This document shows positions 1 to 64,000 of a stretch of DNA of 64,000 bases, in pieces. The DNA is from Nocardia bhagyanarayanae (GTDB lineage: Bacteria; Actinomycetota; Actinomycetes; Mycobacteriales; Mycobacteriaceae). A model generated the notes under the pieces. The model was not told where the DNA came from. It saw only the letters and a program-made list of their open reading frames with translations, and made no database searches. The translations under genes were made by a program, and so were the position numbers. The stretch is from the NCBI RefSeq assembly GCF_006716565.1, contig NZ_VFPG01000001.1:4340001-4404000 (forward strand). The letters are read 5' to 3'. Position 1 is the first letter of the stretch. Each line of letters starts with the position of its first letter.

Positions 1-1
1 C

Positions 2-654
2 TCGGCCAGCCTCGACTTCGGCACGGCGGCCTGCCAGAAACGCGATCTGGCGATCGCGGCCGCCGCGGCGATCACCCACCTCACCAGCGGCGGCGGCAAC
101 CGGATCGGCGCGGTCGTCGCCACCGGCGAGCAACTGGTGCGAATTCCCGCGCGCAGCGGGCGGATTCACGCCCAGTCGCTGCTGCGCGGCGTCGCCACCA
201 CCCCGCACGCGCGCGACGGTGTGCGCGGCGATCTGCGCGGCGCCATCGAGTCGCTGCGCCGCCCGCAGCGCAAACGCGGTCTCGCCGTGATCATCTCCGA
301 CTTCCTCGGCGAGATCGATTGGCAGCGTTCGCTGCGCGCCATCTCCGCGCGACACGATCTGCTCGCGGTCGAGGTGCTCGACCCGCGCGATCTCGAGCTG
401 CCCGATGTCGGCGACGTGGTGCTGCACGATCCGGAGACCGGCCGCACCCGCGAGTTCAGCGTGACGCCAACGCTGCGTACCGATTTCGCGGCCGCCGCCC
501 AACGGCACCGCGAGCAGGTCGAGCAGGCGCTGCGCAGCTGCGGCGCGCCGGTGCTCACGCTGCGGACCGATCGGGACTGGATCGCCGACGTGGTCCGGTT
601 CGTTTCCACCCGGCGTCACAGCTTCGGCGCCCCGACCGGGCGGGTGCCGCGCCA

Positions 655-658
<4 letters not shown>
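2..658 (+). CDS. DUF58 domain protein (5' end outside window)
   Basis: This is the C-terminal part of a DUF58 protein; the frame is open from base 2, so the start lies upstream of the window. The visible part begins with the family's SASLDFGT-like stretch followed by KRDLA. It continues into a Rossmann/VWA-like fold (residues AVIISDFLGE, HDLLAVEVLDPRD). DUF58 proteins sit beside MoxR AAA-ATPases and VWA proteins and are thought to help fold or activate membrane or envelope proteins. The stop overlaps the GTG start of the VWA gene, which indicates translational coupling. Gene order matches M. tuberculosis Rv1480-Rv1481, so a moxR gene is expected just upstream. Confidence 0.88.
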
Positions 659-2462
<1,804 letters not shown>

Positions 2463-2500
2463 TACTTTCGTTCCCGGGCACGCTGCCCCGAACACCGCGG

Positions 2501-2534
2501 CGCCGCGCGCCGGGACGATGTCCCGCGCGCGGCG
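2501..2534 (+). terminator. Long GC-rich hairpin between fabG1 and inhA
   Basis: Bases 2501-2516 pair with 2520-2534 around a GAT loop, with a single bulged C in the left arm. No T-run follows. It could attenuate or process the fabG1-inhA transcript, or protect mRNA ends. Its position within an otherwise conserved operon is the reason for listing it. Function is inference. Confidence 0.55.
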
Positions 2535-2576
2535 GGGCGACAACTCGACTTTCAACTTCAGGAGAACCGAGAACTC

Positions 2577-3413
2577 ATGGGCGGACTGCTCGAAGGCAAG
2601 ACCATCCTGGTCACCGGCATCATCACCGACGCGTCGATCGCGTTCCACGCGGCCGCGGTCGCGCAGGAGCAGGGCGCGAAGGTCGTCATCACCGGCATTC
2701 CGGAGCGGCTGCGGCTGATCGACCGGATCGCGAAGCGGCTGCCCCAGGAAGTTCCGCCCGCCATCGGCCTCGACGTCACCAGCGAAGAGGATCTGGCCGG
2801 GCTGGCCGACAAGCTGCGCGAGCTGGCGCCGGAGGGCATCGACGGCGTCCTGCACTCGATCGCGTTCGCGCCGCGCACCCTGATGGGCCCGGAGGCCCGC
2901 CCGTTCCTGGACGGCCCCGGCCCCGACGCCGCCAAGGCGTTCGAGATCTCGGCGTGGAGCTACGCCTCGCTGGCCCGCGCGGTGCTGCCCGTCATGAACG
3001 AGGGCGGCTCCATCGTCGGCATGGACTTCGACCCGCGCACGGCGATGCCGTACTACAACTGGATGGGCGTGGCCAAGGCGGCGCTGGAGTCGGTGAACCG
3101 CTACGTCGCCCGTGAGGTCGGCGTCGCCAAGCGGGTCCGCTCCAACCTGATCGCCGCGGGTCCGATCAAGACCCTGGCCGCCAAGGCCATCGCTGGCACC
3201 GCCACCGACGACGCGGCCAAGCTGAACCAGCTCAACACCTACTGGGACGGCGCGTCGCCGATCGGCTGGGACGTCGACGACCCGACCGTGGTCGCCAAGT
3301 CGATCGTCGCGCTGCTCTCCGATTGGCTGCCCGGCACCACCGGCTCGATCATCTACGTCGACGGCGGCGCCAGCCACAACACCTGGTTCCCGGAGAACTG
3401 GTCGGCCAACTGA
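2577..3413 (+). CDS. inhA: Enoyl-ACP reductase (NADH) of FAS-II, InhA
   Basis: The product has 278 residues and reduces trans-2-enoyl-ACP in mycolic-acid chain extension; InhA is the target of isoniazid-NAD. The N-terminal [10 protein letters not shown] dinucleotide-binding motif, HSIAF with Ser94 at the position numbered 94 in M. tuberculosis, MDFDP, and the catalytic Tyr160/Lys167 in YNWMGVAK are visible. The residue after HSI is Ala where the mycobacterial enzyme has Gly96. An AGGAG sits upstream of the ATG. It differs from fabG1 by lying behind a hairpin and may have its own promoter. hemH follows after 21 bp. Confidence 0.95.
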
Positions 3414-3434
3414 TTTCGTAACGGAGGAGATGCC

Positions 3435-4499
3435 GTGGCACCGGCCGTCGACGCACTGCTGCTGCTGTCCTTCGGCGGCCCGGAGCGTCCCGAGGACGTG
3501 ATGCCGTTCCTGGAGAACGTCACTCGGGGCCGCGGGGTGCCGCGCGAGCGACTCGAAGAGGTCGCGCAGCACTACCTGCACTTCGGCGGGGTGTCTCCGA
3601 TCAACGCGCTCAACCGCGACATCATCGCCGCGGTCGAGCGCGAATTGGCCGCCGCCGGAACGGAACTGCCGGTGTACTTCGGCAACCGCAACTGGCATCC
3701 CATGGTCGAGGACACCGTCGCGCGGATGGCCGCCGACGGTGTCCGCACCGCACTGGTGTTCCCGACCTCCGCGTGGGGCGGCTACTCCGGCTGTCTCCAG
3801 TACCACGAGGACATCGTCAGGGCCCGAACGGCTTTCGGCGACGGCGCGCCGCAACTGGTGAAGCTGCGCCAATACTTCGACCACCCGCTGCTGATCGAGG
3901 CATTCGCCGACGCGATCCGCTCCGCGGTGGCCGAAATCCCCGCCGAGCGCCGCGCCGAGATCCGCCTGGTGTTCACCGCCCATTCGATCCCGGTGTCCGC
4001 CGACGCCACCGCGGGCCCGCCCGCCGAGGGCGGCGGTCTGTACAGCCGCCAGGTCGCGGAGGCGGCCCGGTTGTGCGCGGCCGCCACCGGATTCGGCGAC
4101 TACGACCTGGTCTGGCAGTCGCGCTCGGGTCCGCCGCAGGTGCCGTGGCTGGAGCCCGACATCGTGGACCACCTCGAGGAGCTGTCCGGCAAGGGCGTAG
4201 CCGCGGTGGTGGTCTGTCCCGTCGGTTTCGTGTCCGATCACCTCGAGGTCATCTGGGATCTCGACAACGAAGCCAAGGACAAGGCCGCCGAACTCGGCAT
4301 GGCCTTCGCCCGCGCCGCGACGCCCGGCACCGACCCGCGATTCGCGCGGCTGGTGGTGGAGCTGATCGGTGAGCACATCGGCGGCGTCGAACCGCGTCGC
4401 CTCGGTGCGGTGCCGGGTTACGGCTGCACCCGCAACGGGGAGCCGTGCGCGGTGGGCTGCTGCGCACCGGCGCGTGGCGGTCGGCCCGCGCGGAACTGA
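3435..4499 (+). CDS. hemH: Ferrochelatase (coproporphyrin type, 2Fe-2S)
   Basis: This 354-residue enzyme inserts Fe(II) into the porphyrin ring, which in actinobacteria is coproporphyrin III. The catalytic His183 (FTAHSIPV) and the conserved Glu271 ([11 protein letters not shown]) are visible. Cys120 together with Cys331, Cys338 and Cys342/343 in the [14 protein letters not shown] tail matches the [2Fe-2S] ligand set known for actinobacterial ferrochelatases. The GTG start at 3435 follows GGAGGAG; an ATG at 3430 is out of frame. The fabG1-inhA-hemH order matches M. tuberculosis Rv1483-Rv1485. Confidence 0.95.
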
Positions 4500-4660
4500 G
4501 CCCGAATCGCGAACCGCTCGCCGCACCGGCGATCGATAGCACTCCGCTCTGAATCGCCTTGGCTCGCACTGGTTTCGATGCGCGCCTGCCCCTGCGATAG
4601 CATCGTGGCCGGCCTTCGGGAGGAGGGCCGACCACAACTCTTTGACGGGGAGGCCCTTCG

Positions 4661-5101
4661 ATGTACCTAGAGCTGCTCGCCGCGACCGATCTGATGGCGG
4701 AGAGCGCTGTCTGGACCACGGCGCTGGATTCCTATGAAGCCCGGCGGGGCGGAGGCGGCGGTTCCAGCGGCGGCGACGGCGACGTCGAGTTCTCCGACTA
4801 CGTCGGGGGTCTCGTATGCCTGATCGTGGTGGTCGTCGCGATCGCCCTGCTCATCTGGTACTTCAGCAAGAAGGGCAGCAACGGCGCGCCGCCGCCGCAG
4901 CAGCCGAGCCAGCTGCCGCCCCCGTATCCGCAGCAGCAGTACGGGCAGCAGCCGCCCTACGGGCAGGACCCGTACGCGCACCAGTACCAGCAGGCGGCCT
5001 ACCCCCAGCAGCCGCAGTATCCGCCGCCGTACCCGCAGCAGCCCTACCCGCCGCAGTACCAGCAGCAGCCGTATCCACAGCAGTACCCGCCGCACTACTG
5101 A
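4661..5101 (+). CDS. Small membrane protein with Pro/Gln/Tyr-rich tail
   Basis: The product has 146 residues and no recognised family. A Gly/Ser-rich stretch (about residues 32-42) precedes one membrane segment (about 49-68, VCLIVVVVAIALLIWYF). After KK comes a cytoplasmic or surface tail of about 75 residues composed almost entirely of Pro, Gln and Tyr (YPQQ, PPPYPQQ repeats). GGGGAGG lies about 9 bp upstream of the ATG. Pro/Tyr/Gln tails of this kind often mediate multivalent contacts, but no partner is evident. The gene is monocistronic and ends at a perfect hairpin shared with the convergent P450. Confidence 0.75.
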   Translation: MYLELLAATDLMAESAVWTTALDSYEARRGGGGGSSGGDGDVEFSDYVGGLVCLIVVVVAIALLIWYFSKKGSNGAPPPQQPSQLPPPYPQQQYGQQPPYGQDPYAHQYQQAAYPQQPQYPPPYPQQPYPPQYQQQPYPQQYPPHY

Positions 5102-5121
5102 CCACGTCCCGCACGGCGGGT

Positions 5122-5149
5122 GCTCGGGTGGACGAGAATCCACCCGAGC
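5122..5149. terminator. Bidirectional terminator hairpin
   Basis: A perfect 11-bp stem (GCTCGGGTGGA at 5122-5132, its complement at 5139-5149) with a 6-nt loop lies between the convergent gene ending at 5101 and the P450 ending at 5161. Position and symmetry fit a shared intrinsic terminator without a strong T-tract. Confidence 0.7.
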
Positions 5150-5160
5150 TCAGCCGGAAT

Positions 5161-6387
5161 CTACTGCGCTGCTTCGAGATACACCGGCAGCGTGCGGTGC
5201 CCGTTGGAGACGAAGCTGCCCACCGGAAGGAGCTCCGACGGGTCGACGGCCAGCCGCATATCCGGGAAGCGCTGGAAGATCGCGGGCAGCGCGATCTCCG
5301 CTTCCAGCCGGGCCAGGGGCGCGCCGAGGCAGTGGTGCGCGCCGTGGCCGAACGCGACGTGTTCCTTGTTCGCGCGGTGCACGTCGAACTCGTTCGTGGT
5401 CGCGCCGTGCACCTTCGGGTCGCGGCTCGCCGCGGCGTAGGACGCCAGGATCGCCTCGCCCTTCGGGATGCGGATGTCGCCGATCTCGATGTCCTCCACC
5501 GCGTAACGCAGCGGCAGGTGCGCGACGGGCGACTCGTAGCGCAGCGTCTCTTCCACGACGTCCGACCACGGCACCCGGCCCGCGAGGACGTCCGCGCGCT
5601 GGTTCTCGTGCGTGAGCAGCGCGAAGATTGCCTGGTCGAGCAGATTGACCGTGGTCTCGTGCCCGGCGTTGATCACCAGCATCAGGGTGTCGACGAGCTC
5701 CTTCTCGGTCAGCTGGGAGCCGTCCTCGTCGCGGGTGGCGATCAGCACGCTGGTGACGTCGTCACCGGGGTTGTCCCTCCGGTGGGCCACCAGCTGGCTG
5801 ACGAGCCCGTACATCTCCAGGTAGTTCGCCACACCTTCCTCGGGACCGAGCGAGGTGTCGAAGAATCCGTCGACACACTTGCGCAGGCCGGGCCCCAGGA
5901 ACTCCGGCACCCCGAGCAGCTCGGTGATCACCTGGATCGGCACGGGGTAGGCGAAACCCTCACGCAGGTCGGCCGTTTCGCCGGGCGGCGTGGCCGCGAG
6001 CGCGTCGAGCAGCTGGGTGGTGATCTCCTCGATGCGCGGTCGCAGCGCCGCGCTGCGCCGATGAGTGAACGCGGGCGCGACCAGTTTGCGCAGACGGCGG
6101 TGCTCGGCGCCGTAGGCGGTGAACATGTTGTCGACGGCGACCCACGGGTGCAGCGGCCACGCCTCGGTGATCTCGCCGTTCATGAACGCCGACCAGTGCT
6201 GCCGCGCGTCCTTCGAGACGCGCGGGTCGGCCAGCAGGCTCTTGAGCACGGCGGCGTCGGTCACCGACCACGCGGGCACGCCGCCGGGCAGCTCCACCAG
6301 CGCGGCGGGCCCGCGCTCGCGGATCCGTGCGGACTCGCCCTGGATATCGGCGCCGGTCAGATCCAGGACTATCGGTTCGTACTCCAT
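5161..6387 (-). CDS. Cytochrome P450 (CYP154/105-like)
   Basis: This 408-residue soluble bacterial P450 has all core motifs. The I-helix [10 protein letters not shown] carries the acid-alcohol pair, the K-helix ExxR is in EETLRYESP, and the heme loop [10 protein letters not shown] has Cys353 as the thiolate ligand. It starts 10 nt after the upstream P450's stop, with GGAG in the gap, so the two are co-transcribed. A complete P450 following one that lacks ExxR resembles the CYP157-CYP154 pairs of streptomycete conservons; that assignment is inference. No ferredoxin or reductase gene lies next to it. Substrate is unknown. Confidence 0.9.
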
Positions 6388-6397
6388 CGGTGGCTCC

Positions 6398-7672
6398 TTA
6401 CACCAGATTCAACGGAGGGGATGGGGGAAAGACGACCGGTAGCGCCGCCATGGCGCGGTGGAAAGGCCCTGGACGCCAGCTCAATTCGGCGGCGGGCACG
6501 GCGAGCTCCAGCTCGGGCAGCGCGTCGAGCAGCTGATCGATGGCGTCCTGCACCACCAGGTACGCCACCGACCGGGCCGGGCAGGCGTGCGGTCCGGCGC
6601 CCCACGCCAGGTGCGAGCGGTTGCCGGTGCGGTCGCCGCCGCGCACGGCGGGATCGTTGTTGCTCCCGGCGAGGCTGATCAGGACCGGCTGGTGCGCGGG
6701 CAGCCAGGTGTTGTCGATCAGGATCGGCTGGCGCGGATAGGTGATGGAGAAGTTCGCCATCGGCGGGTCGTTGAACAGCACCTCGTCGAGCGCGTCCCGG
6801 GTGGAGAGGCTGCCGCCGAGCACATGTCCGCCGAACCGGTCGTCGGTGAGCATCAGCAGCAGGGTGTTGGTGATCAGGTTCTGCTGCGGTTCGATCCCCG
6901 CGCCGTAGAAGCTGATCAGCTGGCAGAGCATCTCCTCGTCGTCCAGCTTCGCGGGGTGGTGCGCGAGTCGCGAGGTGACGTCGTCGCCCGGCTCCGCGCG
7001 CCGCAGCGTGATCAGCTCCATCAGCGCGGCGCTGAGCATCTCCATGCCGCGCGCGGCCTCGACGGTGTCGAAGAGCATCGCCATGCCGGTCGCCACGCGC
7101 TGACCCAGCTCGGCCGAGCAGCCGACCATCTGGTTCAAGACCTCGAAGACGAGCGGGAAGGCGTACTGGGTGACCAGATCGGCCGAGCCCGCCTCGCAGA
7201 AGCTGTTGATCAGCGGGATGGCGATCTGCTCGATGGTGGCGTGCAGCGCGTGTAGGTCGATGCCGTCGATGCTCGCGACGTAGGCCTGCCGGTAGCGCGC
7301 GTGCACCGCGCCGGCGTTGCGCAGCGCGTTCGGGTACCACTCCATCATCGGTTTGACGGGGCAGTCGTCCGGGATGTCCTTCTGCCACATCCGCGGGTCG
7401 GCGGGGAAGTGGTCCGGGTCGTTGAGGATGCGCAGCGCGGTGCTGTACCCGATGATCAGCGTCGCGGGGATGTTCGGCGCCAGTTCGATGGGGACCACCG
7501 AACCGTACTGGCGGCGCATGTCGTCGTAGGCGCCGTGCGGGTCGGCGGCGAATTCCGGGACGTGCAGCGGGATCCGGGGGCCGTCGGCGCCGATCGGGGA
7601 TCCGTGCTGGACCGGGCAGACTCCGGGTGCGGTGGCGTGCGGCGCGGTGACCGCGGACTGTGACGTGGTCAA
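6398..7672 (-). CDS. Atypical cytochrome P450 lacking ExxR (CYP157-like)
   Basis: This is a P450-fold protein of about 424 residues in which several near-invariant positions are changed. The K-helix reads DEVLFNDPP, so the ExxR arginine is Phe. The I-helix reads GAGIEPQQN instead of AGxxT. The heme loop reads [11 protein letters not shown], keeping only the Cys (about residue 364). Loss of ExxR is documented for the CYP157 family, which is typically paired with CYP154. The TTG at 7672 is preferred because GGAG lies 9 nt upstream; another TTG at 7723 is possible. It precedes the complete P450 by 10 nt. It may be a specialised enzyme or an inactive partner. Confidence 0.82.
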
Positions 7673-8011
7673 AAGACGGTACTCCAGACGAGGGACATGA
7701 GCTCCGCGTCGAGGCTGGAACAAGGATGCGGCGCACGGTGATCCGTGAGGTCACCGCACAGTGCCTGCCGGACAGGCGATCTGGGCTGCGACCACCGTCG
7801 ATCCGAACAAGCGCTGATCCAAGCGTCCAGAACTCGACAACTCGCCCACGCTATCAGCAATGCGAGAGGTCATCCCACGATGTGGCGAAAATTTGTTAGC
7901 ACATGAAAGCAACGCGAGACCGAAAAGGCCTGTTCACACGGGTTGTCGGCGGCGGAGTGAAAGATGCTGCGATGGGCGATGTTTCGCCTGACGCCGCGGG
8001 CTTCGAGCCGA
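7673..8011. promoter_or_regulatory. Intergenic region upstream of the P450 pair
   Basis: No convincing gene was found in this 339-bp stretch. Its GC content drops toward 7820-7920, which fits a promoter region for the leftward P450 operon and the 3' end of the upstream leftward gene. No clear operator palindrome was seen. Confidence 0.4.
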
Positions 8012-8827
8012 CTAGTTACCGCCGCGCGCGGCCGCGTGCACCGCGACGAGCCGGGCCGCGCGGATCGCGTCCCAGAGCGGGCGCAGCAGCGTCTCCTGCG
8101 CGCCGATGGCGCTGGCCGAGGTCGGCGCGGACGCCGGTTCGCGTTGCGCCACCGTCAGTATCGCGGCCACGTGATCGGCGGTGTCGAGAATGCGCTTGGC
8201 GCGCAGTGGGATCGAGTTCGGGTAGTCGTGCCTGGCGTAGTCGGCGAGCTCGGCCTCGATGAGTTCGCGCGGATCGGAATCGGCGGCGCCGACCGCGGTC
8301 GTGTGCAGCTGCATCAGCGCGTCGGCGGCGTCGCGGACGGCCTCCCGCATGGCGTATTCGGCTTCGCCGAGCGACATGTCCGGGCCGGGGGCGGGCGGGA
8401 TCGGGGTGCTGTAGAGCGTCCACTGGAGGGTGTCGTCGTCGGGCCACCGGGGGATCAGCCCGGTGCCCTCGGTGCCGGGCACACCGACGAGCAAGCCCTC
8501 CTCGGCCTCGATGGCGTCGGCGCTGAACACGGTGCCCGGCGGCAGCCCGCGCACGTCGCCGGGGACCGGAAGCACCAGGCGCAGCTGCGCGCCGGGCTGG
8601 GCCATGGCTTCGCGAATGACCTTGAGCAACGCCATGACACCGGATCCCGGCAGCGTGGTGCGCGAGGACCACGGCAGGTCGGTGCGGGCGCCGGTCATCG
8701 GGTCGCCCGCGGCGATGGTGTGCCGCGGCGCCCACGCGTGCAGCGCCTCCAAGACGTCGTCGGGCGCACTGCACCCGGCCAGCCAAGAGCCGGCCCACAC
8801 CGTCAGCGTGGCACTAGGAGAGCACAT
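8012..8827 (-). CDS. Conserved actinobacterial hypothetical protein
   Basis: The product has about 271 residues, with no recognised domain, signal peptide or membrane segment. The N-terminus has a compact hydrophobic core (TLTVWAGSWLAG). The middle contains a Pro-rich segment (PIPPAPGP) and the C-terminal half is helical and Ala-rich. The ATG at 8827 is preferred over 8866 because it begins at the conserved-looking core. A TATGCT about 9-14 nt upstream could be a -10 element for a leaderless transcript; no Shine-Dalgarno sequence is visible. Start and function are uncertain. Confidence 0.65.
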   Translation of the reverse strand: MCSPSATLTVWAGSWLAGCSAPDDVLEALHAWAPRHTIAAGDPMTGARTDLPWSSRTTLPGSGVMALLKVIREAMAQPGAQLRLVLPVPGDVRGLPPGTVFSADAIEAEEGLLVGVPGTEGTGLIPRWPDDDTLQWTLYSTPIPPAPGPDMSLGEAEYAMREAVRDAADALMQLHTTAVGAADSDPRELIEAELADYARHDYPNSIPLRAKRILDTADHVAAILTVAQREPASAPTSASAIGAQETLLRPLWDAIRAARLVAVHAAARGGN

Positions 8828-8956
8828 AATTATCGAGCATAAACGCTTCGGGCTACCGGCGGGCATCGGCGCACGAGCCTTCGTGAGCTGCGCGCACCCG
8901 CCGATTCGGCGCCGCGGGACGGCACCGCATCCACCGGTCGCGCGGCGCGTGCCCGG

Positions 8957-9781
8957 CTACTCCGGTTCGGTGACGAAGTCGATCAGGCGTTCGACCGCGC
9001 CGATGAGCGGCGCCTCCAGATCGCGGAAGGACTCGACCGCGTCGTAGACCCGCCGCCACCCGTCCTGCGGGGTGCCCCAGCCGAGACGCCGGCAGACACC
9101 GGTCTTCCAATCCTCCCCGCGCGGCACCTCGGGCCAGGCGTCGATGCGCAGCGTCGCGGGCCGCACGGCCTGCCATACATCGATGAACGGGTGCCCGGTC
9201 ACCAGCACGTGCGGGCCGAGACCGGTGGTGAGCTGGGTTTCCTTGGAGCCGGTGACCAGGTGGTCGACGAGCACGCCGACCCGGCGGCCGGGACCGGGCT
9301 CGAACTCGGCCAGCCGCGCGGCCAGATTGTCCAGCCCTTCCAGGTGCTCGACCACCACGCCCTCGACCCGCAGATCGTGGCCCCACACCCGCTCGACCAA
9401 GGCGGCGTCGTGCACACCCTCCACCCAGATCCGGCTGGCCTTGGCGACTCGAGCGCGCAAGCCCGCCACCCGGGTGGAGCCGGACGCGGACCTGGTCGGC
9501 TGCTTCGGCGCGGCGACGGCTGGGCGCACCAGGGTGACCGGCTCGCCGTCGATCAGGAAGGCCGCCTCCCGCATCGCGAACAGCCGCACCGCACCGCGCG
9601 CGTCCTCCAGCTTCACGAAATCGCCGTCGTAGCTGCGATCGAATCCGACCACGGCGCCGCAGAATCCGCTGGCCGCGTCCTCCACCACGAGGTCGCGTTC
9701 GGCGGTCACCTTCGGCACCGCCCGCTTCTTGGTTCTCTCGTGTCCGGCGAAGATGTCGCCATACCTGTCGCGCGTACCCAC
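8957..9781 (-). CDS. DUF3097 protein (Rv1486c-like)
   Basis: This 274-residue actinobacterial family has no established function. Family hallmarks are visible: VVEDAASGFCGAVVG, ASRIWVEGVHDA, VWGHDLRVEGVVVE, VLVDHLVTGSKE, HVLVTGHPFIDVWQA, and the closing AVERLIDFVT. The central part resembles a Toprim-like fold, which is inference. The GTG at 9781 gives MGTRDRYGDIFAGH, the expected family N-terminus; the open frame extends further but is a shadow of the divergent NfeD gene. Only 51 bp separate the two divergent starts. In M. tuberculosis the orthologue likewise lies between hemH and the NfeD gene. Confidence 0.88.
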   Translation of the reverse strand: MGTRDRYGDIFAGHERTKKRAVPKVTAERDLVVEDAASGFCGAVVGFDRSYDGDFVKLEDARGAVRLFAMREAAFLIDGEPVTLVRPAVAAPKQPTRSASGSTRVAGLRARVAKASRIWVEGVHDAALVERVWGHDLRVEGVVVEHLEGLDNLAARLAEFEPGPGRRVGVLVDHLVTGSKETQLTTGLGPHVLVTGHPFIDVWQAVRPATLRIDAWPEVPRGEDWKTGVCRRLGWGTPQDGWRRVYDAVESFRDLEAPLIGAVERLIDFVTEPE

Positions 9782-9832
9782 CCGCCCGAAACTACCCGGT
9801 GGCGCAGCGATCTTGCGGTTAGAGTGGGTTGC

Positions 9833-10264
9833 GTGGCCGCAATAGCTTGGCTGGTCGCGGGCATCCTGCTCGCGGCCGCAGAGATGCTCACCGGGGACCT
9901 CACGCTGCTGATGATCGGCATCGCGGCCCTCGGGACGGCGGGGGTGAGCGCGGCGGCGGACACCTCCCTGGTGATCGACGCGGTGGTCTTCGCGGTGATC
10001 ACCGCGGTGCTCATGCTCGGGGTGCGGCCGATGCTGCGCCGCAAGTTCGGTACGCCGCCGCCGATTCCGACGAATGTCGATGCGCTGCCGGGGAAGTCGG
10101 CCCTGGTGCTGGAGGAAGTCGCCGCCCATTCCGGCCGGGTGAAGCTGGGCGGCGAGGTGTGGACCGCGCGGCCGATGAACCCGGACGAGGTGTACGAGCC
10201 GGGCGCGACCGTGTACGTCATGAAGATCGACGGCGCGACGGCCGTCGTCTGGAAGGGGCCGTAA
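9833..10264 (+). CDS. NfeD-like membrane protein (Rv1487-like)
   Basis: The product has 143 residues. Two or three membrane segments cover about residues 1-70 (IAWLVAGILLAAAEMLTG, LLMIGIAALGTAG, VVFAVITAVLMLGV). A C-terminal OB-fold of the NfeD class follows from about residue 90, with GKSALVLEE and GGEVWTARP. NfeD proteins partner with SPFH/stomatin proteins in membrane microdomains, and the next gene is exactly that, with TAATG overlap. The GTG at 9833 is preferred over one at 9824. Confidence 0.88.
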   Translation: MAAIAWLVAGILLAAAEMLTGDLTLLMIGIAALGTAGVSAAADTSLVIDAVVFAVITAVLMLGVRPMLRRKFGTPPPIPTNVDALPGKSALVLEEVAAHSGRVKLGGEVWTARPMNPDEVYEPGATVYVMKIDGATAVVWKGP

Positions 10265-11526
10265 TGGCTGTATTGATCGTCGCCGCCGTGCTCGTCCTCT
10301 TGGTCGTGGTGGTGGTGTTCAAATCGATCGCGCTGGTGCCGCAGGCGGAGGCGGCGGTCATCGAACGGCTCGGCAGGTACTCGCGGACGGTGTCCGGCCA
10401 GCTGACGTTCCTGGTGCCGTTCGCCGACCGGATCCGGGCCAAGGTGGACCTGCGCGAGCGGGTGGTGTCCTTTCCACCGCAGCCGGTGATCACCCAGGAC
10501 AACCTGACGTTGCAGATCGACTCGGTGGTGTATTTCCAGGTCACGAGCCCGCAGTCCGCGGTCTACGAGATCAGCAACTACATCGCCGCGGTCGAGCAGC
10601 TCACCGTCACCACGCTGCGCAACGTGGTCGGCGGCATGACGCTGGAGGAGACGCTGACCTCCCGCGACCAGATCAACAACCAGCTGCGCGGTGTGCTCGA
10701 CGAGGCCACCGGACGCTGGGGCCTGCGCGTGGCGCGCGTCGAGCTCAAGGCCATCGATCCGCCGCCGTCGATCCAGGAGTCGATGGAGAAGCAGATGAAG
10801 GCCGACCGCGAGAAGCGCGCGATGATCCTCACCGCGGAAGGCACCCGGGAGTCGCAGATCAAGACGGCCGAGGGCGCCAAGCAGGCGCAGATCCTTGCCG
10901 CCGAGGGCGCCAAGCAGTCCGCCATCCTCGGCGCGGAAGGTGAACGGCAGAGCCGCATTCTGCGTGCCCAAGGTGAGCGCGCCGCCGCCTACCTGCAAGC
11001 CCAGGGCCAGGCGAAGGCCATCGAAAAGGTCTTCGCCGCAATCAAATCCGGCAAGCCGACGCCGGAACTGCTTGCCTACCAGTACATGCAGACGCTGCCG
11101 ATGGTGGCCCGCGGCGACGCGAACAAGGTGTGGCTGGTGCCGAGCGATTTCGGCAAGGCGCTGGAAGGCTTCGCCAAGAGCTTCGGCTCGCAGGGCGAGG
11201 ACGGCGTCTTCCGCTACGAGCCGCCCGCCGACGACTCGGCGCCGGTCAAGGTCGAGGACGATTCCGATGTCGCCGACTGGTTCGACACCGCCTCGGATCC
11301 GACCATCGAACGCGCCGTTCGCGCGGCGGAGGCCACCGCACGCCAGCCGGTCGAGGGCCTGATGCCCACCCCGCCGCAGCGTTCGCCCGAGCCCTCGCCG
11401 CACCAGCAGGTCGTTTCGCCGACCGAGTCCGCTCCTGCGCAACAGGAGCCGCCGCAACCCCTGGCCTACCGCCCGGACGACCCGCACGGCCGCCCGTGGC
11501 AGCCGCCGGAGAACTACCGGCAGTAG
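10264..11526 (+). CDS. SPFH/band-7 (stomatin-like) protein (Rv1488-like)
   Basis: The 420-residue product has an N-terminal membrane anchor (residues 2-20) followed by the band-7 domain, with ERLGRYSRTVSG, DLRERVVSFPPQPVITQDN and VELKAIDPP. Next comes a long Ala/Glu/Gln/Lys-rich coiled coil (about residues 185-260), where EGAKQ and EGERQS recur. The last 80 residues are Pro-rich and disordered. It probably forms oligomeric membrane scaffolds with the upstream NfeD protein, to which it is translationally coupled. The family is normally about 380 residues, so the tail is extended. An inverted repeat (CCGCCCCG and complement) downstream near 11540-11570 may be a terminator. Confidence 0.9.
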   Translation: MAVLIVAAVLVLLVVVVVFKSIALVPQAEAAVIERLGRYSRTVSGQLTFLVPFADRIRAKVDLRERVVSFPPQPVITQDNLTLQIDSVVYFQVTSPQSAVYEISNYIAAVEQLTVTTLRNVVGGMTLEETLTSRDQINNQLRGVLDEATGRWGLRVARVELKAIDPPPSIQESMEKQMKADREKRAMILTAEGTRESQIKTAEGAKQAQILAAEGAKQSAILGAEGERQSRILRAQGERAAAYLQAQGQAKAIEKVFAAIKSGKPTPELLAYQYMQTLPMVARGDANKVWLVPSDFGKALEGFAKSFGSQGEDGVFRYEPPADDSAPVKVEDDSDVADWFDTASDPTIERAVRAAEATARQPVEGLMPTPPQRSPEPSPHQQVVSPTESAPAQQEPPQPLAYRPDDPHGRPWQPPENYRQ

Positions 11527-11695
11527 CTCTTTCCCGCGCCGCCCCGTCGCTCACCTCCGAGCGGCGGGGCGGTTCGCGTGGCGGGTTGTCGCCCAAGGAA
11601 TCGGGGGCAGCGCGTTTTCGGCGTCTCCAGCCGAAAACGTTCCGCGCCACGGATAATCGGTGCGTGCTCGTGTGGGGACGGACATCCGGGAGAAC

Positions 11696-12991
11696 ATGCT
11701 GACGCGGAGGGCGCTGCTGCGGGCGGCGTCGATCGCACCGCTGGCGGGCTGCGGCACGGGTGTGCTCGGCACGCCGGGCGCGGTGCGAATCGCCGTGTCC
11801 TGGAGCGGTTCCGAGCTAGCCGCGTTCCGCGCGGTGCTCGACGCGCTGGACCTGTCCGGTTCGGTCGACGTGATCCCGCTCGGCGACGAGATCGAGACGG
11901 CGTTGACCGGCGGACGGTCCGCGCCGGAACTGGTCATGCTGCCGCAGGCCGGTCGGGTGCGCGAGCTGGCCGAGGGCGGCGCGCTGCGCGACGTTCCCGA
12001 ATCGCTGTGGCTCGACGAGCTGGAGAAGCCTTGCTACCCGGGTGTCTGGGCGGAACTGCTCTACCACGACGAACGCCCGTACGGTGTGCCGTTCAAGGCG
12101 GCCGACAAGTCGATGGTGTGGTTCGACCGGCAATCGGCGCTCGAGTCCGGGGTCGGGACCCCCGCGCTGTGGACGCTGGACTTCTGGCTCGACCGCATCG
12201 AGTTCCTCGCCGGAACGGACCGGCGGCTGCTGGCGCTGGCCGCGGCGGACGGGTGGGCGCTGACCGACCTGTTCGAGAATCTGCTCTACGCGCAGGACCC
12301 GGAAACCTACGCGGCGCTTGCCGCCGGCGGGGAGTCGGCGAGCTGGGAGAAGGACGCGGTGCGTGCCGCCCTGCACCTGCTCGGCTCGTGGGCGGCGAAC
12401 CCCGCCGCTTTCGCCGGCGGGGTCGGCACCGCCCTGACCATGCAGTTCTCCGACGCGGTGCGGGAGGTGTTCCAGCGAAGGCGGGCGGTGATGGTGGTCG
12501 CGCCCGATTTCGCCGAGCCCATCGTGCGCAAGGCCGTCGCCGAATCGGGACGCAACCCCGCCGAGGTCGTCGGCGTGATGGACTTTCCCGGTCTCGCGCC
12601 CGCGGGCCCGCGCCCGCGCATCGTCGGCGGCGACGTCCTGGTGCTCACTCCGTCGGCGGACGACCGCGCGGAGCGGGTGCTCGCCGCGCTGGCCGCCCCC
12701 GCGGCGCCGCTGCCGTGGATCAACCGGTTCCACGGGTTCCTCGCGCCGAACGAGCAGACCGACGCCGCCTATTCGCCGTTCCTGCGTCCGTCGGCCGAAC
12801 GACTGCGCGACTCAGCGGTTTTCGGTCCGCGCGACGAGGTGGTGTTCGACCTGTCGGACCAGATCGGAGCGCTCGGCGGGCGAAACGGGTTGTGGCGGAT
12901 ACTCACCGAGTTCCTGATCGCCGTCGACGGTGACCGGTCCGGCATCGGTCCCGCCGTGAACGACGCGGTCCTGGCCTTGGCGCGGTGGTGA
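11696..12991 (+). CDS. Solute-binding lipoprotein of an ABC importer
   Basis: The product is a substrate-binding protein of about 431 residues. The N-terminus MLTRRALLRAASIAPLAGC has a positively charged start, a short hydrophobic stretch and a lipobox LAGC with Cys19, so it should be lipid-anchored. The body has an extracellular type 1 binding-protein pattern: APELVMLP near residue 80, YGVPFKAADKSMVWF near 130, and a closing NRFHGFLAPN region. The ATG at 11696 follows GGGAG at short spacing; a GTG at 11660 would add 12 residues ahead of the signal. The fused permease starts 4 nt after the stop. The likely substrate class is sugar or oligosaccharide, by family only. Confidence 0.82.
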   Translation: MLTRRALLRAASIAPLAGCGTGVLGTPGAVRIAVSWSGSELAAFRAVLDALDLSGSVDVIPLGDEIETALTGGRSAPELVMLPQAGRVRELAEGGALRDVPESLWLDELEKPCYPGVWAELLYHDERPYGVPFKAADKSMVWFDRQSALESGVGTPALWTLDFWLDRIEFLAGTDRRLLALAAADGWALTDLFENLLYAQDPETYAALAAGGESASWEKDAVRAALHLLGSWAANPAAFAGGVGTALTMQFSDAVREVFQRRRAVMVVAPDFAEPIVRKAVAESGRNPAEVVGVMDFPGLAPAGPRPRIVGGDVLVLTPSADDRAERVLAALAAPAAPLPWINRFHGFLAPNEQTDAAYSPFLRPSAERLRDSAVFGPRDEVVFDLSDQIGALGGRNGLWRILTEFLIAVDGDRSGIGPAVNDAVLALARW

Positions 12992-12995
12992 GCCG

Positions 12996-14801
12996 ATGAC
13001 GACGCCACCCGGATTCCACAGCAACGGACTGTATCTCGAACTCGCCACCCGGCGGATGCGCGGCGCGTTGATCGGCGGACGCAATCCGTGGCGCGGCTGG
13101 GGCTGGGCGCGGGTCGTGCCCGCGTGGCTGCTCGCGGCGCTGTTGGTCCTGGCCTCGGGCTGGACGGTGGTGACCGAGGGAACGCGGCTCGCGGTGCCGC
13201 TGACGCTGGTCCTCGGCGGCGCGGCGGTGCTCGTGGCGGCGCTGCTGTTCACGAACGGCAAGCCGCGGCTCGTCGCGGTGGGCGTCGCCGTCGGTCTGTT
13301 GCTGGCGGGACCGCTGCTGTTCGTGGCCGACGCGAGCGCGGACACGCTGGAGGTCTACGGGCGGACGCTGCTGTTCGTGCTCGCCGGGTTCGGCCTGATG
13401 GCGGTGGCGCTGTGCACCGCGTGGTGGAGTCGCGGCGTGCGGTGGCTGTGGCTGCCGCTGGTGCTGCCGTTCGGCGTCGCGGCCTTCGTCTCGGGCCTGG
13501 CGTTCCGGGTGATGTTCGAGGCGGCGGTGCCCGAGGGCGATGTCGCGACGTTCCAGTCCGGATACCGGTGGATGCCGCTGATGGCGTTCTGGTGGACCTG
13601 GTTCGGGTTCCTCACGGGGATGTTCTCGGCGGGCCTTCGGGCGATCGAGTCCGATCCGGTCCGCTGGGGCTACCTCAACGCGCCGACCGGGCCCTTCCGG
13701 TTCGCGTTCGTGGCGTGGCGCGGGGTGCGGCTGGTGCACCCGGTGGTGCTGATCGCCGGGATCGCCGCCGTCGTCGCGGCAGCCAGGGTCTTCGACGTCA
13801 TCCTCATCGGCATCCCCGCCGCCTACCAGTACGGCAGCGACAGCGCGACGGTGCGGTGGTGGCGGTTGGCCACCACCGACAGCGCCGCGGCCGAGGTCGC
13901 GATCTACTCGGTGCCGCTGGCGGTGCTGGTGGGGGCCTGCGCGTTCGCGCTGGGCAAAACCGGTGGGGCGCGGGAACTTCGGTTGCCGCTGCGCCCGCGT
14001 TCGCACGAACCGCAGGCGGTGCGCCGCGCCGGTCGGCTCGCCACCGGCTTCGCGGTGGTCATGGGCGTGGTCTCCCTCGCGCCGCTGCTGATGCTGGCGT
14101 GGGTCTCGATGCGGCGGCCGGACGGGCTGGGCTGGCCCGCGCTCGGCCGGGTCTGGGAGGCTGGCCTGCCGTCGACGCTGGGGGTGACCGCCCTGGTGGC
14201 GACCGTCGCCACCGTGCTGGCGGTCTCGGCCGCGCTGCCGGTGGCGCGGTGGCTGTCGGCGACGCCGTCGGACACGTGGTCCGTCCGGCTGGCGATGGCC
14301 GCGCTGGTGGTGCTCGCCGTGCTGCCCGCGCAGATGTATCTCGGGCCGATCGACGAGGTGAGCGAAGCGCTGGGCCTCGCGGGGACGCAGTACCCGCTGA
14401 TGCTGGTCCACGGTGCGGCCGGACTTCCGGTCAGCGTGCTGATCCTGCGCGGCGCGATGCGGGCGGCCGAGGAGAACCCGAGTTCGGCCGCGCTGCACGG
14501 GCTGGCCCGGCCCGGTGCGGTGGCGCGGCGGCTGTGGGACGGCGCGGGGCGCGCCGTGATCACCGCGGCGGTGCTGGAGTTCATCCTGGTGTGGAACGAC
14601 TTCTTCGTCAGCCTGATGATCAGCGGTGCGGGCGCGAGCCCGTGGTCGCTGCTGCTGTGGGGCGAGGCCCGCCAGTACGAGGAGAACCTGCCGCAGCTGG
14701 CCGCCGGTGCGCTGGTCTTCGCCATCGTCCCGGTCGTCCTGCTGCTGGCGACTTGGCGCAGATTCCTCGTGCCAGGGCTGACCGGGGGAGTGCTGCGATG
14801 A
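12996..14801 (+). CDS. Fused double-domain ABC transporter permease
   Basis: The 601-residue protein has about 12-13 membrane segments and looks like two MalF/MalG-type permeases joined in one chain. The first half has a degenerate cytoplasmic EAA-like loop (GLRAIESDPVRWGYLNAPTG, around residue 215). The second half has a clearer one (AAEENPSSAALHGLARPGA, around residue 490) followed by VLEFILVWNDFFVSLMI, typical of MalG-type partners. It lies between the lipoprotein gene (4-nt gap) and a TPR membrane protein (4-nt overlap). No ATP-binding subunit is encoded nearby, so it must use a shared ATPase, or the system has diverged from transport. Confidence 0.8.
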   Translation: MTTPPGFHSNGLYLELATRRMRGALIGGRNPWRGWGWARVVPAWLLAALLVLASGWTVVTEGTRLAVPLTLVLGGAAVLVAALLFTNGKPRLVAVGVAVGLLLAGPLLFVADASADTLEVYGRTLLFVLAGFGLMAVALCTAWWSRGVRWLWLPLVLPFGVAAFVSGLAFRVMFEAAVPEGDVATFQSGYRWMPLMAFWWTWFGFLTGMFSAGLRAIESDPVRWGYLNAPTGPFRFAFVAWRGVRLVHPVVLIAGIAAVVAAARVFDVILIGIPAAYQYGSDSATVRWWRLATTDSAAAEVAIYSVPLAVLVGACAFALGKTGGARELRLPLRPRSHEPQAVRRAGRLATGFAVVMGVVSLAPLLMLAWVSMRRPDGLGWPALGRVWEAGLPSTLGVTALVATVATVLAVSAALPVARWLSATPSDTWSVRLAMAALVVLAVLPAQMYLGPIDEVSEALGLAGTQYPLMLVHGAAGLPVSVLILRGAMRAAEENPSSAALHGLARPGAVARRLWDGAGRAVITAAVLEFILVWNDFFVSLMISGAGASPWSLLLWGEARQYEENLPQLAAGALVFAIVPVVLLLATWRRFLVPGLTGGVLR

Positions 14802-16462
14802 GCGGGCAGGAGGGCTCGGTCGCCCCGCCGCCGTCACCCGGAATCGCCGCGGCGCCACCGGCACTCGTGCGTTTCCGTTTCGGTGGCGGCGCGCTGGCCG
14901 CGGCAGTGCTGCTCGGGCTGGTCATCAATATCGTGTCCAGCCTCTTCCTGGAGCGCGGCGTCGGCGTGCTGCTCTCGGTGGGTCTGCTGGTGATCGCGAT
15001 GTTCGCCGTGGTGGTGCTGGTCAGCCGCTGGCTGCGGGCCGAACGGCGCAGGCTGCGCGAAAGCCCGCACACGGCAAGGGAACTGGAGTTGCTCAGCGAT
15101 TTCGTCGACGCCGAGACCCCGATCGGCGCCAACCCGAGCGCGGACGCGCCGCAGCTGACGAGGTCGGACGGCGCCACGCACACGGAGGCGGCGGTACTCG
15201 GTGGGCTGCCGGTGCGCGAATACAGCGCGGCCGCGCTGCTCGCCGTGCTCACGGCCATCTTGGATGCGCCCGCGCGCGACCCGTCCGACGGCGCCCCGCC
15301 GCGGACCACCGCGCCGCTGCTGCTGACCGAACTGGTGGCGGGGGGATTCGTGCGCGGCGCGGGCGTGCAGCAGTACTGGGTCGTCGCGGTGCCCGACAGA
15401 CCCGCCGCGGCCGACGTGCGTGGCGGATCGCGGTGGAGCGCCGCGATCACGGCGCTCGCCCGGCATCACGCGGATCGCGCCGAACGCTGGGCGATCGGTC
15501 TCGGCACGCCGCGCTTCGCCGCGGCAGGGCGGGGCTGGTTCGAGGCCGAGGAACCGTTCCTGCGGCGGTTGGTGACCGAGTGCGCGTCCCTGCGCGCCGC
15601 GCTGCCGAGGACCGCGGTGCCCAGCCTGATCCGGATCGCCGATGCCCTCGACGTCTGGTACGCGCGCACCGGACGGCAAGACGCCGACCTCGCGGAAAAA
15701 CTGTGCCGGCTGCCCGATCTGGACGCGCTCGGCGCGCACGCCGCCCAAGTCCGGCTGCGCGCGGATCCGGACGCCGGCCTGCCGCGCCGCGGCGGCGACC
15801 GTGGCCGCTACGCCGACCTGACCGCGCGCTACGAGCACGCGCAAGCGTTGAGACTGCTGGCGAATCCGTCGCAGACCGCTGCGGCGGACCTCGAGCGGGC
15901 GCGCGTCCAGCTGGAGCGGGTCTGGTGGTTGCTGCCGCGCGAGGACATCCCCGGGGAGGTCTGCGCCTTGATCAACCTCGGCGTGGTGCTGCTGCGCCAA
16001 GGTCTGCTCGACGACGCGCAGGACCGGCTGGAACTGGCCGAGGCGCTGACCAGACAGGGCCGCGACCCGGACGGTCGCGCCCACATGCACGAGATCCTCG
16101 GCCACGTCTGGTGGGCCCGCGGCGAGGGCGCCAGGGCGCTGCGCTGCTGGCGGCTTTCGCTCACCGCGTACCGCGCGCTGCGTGACGATCACGGAATCGC
16201 GCGCTGCCTCCAGCATCTCGCCGCCGCGGTGATCGCGGACCCGTGCTGCGCCGACGACGTGCTCGGCCCGGACCCGACCCGCCCACCCGACCGCGCGGTC
16301 GACCAGGCCACCGGCTGGCTGGCCGAGGCCACAGCCCTGTACCCCGCCGCGCTGACCGCGGACCACTATCGCACCGAGGCGATCACGCGGTTCGGCATCA
16401 CCCCGCGCTCCGCCATCGATCGGTGGCCCCTGCCGCTCGAGGAGAACGTGCCGCGCCCATGA
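14798..16462 (+). CDS. Membrane protein with TPR-like cytoplasmic domain
   Basis: The product has 554 residues. Two membrane segments (about residues 28-50 and 54-78) are followed by a charged RRLRE linker and a large soluble region. The C-terminal half (about 350-500) is made of helical repeats consistent with tetratricopeptides (VCALINLGVVLLRQGLLDDAQDRL, and HMHEILGHVWWARGEGARAL as the next unit). The start overlaps the permease stop by 4 nt (ATGA), so it is coupled to the transporter set. No enzymatic motif is visible. A role as scaffold or sensor for the transporter is inference. Confidence 0.78.
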   Translation: MSGQEGSVAPPPSPGIAAAPPALVRFRFGGGALAAAVLLGLVINIVSSLFLERGVGVLLSVGLLVIAMFAVVVLVSRWLRAERRRLRESPHTARELELLSDFVDAETPIGANPSADAPQLTRSDGATHTEAAVLGGLPVREYSAAALLAVLTAILDAPARDPSDGAPPRTTAPLLLTELVAGGFVRGAGVQQYWVVAVPDRPAAADVRGGSRWSAAITALARHHADRAERWAIGLGTPRFAAAGRGWFEAEEPFLRRLVTECASLRAALPRTAVPSLIRIADALDVWYARTGRQDADLAEKLCRLPDLDALGAHAAQVRLRADPDAGLPRRGGDRGRYADLTARYEHAQALRLLANPSQTAAADLERARVQLERVWWLLPREDIPGEVCALINLGVVLLRQGLLDDAQDRLELAEALTRQGRDPDGRAHMHEILGHVWWARGEGARALRCWRLSLTAYRALRDDHGIARCLQHLAAAVIADPCCADDVLGPDPTRPPDRAVDQATGWLAEATALYPAALTADHYRTEAITRFGITPRSAIDRWPLPLEENVPRP

Positions 16463-16532
16463 GGCGTCGCGTTGCCCGAGCTGGTCGCCATCGGAACAAC
16501 GCGAAAGACGTGCCGGGGCAGAGTTTTCGGTG

Positions 16533-16679
16533 TCAGCTCCGGATGATCGCGTGCTCGCCCGGTGTCTCCTGGAAGGCGACGGCGGCGAGGATCGCGGCGT
16601 CGTCGGGCGGGGCGGCATCGTCGGCGAGGACCACGAGTTTGTCGTCGTCGTCGTGGAATCGGTGGACGATGGCGGCTGC
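16533..16679 (-). pseudogene. Short coding-like remnant without a proper start
   Basis: A 48-codon open stretch reads IVHRFHDDDKLVVLADD then ILAAVAFQETPGEHAIIRS before TGA. Nearly every third base is C or G, as in real genes here, and the residues look like a protein C-terminus. An in-frame stop at 16682 precedes it, and the only standard start is an internal GTG near 16637. It may be the tail of a lost gene or a very small protein. The family is not recognised. Confidence 0.4.
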
Positions 16680-16783
16680 TCATGTTTGCTGAAAAGTTGC
16701 GGCAGCGCATTCGCCCGGTTACGGTTCAGCCAGTCGTTCGCGCGATTCCATGGATAGATACGAGCTGTTACCGGGAGATCGGA

Positions 16784-17113
16784 ATGCAGAACCGGCCTGT
16801 AGCTGAGTCATTGCCCGTAGTGTGTGCCGACGATCTCGCGACTAAGGAGTTCGACCGGGACGGCGTGCGGGTGTCGGTGGTGATCGGCCGCCCGGTGCAG
16901 TTTCCCGGCCGTGCCGGATGGCGCTGCCGCGTTCGAGTCGAGCGGGGCACGCGGCTCGAGCAGTCGCAGGTCGTCGCGCCGACCGAGCGCGAAGTCCTGC
17001 GCATGGCCATGGATCTGGTCACCGGCAGGCTGGAGCTGACCGAGGCGCAGTTCCTCGACGGTGCGGCCGTGCACACCGAGGCGCTGCGCGCTCTGCTCGA
17101 TCCGGATCGGTGA
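16784..17113 (+). CDS. Small hypothetical protein
   Basis: The product has 109 residues and no recognised family. It is soluble, with a beta-rich middle (VRVSVVIGRPVQFPGRAGWRCRVRVERG) and helices at the end. The ATG at 16784 follows GGGAG by 6 nt, which favours it over the longer frame starting at 16562. It lies between the TPR gene and the VOC gene, about 120 bp before the latter. Confidence 0.6.
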   Translation: MQNRPVAESLPVVCADDLATKEFDRDGVRVSVVIGRPVQFPGRAGWRCRVRVERGTRLEQSQVVAPTEREVLRMAMDLVTGRLELTEAQFLDGAAVHTEALRALLDPDR

Positions 17114-17231
17114 CCGTCGCGGGCTCCGGCCGGGTGCCGGAATCCGTCCACGTCCGCCGAATCCGCGTCGGATTCCGGCGTGCCGCCGCGGCCCACGAGC
17201 GCTCGGCGGTGCGGATCCGCACGCTGGACCC

Positions 17232-18107
17232 ATGACCGACGACATCACCGCCATTCACCACACCGGCATCCTCACCCGCGACCTTGACGGCCTCGAACGC
17301 GTCTACCGCGCCCTGGGGTTCACCCTCAGCCCGCGATCGCGGCACCTGCTGAGCGCGCGGCCCGGTGCGACACCGCAAGCGGGATGCACCGCGAATCTGT
17401 GCGCCCTGTTCGGCGGGTCCTACATCGAATTGCTCGGCATCGTCGACGAATCCGCGCCGGATCCCTGGCACACCACGGCGATGGCGGATCAGTACGAAGG
17501 CTTCCGCATCCTGAACCTCGACACCGACGACGCGGCCGCCACGCACGCGCGGCTCGCGGCGCTGGGCATGCGGACCTCGGGCGTGCTCGACCTCGAGCGC
17601 GACGTCGACACCGTCGAGGGAGCGCGCACGGTCCGGGCTCGCGCCGTCCACCTCGACCCGCGCACCACGCCCGAGGGCTATCTCGGCCTCGCCCAACACC
17701 TCACCCGCGAGTACGTGCACCAGCCGCGATACCTGTCGCATCCGAACGGCGCCCGCGGCATCGCCGCGGTGCTGATCGTGGCCGACGGCGACGAATTCGA
17801 CGGCATCGCAAGGCGATACGCCGACCTGCTCGGCGCCGGCTGGACCGACGAGCGCCCGCTCTCGGTCCTCGAGCACAAGGACGTGCGCCTGGAACTGGTG
17901 CGCGCCGCCGACGCCCCCGACGTGCTGCCCGGCGAATCCGCCCCGGCCCCTTCCTATCTGGCCGCGATGACGATCCGCGTCGACGACGTGGCCGCGGCGC
18001 GCGAGTTGGTGGAGCGCGGCGACATCCCCACCCGCACCACGGCGGGCGGGTTCTTCGTGTCCGGCCGTGACGCGTACGGAGCCGGGCTGTTCTTCACCGC
18101 GCGGTGA
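17232..18107 (+). CDS. VOC superfamily (glyoxalase-like) protein
   Basis: The 291-residue product has two VOC modules. The first begins at residue 5 with AIHHTGILTRDLDGLERVYRALGFTLSP, a glyoxalase_3-like start. A GGSYIELLGI strand supplies a possible metal ligand Glu, and a second module starts near residue 175 (GIAAVLIVADG). No substrate can be assigned. The end overlaps the end of the convergent Lrp-type regulator by 14 bp, so the two transcripts are antisense there. Confidence 0.8.
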   Translation: MTDDITAIHHTGILTRDLDGLERVYRALGFTLSPRSRHLLSARPGATPQAGCTANLCALFGGSYIELLGIVDESAPDPWHTTAMADQYEGFRILNLDTDDAAATHARLAALGMRTSGVLDLERDVDTVEGARTVRARAVHLDPRTTPEGYLGLAQHLTREYVHQPRYLSHPNGARGIAAVLIVADGDEFDGIARRYADLLGAGWTDERPLSVLEHKDVRLELVRAADAPDVLPGESAPAPSYLAAMTIRVDDVAAARELVERGDIPTRTTAGGFFVSGRDAYGAGLFFTAR

Positions 18108-19053
18108 GCGCGGGCGCCGCGCGCTTGGCGTACCGGGTGACCGGAGCGGTGTCCAATCGTTCCACGCCGGGCAGCGCGCCCACCCGCTCGACGACGTAGT
18201 CGAACACCGCATCCGCGTCGCGGCAGATCGCCACGGCGATGATGTTGTGCGGTCCGGTGGTGGCGCCCGCGAACGCGATCTCCGGGTCCTCGGTCAGCGC
18301 CGCGCCGACCGCGGCGAGGTGCCGGGGCGTCACCGTCAGCCACAGCACACACTGGAACGCGTAGCCGAGCAGCGCGGCGTCCACCTCGACGTCGAACCGG
18401 AGCACGCGCGCCCGCCGCAATTCGTCCAGCCTGCGCCGCACCGCGGATTCCGACCAGCCGAGCGCGCCGGCCAGACCCGGATAGCTCGCCCGCCCGTCGG
18501 CGGCCAATCGGGGCAGCATGCGCCGGTCCAGGTCGGTCAGCGCGATCGGCCCGCCGGCAACCGGCAGCTCGGCGCGCAGCACGGAGACCTGATCGGCGTC
18601 CAGCGCGGACGTGCGGCCGTGCCAGCGTCTGCGCGTGAGATGGCGGACCAGCCGCTGCGCGTCGACGCCGAGGACGTCGGAATGCCTGGCCAGCGCGGGC
18701 AGCGGCGCCGGCTCGGCGGCGGCGGTGCGGAAGACGCAGACGATCTCGGCGCCGCTGGACAGCACCGTCACCCAGGCGGTGTCCGGTCGCGCGGCCAGCG
18801 CGTGCGCGAGGTCGTCGGCGCGGTGTGGCCGAATCCGCAGGCGCACCACCCATTCCGCCGTTCCGGTGCGTCCGCTGTCGGCAACGCCGGTCACCCGGAC
18901 CGTCCCGGCGGCGGCCAGGCGCGCGAATCGCCGCGCGATAGTCCGATCGGAGACGGACAGGACCTCCGCGATCCTGCTGAACGGCGCCCTTCCGTCCACC
19001 TGGAGGGCGTGCAGCAGTCCGAGGTCGACCGCGTCGAGCGCCTCCGTCTTCAT
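18094..19053 (-). CDS. Lrp/AsnC-family regulator, duplicated
   Basis: The 319-residue protein is about twice the size of a typical Lrp. It has two helix-turn-helix plus RAM-like units. The first HTH is at about residues 7-50 (ALDAVDLGLLHALQVDGR, SRIAEVLSVSDRTIARRFARL) and the second at about 175-215 (ALTDLDRRMLPRLAADGR, GWSESAVRRRLDEL), each followed by a beta-alpha sensory fold. Such tandem Lrp proteins occur in actinobacteria. The start is the ATG at 19053. It converges on the VOC gene with 3' overlap and diverges from the CorA-like gene across 261 bp. Confidence 0.86.
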   Translation of the reverse strand: MKTEALDAVDLGLLHALQVDGRAPFSRIAEVLSVSDRTIARRFARLAAAGTVRVTGVADSGRTGTAEWVVRLRIRPHRADDLAHALAARPDTAWVTVLSSGAEIVCVFRTAAAEPAPLPALARHSDVLGVDAQRLVRHLTRRRWHGRTSALDADQVSVLRAELPVAGGPIALTDLDRRMLPRLAADGRASYPGLAGALGWSESAVRRRLDELRRARVLRFDVEVDAALLGYAFQCVLWLTVTPRHLAAVGAALTEDPEIAFAGATTGPHNIIAVAICRDADAVFDYVVERVGALPGVERLDTAPVTRYAKRAAPALTAR

Positions 19054-19314
19054 GGGCCAAGAATAGGGCCGCGCCGCGGATTTCCGTCGAGTGCGGGCCA
19101 CGGCGACTATCTCGCAATCCGAAAATAGATGCGGCCCCGGCGAATACGCGTTCGAAGCGTGGGGAACCGCACAGTCGCCTCGATTGACGGGGCCCGAGAC
19201 GCGGGTTACTAATGAACGGTGGCGCGTCTCGCGCCACACAACAGCCTGACGAGCGAAGCGGGGTGAGCGGCGGATGCCGGATGCCACTATCGGAACGCCG
19301 ATCGAGAGTCCGAG

Positions 19315-20136
19315 ATGACCAGCTCGCTCGGCACGCCCACCGACCGCTTCGACACCGAAGTGCTCGGTCTGCACTGGATTCCGCTGTCGGCGTCCGACGA
19401 GGACACCGCGGCCGTGTTGCGCGAACGCCTCGGCATCGACTTCTCCCGCAGTCACGACCGGATTTGGGAGACAGGCGATTTCGTCTACCTACCGGTCGCG
19501 GCGACCTACCTGCGCGGCGACACGGTTCGGCGCGAGACGATCGTCTTCGCGCTCGGCGGCGATTTCGTGGTCACCTCGCAATCGGCGGAACCGTTCGCGC
19601 CCTTCGACCGCGCCGTCGCCGAGATGGGCCGCAGACCCGCCCTCGCCGGTTCGCCGCACGGGGTGCTCTACGCCCTGCTCCGCTCGCTGAACGAGGCCGC
19701 CGAAGGCGTGCTCGGACGCGCACGGTCGGGGCTGGCCGCGCTCGCTCGCGAGATGGACGCCGCCGTCGACGGCGGCGACCGGATCCGCGAGGTCGCCGAA
19801 CTGCGCGCCGCGGTCGCCGACCTGGACGCCGCGGAGGACGCCGTCACCATGGTCCGGGACACCCAGCGCGATCTCGCCCGCGCGACCCGCCGCCTGCTCG
19901 CCGAACACGGTGACCGCGCCGGGGAACTGAGCGGCGCGATCGGCCACCTGCTCGCCGACATCGAGGACGTGCGCCAGCGCGCGGTCGCCGAACACGACCG
20001 CGCCCGCTACCTCCAGCACTCGCTGCTCATCCGCCTCGAGTTGCAGCAAGCCCGAACCGTCAAGATCCTCGCCCTTTCCGCCGCGCTCCTGTCCATCGCC
20101 CTGCTCGCGCTCTGCTACTTCGCGACCCTCGCCTGA
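19315..20136 (+). CDS. CorA-like membrane protein without GMN motif
   Basis: The 273-residue product has an alpha/beta N-terminal part (residues 1-100), a long predicted coiled coil of two helices (about 115-245), and one C-terminal membrane segment (ILALSAALLSIALLALCYF). The layout recalls CorA/ZntB or Rmd1/YagE proteins. The second membrane helix and the GMN selectivity motif are absent, so it should not be called a Mg channel. It is divergent from the Lrp-type regulator. Function is unknown. Confidence 0.65.
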   Translation: MTSSLGTPTDRFDTEVLGLHWIPLSASDEDTAAVLRERLGIDFSRSHDRIWETGDFVYLPVAATYLRGDTVRRETIVFALGGDFVVTSQSAEPFAPFDRAVAEMGRRPALAGSPHGVLYALLRSLNEAAEGVLGRARSGLAALAREMDAAVDGGDRIREVAELRAAVADLDAAEDAVTMVRDTQRDLARATRRLLAEHGDRAGELSGAIGHLLADIEDVRQRAVAEHDRARYLQHSLLIRLELQQARTVKILALSAALLSIALLALCYFATLA

Positions 20137-20375
20137 CCGGTCCGCCGACACCCGCCGCGAAAAACCCACGCTCGCAGCCGAACGGCTGCACCCGGTTGGC
20201 GATCATGGATCTTGTCGGTGTTCTACGAACTCGATCCGGATTTCCGGGAGACCGAGCGGGTGCGCTTCGGTCGCGGCGCGCGCTCGCCACGAAGACGGTG
20301 CGCGCCGCGTCCGGCAAGGGCATCCTGGGAGGGGCTGTTGCCGACGGCGAGAAGGTGGTCGAGGTGGACGATGCG

Positions 20376-21278
20376 ATGGACGCGTACTCGCGAACGGTGG
20401 TGTCGGTGGCCGAATCGGTCACGCCGCACGTGGCAAGCGTGCGGACGCGGCGGGGGACCGGTTCGGCGGTCGTGTTCACCGACGACGGATCTCTGCTGAC
20501 CAACGCGCACGTCATCGGCGCGGCGTCGCACGGGGAGGTGGTGTTCGCCGACGGCGTGGAGTCCCGGTTCGACATGGTCGGCGTCGACCCGCTCTCCGAT
20601 CTCGCGGTGCTGCGCGCCCGCGGCGGCGGCCCGGGCGCGGCGGTGCTCGGTGACGCGGACAAGCTCGTCGTCGGGCAGCTCGTGGTCGCGGTCGGTAGCC
20701 CGCTCGGTCTGGCGGGGTCGGTGACCGCGGGCGTGGTGAGCGCGCTCGGCCGCGCGGTGCCGGTCGCCTCGCGCCGCGCGGGACGGGTGATCGAGGACGT
20801 CATCCAGACCGACGCGGCGCTGAATCCCGGCAATTCCGGTGGCGCGCTGGCCGATTCGGCGGGACGGGTGGTGGGCATCAACACCGCCGTCGCGGGAATC
20901 GGTCTGGGACTTGCCATTCCGATCAACGCCACCACCCGCCGCATCATCGCAACCCTGCGCGCCGAGGGGCGCGTCCGCCGCGCCTACCTCGGGCTGGTCG
21001 GCGTCCCGGCGCCGCTGCCGTCCGACGTGGCAGAGCGGACCGGTCAGCGGGCGGGTGTGCGCATCGTGGAGGTGGTGCGCGGCGCACCCGCCGAGGCCGC
21101 CGGATTGCGCCGTGGCGATTTGGTGCTCAGCGTCGCGCGCGCCGAAGTCCGCGACGCCCAGGGCATCCAGCGTCAGTTGTTCGCAGACGCCATCGGCAGG
21201 CCAGTTCCGGTCACCGTGCTGCGCAACGGGGCGATGGTCGACGTGATCGCCCTGCCGAGCGAGCTGACCGTCGACTGA
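20376..21278 (+). CDS. HtrA/trypsin-like serine protease with PDZ domain
   Basis: The product has about 300 residues with the trypsin-like triad visible: His in LLTNAHVIGA, Asp in DPLSDLAVLR, and Ser in LNPGNSGGAL. A PDZ domain covers about residues 205-295 (GVRIVEVVRGAPAEAAGLRRGD). No signal peptide or membrane segment precedes the catalytic domain, unlike most HtrA proteins, so the form seen here would be cytoplasmic. The start is uncertain: ATG 20376, GTG 20364 and GTG 20355 are all in frame, and the open frame extends to 20196. The terminator overlaps its last codons. Confidence 0.82.
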   Translation: MDAYSRTVVSVAESVTPHVASVRTRRGTGSAVVFTDDGSLLTNAHVIGAASHGEVVFADGVESRFDMVGVDPLSDLAVLRARGGGPGAAVLGDADKLVVGQLVVAVGSPLGLAGSVTAGVVSALGRAVPVASRRAGRVIEDVIQTDAALNPGNSGGALADSAGRVVGINTAVAGIGLGLAIPINATTRRIIATLRAEGRVRRAYLGLVGVPAPLPSDVAERTGQRAGVRIVEVVRGAPAEAAGLRRGDLVLSVARAEVRDAQGIQRQLFADAIGRPVPVTVLRNGAMVDVIALPSELTVD

Positions 21279-21285
21279 CGGTCAG
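21264..21285. terminator. Hairpin shared by convergent genes
   Basis: A 9-bp perfect inverted repeat (CTGACCGTC / GACGGTCAG) with a 4-nt loop spans the last codons of the protease gene and the end of the DedA-like gene, which are only 3 bp apart. It is a plausible bidirectional terminator. Confidence 0.55.
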
Positions 21286-21974
21286 TCGCGCGCGACCAGG
21301 AGTTCGTCGGAACGCTCGATCTCGGCGTCCCGGGTCTCGGGCCGCCAGCGGGCGTCGACGACGAGCCCGAGCAGCCCGATGGCCAGACACACGCCCGAGA
21401 CCACCAGCATCGCGGGATGGGAGCCGCCGGTCAGCGCGTCGGCGAGGACCACGGTGGCGATGGTGCCCGGCGCGGAACCGACGAAGGTGGCGGCGAGATA
21501 CGGCCAGAAGCGAATAGAGGAAAGCCCGCAGCAGTAGTTGACCACCGAGAACGGCGCGAACGAGATCAGCCGCAGCGAACCGACGGCCAGCCAGCCGCGC
21601 CGCTCCAGCCGCTCGTCGATGGCGCGCACGGCGGGATGGGTGAGCCGCGACGCGACCTTGTTGCGATCCAGCGCGCGCACCAGAACGAGCGCCATCCCGG
21701 CGGCGACGACGGTGGCCGAGAGTGCGATCGCCGTGCCGAGCAATGATCCGAAAAGCACACCGCAGCTGACGGTCAGTACCGTGCGCGGCAGCGGCGCCAC
21801 TGCGAGAATCGAGTAGACCCCGAAGAACAGCAGTGGGAACCACGGGCCGACCGAGTCCGCCCACTGCTGGATCTGTGTCGGACCGGGTAGCGGGACGAGC
21901 AGCGCCGCGACGAACAGCGCACCCACACCGACGAGCAGGGCGAGGATACGCGGGTTACGGAGCAGCCTGGTCAC
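21282..21974 (-). CDS. TVP38/TMEM64 (DedA-like, SNARE-associated) membrane protein
   Basis: This 230-residue protein has five or six membrane segments. The family core runs from residue 55 to 180: APLPRTVLTVSCGVLFG, then RLISFAPFSVVNYCCGLSSI and a GSAPGTIATVVLAD stretch. DedA-superfamily proteins are implicated in lipid scrambling or recycling. The start is GTG at 21974. The position before mutA matches Rv1491c in M. tuberculosis, supporting orthology. Confidence 0.88.
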   Translation of the reverse strand: MTRLLRNPRILALLVGVGALFVAALLVPLPGPTQIQQWADSVGPWFPLLFFGVYSILAVAPLPRTVLTVSCGVLFGSLLGTAIALSATVVAAGMALVLVRALDRNKVASRLTHPAVRAIDERLERRGWLAVGSLRLISFAPFSVVNYCCGLSSIRFWPYLAATFVGSAPGTIATVVLADALTGGSHPAMLVVSGVCLAIGLLGLVVDARWRPETRDAEIERSDELLVARD

Positions 21975-22156
21975 CCGCGACAGGTTACCGGTTGGTAGTG
22001 GCGGCCAGGGTCAACCGACGCTGCCGCTGCCGCTAGCATCAATGGAAACGGGACGAATACTCGTTAACCGAAGTGCTCGCTGAGCTGGGCGAATGCGACG
22101 GTTCGGGCGCACACCTCGGGTGCGCCCCGTGGTCGAGTGGAAGAGGAACAGCAGCT

Positions 22157-24046
22157 ATGCCGATTGCTTCAGATCCGTCTCCGGGCGCCGGGCTCGCGGA
22201 GCGTCCGGAGGGCACGGATCCGGTTCCCCAGTACGGTGCGTGGCGCAAAGGCGTCGCGGGTGTGCTCGCCAAGGCGCGCAGGGTCGACATCGCCGAGTTG
22301 CCGGACGAGCCGGAGCAGCTGCTCGCGCAGACCACCTACGACGGGCTCACCGTCGCCCCGCTCTACACCCGGCGCGACGAGCGGCCGGAACTGCCGTTGC
22401 CCGGCGCCTTCCCCTTCGTGCGCGGCCGCGACGCCGCGCGCGACGTGCATCGCGGCTGGTACGTCAGCGCCTTCGTCGGTCCCGGCGACGGCGCGGCGGC
22501 CAAGCGCGAGATCCTGGCCGGACTGGAGAACGGCATCAGCGCGATCTGGCTCGGCGTCGGCGAGCGCGGCGTTCCCCTGGCCGAGCTGCCCGCGGCGCTG
22601 GACGGCCTGCTCTTCGAGCTGGCGCCGCTGACCCTCGACGCAGGCGCGCAGGTGTCCTCCGCCGCCGCAACGCTTTTCGAGGTGCTCGACTCCTATGCGG
22701 CGCCGGAGCGCGCAGATATCCAGCTCTCCCTCGGCGCGGCGCCGCTCACCAGCCGTTTCGCGGGCGTCGCCGACGCGGAGCTGTCGGAGACCGTCGCGCT
22801 GGCCGCACAGTCGATCGCCCGTGCGGAGACGGTGCGCGCGATCACCGTGGACGGCACCGTCTTCCACGACGCGGGCGCCTCGGACGCGCAGGAGCTCGGC
22901 GCCGCGGTGGCCGCGGGCCTGGAGTACCTGCGCGCGCTCACCGAGGGCCAGGACATCGCGGACGCGCTCGGCCAGCTGGAATTCCGATTCGCCGCCACCG
23001 ACGACCAGTTCGCGACGATCGCGAAATTCCGTGCCGCGCGCAAGCTCTGGGCCCGCGTCGCGCACGCCTGCGGCGCCCCGGACTTCGGCGGCGCACCGCA
23101 GCACGCGGTCACGTCCGCGGCCATGATGAGCCAGCGCGACCCCTGGGTGAACATGCTGCGCACCACGCTCGCGGCCTTCGGCGCGGGCGTCGGCGGCGCG
23201 GACACCGTCACGGTGCTGCCGTTCGACTCGGCGCTGCCCGCCGGTGAGCTGGGCGTGTCCAAGTCGTTCGCGGATCGCATGGCCCGCAACACCCAACTGC
23301 TGCTGCTGGAGGAGTCGCACCTCGGTCACGTCCAGGATCCGGGCGCCGGCTCCTGGTATGTCGAGGACCTGACCGCCGAATTGGCCGCCAAGGCTTGGGC
23401 TTTCATGCAGGAGCTGGAGGCCGCGGGCGGTTACGTCGCCGCGCTGGAGTCGGGTCTGCTCGCCGAGCGCATCGCCGCCACCAAGGCCGCCCGCGATTCC
23501 GATGTCGCGCACCGCAAGACCGCCGTGACGGGTGTCAACGAATTCCCGAACCTGGCCGAGCGGCCGCTCTCCGACGCCGCCCGCACGCCGAGCCGGGTCG
23601 CCCGCTACGGCGCGGCCTTCGAAGCGCTGCGCGACCGCTCCGATGTGTATCTGGCGGCCAACGGGGCCCGGCCGAAGGCGCTGCTCGTGCCGCTCGGCAC
23701 AGTGGCCGAGCACAATGTGCGGGTCACCTTCATCGCGAACCTGCTGGCCTCCGGCGGTATCGAATCGATCAACCCCGGCCCCCTGGACGTGGCCGGAATA
23801 GCTTCCGCCGCACAAGAAGCCGACGCCCGGATCGCGGTCCTCTGCGGTTCGGACGCGCGCTACGGCGCGGAGGCAGGCGCGGCGGTCGAGGCGCTGCGCG
23901 CGGCGGGTGTGGAAACGGTGCTGCTCGCGGGCGCGGCGAAGGCCGTCGCCGAGCTGAGCGGCACGCAGCGCCCGGACGGATTCCTCGCCGCGAAGATCGA
24001 CGCGGTGGCGGCGCTGTCCGGCCTGCTGGAGAAGGTGGGAGCCTGA
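22157..24046 (+). CDS. mutA: Methylmalonyl-CoA mutase small subunit
   Basis: The 629-residue product is the non-catalytic subunit that pairs with MutB to interconvert methylmalonyl-CoA and succinyl-CoA, linking propionate and odd-chain or methyl-branched lipid metabolism to the TCA cycle. The mutase barrel is seen from [15 protein letters not shown] through [30 protein letters not shown]. The C-terminal cobalamin-like domain lacks the DxHxxG ligand, as expected for the small subunit. The ATG at 22157 has AGAGGA about 9 nt upstream. The stop overlaps the mutB start (TGATG). Confidence 0.95.
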
Positions 24047-26322
24047 TGACTACGCGTGAGATCAAGCACGTGATCGGCAATTTCGCCGAGGTGCCGCTCG
24101 ACGAGCACGCGCCCGAACCTGCCGCGGTCGACGCCGCCCAGGTCGAGGCGTACGTGGCGGGCGCGGCGGCGGCCAACAACCACACGCCCGAGCAACTGGT
24201 GTGGTCGACCCCGGAGGGCATCGACGTGCCGCCGGTGTTCACCAAGGCCGATCGGGACGCCGTCGCCGCGGCGGGTTATCCGCTCGACAGCGTGCCGGGC
24301 GTCGCGCCGTTCGTGCGCGGCCCGTACCCGACCATGTACGTCAACCAGCCGTGGACCATCCGTCAGTACGCGGGCTTCTCCACCGCCGCCGACTCGAACG
24401 CCTTCTACCGCCGCAACCTGCAGGCGGGCCAGAAGGGTCTGTCGGTCGCGTTCGACCTCGCGACGCACCGCGGCTACGACTCCGATCACCCGCGCGTGCA
24501 GGGCGATGTCGGCATGGCGGGCGTCGCCATCGATTCCATCCTGGACATGCGCCAGCTCTTCGACCACATTCCCCTCGATCAGGTGAGTGTGTCGATGACG
24601 ATGAACGGCGCGGTACTGCCGATCCTGGCGCTCTACGTCGTCGCGGCGGAGGAGCAGGGCGTCGCGCCCGAGCAGCTGGCCGGAACCATTCAGAACGACA
24701 TTCTGAAGGAGTTCATGGTCCGCAACACCTACATCTATCCGCCCAAGCCCTCGATGCGGATCATCTCCGACATCTTCGCCTACACCAGCGCGAAGATGCC
24801 GAAGTTCAACTCGATCTCCATCTCCGGCTACCACATCCAGGAGGCCGGAGCCACGGCCGATCTGGAGCTCGCCTACACCCTCGCCGATGGCGTGGAGTAC
24901 ATCCGGGCGGGCATCGACGCGGGCATGGAGGTCGACAAGTTCGCGCCGCGGCTGTCGTTCTTCTGGGCCATCGGCATGAACTTCTTCATGGAGGTCGCGA
25001 AACTCCGTGCGGGTCGCCTGCTCTGGAGCGAGCTGGTCGCGAAGTTCGAGCCGAAGAGCGCGAAATCGCTGTCGCTGCGCACTCATTCGCAGACCTCGGG
25101 CTGGTCGCTGACCGCGCAGGACGCCTACAACAACGTGGCGCGCACCTGCATCGAGGCGATGGCCGCGACCCAGGGCCACACCCAGTCGCTGCACACCAAC
25201 GCCCTCGACGAGGCGCTGGCGCTGCCGACGGACTTCTCCGCCCGCATCGCCCGCAACACCCAGCTGCTGATCCAGCAGGAGTCCAACACCACCCGGCCGA
25301 TCGACCCGTGGGGCGGCTCGTACTACGTCGAGTGGCTGACCCACCAGCTGGCCAACCGCGCCCGCGCGCACATCGCCGAGGTGGAGACGCACGGCGGTAT
25401 GGCGCAGGCGATTTCGGAGGGCATCCCGAAGCTGCGCATCGAAGAGGCAGCCGCCCGCACCCAGGCGCGCATCGACACCGGCCAGCAGCCGGTGATCGGC
25501 GTCAACAAGTACCAGGTGGAGGAGGACCACGAGGTCGAGGTCCTCAAGGTCGAGAACTCGCGGGTGCGCGCCGAGCAGATCGAGAAGCTGCGGCAGCTGC
25601 GCGCCGACCGCGACCCCGCGGCCGTCGAGCGGGCGCTGAACGAATTGACCCGTGCCGCAGCGTCTTCCGAGGGCGGCATGGAGAACAACTTGCTCGCGCT
25701 GGCCATCGACGCGGCGCGCGCCAAGGCCACCGTCGGCGAGATCTCCGACGCGCTGGAGAAGGTGTACGGCCGGCACCAGGCCGAGATCCGCACGCTCTCC
25801 GGCGTTTACCGCGACGAGGCAGGGAAGGTCACCAACATCACCACGGCTAGCGAACTCGTCGAGGAATTCGCCGAGGCCGAAGGCCGTCGGCCGCGCATCC
25901 TCGTCGCGAAGATGGGTCAGGACGGGCACGACCGAGGTCAGAAGGTGATCGCCACCGCCTTCGCCGACCTCGGTTTCGACGTCGACGTGGGCCCGCTGTT
26001 CCAGACCCCGGAAGAGGTGGCGCAGCAGGCGGCCGACAACGACGTGCACGTCGTCGGTGTGTCCTCGCTGGCGGCAGGCCACCTCACGCTGGTGCCCGCC
26101 CTGCGGCAGGCGCTGGCAGATGTCGGGCGACCCGACATCATGGTCATCGTCGGCGGTGTCATCCCGCCCGGTGACTTCGACGAGCTTTACCAGGCGGGCG
26201 CCGCCGCGATCTTCCCGCCCGGCACCGTCATCGCCGACGCGGCGATCGATCTGCTGAAGAAGCTCGCCGCCGAGCTCGGTCACGAAATCGGCACCGGCGC
26301 CGCGGAGTCCGCCGCGGAATGA
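24046..26322 (+). CDS. mutB: Methylmalonyl-CoA mutase large (catalytic) subunit
   Basis: The 758-residue catalytic subunit carries adenosylcobalamin. The substrate barrel contains [20 protein letters not shown] and the [16 protein letters not shown] region. The B12 domain begins near residue 610 with the signature DGHDRG, in which His628 is the lower cobalt ligand. The full-length and intact motifs indicate an active enzyme. It overlaps mutA by 1 nt and meaB by 4 nt, so the three are a tightly coupled operon. Confidence 0.97.
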
Positions 26323-27368
26323 ACGAAGCAGGTTCGGCTTCTCCGCGTGGGGGAGCCGCGCGCCGCACCATCGATGTCGACGCACTCGCCACGGCGGTCC
26401 GCAACAACGAGCGGGCCGCCCTGGCGCGGGCCATCACCCTGGTCGAGTCGACAAGGGCCGACCACCGGGCGCTGGCTCAGCAGCTGTTGCTGAAGCTGAC
26501 ACCGGAGACACACGGCTCCGCGAGTGCGGTGCTGTCGAATCGAGTAGGCATCACCGGCGTTCCCGGCGTCGGCAAGTCGACGTTCATCGACGCGCTCGGC
26601 ATGTACCTGATCGGCAAGGGGCATCGGGTCGCGGTGCTCGCCGTCGACCCGTCCTCGACCCGCACCGGCGGTTCCATCCTCGGCGACAAGACGCGGATGG
26701 CGCGGCTCTCGGTGGAGCGCGACGCCTATATCCGGCCCTCGCCCACGGCGGGCACACTCGGCGGCGTCGCCAAGGCGACCCGCGAGACCATCGTGCTGCT
26801 GGAAGCGGCGGGCTACGACGTGATCCTGGTGGAGACCGTCGGCGTCGGCCAGTCCGAGGTGACGGTCGCCAACATGGTCGACGTGTTCTGCTTCCTGACG
26901 CTGGCCCGCACCGGAGATCAGTTGCAGGGCATCAAGAAAGGCGTGCTCGAGCTCGCCGACCTCGTCGCGGTGAACAAGGCCGACGGCAAGCACGAGGTAG
27001 AGGCCAAGGCGGCAGCGCGCGAGCTGGCCGGGGCGCTGCGCCTCATCCACCCGCACGACGCGCTGTGGCGGCCTCCGGTGCTCACCATGAGCGGACTGGA
27101 AGGCATCGGCCTGGACAAGTTCTGGGACACCGTGCTGAAGCACCGGCGGGTGCTCACCGACGCGGGCGAGTTCGACGAGAAGCGCCGCCGCCAGCAGGTC
27201 GACTGGACCTGGACCATGGTCCACGACCAGCTGCTGCGCAGGTTGGCCGACAACCCGAACGTGAAAGCCATTCGCGCCCAAGTGGAAAAGCAGGTGCGCG
27301 AGGGAACTCTCACCGCGGCGTTGGCCGCCGAAGAGATCCTCGACGCCTTCGACACCGCGGGGGACTAG
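26319..27368 (+). CDS. meaB: MeaB-type G protein chaperone of methylmalonyl-CoA mutase
   Basis: This 349-residue GTPase of the SIMIBI class (formerly ArgK/LAO) gates cofactor loading and protects methylmalonyl-CoA mutase. Walker [10 protein letters not shown] lies near residues 79-87, Walker B is in [12 protein letters not shown], and the base-specificity NKAD near 218. A C-terminal dimerisation helix pair follows. It starts inside the mutB stop (ATGA overlap). M. tuberculosis has mazEF-type genes between mutB and this orthologue (Rv1496); here nothing intervenes. Confidence 0.94.
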
Positions 27369-27408
27369 TTCTGGTCCGCTGCGGTGAGCCGTTCGGCTGC
27401 GTGGTAGT

Positions 27409-28056
27409 TCAGGATTGCGGCCGCAGTCGTCGACCTTCGGGGGTGAAGGAGAAGGTGGCGGGAAACGAGCCTGTGCCGCAACGGATTGCCACGAGGATTG
27501 GCTCCGGATACTTGGGCGGCCAGCGTTGCTCCGCGCCCTCGTCGACGCCGTTCCAGAGATGGAAGACCACCATCGGGTCGGCGGGGTCGGCGGTCGCGTA
27601 GGCGAGCGTCTTGCCGTACAAGCGATTCGAGCTACCGAACAGAACGCTCGGCTCACCGAAGGTGGCGCTCACCTCGCTGTAGGTGCGGTCCTGGGCGGTG
27701 AACGAAGCTACGGCTCCGCGCATCTCGACGTACTCATCGGATGTCAACGTCCGATCCAAACGAAGCCACCCTCTGTTCCGTGCGGCCTCCGCGTACATCG
27801 ATGCCAGCGCGTCCGCGAGGTCGTCGCCTGGAAGGTGGCGTTGCAGAGCGCCTTTCGCGCCCGTGGGTGTGAAGGCGTTGCGCTCGCGCCAGGACTGCCA
27901 CAGGTCCGCCTGTCCGCGATCCTCGTCCTCGAGGAAGAACAGGTGATCGAAGGTCGTCCAGAGCGCGGGCTCACCGCCGTACATCTGGACCCGCCGCAGC
28001 ATCATGTTGACCTGGTCGATGAGATAGGCGTGCATCCGATCGCCCGAGCGAACCAT
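27409..28056 (-). CDS. Hypothetical protein
   Basis: The product has 215 residues and no recognised family, membrane segment or signal peptide. It begins MVRSGDRMHAYLIDQVNMM and contains a His/Phe/Leu-rich acidic patch (FDHLFFLEDEDRGQADLW). A beta-rich C-terminal half carries VVFHLWNGVD and ILVAIRCGTGSFPATFSFTPEG. The ATG at 28056 follows AGGAG by 10 nt; the frame is open further upstream, but that part is Arg/Pro-rich and not coding-like. It converges on meaB with 40 bp between the stops. Confidence 0.65.
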   Translation of the reverse strand: MVRSGDRMHAYLIDQVNMMLRRVQMYGGEPALWTTFDHLFFLEDEDRGQADLWQSWRERNAFTPTGAKGALQRHLPGDDLADALASMYAEAARNRGWLRLDRTLTSDEYVEMRGAVASFTAQDRTYSEVSATFGEPSVLFGSSNRLYGKTLAYATADPADPMVVFHLWNGVDEGAEQRWPPKYPEPILVAIRCGTGSFPATFSFTPEGRRLRPQS

Positions 28057-28413
28057 CGATCCTGTACTCCTCATCCGCGCCATACGGCGAACGCCTGCGA
28101 AATCGCAGACGTGTAACCGAAGCATGCGCGGGATGCCGGCAACAAGTCCGGGTTTCGGCGGCGTCCAGCGGGGCCGACCACGGCACCGACGACGCGGCGG
28201 GTATCGCCGCGCGCCGGGCCGCACTCGAGCTGTCGGGGGCTCCTCGCCGCCGCCGAGGCTGCCCCGTGCCCGCGATGGATCTCGCGTTCGGCGCGGTTGT
28301 CGCCCGGCTGGGAAGGGCGCGGACGCGCTGAGGCGAAATCCGTTGGCGTCAGGCGTACCTCCGCCTTTCGCTCCGGCCATGCGCGGGCTGACGACGGGTT
28401 TCGTCTGACTGCG
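28057..28413. other. Gene-free stretch
   Basis: This 357-bp stretch separates two leftward genes. Open frames in it are Arg/Pro/Gly-rich in all phases and have no good ribosome-binding site. It probably holds the promoter of the hypothetical gene ending at 27409. No clear operator or terminator was seen. Confidence 0.35.
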
Positions 28414-29355
28414 CTAACCGACCCGCGCCGCTTCGCGGGCGAGGATCCGCTCGCGTTGTTCTTCGAACCGGACGACGTCGCGGGCAAGTTTGTCGAGGTA
28501 CTCGCCGAGTTCTTCGCGGCTGCGTTCGCCGCGTGCGGTGAAGTCGTTGCGCTTGAAGATCTTCCAGATGCGCAGGACCGGCATCACGACCTCGTCCAGG
28601 TGCTGGCGCAGGTCGTATATCCCGTGCTTGACCATCAACACACCGTTGCGTCGCCAGTTCGGCATGCCGGTGCCCGGCATGACGAAGTTCTTCACGACCA
28701 TGGTCACCGATTCCATCGCCTGGTCGGGGTCGATGTCGAACGCGGCACCGGCGACGTTGCGATAGAACATCATGTGCAAGTTCTCGTCGGCCGCGATGCG
28801 CTGCAACATCCGGTCGGCGACGGGGTCGTCGCAGACTTGTCCGGTGGTGCGATGGCTGACCCGAGTGGCCAACTCCTGCAACGTCACGTAAGCGATCTGA
28901 TCGCACACACCGCCGAAGCCCGGCGGCGTGTGCACGCCGCGGGTCAGATGCACCATCCGGTCGTTCTCCAACGCGACGGGATCGACAGCGCGGGTGCAGA
29001 CGAGGTAGTCGCGCATGGCGATGGCGTGCCGGTTCTCCTCGGCGGTCCAGCGGCCGATCCAGGTGCCCCACGCCCCGTCGCGCGCGAAGTTCTCGGAGAT
29101 CACGCGGTGGTAGGAGGGCAGATTGTCTTCGGTGAGCAGATTCGTGATCATCGCGACCTTGGCGACCTCCGAGAGCCGTGACTGCCCGGGATCCCAATCC
29201 TCGCCGCCCATGGCCGCGAAGTTGCGGCCCTCGTCCCACGGAACGTAGTCGTGCGGACACCATTCCTTGGCCGTCGCCAGATGCCGGTCGATATTGGCCG
29301 CGACGACCGGTTCCAGTTCCATCAGAAGTTCGAGTTGCGTCAAGTTCCTTGCCAT
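28414..29355 (-). CDS. Acyl-ACP desaturase homologue (DesA-type, diiron)
   Basis: The 313-residue protein belongs to the soluble stearoyl-ACP desaturase family, as do mycobacterial DesA1 and DesA2. Diiron ligands are visible: TEDNLPSYH, the first EENRH in WTAEENRHAIAMRDYL, and DENLH in AADENLHMMFYR. The family introduces double bonds into ACP-bound fatty acids, which in this lineage feeds mycolic-acid or unsaturated fatty-acid synthesis. The ATG at 29355 follows AAAGG by 7 nt. It is monocistronic, so no partner reductase is suggested by context. Regiochemistry cannot be read from sequence. Confidence 0.9.
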   Translation of the reverse strand: MARNLTQLELLMELEPVVAANIDRHLATAKEWCPHDYVPWDEGRNFAAMGGEDWDPGQSRLSEVAKVAMITNLLTEDNLPSYHRVISENFARDGAWGTWIGRWTAEENRHAIAMRDYLVCTRAVDPVALENDRMVHLTRGVHTPPGFGGVCDQIAYVTLQELATRVSHRTTGQVCDDPVADRMLQRIAADENLHMMFYRNVAGAAFDIDPDQAMESVTMVVKNFVMPGTGMPNWRRNGVLMVKHGIYDLRQHLDEVVMPVLRIWKIFKRNDFTARGERSREELGEYLDKLARDVVRFEEQRERILAREAARVG

Positions 29356-29650
29356 GCAGCGCCTTTCGATTCGGTGGAGAAAAACCACGGAACGTACCGC
29401 TGTTCACGCATCACTGACTGTGCGGGCCTCGCCGCGCACCCACACCCTAGACCAGTTCCCCGTCACGGCCGCGACGTTGGTCGCCAGGGGGTGGCGACCT
29501 GGCATTTTGCCGCGGGTACCGGGTGTCTTTCCTGCGGTATGTCCGCCGGACCGTTTGTGCTGTAACTTACTGGCCGGGAACAGCGTTCACCGCGACAGCG
29601 GTCGACAGTGCTCTCCGAGTGATTCACCTCGAGCAGTGGGAGTATTTGCC

Positions 29651-30421
29651 GTGGCAGGTCGGCATCGACGGGTACAGAACTCCGGCGCGCGCAACGCCGT
29701 CCGACCGATGGTCGGCGCGGTGCCGATCGCTCTAGCCGTGGTCTGCGCGGGAACGGCGACCGCGGACCCGACCGGCACGCCGGCCTCGCCGGGAATCACC
29801 CAATCCGAGCAGCCGGTGCAGCCCGCGGTCGCGCCGGGGACGCCCATTCAGCCCGGTGTCACCACCGAACCGGTCCAGCCGGTCGTGCCGCCCGCGCCGG
29901 AGCAGCCGTCTCCCGCGCCGGAGGTCGATCCCGGACTCGATTACGCCGACCCGGTCGAGGAGCCCGCGCCTGTCCCGCAGAGCGCGCCGGTGGAGCCGGA
30001 AGCGCCGCAGGAACCGGCCGCGCCCGCGGTCGCGCCGCAGCCCACGCTCCGTGTCGGCTCGTTCAGCGCACCGGTTCCGCACGAGGTGCCCGCCGACGTG
30101 CTCGCCGGAGTGAACCACGGTGTCGCGCAGTTCGAGGCCCAGGTGGCGGCGGCGTCGCAGGGCTTCGGCGTCGATGCGCGTCGAGCGGGCAACATCGCCG
30201 GGGGCGCGCTGGTCGGCGCGGCGATCGCGGGCGTCCCGGCGGCGGTGGTCGGCGGGGTCGGCGGCGGGCTGATCGGCGCCGGTGTCGGCTTCGCGGCATG
30301 CGGCGTGGGGACGGCCGCGGGCGGCGCGGTCGGTGCCGCGGTCGGCGCGGCCGCCCTCGGCATCCCCGCCGCCGCGGTCGGCGGGCTCATCGGTGGCGCG
30401 GTGGGTTCGCAACTCGCCTAG
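29651..30421 (+). CDS. Secreted Pro-rich protein with glycine-zipper C-terminus
   Basis: The 256-residue product has a signal peptide (RHRR, hydrophobic VGAVPIALAVVCAGTA, predicted cleavage before DPTG). Next comes a Pro/Val/Glu-rich linker of about 90 residues, then a small helical part (LAGVNHGVAQFEAQVAAASQ). The C-terminal 75 residues are Ala/Gly/Val with GxxxG patterns (GGVGGGLIGAGVGF) that could insert into or pack at the envelope. The GTG at 29651 has GGGAG 8 nt upstream. No family was recognised; similar proteins are common in Nocardia. Confidence 0.75.
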   Translation: MAGRHRRVQNSGARNAVRPMVGAVPIALAVVCAGTATADPTGTPASPGITQSEQPVQPAVAPGTPIQPGVTTEPVQPVVPPAPEQPSPAPEVDPGLDYADPVEEPAPVPQSAPVEPEAPQEPAAPAVAPQPTLRVGSFSAPVPHEVPADVLAGVNHGVAQFEAQVAAASQGFGVDARRAGNIAGGALVGAAIAGVPAAVVGGVGGGLIGAGVGFAACGVGTAAGGAVGAAVGAAALGIPAAAVGGLIGGAVGSQLA

Positions 30422-30491
30422 ATCGCCGCGGTGTCGCATTCGCGGCAAGAGCGACTGGTGAGCCGGCGAGCGCGAGTCCCGCCGCCCGCGT

Positions 30492-31037
30492 TCACGTCAA
30501 TCGATAGTCGCCCGACGCGAGGACATTCCGGACTTTCTCGGCCGTCTGCTGCGCGTCGAGATGCGCGGTGTCGATCGCGTGGTGCTCGAGGTCGCCGAGT
30601 CGCGCGAACGCGGTGTGCAGGCCGGTGATCGCCTCGACGTCCTTCAGGTCGTCGCCGACGCGCTGCTTCGCCCGCGACAGCGTGGTGTCCAGATCGGGGC
30701 GCAGGACGACGTAGGACATCGTCAGGCCGTCGCGCTCCGACGCCGCGCGGAACGGCGGCAGGAACCACGGTCCGACGATGCCGTCGACCACGACGTCGTA
30801 TCCGCCGCGCGCGAACGTCGCGACGGTCCCGACGATCGCCTCGACGACGACCTCGTTCTGCCGCTGTGCCTCGGGCAGGAACGGCAGCACGAAGCCGGTG
30901 CGGATCGAGCGATAGAACAGGTCGGTCGTCAGGTGGACCGTCGGAACGTCGGCGTCGGAGGCGAGCAGTCCGGCGACAGTCGTCTTTCCCGCGGCGGGCG
31001 GGCCGGTCAGGATGATCACTTCACCGTTCACGGTCAC
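30492..31037 (-). CDS. Small P-loop kinase / AAA_33-type ATPase
   Basis: The product has 181 residues with a Walker A GPPAAGKTT directly after a start strand (EVIILT). An Asp-rich switch-like segment (VDGIVGPWFLPPF) and a lid region with Arg residues follow (SRAKQRVGDDLKDVE). The fold fits zeta-toxin/chloramphenicol-phosphotransferase-like or adenylate-kinase-like enzymes. The substrate is unknown and no antitoxin gene adjoins it. GTG starts at 31037 and 31031 are both possible. It is divergent from msrA. Confidence 0.75.
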   Translation of the reverse strand: MTVNGEVIILTGPPAAGKTTVAGLLASDADVPTVHLTTDLFYRSIRTGFVLPFLPEAQRQNEVVVEAIVGTVATFARGGYDVVVDGIVGPWFLPPFRAASERDGLTMSYVVLRPDLDTTLSRAKQRVGDDLKDVEAITGLHTAFARLGDLEHHAIDTAHLDAQQTAEKVRNVLASGDYRLT

Positions 31038-31226
31038 GCAAGTTAGTCGGGGGATTTCGGGAGAACCAGTCTTTTGTTTTCGTCCGGCTTCGGCCGGCCG
31101 TTCGTCGCCGGCGCTCTCGGGCGGCGGGCGTGCTGTCGGCGAGATGGAACTTTCCCGCACGGGTATGGGTTGTATACGTGGGGCCGGTGATGGCTTCCGG
31201 GAAGTATGAGCTGCGAAGGAGGACGC

Positions 31227-31742
31227 GTGACCGACACGCGAAAGGCGATTCTGGCCGGCGGATGCTTCTGGGGCATGCAGGATCTGATTCGTAAGCAGCC
31301 GGGCGTGCTGTCGACGCTGGTCGGCTACACCGGTGGGCGCAACGATCACCCCACGTACCGGAATCATCCGGGGCACGCGGAGGCCGTGGAGATCGTCTAC
31401 GACCCGGAGCGGACCGACTATCGGACGCTGCTGGAGTTCTTCTTCCAGATCCACGATCCTTCGACGAAGGATCGGCAGGGCAACGACATCGGCACCAGCT
31501 ACCGGTCGGCGATCTTCTATCTGGACGAGGAGCAGAAGCGGACGGCGCTCGAGACCATCCTCGATGTCGACGACTCCGGGCTGTGGCCGGGCAAGGTCGT
31601 CACCGAGGTGACCCAGGCGAGCGAGTTCTGGGAGGCCGAGCCCGAGCACCAGGACTACCTGGAGCGGTACCCGGACGGGTACACCTGCCACTTCCCGCGT
31701 CCGGGCTGGAAGCTGCCGAAGCGACAGACCACGGCGCAGTGA
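31227..31742 (+). CDS. msrA: Peptide methionine-(S)-S-oxide reductase
   Basis: The 171-residue enzyme reduces Met-(S)-sulfoxide in proteins. The catalytic Cys sits in GGCFWG near the N-terminus, and GYTGG and [13 protein letters not shown] are family hallmarks. A further Cys in GYTCHF may serve as resolving residue. The GTG at 31227 is chosen because AAGGAGG lies 4-5 nt upstream; an ATG at 31206 would add 7 residues. It ends in a hairpin that also covers the end of the convergent porin gene. Confidence 0.94.
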
Positions 31743-31751
31743 GCCGGTGAG

Positions 31752-31792
31752 GTGTTCGGCGACTGCTAAAGGGAGATGGGGTCGCCGAACAC
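31752..31792. terminator. Inverted repeat between msrA and the porin gene
   Basis: A perfect 12-bp inverted repeat (31752-31763 with 31781-31792) separated by 17 nt overlaps the last codons of the porin gene and lies 10 bp after msrA. It could terminate both convergent transcripts. Confidence 0.5.
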
Positions 31793-32725
31793 TGCTCCGC
31801 TGTCGTCGACCTCCGGGCTTCTGGCGTACACGTAGGTGAACTGCCTGATGGTCACCGGGCCGGCGCAGTTGTTGACCGCGATGTGGTAGTCGCGGGTGAT
31901 GATCTGCACTGTCGTGTCGGGAATGATTTCTTTCGGCTCCCCGATCAAGACGTCTTTCACTTCACCGGGACTCAGGGTGAGGATGAGCACCGGACCGGGG
32001 TCCACCGCAACCTGCGGATTCACCCCTTCCAGCTCCTGCCACTGCCTCGACTGCTGGGTTTGTGCTTGGCCGGACTGCTGGGTTTGTGCTTGGCCGGATT
32101 CCTGGGTTTGCGCTTGGCCGGATTCCTGGGTTTGTGCTTGGCCGGACTGCTGGGTTCGTGCTTGGCCGGACTGCTGGGTCTGCGCCTGCGCGGACTCCCC
32201 CGAACTCGATTGTTCCTGTGTGCGCGACTGCGACTGTTCCTGTGTGCGCGACTGCGACTGTTCCTGTGTGCGTGACCGCGACTGTTCCTGCGTGCGCGAC
32301 TGCGACTGTTCCTGCGTTCGCGACTGCGACTGTTCCAAGGTATTGGCCTGCTCCTGCTCCCACCCGTACTTCGGCCGGGGCCCCTCGAACCCGACTTCCA
32401 GGGAGGATTCGACACCAACCGCTCCCTCGTCGATCTCCACCCCGCAGCCGACGGCGTAACCGGTCGTCAGCAGGCCCCCGGCCGGCCCGTCGATCCGGCC
32501 GTAGGCGACAACGCTGACCAGGGCCTCCCGGGTGGTCCCGACCATGTTCAACGGTGCGATGCGATTGACGACTTCATCGCGGGCGCCGACCATGAAACGG
32601 CCGAACACCGAGTCGAAGGTCTTCTCGTGCGGCGGAAGTTGGACGATATCCCCGTGCGCGGCCGGTGTGGGCAGCACAGCCAGCAGTGAAGCGATCAAGC
32701 TCACTTTCCGGATGAGTCGCAACAT
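31766..32725 (-). CDS. MspA-family porin with in-frame tandem repeats
   Basis: The 319-residue protein has a signal peptide (residues 1-25, cleavage near AAHG/DIV). The MspA/nocardial porin body is split in two. The N-terminal part contains VGTTREALVSVVAYGRIDGPAGG and a TGYAVGCGVEID strand. The C-terminal part has ILTLSPGEVKDVLIG, RDYHIAVNNCAGPVTIRQ and the ending SPEVDDSGAVFGDPISL, all typical of the family. Between them, about residues 122-227 hold a low-complexity segment: five copies of an 8-residue unit QSQSRTQE, then six of QAQTQ(Q/E)SG. In MspA the corresponding region forms part of the barrel and loops. The insert may be an exposed or periplasmic extension. It may no longer be a general porin. 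Confidence 0.85.
   Translation of the reverse strand: MLRLIRKVSLIASLLAVLPTPAAHGDIVQLPPHEKTFDSVFGRFMVGARDEVVNRIAPLNMVGTTREALVSVVAYGRIDGPAGGLLTTGYAVGCGVEIDEGAVGVESSLEVGFEGPRPKYGWEQEQANTLEQSQSRTQEQSQSRTQEQSRSRTQEQSQSRTQEQSQSRTQEQSSSGESAQAQTQQSGQARTQQSGQAQTQESGQAQTQESGQAQTQQSGQAQTQQSRQWQELEGVNPQVAVDPGPVLILTLSPGEVKDVLIGEPKEIIPDTTVQIITRDYHIAVNNCAGPVTIRQFTYVYARSPEVDDSGAVFGDPISL
32048..32191. repeat. 24-bp tandem repeat, six copies, in the porin gene
   Basis: Six consecutive 24-bp units (core CTGGGTTTGTGCTTGGCCGG on the plus strand) encode QAQTQ(Q/E)SG on the minus strand. Substitutions are few and the length is a multiple of three, so the frame is kept. Confidence 0.9.
32211..32330. repeat. 24-bp tandem repeat, five copies, in the porin gene
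   Basis: Five consecutive 24-bp units (core TGTTCCTGTGTGCGCGACTG on the plus strand) encode QSQSRTQE on the minus strand. They differ in sequence from the neighbouring six-copy block although both are 24 bp long. Confidence 0.9.
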
Positions 32726-32808
32726 GGTGTGGATCGTAGTTAGCGGTGAGCTATCTCTACGGTCGCAACACGCGAGCTGGGATGCCGTCCCTTGCCCCTT
32801 TGCGGATC

Positions 32809-32841
32809 TCTTAGCGTTGAGATAAATTTCTTAGCGTTGAG
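32809..32841. promoter_or_regulatory. Duplicated 13-bp motif upstream of NmrA-like gene
   Basis: TCTTAGCGTTGAG occurs at 32809-32821 and again at 32829-32841, exactly 20 bp (about two helical turns) apart, in an AT-richer stretch just before the gene at 32868. This is the pattern of a double operator for a dimeric regulator. No regulator gene adjoins it. Confidence 0.6.
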
Positions 32842-32867
32842 GTATCTGTGGATGAGGAGGTTTCGCC

Positions 32868-33509
32868 ATGCGGATAACGGTGTTCGGTGCGGCGGGGGAG
32901 GTCGGCCGCCGGGTCGTTGCCGAGGCGCTCGCCCGCGGGCACGAGGTGACGGCGGTGGTGCGCAACCCCGAACGGGCGACGGGTCTACCGGCCGGAGTCG
33001 AGGTCCGCACGGGTGACGCCGCGAACGTGAGCGATGTCGAATCCCTCAGTGCGGGACAGGATTTGGTGATCACAGCCACGCGGCCCGCACCCGGCCGGGA
33101 AACCGAGCTGCCGGAGACGACGGCGGCCATCCTCGCGGGCGTGGCGCGGACCGGGGCGCGGCTGCTGGTGGTCGGCGGCGCGGCGACGCTGCTCGTTCCC
33201 GGCGCCGAGGGGATGACCTTGCAGGAGTTGCCGGACTTCCCAGCGGAATTGCGTCCGATCGCGCAGGCTTGCGCGGAGCAGCTCGCCGTGTGCCGTGCGG
33301 CGCCGACCGCGAACTGGACCTACCTGAGCCCGCCCGCGGAGCTGCTGCCCGGCGAGCGGACCGGCGACTACCGCGTCGGCGGTGACGAACTGCTCAGCGA
33401 TCCGGACGGCATCTCCCGAATCTCCATGGAGGACTTCGCCGTCGCGCTGCTGGACGAGGCGGAGCGCCCGGCGCACGGCGGCGCCAGGTTCACCGTCGCC
33501 GCGGCGTGA
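32868..33509 (+). CDS. NmrA-like NAD(P)-binding reductase
   Basis: The 213-residue product is an atypical short-chain dehydrogenase. A Rossmann motif VFGAAGEVGRRV is at residues 5-16, VVGGAATLL near 105, and WTYLSPPAELLPG near 150 is typical of the YwnB/BVR-like subgroup. These proteins often act as redox-responsive reductases or NAD(P)H sensors. GAGGAGG precedes the ATG. It lies directly behind the duplicated 13-bp motif, so a dedicated regulator probably controls it. Confidence 0.85.
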   Translation: MRITVFGAAGEVGRRVVAEALARGHEVTAVVRNPERATGLPAGVEVRTGDAANVSDVESLSAGQDLVITATRPAPGRETELPETTAAILAGVARTGARLLVVGGAATLLVPGAEGMTLQELPDFPAELRPIAQACAEQLAVCRAAPTANWTYLSPPAELLPGERTGDYRVGGDELLSDPDGISRISMEDFAVALLDEAERPAHGGARFTVAAA

Positions 33510-33600
33510 GAAGCGGTGCCGAGGCCCCGACCGCCCGGCACCGAAAGCCGTATAAGCGGTGCCGGGCCAGAACGACCTCGGCACCGAATTCGCCTGCGCC

Positions 33601-33872
33601 TCAGTGGTGACCGGGCCGGGGCAGCGGCTTGCCGTCGGGGCCGAGCGGCGCGGGCACGGGCTGCTGTTGGCATCGAGCGGTGGTGGCAGCGGCTTGCCGT
33701 CCGCGCTCAGCGGCGGGGGCAGCGGCTTGTCATCCGCACCCAGCGGGGGCGGCGGGCAGCCGTTGCCCGGGTGCGACGGGTCGTGGTCGAAGTGCGCCGC
33801 AGGCAGCGGGTGGGTCACCGGTTCGGCCGCGGCCGGGGCGGCGGTGATCGCGCCGGAGACTATCCCGTGAGC
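33601..33872 (-). pseudogene. Frameshifted Pro-rich secreted-protein remnant
   Basis: The frame begins without a start codon just after a stop and first encodes what looks like the end of a signal peptide (GIVSGAITAAPAAAEP). It then runs HFDHDPSHPGNGC and repeats of the type PL(S/G)ADxKPLPPP. Near 33661-33663 the repeat pattern shifts to another frame: it continues as PVPAPLGPDGKPLPRPGHH and stops at 33601. A 1-nt deletion (or 2-nt insertion) explains the change. The gene thus appears to lack its N-terminus and to be broken internally, unless the sequence has an error. GTG 33818 is the only usable start. Confidence 0.6.
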
Positions 33873-34249
33873 TCACGGATCCGCGCGGCGAACTCGGCGT
33901 CGGTGCGCTCGAAGGTCTGGCGGATGACGCCGAACAACGCTTGGATCTCGCCGACCACCGCGATGTACTCGCCGAGAGTGTCGTAGGCGCTGCCCGGTCC
34001 GCCGAAAGCCTTCTCCCGGAACAACTCCACCAGCTCGATCGCCGACCAGAGCCGAGGATTGTCCTCGCCGAGCCCCCAGCCGCCGAGTTCGCCGAGCGCC
34101 CGTGCGTCGTGCTGCGCGGTCGTCAGCGCGTCGACCAGCTCCCGGCACGCGCGGTCCAGGTCGAGGAAGACCTCTGGTTCCAGACGCACGTGTAGCGCAC
34201 CGGCTTCGGCGGCGTCGATGAATGCCCCGAACGGGCTTGCCACGGCCAT
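33860..34249 (-). CDS. Small helical hypothetical protein
   Basis: The 129-residue, almost entirely helical, acidic protein has no signal peptide. Its helix pattern (FLDLDRACRELVDALTTAQ, then ELVELFREKAFGGPGSAYD and IQALFGVIRQTFERTDAEFA) recalls ESX/WXG100-associated proteins of actinobacteria, but the WXG turn is absent, so this is only a suggestion. The ATG at 34249 has GGAAGGGG 8 nt upstream; GTG 34267 is an alternative. It is followed by the broken Pro-rich gene, which may once have been a secreted partner. Confidence 0.68.
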   Translation of the reverse strand: MAVASPFGAFIDAAEAGALHVRLEPEVFLDLDRACRELVDALTTAQHDARALGELGGWGLGEDNPRLWSAIELVELFREKAFGGPGSAYDTLGEYIAVVGEIQALFGVIRQTFERTDAEFAARIRELTG

Positions 34250-34354
34250 AGCGGTCGCCCCTTCCACTGATTCCGTCGATGATTCAGACGCGCGGGCAAC
34301 GGAACCGGTTCCATCGAAACATGGATCCGCCTCGGCGATACGGAAAACAGCGGG

Positions 34355-35239
34355 TCAGTCGGTGTCGTGAGCGATGATCAGCGGGCAGTTCGCGGAGAGC
34401 ACCAGCGACTGACTGGTCGAGCCGAACACCATACTGGCGAATCCGCCGCGTCCCCTGGTGCCGACCACGAGCAACTGCGCCTCCTCGGAACGTTCGCGCA
34501 GCACCCGCTCCGGCCGATCCTTGACCACCTCCCGGTGGATGCCGACGCCGGGATAGCGCTCCTGCCAACCCGCCAGGCTCTCGGCCAACACGTAGTGCAA
34601 GTCGGCGGCGGTCGCGTCCGGTTCGACGCCGTAGCGTTCCGGCAGCTCGACCCCGGTCCAGACGTGCAGCGCGACGAGGTCGACCTCCCGCGCCGCCGCC
34701 TCGGCCAGCGCGATGCCGATCGCGGGCTCGCTCACCTCGGTGCCGTCCACGCCCACGATCACCGGCCGCGCGCGCAGCCGCGGTGAGAGCTCGATGCCCT
34801 CGCGCACGACCGCGACGGGGCAGTGCGCGCGCCGAGCCAGCGCCGAGCTGACCGAACCGAGCAGCGCCCGCCGCAGGGTCCCGCGCGCCCTGGTGCCGAC
34901 GACGACCATCCGCGCGCCTTCCGTGCGTTCGAGCAGGCTCGGCGTGGTGACCGCCTGCACCAGCTCGGTGCGCACCTCGACACCGCCGAATTCCGCCGCC
35001 GCCGTCTCGGCCTCCTTGGCCGCGGTATCGAGCAGCGTGCGGCCGTGCTCGGTGAGCCGCGCGTAATCGACCGCGGTGAGCGGCTCCGTCGCGCCGGGAC
35101 CGTAGTCGGCGACCACGTCGACGATGTGCAGCAGGTGCACCGGCGCTCGATGACGCGCGGCCGTCTGCGCCGCCCAGATCACCGCCGCCGTCGACCCCGC
35201 GGAACCGTCAACGCCCACCAGGACCGCCGGACTCGCCAT
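34355..35239 (-). CDS. Universal stress protein, tandem UspA domains
   Basis: The 294-residue product contains two Usp domains. The first starts VLVGVDGSAGSTAAVIWA and ends with VVVGTRARGTLRRALLGSVS; the second starts PVIVGVDGTEVSEPAIG and ends VVGTRGRGGFASMVFGSTSQSLV. Both G-2x-G-9x-G(S/T) ATP-binding motifs are intact, as in the ATP-binding mycobacterial Usp proteins. Many relatives belong to dormancy (DosR) regulons, but no regulator site was identified here. Confidence 0.93.
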   Translation of the reverse strand: MASPAVLVGVDGSAGSTAAVIWAAQTAARHRAPVHLLHIVDVVADYGPGATEPLTAVDYARLTEHGRTLLDTAAKEAETAAAEFGGVEVRTELVQAVTTPSLLERTEGARMVVVGTRARGTLRRALLGSVSSALARRAHCPVAVVREGIELSPRLRARPVIVGVDGTEVSEPAIGIALAEAAAREVDLVALHVWTGVELPERYGVEPDATAADLHYVLAESLAGWQERYPGVGIHREVVKDRPERVLRERSEEAQLLVVGTRGRGGFASMVFGSTSQSLVLSANCPLIIAHDTD

Positions 35240-35355
35240 GACCGTCTCCTCTCGCGTGCCGCGCTTGCCTGCCCTCGAGAAAGCTCCGGTGGATCGGTCC
35301 ACCTCCCGCGACGATACCGTTTGCGATGGTCGGAATTCCGGTGCCGAGAGCGCGC

Positions 35356-37482
35356 TCAGGAGGTCGTGGCCGCGGGCTCCCCGGTCTTCTCCACCACGGT
35401 GGCGACGTGGCGGCGCGGACGCTTGCCGCCCGGCACCCACCAGTTGGCCTCGCCCATCAGCTGCACGAGCGCGGGAACGAGCAGCATCCGCACCAGGGTC
35501 GCGTCGATGACGAGGGCGACGATCATGCCGAGACCGAGGAACCGCATCGGCGTCAGCGGCGAGAGCGTGAACGCGCCGGTGACCAGGACGAGCAGCACGG
35601 CGGCCGCCGTGATGACGCGCGCGGTCTTGACCGTGCCGACGCGCACCGCCTCGGCGGTGTCCGCGCCCGCGTTGTGCGCCTCGACCATCCGCGAGAGCAG
35701 GAACACCTCGTAGTCGGTGGACAACCCGAAGACCACCGCGATGATCAGCACCAGCATGCCCGCGGCGATCGGCCCGACGCTGACGCCGAGCGGACCGGCG
35801 AGGTGGCCGTCGGCGAAGATCCAGGTGAGCACGCCGAAGGTGGCGGCGAGACTGAGGAACGCCATACCGATGGCCTTGAGCGGCAACATGATCGATCGGA
35901 AGGCGGCGAGCAACAGGCACATGGTCGCCAACACCATGGCGAGCACCATCAGCGGCATCCGCGCCACGATGGAGTCGACGCTGTCGCGGGTGGCGGCGGT
36001 GTCGCCGCCGACCCGGATCACGGTGTCCGGCGGGGGTTCCAGCGCGCGGATGTCGAGCACCGTCGCCGTGGCGGCCTCGCTGCGGTCGGTGGCGGTCAGG
36101 AAGACGTGCAGCACCACGAAATCCTCGGCACGCCCGACCTGCAACACCGAGCGCACGCCGGGCACCGCGCCGAGCGCGCGCAGCGTCTCGTCGACCGCGG
36201 CCGCGTTGGGGACCGAGCCGTCCACCCCGCGCAGCACCGCGGTGACACCGCTGCTCGCGGCGGGGAATTCGGCGGTGAGCCGTTCGACCGTCTCGCGCAT
36301 CGCGTGGCCTTCGGGCAGTGCCCGGTGATCGATGTCGCCGAGCCGGATGCCGCTGAGCGGCGCGGCCAGCGCGAGCAATACCGCGCCCACCGCGATCGTG
36401 ACCACACCGGGCCTGCGCAGCACGGCGCCGACGACGCGACCCCAGAACCGTTCGGTGCGTTCGGATGTCCGCGCGCGACCAATGCGGGGACCGAACAGGG
36501 CGAGCATCGCGGGCAGCACGGTCAGCGAGAGCGCGGCGGCCAGCGCGACGGCCGCGATGGCGCCGAAACCCAAGGAGCGCAACACCGCCTGCGGGAAGAC
36601 GAAGGTTCCCGCGAAGGCGCAGATCAGCAGTAGCGCGGAGAACGCGACGGTGCGGCCCGCTGTCGCGCACGTGCGTTCGATCGCCCTCGGCACGTCGCCT
36701 CCGTCGGCCATCTCCTCGCGGAACCGATTGACCAGGAACAGCCCGTAGTCGATCGCCATGCCGAGCCCGAGCAGCGAGGCGATGTTGACCGCGAAGGTGC
36801 TCACCTCGGTCAGCTCGCTCAGCACCCGGATCGCGCCCATCGCGCCGGCGACCGCGAGCATGCCGACCACGACGGGCAGCGAGGCCGCCGCGACCCCGCC
36901 GAACACCAGCACCAGCACGAGCAGCGTCACCGGCAGCGAGATCGACTCCGCCACCAGCAGATCCCGCTGCGACTGGGCGGTGATCCCGGTCGACACCGCG
37001 CTGTAGCCGGACAGCTCGGTCTCGATGCCGGGAACACGCAGCGCCGCTTCGAGTTTCGGATAGGCGGCGACCCGCTCGGTGTCGTCGCCCGCGGTGAACA
37101 CCACCGCGAGCGCCTGCCGTTCGTCGGGGGAACGCAGGAAGGTGGTGCGCGGCGGGACGCTGTTCCAATAGCTTTCGACCGGCCGCGCCAGCAGCGCGGG
37201 ATCGATGGCGGCGATCGCCGCGCGCACCCGCGGCCCGATGTCGGCGAGCGTCTGGCCCTCCGGGGCCGTGTAGATCGCCACCACGTCGGGATTCTGCGGG
37301 CCGAAGTGCTCGGTGACGAGCCGGTCGACCAGCGCGGACTCGCTGTTCGGGTCGATGAACCCGCCCGCGCTGAGCTGCTCGGCCGCGCCCGCCCCGAACA
37401 ACCCGCACAAACCCATGACTACCACCGCGACGGCGAGCACCGTGCGCGGCCGCGCCATCACGAACCTGGCCCACGCGATCAT
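35356..37482 (-). CDS. MMPL/RND-family lipid transporter
   Basis: The 708-residue membrane protein has the duplicated MMPL layout: membrane helix, periplasmic domain and five helices, repeated twice. Proton-relay Asp-containing helices are visible as GLGMAIDYGLFLVNRF and VFGLSTDYEVFLLSRM. MMPL proteins export lipids or glycolipids across the inner membrane of mycolata. The ATG at 37482 begins MIAWARFVMARPRTV, the usual N-terminus. It is the last gene of the nlt-containing operon, 86 bp after the acyltransferase, so export of the operon's lipid product is an attractive inference. Confidence 0.9.
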   Translation of the reverse strand: MIAWARFVMARPRTVLAVAVVVMGLCGLFGAGAAEQLSAGGFIDPNSESALVDRLVTEHFGPQNPDVVAIYTAPEGQTLADIGPRVRAAIAAIDPALLARPVESYWNSVPPRTTFLRSPDERQALAVVFTAGDDTERVAAYPKLEAALRVPGIETELSGYSAVSTGITAQSQRDLLVAESISLPVTLLVLVLVFGGVAAASLPVVVGMLAVAGAMGAIRVLSELTEVSTFAVNIASLLGLGMAIDYGLFLVNRFREEMADGGDVPRAIERTCATAGRTVAFSALLLICAFAGTFVFPQAVLRSLGFGAIAAVALAAALSLTVLPAMLALFGPRIGRARTSERTERFWGRVVGAVLRRPGVVTIAVGAVLLALAAPLSGIRLGDIDHRALPEGHAMRETVERLTAEFPAASSGVTAVLRGVDGSVPNAAAVDETLRALGAVPGVRSVLQVGRAEDFVVLHVFLTATDRSEAATATVLDIRALEPPPDTVIRVGGDTAATRDSVDSIVARMPLMVLAMVLATMCLLLAAFRSIMLPLKAIGMAFLSLAATFGVLTWIFADGHLAGPLGVSVGPIAAGMLVLIIAVVFGLSTDYEVFLLSRMVEAHNAGADTAEAVRVGTVKTARVITAAAVLLVLVTGAFTLSPLTPMRFLGLGMIVALVIDATLVRMLLVPALVQLMGEANWWVPGGKRPRRHVATVVEKTGEPAATTS

Positions 37483-37568
37483 CGCGGACCGGCCGAACGG
37501 TCGTCCCCCGTGGTCGGATCGATCATCGGAATCTCCTGTGCCGCAGTGGTTGTGCCGTGAAGACCGGG

Positions 37569-38762
37569 TCAGCGCGCGGCGGACGCGGCGAGCTCGCGTT
37601 CCAACGTCGACACGAGGCGATCCAGCAGCGCCTCGAGCCGTGGCTCGACCCCCGCGCCGTTGCGGCACGACACCGTGATCTCCAGCCGTCCCGCCGATTC
37701 GACGATGCCGAACAGCAGCGGCATCATCCCGCTGTGCTGCGGAAGCACCCGAATGCTCACCGGTGTGAAGCCGGGCACCGCCATCTCGGTCAAATCGAAG
37801 ACGCCCAAGTGGGACACGGTGGCGGACACCAAGTTCCGGCCGAGCCGCGCGCCGACCCAGTTGCCCGCGCGCAGCACCGCGCGGACCACCGCGGGCGGGA
37901 ACGCGGTGAGCCCGCCGTTGTCCATCTGGTTCAGTTCGCGGTTCTCCTTCAAGCCCGCGCGCAACTGGTCGTTCACCGATTCCCAGGTGTCGCCGGGGGT
38001 GACGTCGAGGAACAGCGGAAGCGCCAGATTGGCGGTGGACCGCAGTGCGGGGTCGTGCCTGCGCAGATCGACCGGAATCATGAAGCGCGACTTGGCTTGC
38101 GCCGCGTCGGCCAGCACGGCGGCGACCCGCGCGACGATGCCCCTACCGGTCGCCGCGACGGTACGGTGCCGCAGCAACCAGGGCGACTCGCCGGGATCCT
38201 GTGCACCCCGCCCGGCCGCCGAGGGATAGATCGGCAGCAGGACCGAGGGCTTGCCGGGTGCGCCGATGCGCGCGACCAGTTCCGCGTCCGCGACCGGGTC
38301 GGGCGCGCCGAACGGCTCGACGCCGCGCAGCGCGCGGAAGACGTCGTCCACCCACATGCGCACACCCATGCCGTCCATCACGCCGTGGAACACGCGGAAG
38401 ACGATGGTCACCGGATCCGCGGTGAGCAGCAGGACCTCGCACGTGCGGTCGGGCGTCGGACCGATCGGGCTGTTGAGGACGGGGTCGTTCTCCAGTCCGG
38501 GATAGGTCAGCGAGTGACCCGCGACGACCCGCACGGTGGCCGCGACGCCGGTGTCCACCCACTCGGCTCCGTCGCGGACCAGCCGGGAGCCGGGGTTGGC
38601 CGCCGAGGCCACGTCGACCGCGCGCTGCAGGTCGGCGGGGTCCAGCGTGCCCTGCCCGTGCACCGCCAGCTGCATCAGGAACGGCGGAGCCAGTTCCCTC
38701 GTGGCGAAGTACAGGCGCTCGGTCGGGGTGATGCGACGGCGAAAGGTGGTCTCGCTGCTCAT
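37569..38762 (-). CDS. Condensation-domain-type acyltransferase (PapA/WES-like)
   Basis: The 397-residue protein has the two-lobed CoA-dependent acyltransferase fold. The catalytic motif HHxxxDG is present as FHGVMDG (His126, Asp130), with the first His replaced by Phe, which is tolerated in the family. A later RFMIPVDLRRH region matches the structural DFGWG/N-terminal-lobe bridging segment of such enzymes only loosely. It lies 21 bp after the nltD-like reductase and before the MMPL gene. It may esterify a hydroxyl of the operon's product or load it for export; substrate unknown. Confidence 0.78.
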   Translation of the reverse strand: MSSETTFRRRITPTERLYFATRELAPPFLMQLAVHGQGTLDPADLQRAVDVASAANPGSRLVRDGAEWVDTGVAATVRVVAGHSLTYPGLENDPVLNSPIGPTPDRTCEVLLLTADPVTIVFRVFHGVMDGMGVRMWVDDVFRALRGVEPFGAPDPVADAELVARIGAPGKPSVLLPIYPSAAGRGAQDPGESPWLLRHRTVAATGRGIVARVAAVLADAAQAKSRFMIPVDLRRHDPALRSTANLALPLFLDVTPGDTWESVNDQLRAGLKENRELNQMDNGGLTAFPPAVVRAVLRAGNWVGARLGRNLVSATVSHLGVFDLTEMAVPGFTPVSIRVLPQHSGMMPLLFGIVESAGRLEITVSCRNGAGVEPRLEALLDRLVSTLERELAASAAR

Positions 38763-38783
38763 GATTGCCTCCGGGATCGCGGG

Positions 38784-39827
38784 TCAGCGCAAATGTCTGG
38801 TCAGTTCGCGGACGCCCCCCTGAGTGTCGAGCCAGGCGAGGAAGCTCGCCAGCCCCGTCGCCCGATCCACGATCGGGCGGTAGCCGAAATCGCGGGTGGC
38901 CGCGCCGGTGTCGTAGGTCGCCGAGCGGGTCATCAGCGCCACCGCGTAGCGGGACAGCGGCGGCGACCAGCGAGTGGACACCGCGGGAATCCGCCAGACC
39001 GCCTCGATCACGGCCACCACCGCGTCGAGCACCCGGCGGTTCGGCTGCCTGGTCGGCGGCTGGTAGCCGAGCTCGGTGGCGACCTGCCCGAGGAACTGCC
39101 ACACGTTCGTCTTCTCGGCGTCGGCGATGAAATACGGCTTGCCGCCGACGTTCTCGGTGGCAAGCGCCAGCACGACGGCCTCGACGATGTTGTCGACGTG
39201 GCACAGCGAGGCGTACACCTCACGCCCGAACGACAGGTCGGGCAGCCTGCCTTCGGCGGTGCGCCCGAGCAGCCGCACGATCGGCCCCGACCGGTCGCCC
39301 GCGCCCCAGATCGCCCTCGGTCGCAGCGCGCAGGTGGTGAAACCCGGTGCGTTCGCGGCGAGTACGGCGCGTTCGGCCGCGGCCTTGGTCTCGGAGTAGA
39401 GATTCAGGTAGCGGCGCGGGTAGGGGAGGGACTCGTCGACGTCGAGCAGGTCGCCGCCGTGGTAGTCCATCATCGCGCTCGGGCTGGAGATGAACACGAA
39501 CCGCGACGCCCCGCCCCGCTTGGCCGCGTCGAGCAGCCGCTGGGTGGCGCGGACGTTCTCCTCCCAGAACTGTTCGCGGGTGCCGCGTTCGTCGACGCGC
39601 GCCGCGCTGTGCACGACCGCATCGATGCCGCCGGTCGCCTCCACCAGCGACGGCGCGTCGGTGAGATCGCCGTAGACGATCTCCACACGCTCTCGCGCGT
39701 CGCCGAGATCGTTCAGATTACTGGTGCGGCGCACCAGGATTCGCACGTCGTGCGCTCCGTCGGCCACCAGCCGCCGCACGAGTGCGCCGCCGAGGAAACC
39801 CGACGCCCCGGTCACGAGAATCTTCAT
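38784..39827 (-). CDS. nltD: 3beta-HSD-like NAD(P)-dependent reductase (OleD/NltD-like)
   Basis: The 347-residue extended SDR has the N-terminal TGASGFLGG, SAARVDE, and the catalytic YSETKAAAE. In OleABCD and nocardiolactone pathways this enzyme reduces the 2-alkyl-3-ketoacid made by the ketoacyl synthase to the 2-alkyl-3-hydroxyacid, the substrate of the beta-lactone synthetase. Its placement with the two KSIII genes and the ligase supports this over a steroid role. The ATG at 39827 overlaps the membrane-protein stop (ATGA). Confidence 0.88.
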   Translation of the reverse strand: MKILVTGASGFLGGALVRRLVADGAHDVRILVRRTSNLNDLGDARERVEIVYGDLTDAPSLVEATGGIDAVVHSAARVDERGTREQFWEENVRATQRLLDAAKRGGASRFVFISSPSAMMDYHGGDLLDVDESLPYPRRYLNLYSETKAAAERAVLAANAPGFTTCALRPRAIWGAGDRSGPIVRLLGRTAEGRLPDLSFGREVYASLCHVDNIVEAVVLALATENVGGKPYFIADAEKTNVWQFLGQVATELGYQPPTRQPNRRVLDAVVAVIEAVWRIPAVSTRWSPPLSRYAVALMTRSATYDTGAATRDFGYRPIVDRATGLASFLAWLDTQGGVRELTRHLR

Positions 39828-40138
39828 CGCTCGTCCTCTCGATGATCGCTGGATAATCCGTCGCCCGCCCCGGCGCTCAGGCTCGCGCCGTACCAGGTCA
39901 GGCCGAAGATTTGGGTCAGCACCGCGGTCTTCCACGGGGACTGCCCGGTGCCGCGGGTGGCGCGCAGCGCGACCGGAATCTGCGCCGCGTGCACCACCAC
40001 GCTGAGAAACGCGTCGATCCACCACGCGGCGCGCAGCCACCGGTTGCGCGGCGCCTGCCCGGTACGCGCCACGATCAGACCGGCGGCCAGGTAGAGCCAG
40101 CCGAGAATCGGAATCGCCCGTAGCGCGGTAGTTTTCAT
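39824..40138 (-). CDS. Small membrane protein inside the nlt operon
   Basis: The 104-residue protein has about three membrane segments: IPILGWLYLAAGLIVA (about residues 9-25), an amphipathic WWIDAFLSVVVHAAQIPVAL (about 39-58), and TAVLTQIFGLTWYGASL (about 70-87). A charged tail HREDER follows. It overlaps the ligase gene by 4 nt upstream and the reductase gene by 4 nt downstream, so it must be made in step with them. No family was recognised. It could anchor the pathway enzymes at the membrane; that is inference. Confidence 0.78.
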   Translation of the reverse strand: MKTTALRAIPILGWLYLAAGLIVARTGQAPRNRWLRAAWWIDAFLSVVVHAAQIPVALRATRGTGQSPWKTAVLTQIFGLTWYGASLSAGAGDGLSSDHREDER

Positions 40139-41814
40139 CGTCGCCCCTCGGCTTTCAACTGCTTGTCCGCCCATACCGCGAGCTGTTCGCGGCCGATCTT
40201 GGCGTTGTGCCGGATGTCCACCGGGAACTTCGGATGTACGAGCACATCGGTGATCGGCTTGGTGAGTTCGAATTCGGTGGCGCGGGTGCGCAATTTCATC
40301 TCGACGGCGGTGCGGTCCGCGCCCGGCTTCAGCTCGACGCACAGCACGGCCCGTTGCGCACCCCGCTCACCGACGCCGACCAGCGCCGTGCGGGCCACGC
40401 CGGGCACCGTGTTGAAGATCTGCTCGACCTGCACGGTGAACATCGGTCCGTCCGTGGTCACCACCCGCTGACTCTTGCGACCGCAGAACCAGATCCGGCC
40501 CTGCTCATCGATCCAGGCCAAGTCGCCGGTGCGGTGCCAGATCCGCGCGCCGTCGACGATCTTGCCTTGGCGGTTGGCCTCCTCGGGCCAGTAGTACTCG
40601 GTGCTGACGTTCGGACCCGAGACGACGAGTTCGCCGACGCCTCCGGTCTGCTCGAGCTCGCCCGCCAGTTCCTCGGCGCGCGCCCAGGTGGGGATCGGCG
40701 CGTCGGTGATGGCCACCAGGCGCGCCTCGACCCGGTCCGACGGCCGCCCGATGCAGATGCCATCGCCCTGGTGCGCCCTCGTCACCAAACCACCGAGGAG
40801 CTCCCGTGATTCGATGGTGGACATGGGCAGCGCCTCGGTGGAGCCGTAGCCCGCGAAGATCCGCACGTCCTCGGCGAGCACCTCGCGCAGACCGGCGATG
40901 CACCAGTCCGGCACCGGCGCGCCGCCGGAGTAGATGCTGCCGAGCGTGGGCAGCGCCGTCGGGTGCTGCTCGAGGTGGCGCAGCATCGGTATCAGCACCG
41001 CCGGGGAGGCGAACATGGTCCGCACGCCGAACTTGGCGATGGCGTCGACCACGTGCGCCGGATCGGTCGAACCGACCTTGCTGGGAATCAGTGGCGGCAG
41101 TACGCAGCGCGCACCGAGCAGTAGATCGAGCACGCCGACCAGCGGCAGCGTGATCAAGGAGGTGTCCGGCGGGACGTGGTCGCGCGCGGTGTCGACCTGC
41201 TCCACCATGGCGGCGAGGTTGCCGTGGGTGAGTTGAACCGCCTTGGCCGGCCCGGTGCTTCCGGTGGTGAAGGCGATGAGCAGCAGACTGTCCGGGTCGG
41301 CCGGTGCGCGCTGCGGCAGCGGACCCCGCGGTCGGCGGCCCCAGTCCGCCAACCGCTCGCCGCGCCAGAACCACTGCTTGCCGACGGTGACCGCGATGCG
41401 CACGCTGCGGAAGCTGTGGCGGAACAGGACGCGCAGCGCGTGCGCCTGCGGGATGCCGATGAACGCCTCGGCGTCCACCGCGCGCAGGCAGCGCAGCATC
41501 TTGCGTACGCCCATGCCCGGGTCGATGACCACCGGCACGGCGCCGATCTTCAACAACGCGAACATGATCGCGTAGAGCTCGGGACTCGGCAGCACCAGCA
41601 CGACGGTGCGGGTGCCGGTGCCGACGCCCGAGGCGGTGAGCCGCTCGGCGATCGCGTCCGACCACTCGTCGAGTTCGCGATAGCCGAGGTGCCGGTAGGC
41701 CGGCAGGCCATCGGGATTCTTCCCCTCGGGGTAGATCACCGCTTGGCGGTCCGGCTCCGTGCGCGCGAACGCACGGAACCGGTCGATGGCCTGCCAGTAG
41801 TTCCCTTCGGTCAC
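40135..41814 (-). CDS. nltC: AMP-forming beta-lactone synthetase-like ligase (OleC/NltC)
   Basis: The 559-residue member of the acyl-AMP ligase superfamily has the P-loop-like A3 motif AFTTGSTGPAKAVQLTHGN, GYGSTEALPMS (A5), RTGDLAWIDEQGRIWFCGR (A7/A8) and a C-terminal Lys region (NAKIGREQL). Sequence alone resembles fatty acid-CoA ligases. The setting beside a KSIII pair and an OleD-type reductase identifies the OleC/NltC class, which adenylates beta-hydroxyacids and closes a beta-lactone ring. The GTG start at 41814 overlaps the previous stop by 4 nt. Confidence 0.88.
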   Translation of the reverse strand: MTEGNYWQAIDRFRAFARTEPDRQAVIYPEGKNPDGLPAYRHLGYRELDEWSDAIAERLTASGVGTGTRTVVLVLPSPELYAIMFALLKIGAVPVVIDPGMGVRKMLRCLRAVDAEAFIGIPQAHALRVLFRHSFRSVRIAVTVGKQWFWRGERLADWGRRPRGPLPQRAPADPDSLLLIAFTTGSTGPAKAVQLTHGNLAAMVEQVDTARDHVPPDTSLITLPLVGVLDLLLGARCVLPPLIPSKVGSTDPAHVVDAIAKFGVRTMFASPAVLIPMLRHLEQHPTALPTLGSIYSGGAPVPDWCIAGLREVLAEDVRIFAGYGSTEALPMSTIESRELLGGLVTRAHQGDGICIGRPSDRVEARLVAITDAPIPTWARAEELAGELEQTGGVGELVVSGPNVSTEYYWPEEANRQGKIVDGARIWHRTGDLAWIDEQGRIWFCGRKSQRVVTTDGPMFTVQVEQIFNTVPGVARTALVGVGERGAQRAVLCVELKPGADRTAVEMKLRTRATEFELTKPITDVLVHPKFPVDIRHNAKIGREQLAVWADKQLKAEGRR

Positions 41815-42725
41815 GCGGGCGCCCCGACGAGGGCCGGCAGCTGGTACAGCACCGCCGCGGCCGACGGACCCGCGCCCGCCGCGACGAACAGCACCCGCGT
41901 GTGCGAGCCGAGCGACTCCTGCGCCACGGCGCGGTCGTAGGCGATCGTCAGCGCGGCGGTGTGCGGGTCACCGTAGGACAGGTCCGGCGTACGCACCGAA
42001 TCACGGGCGATGCCGAGCGAATCCGCCAGCCGCAGCGGGAATTCCGCGCTCGGCGTGGAGGCGATGAGCACCGTCCCCGACAGGTCGGCGGCACCGTCCT
42101 CGGCGAGCGCCGCCCGCGCGGTCTCCAGCGCGATCTCGAGCAAGCGGTCCTCGAAGCCGGGCTCGCGCTCGACGGTCATCAGGCCGCGGCCGACGGTGCC
42201 CATGGTGGCGGTGTCGACGTAGGCCTCGATGGCCGGGGTGCCCTCGGCGGTCGCGGTGTGTACGCGGCCGAAGCCCTCGGGCTCGTCGGTGCGCTCCAGC
42301 AACAGAGCGGCACCCGCTGTGGCGTAGGGGAATTCGTCGTCGGCAACCGCGCGGGTGAGCGACGGGTGGGTATCGCCGGAGACGATCAGCACGTGTTCGG
42401 CGCTGCCGGTCTCCAGGATCGAGGTGGCCACCTGCACCGCGTTGAGCACGCCGATCGCGCCGTTCATCAGATCGAAGGAGAACGAGGTCGGATCGTCCTT
42501 CTCGTACTCCAGGCCGATGCCCGCCGCCTTCTGGATCAGCGCGGACACCGCCGGTTCCACGATGTTCGAATCGCGGTGCACGCCCGCGTTGATCATCACG
42601 CCGACCTGCTCGGGCTGGATGCCCGCCCGCTCCATCGCGCGCTTCGCGGCGCGACCACTGTGCGTGATGATGCTGTGGGTGTCGCCTGTTCGGCTGACTC
42701 CGGTGGACTTGATACGCACGCCCAT
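41811..42725 (-). CDS. nltB: Cys-less ketoacyl synthase III partner (NltB-like)
   Basis: The 304-residue thiolase-fold protein lacks catalytic residues. Where its neighbour has FDISNACAG, it reads FDLMNGAIG, so the nucleophilic Cys is Ala90. The His loop is replaced by IASTPSA and the Asn by Asp in SYGDPHTA. It keeps a Glu (Glu57, NIVEPAV) aligned with Glu99 of the partner. In OleA a glutamate from one monomer reaches into the other's active site, so this subunit probably donates the Glu to an obligate heterodimer. The gap to the upstream gene is 9 bp. Confidence 0.88.
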   Translation of the reverse strand: MGVRIKSTGVSRTGDTHSIITHSGRAAKRAMERAGIQPEQVGVMINAGVHRDSNIVEPAVSALIQKAAGIGLEYEKDDPTSFSFDLMNGAIGVLNAVQVATSILETGSAEHVLIVSGDTHPSLTRAVADDEFPYATAGAALLLERTDEPEGFGRVHTATAEGTPAIEAYVDTATMGTVGRGLMTVEREPGFEDRLLEIALETARAALAEDGAADLSGTVLIASTPSAEFPLRLADSLGIARDSVRTPDLSYGDPHTAALTIAYDRAVAQESLGSHTRVLFVAAGAGPSAAAVLYQLPALVGAPA

Positions 42726-42734
42726 GTCGATACC

Positions 42735-43784
42735 TCAGACCTTCAGGGAGGAGATGGTGGTGGACAGGAAGCCGGTCACGACGCCCGAGGCGGCCGGAAT
42801 CATCAGCAGTTTCGATCCCGCCGGGATGTTCTGATCGCTGAGCTGATCGTGCAGCACGATGAAATGCGAAGTGGTGGAAGTGTTTCCGTACTTGTGGATG
42901 ACATTGAGGTCCGGCGGCATCGGCGTGCCGAGTTCGCGCGCGGCGATGGCGTTGGCGTACGGGACCGCCGCGGCGCCGAACTGGTGGTGGATGATGTAGT
43001 CGAACTGCTCGTCGGCGAAGGTTTTGCCCTGCTTCTCCAGGTAGCTGCCCTGGGTGTTCGGCCAGAGCATGAACCGGGCCTCGTTGTGCATCTTGCGGTT
43101 GTCGGTGTAGAGCGCGACGCCCGGGGTCCGGCCGCTGGGCATGCCGAGGCACAGGTGCGAGTGCTCCGAGGCCGTCGTCATCTCGATGTAGTGGATCTTG
43201 TCGGCGTCGTCGACCGCCTCGTCCAGCACGAGCGCGCATCCGGAATCGCCGACCGACAGCGAGGCGAACTGCAGATCGTATTTCTCGGAAATCTCGTTCA
43301 CCGCGGTTTCGGAGATCGGCGTAATTGCCTCACCGCTGACCACCATGCCGTTTCGGACGATGCCGGCACGGATCATCCGATCGAGGATGTAGGTACCGGA
43401 GAGCATTCCGGCGCAGGCGTTCGAAATATCGAAAGTGATCGCCTTTCGAGCGCCGACGTGCTTGGCGATCGAGGAGGCGAAAGACGGCTCCATGTACACC
43501 CGGGTGCCGTGCTTGCTGCGCGTGATCGAACTGGAGATGATCACGTCGAGATCGCCGGCGGAATACCGTGACCTGGAAAGACAGTCCTCGGCGGCCTTGA
43601 TGGCGAGCGCGAAGGAATCCTCGTAACTTTCCGGACGCGTATCGTGCACCCGGCGTTCCTTGATTCCTGTGATTCGCTCGAGATCGAACGACGGCGGCAC
43701 TTTCAGCCGCCCGATCAGCTCCTCGGTGGTGACGATTTTCGAGGGCAGATATGCGCCGATGGATTCGAAACGAGAATGCGACAC
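42735..43784 (-). CDS. nltA: Ketoacyl synthase III, catalytic (OleA/NltA-like)
   Basis: The 349-residue thiolase-superfamily enzyme has the full Cys-His-Asn triad: Cys124 in FDISNACAGM, His267 in IIHHQFGAA, and Asn301 in HKYGNTSTTS. In the Ole/Nlt pathway it condenses two long acyl-CoA chains head to head into a 2-alkyl-3-ketoacid. The GTG at 43784 has AGGAG 5 nt upstream. It is the first gene of the seven-gene leftward operon, preceded by a 499-bp AT-richer region. Confidence 0.9.
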   Translation of the reverse strand: MSHSRFESIGAYLPSKIVTTEELIGRLKVPPSFDLERITGIKERRVHDTRPESYEDSFALAIKAAEDCLSRSRYSAGDLDVIISSSITRSKHGTRVYMEPSFASSIAKHVGARKAITFDISNACAGMLSGTYILDRMIRAGIVRNGMVVSGEAITPISETAVNEISEKYDLQFASLSVGDSGCALVLDEAVDDADKIHYIEMTTASEHSHLCLGMPSGRTPGVALYTDNRKMHNEARFMLWPNTQGSYLEKQGKTFADEQFDYIIHHQFGAAAVPYANAIAARELGTPMPPDLNVIHKYGNTSTTSHFIVLHDQLSDQNIPAGSKLLMIPAASGVVTGFLSTTISSLKV

Positions 43785-44283
43785 GTGAGCTCCTGGGAAT
43801 CGTTGACAGATACGGTTCCGGATCTTCTCTGATCGTCGGTGCGTCGGAACACTACCGGACAGTAACTAGAAATGGATACGGCCCGAAATCACGAATCCTT
43901 CTGGGACAGTTGGCCGTTCGAGATATATGTATCGTGTGGTATCACTAACTGGACACCGTCCGGCTATGGCGGCTCGCTATGGTGGCCGGTAGGGGGCGCT
44001 GCACCGTTCTGACACCAGTTTTCCGGGCGTGCCGCGTGAGCGCGTCGAACGGCGGCGTGCCGCGGGCCCATTGTGACGGCGAACAATTCGCTAACCGCGG
44101 TTCGGAGTAGCTGGACGGGTCATGCGCAAGCCGCTGCGCGGGCCCATGTGAGTGAGTTCACTCGGCGGCGCCCGCGCTCGTGCGCGGGAACCGTCGGCCG
44201 ATGCGCCGGACGGCGCCGACTACGCTCGACGTATCGCGGATGCGGCGCCGCACCCGTCCGCAGGAGATCGGAGGAGCTGTGTG
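43785..44283. promoter_or_regulatory. Divergent promoter region between nltA and monooxygenase
   Basis: No gene is evident in this region. The part from 43830 to 43955 is unusually AT-rich and should carry the leftward nlt promoter. It includes the near-palindrome GATATATGTATC (43922-43933). The right part is GC-rich, with GGAGGAG at 44270-44276 serving as ribosome-binding site of the monooxygenase. Confidence 0.5.
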
Positions 44284-45774
44284 ATGACGACCGAGACCGA
44301 GCACGTCGATGTACTCATCGTCGGGGCCGGACTGTCCGGCATCGGTGCGGCGTACCACGTGCGGCAGGCGTTTCCCGGGCGTAGCTTCGCCGTCCTGGAG
44401 AGCCGCGCCGCCCTCGGCGGCACCTGGGATCTGTTCCGCTACCCCGGAATTCGCTCCGACTCGGACATGTACACCCTCGGCTACCGCTTCCGTCCCTGGC
44501 TGGGAGAGAAGGCGATCGCCGACGGCCACACGATCCTCGACTACCTGCGTGACACCGCGCGCGAGAACGGCATCGACGAACACATCCGCTACCACCACCG
44601 CGTCGTGCGCGCCGAGTGGTCCTCGGCCGACAACCGCTGGACCGTGCGCGCCGAGCGCACCGACACGGGCGAGGTGGTCACGCTGACCACCGGTTTCCTG
44701 TGGTGCTGCTCGGGCTACTACCGCTACGACGAGGGCTACACACCGGACTTCCCGGGCACCGAGCGCTTCGCGGGTCCGATCGTCCATCCGCAGCACTGGC
44801 CGGACGAGCTGGACGTGGCGGACAAGCACGTCGTGCTCATCGGCAGCGGCGCCACCGCGGTGACCCTCGGCCCCGCGCTGACCGAGCAGGGCGCGCACGT
44901 CACCATGCTGCAGCGCTCGCCGAGCTACATCATCTCCGCGCCGGAGCGCGACGGCCTGGCCCATCGGGCGCGAAAATGGTTGCCCGCCAAGGCGGCCTAC
45001 GCGGTGGCGCGCGCCAAGAACGTGGCCATCGCGACCGCGATCTACCAGCTGAGCCAGCGCTACCCGGACCGCATGCGGGCCAGGATCCGCGGCTGGCAGC
45101 AGCGCTGGCTGCCGCCGGGCTTCGACATCGACACCCACTTCACGCCGAAGTACAACCCGTGGGACCAGCGCCTGTGTCTCGCGCCGAACGGCGACTTCTT
45201 CCGCGCCATCCGCAAGGGGCGGCTCGACATCGTCACCGATCGCGTGGAGACCTTCACCGAGCGCGGGCTGGCGCTGGCCTCCGGAAACCATCTCGACGCC
45301 GACATCGTCATCACCGCAACGGGTTTGAACCTGCTCGCCTTCGGCGGCATGGAGCTGGTGGTGGACGGGACGCCGGTCGACATGGCCGATCACCTCGCCT
45401 ACAAGGCGATGATGCTGTCCGAGGTGCCGAACTTCGCCTTCGTGATCGGCTACACCAACGCGTCGTGGACGCTCAAGGCGGACCTGGTCAGCGAATACGT
45501 GGTACGGCTGCTGCGGCACATGGACGCGCACGGCTACGCCCGCTGCATGCCGGTGCGCGATCCCTCGGTCGGCAAAGCGCCGCTGTTCACCAACTTCATG
45601 CCCGGCTACGTGCTGCGCGCCGCGACCATGTTCCCGATGCAGGGCGATCGCGCGCCGTGGGCGCTGCGGATGAACTACGTGCGCGATCTGATCACGTTGC
45701 GCCACGGTGCGATCACCGACGGCGCCATGCGATTCGAGCGCGCCGCGCAGCGGGACCCGGTGGCCGCCGAGTAA
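44284..45774 (+). CDS. Baeyer-Villiger-type FAD monooxygenase (EthA-like)
   Basis: The 496-residue flavoprotein has GAGLSGIGAA (FAD Rossmann motif, about residues 14-23), a second GSGATAVT (NADPH site, about 180), and the type I BVMO fingerprint FxGxxxHxxxW in FAGPIVHPQHWP. Length and composition match the EthA group, which activates ethionamide in M. tuberculosis and oxidises ketones to esters. GAGGAG lies 7 nt before the ATG. It diverges from nltA; whether it acts on the ketone-bearing intermediates of that pathway is speculative. Confidence 0.92.
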   Translation: MTTETEHVDVLIVGAGLSGIGAAYHVRQAFPGRSFAVLESRAALGGTWDLFRYPGIRSDSDMYTLGYRFRPWLGEKAIADGHTILDYLRDTARENGIDEHIRYHHRVVRAEWSSADNRWTVRAERTDTGEVVTLTTGFLWCCSGYYRYDEGYTPDFPGTERFAGPIVHPQHWPDELDVADKHVVLIGSGATAVTLGPALTEQGAHVTMLQRSPSYIISAPERDGLAHRARKWLPAKAAYAVARAKNVAIATAIYQLSQRYPDRMRARIRGWQQRWLPPGFDIDTHFTPKYNPWDQRLCLAPNGDFFRAIRKGRLDIVTDRVETFTERGLALASGNHLDADIVITATGLNLLAFGGMELVVDGTPVDMADHLAYKAMMLSEVPNFAFVIGYTNASWTLKADLVSEYVVRLLRHMDAHGYARCMPVRDPSVGKAPLFTNFMPGYVLRAATMFPMQGDRAPWALRMNYVRDLITLRHGAITDGAMRFERAAQRDPVAAE

Positions 45775-45914
45775 CGGCGCTGCTCGACCGAGCCCGTCCA
45801 CGAACCGCGCCCGGCCCCGGGTGCGAAGGTCCGCCGAGTGACCGCGCACGGCTCGAGCGGACGCGGAACTACGTCTAGTGCCGCGTCCGCAAAGGTTGGA
45901 CACGCGATCCGACC

Positions 45915-46040
45915 AAATGTCACCTTCGGTCGGCCCATCGCGATGAATGTCACCTTCGGTCGGTTCACCCGGTAGACAGGCCGGGTGACTGAAGGTGACG
46001 TTCGGTCGGTCTTGCGGGGTGAAGGTGGCCTTCGGTCGGT
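45915..46040. repeat. Four-copy intergenic repeat with 30-bp spacing
   Basis: Four near-identical units share the core TTCGGTCGG, at 45925, 45955, 46001 and 46031. The first two are preceded by ATGTCACC, the last two by GAAGGTG. Within each pair the spacing is exactly 30 bp. TCACCCGG/CCGGGTGA (45965-45988) between the pairs can form a hairpin. It lies between a rightward and a leftward gene, so it could act as a bidirectional terminator or protein-binding array. Confidence 0.75.
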
Positions 46041-46068
46041 TACCGCGCCGACCATTCTGGAAGCGGCC

Positions 46069-46725
46069 CTAGGCGTCGGACGACCTGATCGGCGCGATGG
46101 CGGTGAGCAGGCGGGCGGCGTGCTCGTCGAACCGCTCGCGCGGGACGTCGATCGTGCCGTCCAGCCACGGCCGGTACAGGTAGGCGAGAGCGCCGAAGAT
46201 CGCGTTCGCGTTGAGCACGCTGTCGAGGTGGTCCGGACCGGGTTCGCGGTAGTCGCCCGCGCCGATGGTCATGGCGATGGGCGCGGTGAACAGTTCGATC
46301 AGTTCGTCGCCGCGCTGCGCGAGCACCGGGGTGGATTGCGACTCGACGAACATGATCCGGCCGCGGCGCCGATCCTCGGTCAGATAGTCGGTGAAGGCGG
46401 CGACGACGTGGCGGAACATCGCCTCGCGTTCGATCGGCGCCTCGGTCAGCGCGTCGAGCAGGTGGTCCCGCGCGCCGACGACCACCGTTTCCAGCACGGT
46501 GGTGAGCAGCGTGTCCAGATTCGGAAAGCTCTCGTAGAAGTAGCGCTCGGTCAGACCGGCCTGCCTGCACACCCCGCGCATGGAGATCTCGGACGCGCCG
46601 GCGGTCGCCATCAACTCGGTGGCGGCCTCCACGAGTTGTGTTCTGCGCGTGGCGATTCGCTCGGCGGGGGCCAGACCACGCCAGTTACGCATACGGGCGA
46701 AGGATTCGTCGGAATCGGCGACCAT
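46069..46725 (-). CDS. TetR-family regulator
   Basis: The 218-residue product has an N-terminal HTH (about residues 26-72) with RTQLVEAATELMATAG, SMRGVCRQAGLTERYFYESF, typical of TetR. The ligand domain is unassigned. It ends beside the repeat cluster and starts 61 bp after the stop of the second TetR gene, in the same direction. The neighbours suggest no clear target. Confidence 0.88.
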   Translation of the reverse strand: MVADSDESFARMRNWRGLAPAERIATRRTQLVEAATELMATAGASEISMRGVCRQAGLTERYFYESFPNLDTLLTTVLETVVVGARDHLLDALTEAPIEREAMFRHVVAAFTDYLTEDRRRGRIMFVESQSTPVLAQRGDELIELFTAPIAMTIGAGDYREPGPDHLDSVLNANAIFGALAYLYRPWLDGTIDVPRERFDEHAARLLTAIAPIRSSDA

Positions 46726-46786
46726 CCTTCGATCCTCTCATGCCCGAATCGGCCACGGAGGGGGTCGACTTCCGGCCTCGGCCCGG

Positions 46787-47476
46787 TCAGGAAGACGTCG
46801 GTGCTTCGGGGAAGAGGTTCGGGATGTCGAGTGCGTATTCGATGTCGGCGCGGGTGCCGAGGGTGGTCAGCAGGACGCGGATCATGGTGAGCCGCGCGGC
46901 GTCGACCGTCTCGGCGTCGGGTTCGGCGCCGGGCGCGGTGCCCGAGGAGATGCGGTAGACGACGTATTCGCAGACGTGCAGCGCGGCGTCCAGATCGAGC
47001 GGGGCGGGCACCGGTCTGCCCAGTTCGGTGAACGTCTCGCGGACGGTCGCGCGGATGTCGTCGAGGGCGCGCTCGCGATAGGCGGAGACCGGCGAGGCCG
47101 GATCGTGCAGTTCGGCGAACAGCGGGCGCAGCATGGCGCCGTGGCCGCGGGCCCAGTCCAGGTAGGCGTCGATGAGCCGGATACCGAGTTCGACGGGCTC
47201 GTCGGTGCCGGTTAGCGCGGCGCGGATTCCCCCGACCAGGCCCTCGTTGGAGGCGGCCAGCAACACGTGCAGCGGTTCGGCGGCGTTGCCGAAGTATCGG
47301 TAGAAGGTCGGCCGCGCCAATCCGGCCTGCTCGATGATCTGCGCGACGCTCAGGCCGCGAGAACCGTTGCGAGTGAACACTTCCGCGGTCGCGAGCACGA
47401 TCCTGGCCTTGACCTCCTCGGCCTGCTCTCTGGTCTGCGGCGGGCGGCCGCGGCGGGTCGGCGCGTCAGTCGGCAT
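46787..47476 (-). CDS. TetR-family regulator divergent from aldehyde dehydrogenase
   Basis: The 229-residue product has a basic N-terminus (RRGRPPQT) and the HTH ARIVLATAEVFTRNGSRG, SVAQIIEQAGLARPTFYRYFG. It is divergent from the aldehyde dehydrogenase across 149 bp that contain a promoter and an ACTG-TT-CAGT palindrome. It is therefore the likely repressor of the dehydrogenase-SDR pair and possibly of itself. The inducer is unknown. Confidence 0.88.
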   Translation of the reverse strand: MPTDAPTRRGRPPQTREQAEEVKARIVLATAEVFTRNGSRGLSVAQIIEQAGLARPTFYRYFGNAAEPLHVLLAASNEGLVGGIRAALTGTDEPVELGIRLIDAYLDWARGHGAMLRPLFAELHDPASPVSAYRERALDDIRATVRETFTELGRPVPAPLDLDAALHVCEYVVYRISSGTAPGAEPDAETVDAARLTMIRVLLTTLGTRADIEYALDIPNLFPEAPTSS

Positions 47477-47529
47477 CGTGAGGCCTCACAGCCTGAGGTC
47501 GGGCATGTCTGTGCTGCACGACGGAGAGC

Positions 47530-47560
47530 TTGACACGGGACACGTCACAAGGATTAATCT
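47530..47560 (+). promoter_or_regulatory. Candidate promoter of the aldehyde dehydrogenase gene
   Basis: TTGACA at 47530-47535 and ATTAAT (47553-47558, 17-bp spacer) or TAATCT (47555-47560, 19-bp spacer) form a rare clear -35/-10 pair in this GC-rich sequence, about 65 bp before the ATG at 47626. Confidence 0.6.
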
Positions 47561-47566
47561 AACACC

Positions 47567-47576
47567 ACTGTTCAGT
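47567..47576. promoter_or_regulatory. Candidate TetR operator
   Basis: The palindrome ACTGTTCAGT lies just downstream of the -10 element, where a bound repressor would block initiation. The divergent TetR gene is the natural candidate to bind it. Confidence 0.5.
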
Positions 47577-47625
47577 AAATGCTCTGGACGCGCGCATCCG
47601 ACTCCGTCCCACGAGAGGGCCGACA

Positions 47626-49197
47626 ATGACGACCGCCCCGAAGCTGGCCGAATCGGCCGCACTCCCCGCCGACCTGGTGCGGCCGCTGCTCGAGCACGCC
47701 GTCGCGGGCGGCGCACCCGCGGTCGAGGTCTTCGCGCCCGCGACCGGGCGGTTCGTCACCGAGCTGCCGCAGTCCGCCACCGACGACATCGAGCGCGCCT
47801 TCGCCACGGCGCGGGCCGCGCAGCGCGAATGGGCCGAGCGTCCGGTGCGCGAGCGCGCCGCCGTGCTGCGCCGTTTCCACGACATCGTGCTCGCCGAGCA
47901 GGACGCGATCCTCGACATCGTGCAGACCGAGACCGGCAAGTCCCGCGCGCACGCCTTCGACGAAGTCGGCGACGTCGCGGTCAACGCCAGGTACTACGCC
48001 TCGGTCGCCGAGAAACTGCTGGCGACCCGCAAGCCGCGCGGCGTGCTGCCCGTCCTCACCCAGGTCGATGTCCGGAACCGGCCCAAGGGCGTCGTCGCGG
48101 TGATCTCGCCGTGGAACTACCCGCTCGCGCTGGCCGCCTCCGACGCCCTGCCCGCCCTCGTCGCGGGCAACGCCGTGGTCGCGCGGCCGGACAATCAGAC
48201 CGCGCTGACCGCGCTGTGGGCCATCGACGCCGCCGTGCGCGCCGGGCTGCCGCGCGGCCTGTGGCAGGCGGTGCTGGGGCGCGGCTCGGTGATCGGCGGC
48301 GAGGTCATCGCGCGCGCCGACTATGTCGACTACACCGGCTCCAGCGCCACCGGCCGCACCATCGCGCAACAGGCAGGGGAGCGGCTGATCGGTTACTCGC
48401 TGGAACTGGGCGGCAAGAACCCGCTGCTGGTGCTGGCCGACGCCGACGTCTCCCGCGCCGCCAAGGTCGCCGTCCGCGCCTGCTTCTCCTCGGCGGGACA
48501 GCTGTGCGAATCCATGGAGCGCATCTACGTGCACGAGGCGGTCTACGACCGGTTCGTCACCGAATTCGTCGCCAACGTGCGCTCGATCGAGCTGGGGGCG
48601 GAACTGAACTACGACAGCGACATGGGTTCGCTGACCTTCCAGCGTCAGCTGGACACCGTGCGCGCGCACGTCGAGGACGCGGTGGCCAAGGGCGCGACGG
48701 TGCTCGCGGGCGGCCGCGCGCGCCCCGATCTCGGTCCCTTCTTCTACGAGCCGACCGTGCTCGCCGACGTGCGACCCGGCATGACGGTCTACCGCGAGGA
48801 GACCTTCGGCCCGGTGGTCTCGGTCTACCGCGTCGGCAGCGACGAAGAGGCCATCGCGGCGGCCAACGACACCGCCTACGGCTTGAACGCGAGCGTATGG
48901 ACCAAGGACGCGGCTCGCGGCCGCGCGGTGGCCGCTCGCATCAACGCGGGATCGGTGAACGTCAACGAGGGCTTCATCGCCGCGTGGGGCAGCGCCGACG
49001 CCCCGTCCGGCGGGCTCGGTATCTCCGGCACCGGACGGCGGCACGGCCCCGAGGGACTGCTCAAGTACATCGACACCCAGACCATCGCGGTGCAGCGCGT
49101 GCTGCCGATCGCGCCGCTGCCCGGGATGTCGGAGGAGCTGTGGGCCAAGACCATGACGCTCTACTTCAACGTCATGAAGACGCTGCGACAGAAGTAG
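47626..49197 (+). CDS. Aldehyde dehydrogenase (GabD2-like)
   Basis: The 523-residue NAD(P)-dependent dehydrogenase is close to mycobacterial succinic-semialdehyde dehydrogenase GabD2 in layout. It shows VAVISPWNYPLALA, GSSATGRT, the general-base Glu in LELGGKNP, and the nucleophile Cys294 in SSAGQLCESMERI. The usual cofactor-binding Lys of VVxKPxxxT is Arg here (VVARPDNQT). The aldehyde substrate is not certain. It is followed 67 bp later by an SDR gene and is probably controlled by the divergent TetR protein. Confidence 0.9.
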   Translation: MTTAPKLAESAALPADLVRPLLEHAVAGGAPAVEVFAPATGRFVTELPQSATDDIERAFATARAAQREWAERPVRERAAVLRRFHDIVLAEQDAILDIVQTETGKSRAHAFDEVGDVAVNARYYASVAEKLLATRKPRGVLPVLTQVDVRNRPKGVVAVISPWNYPLALAASDALPALVAGNAVVARPDNQTALTALWAIDAAVRAGLPRGLWQAVLGRGSVIGGEVIARADYVDYTGSSATGRTIAQQAGERLIGYSLELGGKNPLLVLADADVSRAAKVAVRACFSSAGQLCESMERIYVHEAVYDRFVTEFVANVRSIELGAELNYDSDMGSLTFQRQLDTVRAHVEDAVAKGATVLAGGRARPDLGPFFYEPTVLADVRPGMTVYREETFGPVVSVYRVGSDEEAIAAANDTAYGLNASVWTKDAARGRAVAARINAGSVNVNEGFIAAWGSADAPSGGLGISGTGRRHGPEGLLKYIDTQTIAVQRVLPIAPLPGMSEELWAKTMTLYFNVMKTLRQK

Positions 49198-49264
49198 GCG
49201 GCGCGGAGAAACAGCCGTCGTCGCGGGCGACGTCACCGGAAACGAACGCAGGGATAGGGAACGG

Positions 49265-50095
49265 ATGAAGCTGGACACGGTCGCGGGCAAGAAGGTCCTG
49301 GTCACGGGCGCTGCCATGGGGCTTGGCAAGTTGTTCGCCGAGCGCGCGGTGCGCGAGGGCGCCGCCGCGGTGGTGCTGTGGGACATCAACGAGGTCGCGC
49401 TGAAGGGCACCGCCGCGGAGCTCGCGGGCCGCGGCTCGGAGATCCACCACTACGTGGTCGACGTGTCCGACCGGGACGCCATCGCCGAGACCGCCACCGC
49501 GGTTCGCGAGACGGTCGGCGACATCGACATCCTGGTGAACAACGCGGGCATCGTGCGCGGCAACACCTACTTCTGGGAGACCGAGAACCGCGCCGACATC
49601 GACAAGACGATGGCGATCAACTCGCTCGCGCCGATGTACATCACCCTCGAATTCCTGCCCGCCATGGTGCGCGGCACCGGCCAGGCGCGGGTGCTGAACA
49701 TCGCCTCCTCCGCCGGCCTGGTGTCCAACCCCCGGATGTCCGTCTACGCCGCGTCCAAGTGGGCGGCCCTCGGCTGGTCCGACTCGGTGCGCCTGGAACT
49801 CGAGCAGGCGGGCCACGACCACGTCAAGGTCACCACCATCTGCCCGACCTACATCAACACCGGAATGTTCGACGGCGCCAAGGGATTCTGGCTCACCCCG
49901 ATCCTCGAGCAGGACACGGTCGTCGACACCTCCTGGAAGGAGATGAAGGCGGGCAACGCGCTGGTCGTGCTGCCCTGGACCTCGCGCCTCAACCGGGCGC
50001 TGTCCGGCATCCTGCCGCTGAAGCTGCGCGACCTGTTCCTCGACACGGTGGGCGTCTACCACTCGATGGACGAGTTCACCGGACGCAAGAAGTAG
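49265..50095 (+). CDS. Short-chain dehydrogenase/reductase
   Basis: The 276-residue classical SDR has TGAAMGLG at the N-terminus, NNAG, the catalytic Ser in NIASSAG, and YAASK. The extended C-terminus is typical of retinol/lipid-type SDRs (SDR family 16C-like). It is downstream of the aldehyde dehydrogenase in the same direction, so the two could interconvert an alcohol, aldehyde and acid. Its 3' end overlaps the convergent methyltransferase gene by 20 bp. Confidence 0.9.
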   Translation: MKLDTVAGKKVLVTGAAMGLGKLFAERAVREGAAAVVLWDINEVALKGTAAELAGRGSEIHHYVVDVSDRDAIAETATAVRETVGDIDILVNNAGIVRGNTYFWETENRADIDKTMAINSLAPMYITLEFLPAMVRGTGQARVLNIASSAGLVSNPRMSVYAASKWAALGWSDSVRLELEQAGHDHVKVTTICPTYINTGMFDGAKGFWLTPILEQDTVVDTSWKEMKAGNALVVLPWTSRLNRALSGILPLKLRDLFLDTVGVYHSMDEFTGRKK

Positions 50096-50909
50096 ACGGG
50101 TCCGACCAACGGGGACGCGTGCCGATGACGACGGTCGCGTAGTGCTCCTCGGACTCCGCGACGCGGGCGAGGAGGCCGCGATCGGCCAGAATCTCGGTGG
50201 CCACGATCGCTTGTTCCGGGCTCGATTCGACGAGCAGACGCCCGCCGGGCGCCAGCCATTCGGGCGCGTCGGCGACGACGCGACGGAAGACGTCCAGACC
50301 GTCGGCGCCGCCGTCCAGGGCGGTGCGCGGCTCGTGATCGCGCGCCTCCGGGGGCATGTCCGCGATGTGATCCGAGGGCACGTACGGGGTGTTGGCGAGC
50401 AGGATGTCGATCCGGCCGCGCAGGTCGTCCGGGAGCGGCGCGAACAGGTCGCCCTCGTACACGGCCGCGCCGAGCGGAGCGAGATTGCGGCGGGCGCACT
50501 CGACCGCGGCGGGTTCGATATCGGCGGCCGACAGTTCGACTGTCCGCCCCTCGGCGACCAGCGTGGTGGCCAGCGCCATGCCCAAGGCGCCGGAGCCGCA
50601 GCACAGGTCGACCACCACGGGCGTCGACTCGATCGCGCTCGCGAGCGCGAGTGCCTCCTCGACCAGGAAAACCGTGCGCTGCCTCGGCACGAACACCCCT
50701 GGCCCGACCGCGATACGCAACTCGCGGAACTCCGCCCATCCCAGCAGGTGTTCCAGGGGTGTTCCCGAAACGCGTTCCGCTACAAGACCGTTCAGATCGG
50801 CCCCGGCCTCGTCGGCGGCGTCGATCAACAGCCGCGCCTCCTCCTCGGCGAACACGCACCCCGCCGCCCGCAACCGCGCCGCCACCTCGGCGACCTCCAC
50901 TCCAGACAC
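50076..50909 (-). CDS. PrmC-like N5-glutamine/protein methyltransferase
   Basis: The 277-residue SAM-dependent methyltransferase has a PrmC-type layout: an N-terminal helical domain, FVPRQRTVFLVEEAL, the SAM motif VVDLCCGSGALGMAL, and a catalytic NTPYVPSD loop. The canonical sequence is NPPY; the Pro-to-Thr change occurs in relatives that are not the release-factor enzyme. The GTG at 50909 is chosen because the longer frame upstream is Arg/Trp-rich. The substrate could be a protein Gln or something else. Confidence 0.82.
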   Translation of the reverse strand: MSGVEVAEVAARLRAAGCVFAEEEARLLIDAADEAGADLNGLVAERVSGTPLEHLLGWAEFRELRIAVGPGVFVPRQRTVFLVEEALALASAIESTPVVVDLCCGSGALGMALATTLVAEGRTVELSAADIEPAAVECARRNLAPLGAAVYEGDLFAPLPDDLRGRIDILLANTPYVPSDHIADMPPEARDHEPRTALDGGADGLDVFRRVVADAPEWLAPGGRLLVESSPEQAIVATEILADRGLLARVAESEEHYATVVIGTRPRWSDPSTSCVR

Positions 50910-51097
50910 CGGGCCATCCTGCACCACCGGGCCCGCCCGCAGCCAACGGATACTCCGCGACCATGCGGCGCACCGCCATCGCGCGGGCACGGTCACCCGC
51001 TGAGCCGCGTCCGCGCGCTGCTGCACGATGGCGAGGATCGCCATCCGCGGCGCTCGCCGCGAGTGAGACCTGCGTGGGCGCGGAGGTGCCGAACGCG

Positions 51098-51134
51098 CCG
51101 CGGCCCGACCGAGAACGTCTCGATCGGGCCGCGG
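51098..51134. terminator. Extended hairpin after the YdcF-like gene
   Basis: An 11-bp arm (CCGCGGCCCGA at 51098-51108) pairs with 51124-51134. An inner GAGA/TCTC pair extends the stem around an ACG loop. It lies 12 bp beyond the stop of the leftward gene ending at 51147, which fits an intrinsic terminator. Confidence 0.7.
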
Positions 51135-51146
51135 GAACGCGCGTGG

Positions 51147-52019
51147 CTAGCGGGACGCGTCCAGTTGGAAGGTCCGGGTGGCGTCGAGGTAGATGCCGCG
51201 CTGGGCGTGGCGAGCGGGCGGGGGAAGCTGGGAGACCAGCTGCTCGAGCGACGTCATGGCGCCGACGACGTGGGTGCCCGCGACGATGAAGTCCGCGACC
51301 GCGCGGCGAATGTGGTTGGGCGAGGTCACCACGACCGCGCTGGTGGCGCCGACCTCGCGCAACAGCTTGCTGCCGTACAGCGCGTTCTGCACCGTCGAAG
51401 TCGCGCGGTTCTCGACGTGCACGCGCGAGGCCGGGATGCCGCGCTCGACAAGCCAGTTGCGCATGGCCTCGGCCTCGGTGACCCCGTTCTGCGGATTGCC
51501 GCCGGTCACCACGATCGGCGAGAACGGCGACGCGACGGCCTGGATCCACGCCGCGGTCAACCGGTTCACCAGCTCGGGGCGCAGCGCGCCGTCTGGCAGC
51601 AGACCGTAACCAAGCACGACGATCCCGGTCTGCGGGCCGATCAGCGCGGGCAGCGGATTCGGCAGCGTGCCGACCGCGGCACCGATCGCGTGGAGCACGT
51701 GGCCGGTGCCCGCGGCCAGGGCGGGATCGGCGATCTGCAGCCGTCCCATGGCGTCGGCGAACGCGGGCAGGTCGTTGGCGTAGTGCGACCAGATCGCCTG
51801 CAGCGAAAGGGCTTCGGCATCATGGGGATCGGCGCCGATCAGTGCCCGCAGATCGGCGAGACCCGCGCCCTCGTTGCCGTCGACGAAGTGGCGCTGGGCG
51901 GAGTTGTAGAGGGCGTCGGTTTCGGGGGATGCCTGGGCGGGCGCGCCCGCCAAGCCGGTGAGGGTGATCGCCGCGAACGATGTCGCGACCAGGATTCTCC
52001 AATGCCTCGAGATCTTCAC
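51147..52019 (-). CDS. Secreted YdcF/SanA-like protein (DUF218)
   Basis: The 290-residue product has a signal peptide (MKISRHWRILVATSFAAITL, cleavage near AQAS). A helical TPR-like stretch follows (about residues 33-100). The DUF218 domain begins with GIVVLGYGLLPDGALRPEL and VVTGGNPQNGVTEAEAM, with VENRATSTVQNA further on. DUF218 proteins are linked to envelope integrity and vancomycin tolerance in other bacteria. GTG 52019 is preferred over GTG 52031, whose Shine-Dalgarno sequence would overlap the start codon. Confidence 0.85.
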   Translation of the reverse strand: MKISRHWRILVATSFAAITLTGLAGAPAQASPETDALYNSAQRHFVDGNEGAGLADLRALIGADPHDAEALSLQAIWSHYANDLPAFADAMGRLQIADPALAAGTGHVLHAIGAAVGTLPNPLPALIGPQTGIVVLGYGLLPDGALRPELVNRLTAAWIQAVASPFSPIVVTGGNPQNGVTEAEAMRNWLVERGIPASRVHVENRATSTVQNALYGSKLLREVGATSAVVVTSPNHIRRAVADFIVAGTHVVGAMTSLEQLVSQLPPPARHAQRGIYLDATRTFQLDASR

Positions 52020-52249
52020 TACAGTCGACACCTTTCCACGCGTGAAACGGGGGTTTTCGGTACGTCAGCTGACAGTTGGCCGTGGGCGAAGCTCTCCCCA
52101 CGATACGGCCGGACCCCGGTACAGCCCGGTAATTGCGGGGCCGAATCGCCCGGTCGATTCACCGAATCGGGCGGCCGTCCGGGCTCGACTCGGCCGTCCG
52201 CGGGTTGCTGACGGAATGCGTGCGGCCGCGCCCACTAAGCTGTCACCCC

Positions 52250-53101
52250 GTGGACACCCTTTCGCTGACCGGCAAGGAACTCGCCGCCGCCATCAACGCC
52301 GACACCAAGGAGCGCACCGCCGCGCTCGCCGCGGGCATGCACGCCCCGCGGCTGGCCCTGATCGTGGCCAATGACGATCCGGCCAGCGCCTGGTATGTCA
52401 ACTCGCTGCGCAAGGCCGCCGAGCGGCTCGGAATCGCCTGCGAGCGCATCGATCTGGGCGCCGACGCCACCGCGGAACAGATTCGCGAGGAACTCACCGC
52501 GCGCAGCGCCGACACCTCCTACGACGCGATCATGTTGCAGACCCCGCTGCCCGCGGGCGTCTCGCTGAACGACGTGAGCTCGGCGATCTCCGCCGACAAG
52601 GACGTCGACGGCGTCAGCCCGCTCTCGCTCGGCCTGCTCGCCGCGGGCCTGGACGGTTTCGTGCCCGCCACCTCCGAGGCCGTGGTGGAACTGCTGAAGC
52701 ACCACGAGATCCCGCTGCGCGGCAAACTGGTCGCGGTGGTCGGTCGCTCGAACATCGTCGGCAAGCCGCTCGCGCAACTGCTGCTGGCCGAGGACGCCAC
52801 CGTCACCGTGTGCCATTCGCGCACAGCCGACCTCGCGGCCGTGACCGCGGCCGCCGATGTGGTGGTCGCCGCCGCGGGCCGGGCCGGGCTGGTCACCGGC
52901 AAGCACGTGCGCGAGGGCGCGGTCGTCATCGATGTCGGCACCAACGAGGCGCCCGACGGCGGCATCGTCGGCGACGTGGACGCGGAGTCGGTGCGCGGCA
53001 AGGCCGCCGGCCTCAGCCCGGTCCCCGGCGGCGTCGGCCCGGTGACCACCGCGCTGCTCATGCGGCACGTGGTCGCGGCCGCCGAGAAGCTGCGCGGCTG
53101 A
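52250..53101 (+). CDS. FolD-family methylene-THF dehydrogenase paralogue, altered active site
   Basis: The 283-residue protein has the FolD fold. LQTPLP, GRSNIVGKP (NADP site) and PGGVGPVTTALLM are intact. The catalytic Lys of YVxxKxKA is Leu53 here (YVNSLRKA), and DVDGFHP reads DVDGVSP. In E. coli FolD that Lys is essential for cyclohydrolase action. The protein may keep only dehydrogenase activity or use another substrate. The GTG at 52250 is the only reasonable start. A hairpin follows at 53113. A cyclodeaminase-like folate gene lies 5 kb downstream. Confidence 0.86.
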   Translation: MDTLSLTGKELAAAINADTKERTAALAAGMHAPRLALIVANDDPASAWYVNSLRKAAERLGIACERIDLGADATAEQIREELTARSADTSYDAIMLQTPLPAGVSLNDVSSAISADKDVDGVSPLSLGLLAAGLDGFVPATSEAVVELLKHHEIPLRGKLVAVVGRSNIVGKPLAQLLLAEDATVTVCHSRTADLAAVTAAADVVVAAAGRAGLVTGKHVREGAVVIDVGTNEAPDGGIVGDVDAESVRGKAAGLSPVPGGVGPVTTALLMRHVVAAAEKLRG

Positions 53102-53112
53102 GAAAAGCCTTG

Positions 53113-53133
53113 CCAACAGTTCGACGCTGTTGG
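53113..53133 (+). terminator. Terminator-like hairpin after FolD paralogue
   Basis: A 7-bp perfect stem (CCAACAG / CTGTTGG) with a 7-nt loop begins 12 nt after the stop codon. It marks the boundary between core-like sequence and the AT-richer AIPR gene. Confidence 0.6.
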
Positions 53134-53326
53134 GCTCCCGTCACCTGCGTCGGCCTCTCGCGATCCGCGATGCCGAGAGCAGTTCGCGACTAGAAACTGG
53201 ACCATTTCTTCAGTAGGTGTTTCGGCAGGTAGCCACGAATCCAGTGATCTGCATGTTGTAGCATCGCGCAACGGGTTATCATCTCTCGGATTGGCAAGCG
53301 TCGAGCGCTATAAAAGGGGAGGTTCA

Positions 53327-55054
53327 GTGGATAGGATTACAAAAGCGTTTCTCGGTGAGTTTCAAGAGTCTGAGGGTCTCGCTTCCAGTGAGGAATCTAA
53401 AGTCTTCGAAATGTTTGCAACCTATTGCGCATTATCCGAGGTTCACCACGATTCCGTCGACATCACCGATTTCCATATCGGTGGTGGAGCGGATCTCGGA
53501 ATTGATGGTATCGCCATAATTCTGAACGGTACTCCAATAAATTCGGTCGAAGAGGTCCAAGGCCAAATGGACTCAAGCGGACATGTGGACGTGATGTTCA
53601 TGTTCGTCCAGGCGAAAAGTTCGAGTTCATTCAGCGGTGAATCGATAGCGAATTTCTTGGACGGTGTCGATGAATTCTTCTCGGAGAATCCGAGACTGCC
53701 GATGAATGATCGCGTGGTGTCGCTGCGTTTGATAATGGAAGAAGTATATGCCAATAGCTCCAAATTCAAAAAGAGTAAACCTGTGTGTCGGGTGTGTTAT
53801 GCGACAACAGGGCGTTGGACGGATGATCCATATCTGATCGCCAAGGTGGAGAAGAGCGTCGACGTGCTTCGCTCCACGAACCTCTTTTCTGACGTGCAAT
53901 TCGTGCCGATGGGTGCGGATGAGCTACAGGAAGCCTATCAGCGTAGTAAAAATAGCGTTACTGCAGAATTTGCCTTCGCAAACAAGGTGCTGCTTCCGCC
54001 CATTGACGGTGTAGATGAGGCGTACTTCGGTTGGATCTCGGCGACGGAGTACTTGAAGATCATCGAGGATGGCGTGGGGGGCGTCAGGAAGTCGCTCTTC
54101 ACAGACAATGTGCGCGACTTTCAGTCCTACAATCCGGTGAATACCGAAATTTACAGCACAATCGAGAGCAAAAACGACCGCGGGCGGTTCGTCGTGCTGA
54201 ACAATGGCATCACGATCGTCGCGCGCTCTCTTTCTACCACTCGCGACAAAGTGATTATATCCGACTATCAGATCGTCAATGGCTGCCAAACGAGTCATGT
54301 ACTGTTCGAGGCGAAAGAATACGTTGACGAAACCGTGCATGTACCTGTTAAAGTCATCGCCACACAGAACGAGGATGTAGTCAATCGTATCGTCACTGCC
54401 ACTAATCGGCAAACTCAGGTAACGACCGACGACCTGCATGCTCGCCTTGGGTTTGCCAAAAAATTGGAAAGCTACTTTGTTGCCCATGACGACAAGGAGC
54501 GGTTGTATCTGGAGAGGCGATCTCGGCAGTATGCGGCCGTTCAAGGTATCGAAAAGGTTAGGATTGTTACCAAGCCCCAACTGATCAAGGCATTCGCAGG
54601 TATGTTTTTGAACGAGCCCCATCGGGCGCTCGGATACTCCGGAGAACTAGATCCATGGGTAGGTTCTAAAATATTCAACGACTTGCATAAGTTGGAGCCG
54701 TACTACACCGCCGCTTACGCGCATTACAAGCTGGAATTCTTTTTTCGAAATGGTGCGATCGACTCTGTTTACAAGCCAGCGCGGTTTCATCTTTTGATGA
54801 TCGTTAGAAGTCAGGTTGCTGGGCCTGCGATTCCGGATTTGACGACACGCAAAGCGGAGAAATACTCGCAGACCATATGTGAATCACTTTGGGACGGTGC
54901 GAAGGCGCTTAAAGCATTCAGCGACGCGACGCAAGTCGTCGACAAGGTCGTGCAGATCGAAGACCTTTCCAGAGACTATGCCAAGGCACGACCGTTCCTG
55001 GACGACATTAACGCGCAGCTTGGCACTGTCCCACTCAGAGGAGGCAGTGCGTAG
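53327..55054 (+). CDS. AIPR-family abortive-infection phage resistance protein
   Basis: The 575-residue protein carries the AIPR core (PF10592-like): LNNGITI at residues 291-297 and QIVNGCQT at 315-322, the family signatures. The N-terminal third looks like a PD-(D/E)xK nuclease, with GIDG (Asp60) and, after about 35 residues, FVQAK (Lys97). AIPR genes act as single-gene or accessory phage-defence modules. GC content and codon use are clearly lower than in neighbours (many A/T third bases), a sign of transfer. The GTG at 53327 is preceded by GGGGAGG at 5 nt, better than TTG 53291. No partner gene or integrase is visible. Confidence 0.86.
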   Translation: MDRITKAFLGEFQESEGLASSEESKVFEMFATYCALSEVHHDSVDITDFHIGGGADLGIDGIAIILNGTPINSVEEVQGQMDSSGHVDVMFMFVQAKSSSSFSGESIANFLDGVDEFFSENPRLPMNDRVVSLRLIMEEVYANSSKFKKSKPVCRVCYATTGRWTDDPYLIAKVEKSVDVLRSTNLFSDVQFVPMGADELQEAYQRSKNSVTAEFAFANKVLLPPIDGVDEAYFGWISATEYLKIIEDGVGGVRKSLFTDNVRDFQSYNPVNTEIYSTIESKNDRGRFVVLNNGITIVARSLSTTRDKVIISDYQIVNGCQTSHVLFEAKEYVDETVHVPVKVIATQNEDVVNRIVTATNRQTQVTTDDLHARLGFAKKLESYFVAHDDKERLYLERRSRQYAAVQGIEKVRIVTKPQLIKAFAGMFLNEPHRALGYSGELDPWVGSKIFNDLHKLEPYYTAAYAHYKLEFFFRNGAIDSVYKPARFHLLMIVRSQVAGPAIPDLTTRKAEKYSQTICESLWDGAKALKAFSDATQVVDKVVQIEDLSRDYAKARPFLDDINAQLGTVPLRGGSA

Positions 55055-55213
55055 AGGGAGTTGAACACTCGATCCGACTATCTGCGGTCGTCAACCGGGC
55101 TCCGCAGGTCAGCCGAATGCAGGCAGGTCGGCTTGGGGCCGCCGAGGTCACGGATCACGTGGCGTCCGGCGGCCCAACGAACGGCTGAGAACGCCTCTGG
55201 TGAGGGTCGGGGT

Positions 55214-56005
55214 TCAGCCCGCGGCGGCGATGCCCGTGATCAGGGTGCGGTCGCCCGCCCGCGCCACGCTGACCAGCTGGGCGTTGTAGGTCATCGGGTC
55301 GCGGCCCGGCCGGTTCTCGGTGATCACCACCCGGTACTGGCCCGCGAAGGCGCCCGGCGTGATCGCGACGCAGTGCGTGGTGCCCGCCGGAATGCTGTCG
55401 ATGCCGTGCTGGATGGCCTCCACCGTCGGCACCGAGGCGTTCGGCGCGACCACGGTGCGCGCATGTTCGGCGGAGCGCGTCACGTAGTACGCGTACTGGA
55501 AGGCGAAGATCGCGTCCGGCCCGGAATCGGTACCGCCGTCGCCGTTTCCCTGGATCTTGTTGCCGACGCGCTCCGCGGGGCAACGGGCGGCGGGAGCCAC
55601 CGGCTCGGCCGTCGGGACGGGGCCGTTGGCGGCGGTCGGCTGGGGAGCGGGATCCCCGCGGAAGTACAGGAACGCCGCGGCCGTCATCGCCAGCGCGGCG
55701 ACGGAAGCGACGAGCGCGGGGGCCCAGCGCCGGATGGGCGGGCGCTTGGGAGATCGGTCGATCATCGCGGCGAAGACGTCCTCTTCGGGGAAATGCGCGG
55801 GCCCCGGGACGAATTCGGCCTCGGGTTCCCACTCCGGCTCGGGCGCCGAATCGTACGGCCGCCGCGGCACCCAGTCAGCCCATTCGCCGCGATAGCCGGG
55901 TTCGCCGTGATAGTTCTGTGCACCGGGCCACGGCGGCGTCCCGGGCGCGGCGGGCCGCGGCATCATGCCCTGTCCGGGTCGTGTCGTCATGTCCGGTCGT
56001 TCCAT
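55214..56005 (-). CDS. Single-pass membrane protein with Pro-rich N-terminus
   Basis: The 263-residue product has a cytoplasmic Pro/Glu-rich region (1-90), one membrane segment (about 95-113, PALVASVAALAMTAAAFLYF), a Pro/Ala linker, and an extracellular domain with two Cys (CPAERVGN, HCVAITPG). This architecture is common among Nocardia secretion-associated hypotheticals. Function is unknown. It converges on the AIPR gene with about 160 bp of gene-free sequence between them. Confidence 0.7.
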   Translation of the reverse strand: MERPDMTTRPGQGMMPRPAAPGTPPWPGAQNYHGEPGYRGEWADWVPRRPYDSAPEPEWEPEAEFVPGPAHFPEEDVFAAMIDRSPKRPPIRRWAPALVASVAALAMTAAAFLYFRGDPAPQPTAANGPVPTAEPVAPAARCPAERVGNKIQGNGDGGTDSGPDAIFAFQYAYYVTRSAEHARTVVAPNASVPTVEAIQHGIDSIPAGTTHCVAITPGAFAGQYRVVITENRPGRDPMTYNAQLVSVARAGDRTLITGIAAAG

Positions 56006-56143
56006 CTCCCCGCCTTCATCAGGTCACGCCGTCGGGTGCATCCCACATCGAAACCAGCTCCCCGGCACGATACTGCCAGGAAACCGGCTTCCGCGAAACG
56101 TCCGGGGCGCGTCGCGAGGAGAGAAGGACCTCCGAACGCGGCC

Positions 56144-56896
56144 TCACCAGTGCACGTTCACCGGGTCGCCGATGCCGACCGTCTCGTAATACCAAGCGGC
56201 GTCGTCGGGCCCGAGATTGATGCAGCCGTGGCTGACGTTGGCGTAGCCCTGGGAGTCCACCGACCATGGCGCCGAGTGCACGAAAACGCCTCCCCACGTG
56301 AGACGTTCGGCGTATTCGCCGTTGATCAGGTAGCCCTCCGGCGAACTCAGCGGGATGCCGATGGTCCGGGAGTCGAAGACGACCGAGCGGAACTTCTCCA
56401 GCACCGGGTATGTGCCCGTTGGTGTTTCGAATCCGGGCTTGCCCATGGACGCGGGCATGCTTCGCACGACTTGGCCGCCGATGCTCACGGTGAACGTGTG
56501 CGCGGACATGTCGGCTTCGGCGTAAACGCCTTCGTTCGTGCGGAATTCGGTACGAGCGTCGGCGAAGCGCACCGTGATGTCGGAGCGCGCGGGCAGGAAG
56601 CCCGTCGGCGTCCAGGTGAGCTCGCGGTCGTTCGTCCAGGCGAACGTGCCGTCGAGCGGACCGGCCGAGCTGATGCTCACGAGGCGCTCGGCGCGAGCGC
56701 GATTCGTCACGGGTGCGGCGAACTGGATGGTGACCGGATGCGCTATACCGACCTCTTGTCCGGCCGTCGGTGTGATCGCCGTGATCCTGTCGACGGTCGC
56801 CGGACCGATCAGCGTCGCCGCCGCCGCACCGGAGCCGAACGCGGCCAGAGCGACGACCACGATCGCGAGGAACAGGTGGCGAAGTACGCTCCGCAT
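56144..56896 (-). CDS. L,D-transpeptidase (YkuD) with Ig-like domain
   Basis: The 250-residue product has an N-terminal signal anchor (HLFLAIVVVALAAFGSGAAA). A bacterial Ig-like domain covers about residues 30-110 (TPTAGQEVGIAHPVTIQFA). The YkuD domain holds the catalytic motif HSAPW and, 10 residues on, SHGCINL with the nucleophilic Cys. These enzymes make 3-3 cross-links in peptidoglycan and are the carbapenem-sensitive Ldt class. The ATG at 56896 is chosen because the extension upstream carries no signal. Confidence 0.94.
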   Translation of the reverse strand: MRSVLRHLFLAIVVVALAAFGSGAAAATLIGPATVDRITAITPTAGQEVGIAHPVTIQFAAPVTNRARAERLVSISSAGPLDGTFAWTNDRELTWTPTGFLPARSDITVRFADARTEFRTNEGVYAEADMSAHTFTVSIGGQVVRSMPASMGKPGFETPTGTYPVLEKFRSVVFDSRTIGIPLSSPEGYLINGEYAERLTWGGVFVHSAPWSVDSQGYANVSHGCINLGPDDAAWYYETVGIGDPVNVHW

Positions 56897-57080
56897 GGCT
56901 CCACCCCTTCCGAGATGGTGTGGTAGGCGGAAAACCATTCTACGCCTTCATGATCAACCCGGCTTGCCAATCATGTGAGGCAGGATTCCGGGGGAATAAC
57001 CATGAAACCGGTCGGTTTTTACCGCAGCCTGGAGGGCCGGTGCGAAAGGCCTTCTCGCTCGAGGTTCGCTCACGGACCCA

Positions 57081-57989
57081 TCAGGACGGCGGTGTGCCGC
57101 CCAGCGGACGGATCGGCCGGGATTCCGGCTTGGGTGTGGCCGGGGGGCGGGACATGCGCCCGCCCAGCCGTTCCTGCACCGTGAAACCGTGCGCGCGGCA
57201 CCAGCGGGCCAGGGCGGCGAGCGCGGTCTCGTCGGCGCTGAAGGTGGGCAGCAGTTGACCGGCGATGTGCAGGCGGTGCGCGTCGGCCGTGCGGCACAGG
57301 TGCACGAGGCCCGCGGTGCCGAGGCCCATGCCGCGCAGCGCGGGCGTCACCGTGATGCCGTCGAGTTCGATTGTGCTGGTGTGGATCTCGAATTCGATCT
57401 CGATCGGTCCCGACCCGCTCCTGCGTAATCGCATGACATCGGAGGGGATCGGGCGCAGTTCGCCGGGCAGGTGATCGACGAGCCGCTGCCGCGCCGCCTC
57501 GGACGGCGCGAGTCGCACGACCTCCGCGAGTCGATAGGTGAGTTGGTCGACGGCCGTGCGGTCGCCCTCGGCGGCCTGCTCGCGCACGTAGGGGCAGTCG
57601 CGGGCGAGGGAGCGCAACTGGCGCACCCACTGCGGCGCGATCATCGCGAAACGCGGCGCGACGGCGGCGATCGTCGCCTCGATTCCGACCACGCCGCTCA
57701 GCGTGGCGGTCTCCCCGCCCGAGAGCACGCCCCAGGAGTGCTCGTCGGCGCCGACGCCGTGCTTGCCGAGTTCGCGACGGAGCCGGTCGAGCCGCCGTTC
57801 CGCGCGCTCGTACGGTGCCCCCGGCAACCGGCCGAGCCACTCGGGCTTGCCCCGGAGGTTGGTACGGATGCGCAGATCCGCGAGCGCGATGCGAGCGGCC
57901 CGGTAGTTGCTCCAGGCTTGCGCGCGTCGCTCGCGCACCTGCAGCGCCGGGTCGCCGGGCGTCTCGGAGGACGGGGGAGCGTCACTCAT
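57081..57989 (-). CDS. Hypothetical protein with GNAT-like C-terminus
   Basis: The 302-residue product is helical and Arg-rich over residues 1-180. A possible GNAT-type segment near the end (ITVTPALRGMGLGTAG) has the RGxGxG acetyl-CoA loop, followed by AARWC-like helix residues. No substrate is apparent. Several starts are possible (ATG 57989, ATG 57995, TTG 57998). Confidence 0.65.
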   Translation of the reverse strand: MSDAPPSSETPGDPALQVRERRAQAWSNYRAARIALADLRIRTNLRGKPEWLGRLPGAPYERAERRLDRLRRELGKHGVGADEHSWGVLSGGETATLSGVVGIEATIAAVAPRFAMIAPQWVRQLRSLARDCPYVREQAAEGDRTAVDQLTYRLAEVVRLAPSEAARQRLVDHLPGELRPIPSDVMRLRRSGSGPIEIEFEIHTSTIELDGITVTPALRGMGLGTAGLVHLCRTADAHRLHIAGQLLPTFSADETALAALARWCRAHGFTVQERLGGRMSRPPATPKPESRPIRPLGGTPPS

Positions 57990-58134
57990 GACCATCAACC
58001 GTAGATCCGGCCATGGTCACCCGGGAGACCCTTCGGTACGAAGGTTCGCGCATCCGCCGACACGCCGCTGGTCAGGCCCGCCACACCGGCAATTTGTCGG
58101 CGTGTCTACCTATCGGCGTGTCGCTGACGTCGAT

Positions 58135-58794
58135 TCAGCTGCGGACGACGTGCACGACCTCGGCGTGCAGGGCGTCGGCGCGCGCGGTGATCTCCTCGAT
58201 GCGCAGCAACGTGCGCGCGAACTTGTCGCCCAGCGCGGCGGGCAGGGAGGCCACGTTGATCTCGATGTTGAGCTGCGAGCTGGTCGCGGCGGCGCGGGCG
58301 GCGTCGGCCGCGGCGCCGATATCGGTGACGACGTTCGGGTTGCCGATCGGCAGCAGTTCCGCGGCCAGGGACAGCACCTCGTCGGCCTCATCCACCACCG
58401 CGGCGGGGACCCGCGCGGCCTCCATCAAGGCGGCGTTGATCGCCTCGGTGCGTGCCGCGGTCTCCTCGTCGGTGCCCTTGGGCAGCTTGTACGCGGCGCC
58501 GACGGCGGTGAACGCGGCCGCGTCGGCGTCGGCGAGGGCCAGCGCGCGATCACGGGCGGCGTCGGCGGCCTCGATGATCCGGTCCACGATCGGCCGGTGC
58601 TCGGCGTCCTTGGCGCGGGTCGTGTAGCGGGCCACCATGGCGATGAGCGCGGCGCCTTGCGCGGCGTGCAGCGCGGCCACCGCACCGCCACCCGGGGCGG
58701 GGATCTTGGCGGCCAGATCGGTCAGGTACCGCGCGAGGGTGACCTCACCGAAGGAAGACGCGGTTTCCTGGGACGACGTGCTCGGCTGCGACAC
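58135..58794 (-). CDS. Cyclodeaminase/cyclohydrolase family protein (FchA-like)
   Basis: The 219-residue all-helical protein belongs to the formiminotetrahydrofolate cyclodeaminase family. The signature KIPAPGGGAVAALHAAQGAAL sits near residue 30. PIGNPNVVTDIGAAADAARAA near 150 is also conserved. Such proteins convert formimino-THF or methenyl-THF intermediates in one-carbon metabolism. The GTG at 58794 follows AAAGG. It diverges from the luciferase-family oxidoreductase gene. Confidence 0.9.
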   Translation of the reverse strand: MSQPSTSSQETASSFGEVTLARYLTDLAAKIPAPGGGAVAALHAAQGAALIAMVARYTTRAKDAEHRPIVDRIIEAADAARDRALALADADAAAFTAVGAAYKLPKGTDEETAARTEAINAALMEAARVPAAVVDEADEVLSLAAELLPIGNPNVVTDIGAAADAARAAATSSQLNIEINVASLPAALGDKFARTLLRIEEITARADALHAEVVHVVRS

Positions 58795-58926
58795 GGGTGG
58801 CCTTTCGTTCTTCGGCGGCGTGAACTGATGATCACGCTACCGCTTGCCGCCTCGCGCACCCTGCCCGGACCGCCGCGTCGGACGGCCGGTGCACAGCCCG
58901 CGCATACCTGCGGTTATGTTGAGCAC

Positions 58927-59964
58927 ATGCGGATCGGATTGGGCATCAACTACTCGGGCGGCTTCAAGGAAGCGGCGGCGGAAGTGGCCGACCTGGAACG
59001 GGCCGGACTCGACACGGTCTTCGTGCCCGAGGCCTACTCCTTCGACGCGGTCAGCGCGCTGGGGTACCTGGCCGCCAAGACCGAGCGGGTGCAGTTGGCC
59101 TCCGGCATCCTGCAGATCTACACCCGCACCCCGAGCCTCACGGCGATGACCGCCGCGGGCCTGGACTTCGTCTCCGAGGGCCGGTTCCTGCTCGGCCTCG
59201 GCGCGTCGGGCCCGCAGGTGATCGAGGGCTTCCACGGCGTGCCCTACGACGCGCCGATCGGGCGCACGAGGGAACTGGTGGAGATCTGCCGCAAGGTGTG
59301 GCGGCGGGAACGGCTCGAGTACCAGGGCAAGCACTACCGGATCCCGCTGCCCGAGGGCGAGGGCACCGGTCTCGGCAAGCCGCTCAAGCTGATCAATCAC
59401 CCGGTGCGCGAACGCATTCCGGTGCTGCTCGCGGCGCTCGGCCCGAAGAACGTCGAGCTGGCCGCCGAGATCGCCGAAGGCTGGCAGCCGATCTTCTTCC
59501 TGCCGGAGCGGGCCAAGGACATCTGGGGCGCGTCGCTGGACGCGGGTCTGGCCAAGCGCGATCCGGCCCTCGGCGAGCTCGAGGTGTTCGCCGGTCCGGC
59601 GCTGGCCATCGGCGAGAACGTGACGCCGCTGCTGGAGTTCGTCAAGCCGCACCTGGCCCTCTACATCGGCGGCATGGGCGCCAAGGGCAAGAACTTCTAC
59701 CACACCCTCGCCACCAAGTACGGCTACGGCGCCGAGGCGGACCGCATCCAGGAGCTGTACCTGGCGGGCCGCAAGGAAGAGGCGGCCAAGGTGGTGCCGG
59801 ACGAGCTGGTCCGCGACATCTCGCTGGTCGGTCCGGCCGGGTTCGTCAAGGAACGCGTCGCCGCCTTCCGCGAGGCGGGCGTCACCGCGCTGAACGTCGT
59901 GCCGATGGCCGCCACGCCCGCCGAGCGAGTCAAGCTGATCGAGCAGCTGCGCGAGCTGGTCTGA
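58927..59964 (+). CDS. Luciferase-like (LLM class) F420-dependent oxidoreductase
   Basis: The 345-residue TIM-barrel protein begins MRIGLGINYSGGFKEAA and contains LGLGASGPQVIEGFHGVPYD and VLLAALGPKNVELAAEIAEGW. These motifs are typical of F420-dependent LLM enzymes that are abundant in mycolata. The substrate is unknown. It ends 6 nt before a perfect 14-bp hairpin. Confidence 0.9.
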   Translation: MRIGLGINYSGGFKEAAAEVADLERAGLDTVFVPEAYSFDAVSALGYLAAKTERVQLASGILQIYTRTPSLTAMTAAGLDFVSEGRFLLGLGASGPQVIEGFHGVPYDAPIGRTRELVEICRKVWRRERLEYQGKHYRIPLPEGEGTGLGKPLKLINHPVRERIPVLLAALGPKNVELAAEIAEGWQPIFFLPERAKDIWGASLDAGLAKRDPALGELEVFAGPALAIGENVTPLLEFVKPHLALYIGGMGAKGKNFYHTLATKYGYGAEADRIQELYLAGRKEEAAKVVPDELVRDISLVGPAGFVKERVAAFREAGVTALNVVPMAATPAERVKLIEQLRELV

Positions 59965-59970
59965 CAACAC

Positions 59971-60004
59971 GACGGCGTCCCGGCTCACATGCCGGGACGC
60001 CGTC
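59971..60004 (+). terminator. Strong intrinsic terminator
   Basis: A perfect 14-bp stem (59971-59984 with 59991-60004) and a 6-nt loop TCACAT follow the stop codon by 6 nt. It also faces the convergent STAS gene ending at 60047, so it may stop both transcripts. Confidence 0.85.
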
Positions 60005-60046
60005 GCGTTCGGGTCTGGTGGAGTCGCGGCTCGGTTGCGGCGCGGC

Positions 60047-60397
60047 TCAGTTGGGTCGCAGCGAGGACAGCGCCGCCTCGAGCGTCGAGTGCAGCGCGAA
60101 GACCTGATCCAGGCTGGTCATCTTCAGCTGACGGCTGGTGGCCGGTCCGTCGGCGACCACCGCGATGGTCGTCGCCTCACCGGCCCGCTGATGCGCCGCG
60201 ACCAGCGCCGCCATCCCCGCCGAGGCGAGGAAGCTGACCGCGGTCAGGTCGATGATCAATGCCGTCGGCTTGCTCGCCAGGATGCCCTCGATCGCGGTCT
60301 CCAGTGCGGGCGCGGTCGCAAGATCGACCTCGCCGGCCACCGTGAGCACGGTCGCACCGTCACGCACTGCGACGGAGGTGGTCATCGTGTCCGCCAT
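60047..60397 (-). CDS. Anti-sigma factor antagonist (STAS domain)
   Basis: The 116-residue STAS protein contains VAGEVDLATAPAL and the phosphorylation-site region LIIDLTAVSFLASAGMAAL. The Ser in the ASAG turn is the expected target of an anti-sigma kinase. It would release a SigF/SigB-type sigma factor by partner switching. No kinase or sigma gene adjoins it in the window. ATG 60397 has GGAG 11 nt upstream; GTG 60427 is an alternative. Confidence 0.88.
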   Translation of the reverse strand: MADTMTTSVAVRDGATVLTVAGEVDLATAPALETAIEGILASKPTALIIDLTAVSFLASAGMAALVAAHQRAGEATTIAVVADGPATSRQLKMTSLDQVFALHSTLEAALSSLRPN

Positions 60398-60698
60398 GGG
60401 ATACGCGTCTCCGGAAGTGTTGGTCACGCAAAACAATCTGCCATGAACCGCCCGATCCTGCCGCATCGTCCCGCAGATTCCGACGGTTCGCGCCGCTCGG
60501 TGGGTGCACCGCGGGCGCTCTCGTACGGGTCGACCCTACCGTAACGGCGCCGTGCTCGATCAGCCGCGGAGCGCTGCCAGACCCGGCGGCGACGTGCCGA
60601 CGTCGCCCAGCCTTCCTTCGCTCGACGTGACTTTTCCGCGACCGTTTCGTAATCTATCGGTGATCTTGTCCCCGACACGCTAGCCGGTGATCGACATC

Positions 60699-61340
60699 AT
60701 GCCTGGTCAACATCGAAAACGGACCGCAGCCTGGAAGCTGACCCCTCCGGCTGTGTGTGGCAGCGTGGCAACTGTCGCCGTTGTGCTCGGGGTGGGGATC
60801 CGGCTGAGCCCGGTTGCGCAGACTGCCGCCGCGGTCGATGCACCACCGTCGTCCGCCGTCGAAACCACCGCCTCGGCCCCGGCCACCGTGCCGCCGACGG
60901 CTCTGCTTGCGCCTGCCGCGATGGCAGCCGAGCCGCCACTCCTGACGGAGAAGATGGCCGTACAGCACCCGCCTCCCTTCATCCCATGCCCGACGGAACT
61001 CGTTGGCACGCAGCCACATGTGGCACAGGTGGGCCACATGCTCAAGAAGACGTTCGGCGTCACCGACATCGGTGGCGCGGTCGGCCGTGGCGACGGCGAT
61101 CACGGCGCGGGCCTGGCACTCGATCTGATGACATCCGATGCGGCACACGGCGACGCGATCGCCGAATTCGTGCTGGCGAACCGGCAGCGTCTCGGCGTGA
61201 AATACGTGATCTGGCGCCAGCGGTACAACGACGGCAACGGCTGGTCGTACATGGAGAACCGCGGGAGCCCGACGGCGAACCACTACGACCATGTGCATGT
61301 GTCGTTCAACAGGGCCGCCCACGTGGACGTCTCCTGCTGA
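60699..61340 (+). CDS. Secreted M15-peptidase-like protein
   Basis: The product has about 213 residues. A membrane/signal segment (VCGSVATVAVVLGVGIRL, about residues 20-37) precedes a Pro/Ala linker. The conserved C-terminal domain carries DHGAGLALDLM (His and Asp three turns apart) and HYDHVHVSF (HxH). These fit the zinc ligands of the M15/ARB-07466-like peptidoglycan hydrolase domain. Four Cys may form disulfides. ATG 60699 is chosen; GTG 60687 is also in frame. The cell-wall role is inference from family. Confidence 0.78.
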   Translation: MPGQHRKRTAAWKLTPPAVCGSVATVAVVLGVGIRLSPVAQTAAAVDAPPSSAVETTASAPATVPPTALLAPAAMAAEPPLLTEKMAVQHPPPFIPCPTELVGTQPHVAQVGHMLKKTFGVTDIGGAVGRGDGDHGAGLALDLMTSDAAHGDAIAEFVLANRQRLGVKYVIWRQRYNDGNGWSYMENRGSPTANHYDHVHVSFNRAAHVDVSC

Positions 61341-61355
61341 AGTTTCGGCTCGCCG

Positions 61356-61721
61356 CTACGGTCGCTTCGCGTAGTCGGCGAAGCCCTGCCAGTCGAGCAT
61401 GACGCAGGGTTCGTCGCCCACGGTCCACGCGTCGTGGCCGGGTGGGACGATCATGAAGTCGCCCGGGCCGTATTCCTGCTGCTCGCCGCTGTCCATGGCC
61501 ACCACCATGCGACCCGAGAGGCAGTAGCCGACGTGGGCCGACTGGCAGCTGTCGGTCTGGGCTATCGGCTTGACGTGCTCGGACCACCGCCATCCGGGTT
61601 CGAAGATCGCCCGGCCCACCGGCCCTCGGTCCATGTTGACGAGGTCGACCCTGCCTTTGTTCTGCTCGAAAGGACGAGTCTCCTCCGGGGATTCGAAACT
61701 CTGGCGCACTAGACCAGCCAT
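61356..61721 (-). CDS. Cupin-domain protein
   Basis: The 121-residue small beta-barrel protein carries the two cupin motifs in weak form: motif 1 GWRWSEHVKPIAQTDSCQSAH and motif 2 YGPGDFMIVPPGHDAW. The latter is the clear hallmark. The His and Glu/Gln residues could bind a metal. It converges on the M15-like gene with 15 bp between stops. Function is unknown. Confidence 0.82.
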   Translation of the reverse strand: MAGLVRQSFESPEETRPFEQNKGRVDLVNMDRGPVGRAIFEPGWRWSEHVKPIAQTDSCQSAHVGYCLSGRMVVAMDSGEQQEYGPGDFMIVPPGHDAWTVGDEPCVMLDWQGFADYAKRP

Positions 61722-62228
61722 GGTTGCTCTCCTTCGACGGCCCCGACGATGCGTGGTTGTGGTTCTCGATTCGGTCGGAGCGACGGCTGCGGTAGATCGC
61801 TCCTCGAAACGGTCGGCAAATCGCAGTTACCGAGTAGCACTCGCGACCGAGGGCAAACGTCACACGTCCACTCCGGTGAATGCTCGCAGGCCATCGCGTG
61901 CACGGCCGACCGTGTGGCTGTCGCGCAACGCCTAATTCGCGCTGCGCATGGCAAACCAGTGGCTTCGCGATACGCGGACCGGGTCGATTCGGCGTTCGAT
62001 GGGTTTTCTCTCGAGAGTGGGTAAGCGGGTAACGGGTGCGCTGTCGGGCTGGATTTCGGCCGACGTTCTCGATCCTGATGGAGGGCCGAACCGGTAACGC
62101 ATCCGCCCAGTGCTGCACACCGGCGAAAGACCCGGTGTGCAGCCGGGCGGTGTTATCGGGCGATTCCGAGCATCGGCGATCGGTGCTGTGGCGCGCTTGG
62201 TCCAACTACAACGGTGTGGGAGGTTGTC
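61722..62228. other. Gene-free stretch
   Basis: This 507-bp stretch between divergent genes has no frame with the local codon bias. It is less GC-rich around 61760-61900. It presumably holds the promoters of the cupin and DUF2231 genes. No repeat, RNA gene or operator was recognised. Confidence 0.35.
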
Positions 62229-62735
62229 GTGCGCGGTGATCCACAACAGGCCAAACAACCTGTCAGCTCGGCCCTCGCGGGGCCGTACGGGCATCCGTTC
62301 CATCCGATTCTCGTCACGGTCCCCATCGGGGCGTGGGTGGCGAGCCTGATCTTCGACATCGGCTCCCGCTTCGTCGACGACCCCGAGTTCCTGGCCGAGG
62401 GAGCACGCTGGCTGATCGCCATCGGCGTGCTCGGCGCCTTGGCCGCCGCCACGATCGGCTTGCTGGATCTGCTGGCGATTCCCACCGGCACCGCCGCTTT
62501 TCGCACGGGCTTGGTGCACATGGGTCTGAACCTCGCCGTGACGGTCGCCTTCGCGATCAATTTCCTGTGGCGAGGATCCGATCCGACGGGAGCCGTGTCG
62601 GCCGGTCCGCTGGTGCTGTCCGTGGTGAGTCTGGCCGCTCTCGGGGTCTCCGGCTGGCTCGGCGGAAAGCTCGCCTACCACTACGGCGTCCGGGTGGCCG
62701 ACGAAGCCACGCAAGCCGCCGGATTCGAACACTGA
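62229..62735 (+). CDS. DUF2231 membrane protein
   Basis: The 168-residue product has four membrane segments and the family's HPFHPILVTVPIGAWVASLIFD start, in which the His pair is conserved. GLVHMGLNLAVTVAF holds another conserved His. Such proteins may bind heme or metals, but this is not established. The GTG at 62229 has GGGAGG at 5 nt, better than GTG 62214. It lies 125 bp before the FAD oxidoreductase. Confidence 0.88.
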   Translation: MRGDPQQAKQPVSSALAGPYGHPFHPILVTVPIGAWVASLIFDIGSRFVDDPEFLAEGARWLIAIGVLGALAAATIGLLDLLAIPTGTAAFRTGLVHMGLNLAVTVAFAINFLWRGSDPTGAVSAGPLVLSVVSLAALGVSGWLGGKLAYHYGVRVADEATQAAGFEH

Positions 62736-62860
62736 CCGGCACACGACAGGCCCTGACCAGTCACGCGCACCTCGGTGGCGCAGGTCACAGTGCCGCCCTG
62801 TCACAGGGATCCGGCCGCAGGCGTCTCTTGTTCGTCCAGTTACCCGAACAGGAGGCGGAC

Positions 62861-63940
62861 ATGAGAATTGTCGTAGTGGGCAGCGGCTACGCGGGCACGC
62901 TCGTGGCGAACCGGGTGGCCAAGAAGGTCGAGGACGCCGAAGTCACGGTGATCAACCCGCGACCGGACTTCGTGGAGCGGGTGCGGCTGCACCAGCAGAT
63001 CGCGGGGACACGCTCGGCGGCGACCCCGCTGGTGGACATGCTGCGTGACGGGATCACGGTGCGGGTGGGCTCTGTCGAGAAGATCGGGGATGGCACCGTC
63101 GCTCTCGCCGACGGCGAGCGAATCGACTTCGACCACGCCTTCCTGGCGGTGGGCAGCACGGTGGCGCCGATGCCTGGAGCGGTCGCCGTTGGCACCTGGG
63201 AAGGCGCGCAACAGGCGCGCACGGCGCTGGCGGCGCTTCCCGCGGGCAGCCAGGTAGCCGTGATCGGGGGCGGTCCGACGGGGATCGAGACGGCGGCCGA
63301 GATAGCCGAAGCACGACCGGATGTGCGGGTGCGGCTGATCGGTTCGTCGGTGGCCGGTGGTCTGTCCGAGGGGGCGTCTCGGCGGGTGCGCGCCGGGCTC
63401 GAGCGGCTGACGGTCGACATCATCGATGACGATGTCGTCGAAATCGTAGCGGGTACAGGGGAATTCGATGACGTCGTACGCCTGCGCTCGGGGTGGGACC
63501 TGTCCTCCGACCTGACTCTCTGGGCGATCGTGGCCGACGTCCCGCCCCTCGCGGCGCTCAGCGGTCTGGCGGTCGATGCCCGTGGTCGCGTGATCGTCGA
63601 CGAGTTCCTGCGCAGCGTCGGAGACGAACGCATCTTCGCCGTCGGCGACTGCGCGGCCGTGCCGGGAGCGCGTTTCGCCTGCTACACCGCTCTCCCGCAG
63701 GCCATCCACGCGGCCGACAACTTCGCTCGCCTGGTCCGAGGCCGCAAGCCCAAGCCACACTCCTTCCCCTACTGGGCGCGTGGCGTCTGCCTCGGACGCA
63801 AGGACGCGGTCACCCAGTTGACCCATGCCGACGACACCGTCCGCGAGGCGTTCTTCGGCGGACGGGCCGCTGTCGTGCTCAAGGAAATGGCGAGCAGCAG
63901 CGCGTTTTCCAGCGCCCGCGCTGGACGCTCCGCTCTCTGA
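62861..63940 (+). CDS. FAD-dependent pyridine nucleotide-disulfide-type oxidoreductase
   Basis: The 359-residue protein resembles type II NADH dehydrogenase or AIF-like enzymes. It shows VVGSGYAG at the N-terminus (FAD), VIGGGPTGIETAAEIAE (NADH site, about residue 135-150), and the second FAD motif IFAVGDCAAV. The usual C-terminal membrane helix is absent. AGGAGG precedes the ATG. In related actinomycetes such genes are often followed by a sigma-factor gene; the window ends 60 bp downstream, so this cannot be seen. Confidence 0.9.
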   Translation: MRIVVVGSGYAGTLVANRVAKKVEDAEVTVINPRPDFVERVRLHQQIAGTRSAATPLVDMLRDGITVRVGSVEKIGDGTVALADGERIDFDHAFLAVGSTVAPMPGAVAVGTWEGAQQARTALAALPAGSQVAVIGGGPTGIETAAEIAEARPDVRVRLIGSSVAGGLSEGASRRVRAGLERLTVDIIDDDVVEIVAGTGEFDDVVRLRSGWDLSSDLTLWAIVADVPPLAALSGLAVDARGRVIVDEFLRSVGDERIFAVGDCAAVPGARFACYTALPQAIHAADNFARLVRGRKPKPHSFPYWARGVCLGRKDAVTQLTHADDTVREAFFGGRAAVVLKEMASSSAFSSARAGRSAL

Positions 63941-64000
63941 CCAGAACTGAGGGACAGCGAGAAGCAATATCGCCACTGTCACGGTGCCGCATCATTGCCG

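Follow-up and report, generated by a model that had tools for sequence, protein, structure and literature searches.

The window analyzed in this study, a stretch of 64,000 nucleotides from Nocardia bhagyanarayanae, carries a leftward run of seven genes at 43784-35356 on the minus strand, which by ORF coordinates are arranged head-to-tail in the order A-B-C-M-D-T-X as follows.

43784-42735, minus strand: A, KSIII-type synthase subunit, NltA-like, with Cys124, His266/267 and Asn301
42725-41811, minus strand: B, KSIII-type partner without the active Cys and with Glu57, NltB-like
41814-40135, minus strand: C, AMP-forming ligase of the OleC/beta-lactone synthetase kind, NltC-like
40138-39824, minus strand: M, 104-aa membrane protein with about three hydrophobic helices, no family
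39827-38784, minus strand: D, OleD-type SDR reductase, NltD-like
38762-37569, minus strand: T, stand-alone condensation/CAT-fold enzyme with HxxxDG
37526-37479, minus strand: 15-codon ORF in the T-X gap, preceded by AGGAG
37482-35356, minus strand: X, MMPL transporter of the MmpL3 family

Upstream, the reading frame of X stays open as far as 37668, but translation probably begins at the ATG at 37482. The stop codon of the 15-codon ORF overlaps this likely start as ATGA, and the short ORF may couple the translation of X. Overlaps of 4 nt were found at three of the six junctions (B/C, C/M and M/D), and gaps of 9, 21 and 86 nt separate A-B, D-T and T-X, respectively. The first-pass annotation had described seven leftward genes, most of them overlapping by 4 nt; the genes and their span stood, while the overlaps apply to half of the junctions rather than to most. 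A scan for consensus promoters and terminators was uninformative, yielding one promoter-like site where shuffled sequence gave 0.6 on average and two terminator-like sites where it gave 2.7. Elsewhere in the window, an ASdes sRNA (RF01781) was detected at 28970-29037 on the plus strand (61 bits, above the gathering score), antisense within the minus-strand ORF 28414-29388, and the minus-strand ORF 31766-32725 contains, at 32049-32336, two tandem arrays, each with five copies of a 24-bp unit.

Comparison with Pfam and NCBIfam assigned A and B to the KSIII type, C to the AMP-binding proteins and D to the 3-beta-HSD/epimerase-type SDRs. Cys124, His266/267 and Asn301 of A were kept in all of the 96 sequences compared (95 loci and the window); in B the Cys was replaced by Ala or Gly, and Glu57 was likewise present in 96 of 96. 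Such a distribution, in which one subunit supplies Cys/His/Asn and the other lacks the Cys but has the Glu, is that of the LstAB-type KSIII heterodimer, the residues having been equated with those of LstA and LstB by motif, not by alignment of the two proteins. For the lipstatin enzyme, the available part of the report describes Cys128 and His271 of LstA and Glu60 of LstB as required for activity, and Asn305 as required for a soluble complex (PMC12141560). The ligase C scored 608 bits on PRK09274, above the cut-off of 478, and 521 bits on the Xanthomonas olefin beta-lactone synthetase equivalog NF045786, below the 900-bit cut-off, while the long-chain acyl-CoA ligase model PRK06187 gave 158 bits. 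Judged by these scores (521 vs 158 bits), C is far nearer to the beta-lactone synthetase models than to the acyl-CoA ligases. The best model for D was the 2-alkyl-3-oxoalkanoate reductase OleD (NF042422), at 201 bits and below its 580-bit cut-off. No gene resembling OleB, the beta-lactone decarboxylase, was detected among the seven operon genes by the Pfam and NCBIfam models.

The distribution of these genes was surveyed in 150 Nocardia genomes, of which 102 contained T, 108 contained M, and 112 gave a ligase match at the threshold of E ≤ 1e-60, other cluster types included. Around the ligase or T matches 120 loci were fetched, the window itself being uncounted and the T-bearing loci of G032, G035 and G073, together with a few ligase pieces at contig ends, being left out. 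T occurred in 99 of the 120 loci, and all 99 had the arrangement here termed type I: whichever of the genes are present share one strand and follow the sequence A-B-C-M-D-T-X, disregarding losses at contig ends. D adjoined T in every one of them, the spacing being within 50 nt in 90. X followed T in 92 loci (91 at more than 50% identity and one split, L109) and was absent beside T in the remaining seven despite at least 6.6 kb of downstream sequence, and X is thus dispensable or replaceable. M was situated between C and D in 84 loci and missing in 15, including L107, which cannot be judged at its contig end; all 15 genomes concerned carry an M homologue elsewhere. Overlaps of 4 nt recurred at the type I junctions B-C (85/95), C-M (56/83), M-D (68/84) and T-X (67/91). 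Within about 9 kb on each side no flanking gene was comparably conserved, the best outside ORF being found in 33 of the 99 loci. Since the order recurs across the genus and no outside ORF is conserved to a similar degree, the gene run reflects more than chance. M, T and X had been proposed to belong to one transcript with the core genes, and rather than being absent or unlinked in most genomes they proved to be parts of one conserved unit. As a side observation, 15 of the 97 type I ligases (L165-L179) contained an in-frame insertion of 35-189 aa, variable in sequence, directly before the P-loop motif at about residue 162 of the window protein.

Pairwise protein distances of T or X versus the others correlated at r 0.76-0.89, and those among A-D at 0.81-0.88 (87 loci; A, B, C, D, T and X, with M not included), values that would arise under vertical descent alone. 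A scan of named genomes with the T of another Nocardia as query, of which the best 80 of 90 relatives were kept, gave 77 loci, all from Nocardia; it may omit near relatives of the window, and its genomes are mostly those of the 99 loci, so that it is no second sample. All 77 loci were colinear: 61 were full, seven were without M, three were without M and X, and six were cut by contig ends, two of which (L234 and L251) also had no X downstream. Full A-B-C-M-D-T-X loci were present three times in two strains of N. brasiliensis (L228, L238 and L259), and both type I copies of strain NBRC 14402 (L238 and L259) keep T and X.

The other 21 of the 120 loci constituted type II, in which A-B points away from C, the matches lying 325-606 nt apart, and C and D follow. 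M often lay between C and D there, being about full length in nine loci, reduced to a remnant of approximately 30-70 aa in nine and gone in three, and T or X was found in none of the 21. The remnants in L148, L150, L152, L155, L156, L158 and L160-L162 keep a DE.ASR- or DELSSR-like stretch. T and X were thus found only with type I, and in genomes holding both types they sit with type I. Seven fetched loci carrying M outside types I and II (L189-L195) were designated type IV. A (53-56% identity) and B (44-48%) were present in six of these and D in four, and in all seven C was replaced by an ordinary AMP ligase, accompanied by a convergent PapA-like acyltransferase, which in L190 scored 53.9 bits on PapA_C (cut-off 30), carried HVLLDG and was distinct from T. 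One of the seven, L193, keeps only M, the ligase and the acyltransferase. Two HxxxDG acyltransferase families are thus joined to this acid-making module, which provides the best indirect evidence that acids from this kind of module may be acyl-transferred. The genome of the window also holds a second A-B-C-D cluster (L196, C1 at about 4039.6-4044.2 kb), 39-47% identical and without M or T; MMPL genes occurred in the fetched stretch of all four loci of this kind (L196-L199), MMPL genes being common in the window's genome.

For M, neither Pfam nor NCBIfam gave a match, loose thresholds returning chance-level matches only, and the named relatives listed (best 120 of 205) were annotated as hypothetical or uncharacterised proteins. 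The protein has about three hydrophobic stretches, and D42, L45, S46, H50, A51, A52 and Q53 were invariant in 28 sequences; its predicted structure was poor (pLDDT 60, pTM 0.31). M occurs in type I, in part of the type II and in type IV loci, and clusters devoid of T and X hold it together with A, B and C or D. Because it accompanies the synthesis genes without T or X, M is taken as a synthesis partner, and it would be a small membrane protein of the synthesis set that perhaps holds the enzymes at the membrane. By this distribution, M does not appear to serve in acylation or export.

T carries the motif HGVMDG at residues 126-131, and HxxxDG was kept in all 99 T sequences of the type I loci. 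No Pfam or NCBIfam model matched T, including the PapA models (PF16911 and NCBIfam PapA5), with only chance-level matches at loose thresholds, and sequence searches against solved structures returned nothing significant. A fold search nevertheless retrieved the condensation fold common to PapA5 and NRPS condensation domains, and the HxxxDG motif and the CAT-type fold together place T within the Condensation/CAT acyltransferase superfamily. Among the matches listed, the nearest in fold was AzeD, which is described as a dehydratase, and acyl transfer by T is therefore not certain. No wax ester synthase/DGAT appeared among the 50 fold matches listed, which excludes nothing. The T of the window was 95-96% identical to that of N. 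amikacinitolerans among the matches listed; in one public record (P0001), a T protein with 96% identity bears the obviously mistaken name 'ATP-dependent DNA helicase RecG'.

X scored 220.5 bits on PF03176 (MMPL), above the cut-off of 20.5, and 492 bits on the MmpL3 trehalose monomycolate exporter model NF052608, below the 1400-bit cut-off. Its nearest solved relative was MmpL3 (428 bits), versus 111 bits for MmpL5. The genome contains 17 MMPL matches including X, and two other genes score higher on NF052608 (987 and 974 bits, both below the cut-off); X is presumably a paralogue and not the essential pump.

The primary nocardiolactone paper is reportedly that of Robinson et al. 2020. In the literature covered, outside whose scope that paper lay, we recognized no description of T or X with nlt genes, and we do not claim that the association is unpublished. 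N. brasiliensis is described, in the available part of one source, as having an oleACD cluster without oleB and as making a beta-lactone (PMC7064751). The accessible text of another counts 36 homologous nocardiolactone clusters in Nocardia, reports the free lactone as product and cites a title that names nocardiolactone a dialkyl-substituted beta-lactone (PMC7413640). The sequence of N. brasiliensis IFM 10847 (G084) was 100% identical to L228 over 17.8 kb and gave a single ligase match at E ≤ 1e-60; in view of this single match and of the oleACD cluster without oleB, as far as the source describes it (PMC7064751), the published N. brasiliensis cluster should be this locus. The window locus unites a KSIII pair with an OleC-type ligase and an OleD-type reductase and has the same gene order as L228, L238 and L259; by gene content and order, it belongs to the known nocardiolactone type, as had been proposed. 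The four core functions are shared by the nlt cluster of N. brasiliensis and its relatives, and the seven-gene order by the three N. brasiliensis loci; no difference in gene content was found. M, T and X had been regarded as additions to the known pathway. That view did not hold, since the order is conserved in the T-bearing loci and in the three N. brasiliensis loci, and the three genes are to be taken as standard parts of a nocardiolactone-type locus. Judged by their distribution, they fall into two groups, M with the synthesis genes and T-X as a coupled pair tied to type I.

Among other known systems, the lst cluster of lipstatin has similar kinds of ligase and reductase, plus an NRPS and a formyltransferase. 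In Streptomyces toxytricini, as far as the source describes it, lst likewise has a KSIII heterodimer with Cys/His/Asn opposite a required Glu, whereas at the window locus the condensation-fold enzyme stands free and is accompanied by an MmpL pump. OleC-like and OleD-like models are the best ones here, in agreement with the Ole pathway (OleABCD, e.g. Xanthomonas); unlike in that pathway, the KSIII is a pair instead of one protein, the operon is without an OleB-like gene and the OleC and OleD cut-offs are unreached. Mycobacteria pair Pap acyltransferases with MmpL pumps for lipids, as in PapA5/MmpL7 and others. In contrast to these pairs, T matches no Pap model and is nearer to condensation domains, and X is nearest to MmpL3 among the solved structures.

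Taken together, these data suggest, with a probability of about 0.55, that the seven genes form one conserved nlt unit making a beta-lactone, with T serving in acyl transfer and X in export. Gene content, order, conservation, overlaps, catalytic residues and the fold of T are the observations behind this reading. In the proposed pathway, whose A-D reactions are assigned from the protein families, the A-B heterodimer would carry out a non-decarboxylative head-to-head condensation of two fatty acyl-CoAs to a 2-alkyl-3-ketoacid, D would reduce this to the 2-alkyl-3-hydroxy acid, and C would close the beta-lactone using ATP. The product of this pathway would then undergo acyl transfer by T, and X, as an MmpL3-family pump coupled to T, would move the resulting product outward; the reactions at this locus are each putative, and so are the substrates of T, the cargo of X and the parts assigned to T, M and X. 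Acylation and export are consistent with the folds and the gene coupling. Against this reading stand the scores of C and D under the OleC and OleD equivalog cut-offs, the absence of X beside T in seven of the 99 loci, type II clusters that manage without T and X, and AzeD, the dehydratase nearest to T in fold; moreover, nocardiolactone is dialkyl-substituted without an obvious acylated group, as far as the source describes it (PMC7413640).

The same genes would also allow the lactone to be the end product, exported unchanged by X, also as self-protection, with T in dehydration, isomerisation or removal of a toxic by-product. This appeared rather unlikely to us, because acyl transfer is a better fit to HxxxDG in 99 of 99 loci and to a fold that T has in common with PapA5 and NRPS condensation domains, and because T persists in the seven loci without X beside it. 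Slightly more doubtful is a role of the lactone as an activated acyl donor whose ring T opens onto an acceptor, giving a mycolate-like ester for export by X, with nocardiolactone as an accumulating intermediate. The T-X overlap in 67 of 91 loci, the proximity of X to MmpL3, a mycolate-glycolipid pump, and the acyltransferase of another family beside the sister (type IV) cluster in seven of seven loci would agree with it, and the 2-alkyl-3-hydroxy acid expected from A, B and D would resemble a short mycolic acid. The ordinary AMP ligase replacing C in type IV implies, however, that the pairing with an acyltransferase needs no lactone, and a reported product, in the available text, is the free lactone (PMC7413640). 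A last possibility, that T and X adjoin the pathway genes (A-D with M) only through common descent and act on a different lipid, we consider highly improbable: the gaps of 21 nt (D-T) and 86 nt (T-X) in the window, the type II clusters without T and X and distance correlations obtainable from vertical descent alone speak for it, but a D-T distance of no more than 50 nt in 90 of the 99 loci, the lack of any other conserved neighbour, the retention of T and X at each of the two type I loci of N. brasiliensis NBRC 14402 and their place with type I in genomes that also hold type II argue against it.

The finding of one conserved seven-gene unit sets the boundaries of the beta-lactone locus in about two thirds of the searched Nocardia genomes (T in 102 of 150) and shows which genes to include when rebuilding the pathway or seeking its product. 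Were the lactone instead an acyl donor, nocardiolactone would be a step on the way to an envelope or secreted lipid that has yet to be described. The pairing with two HxxxDG families makes it a testable question whether the lactone is the product or a step toward an acylated, exported lipid.
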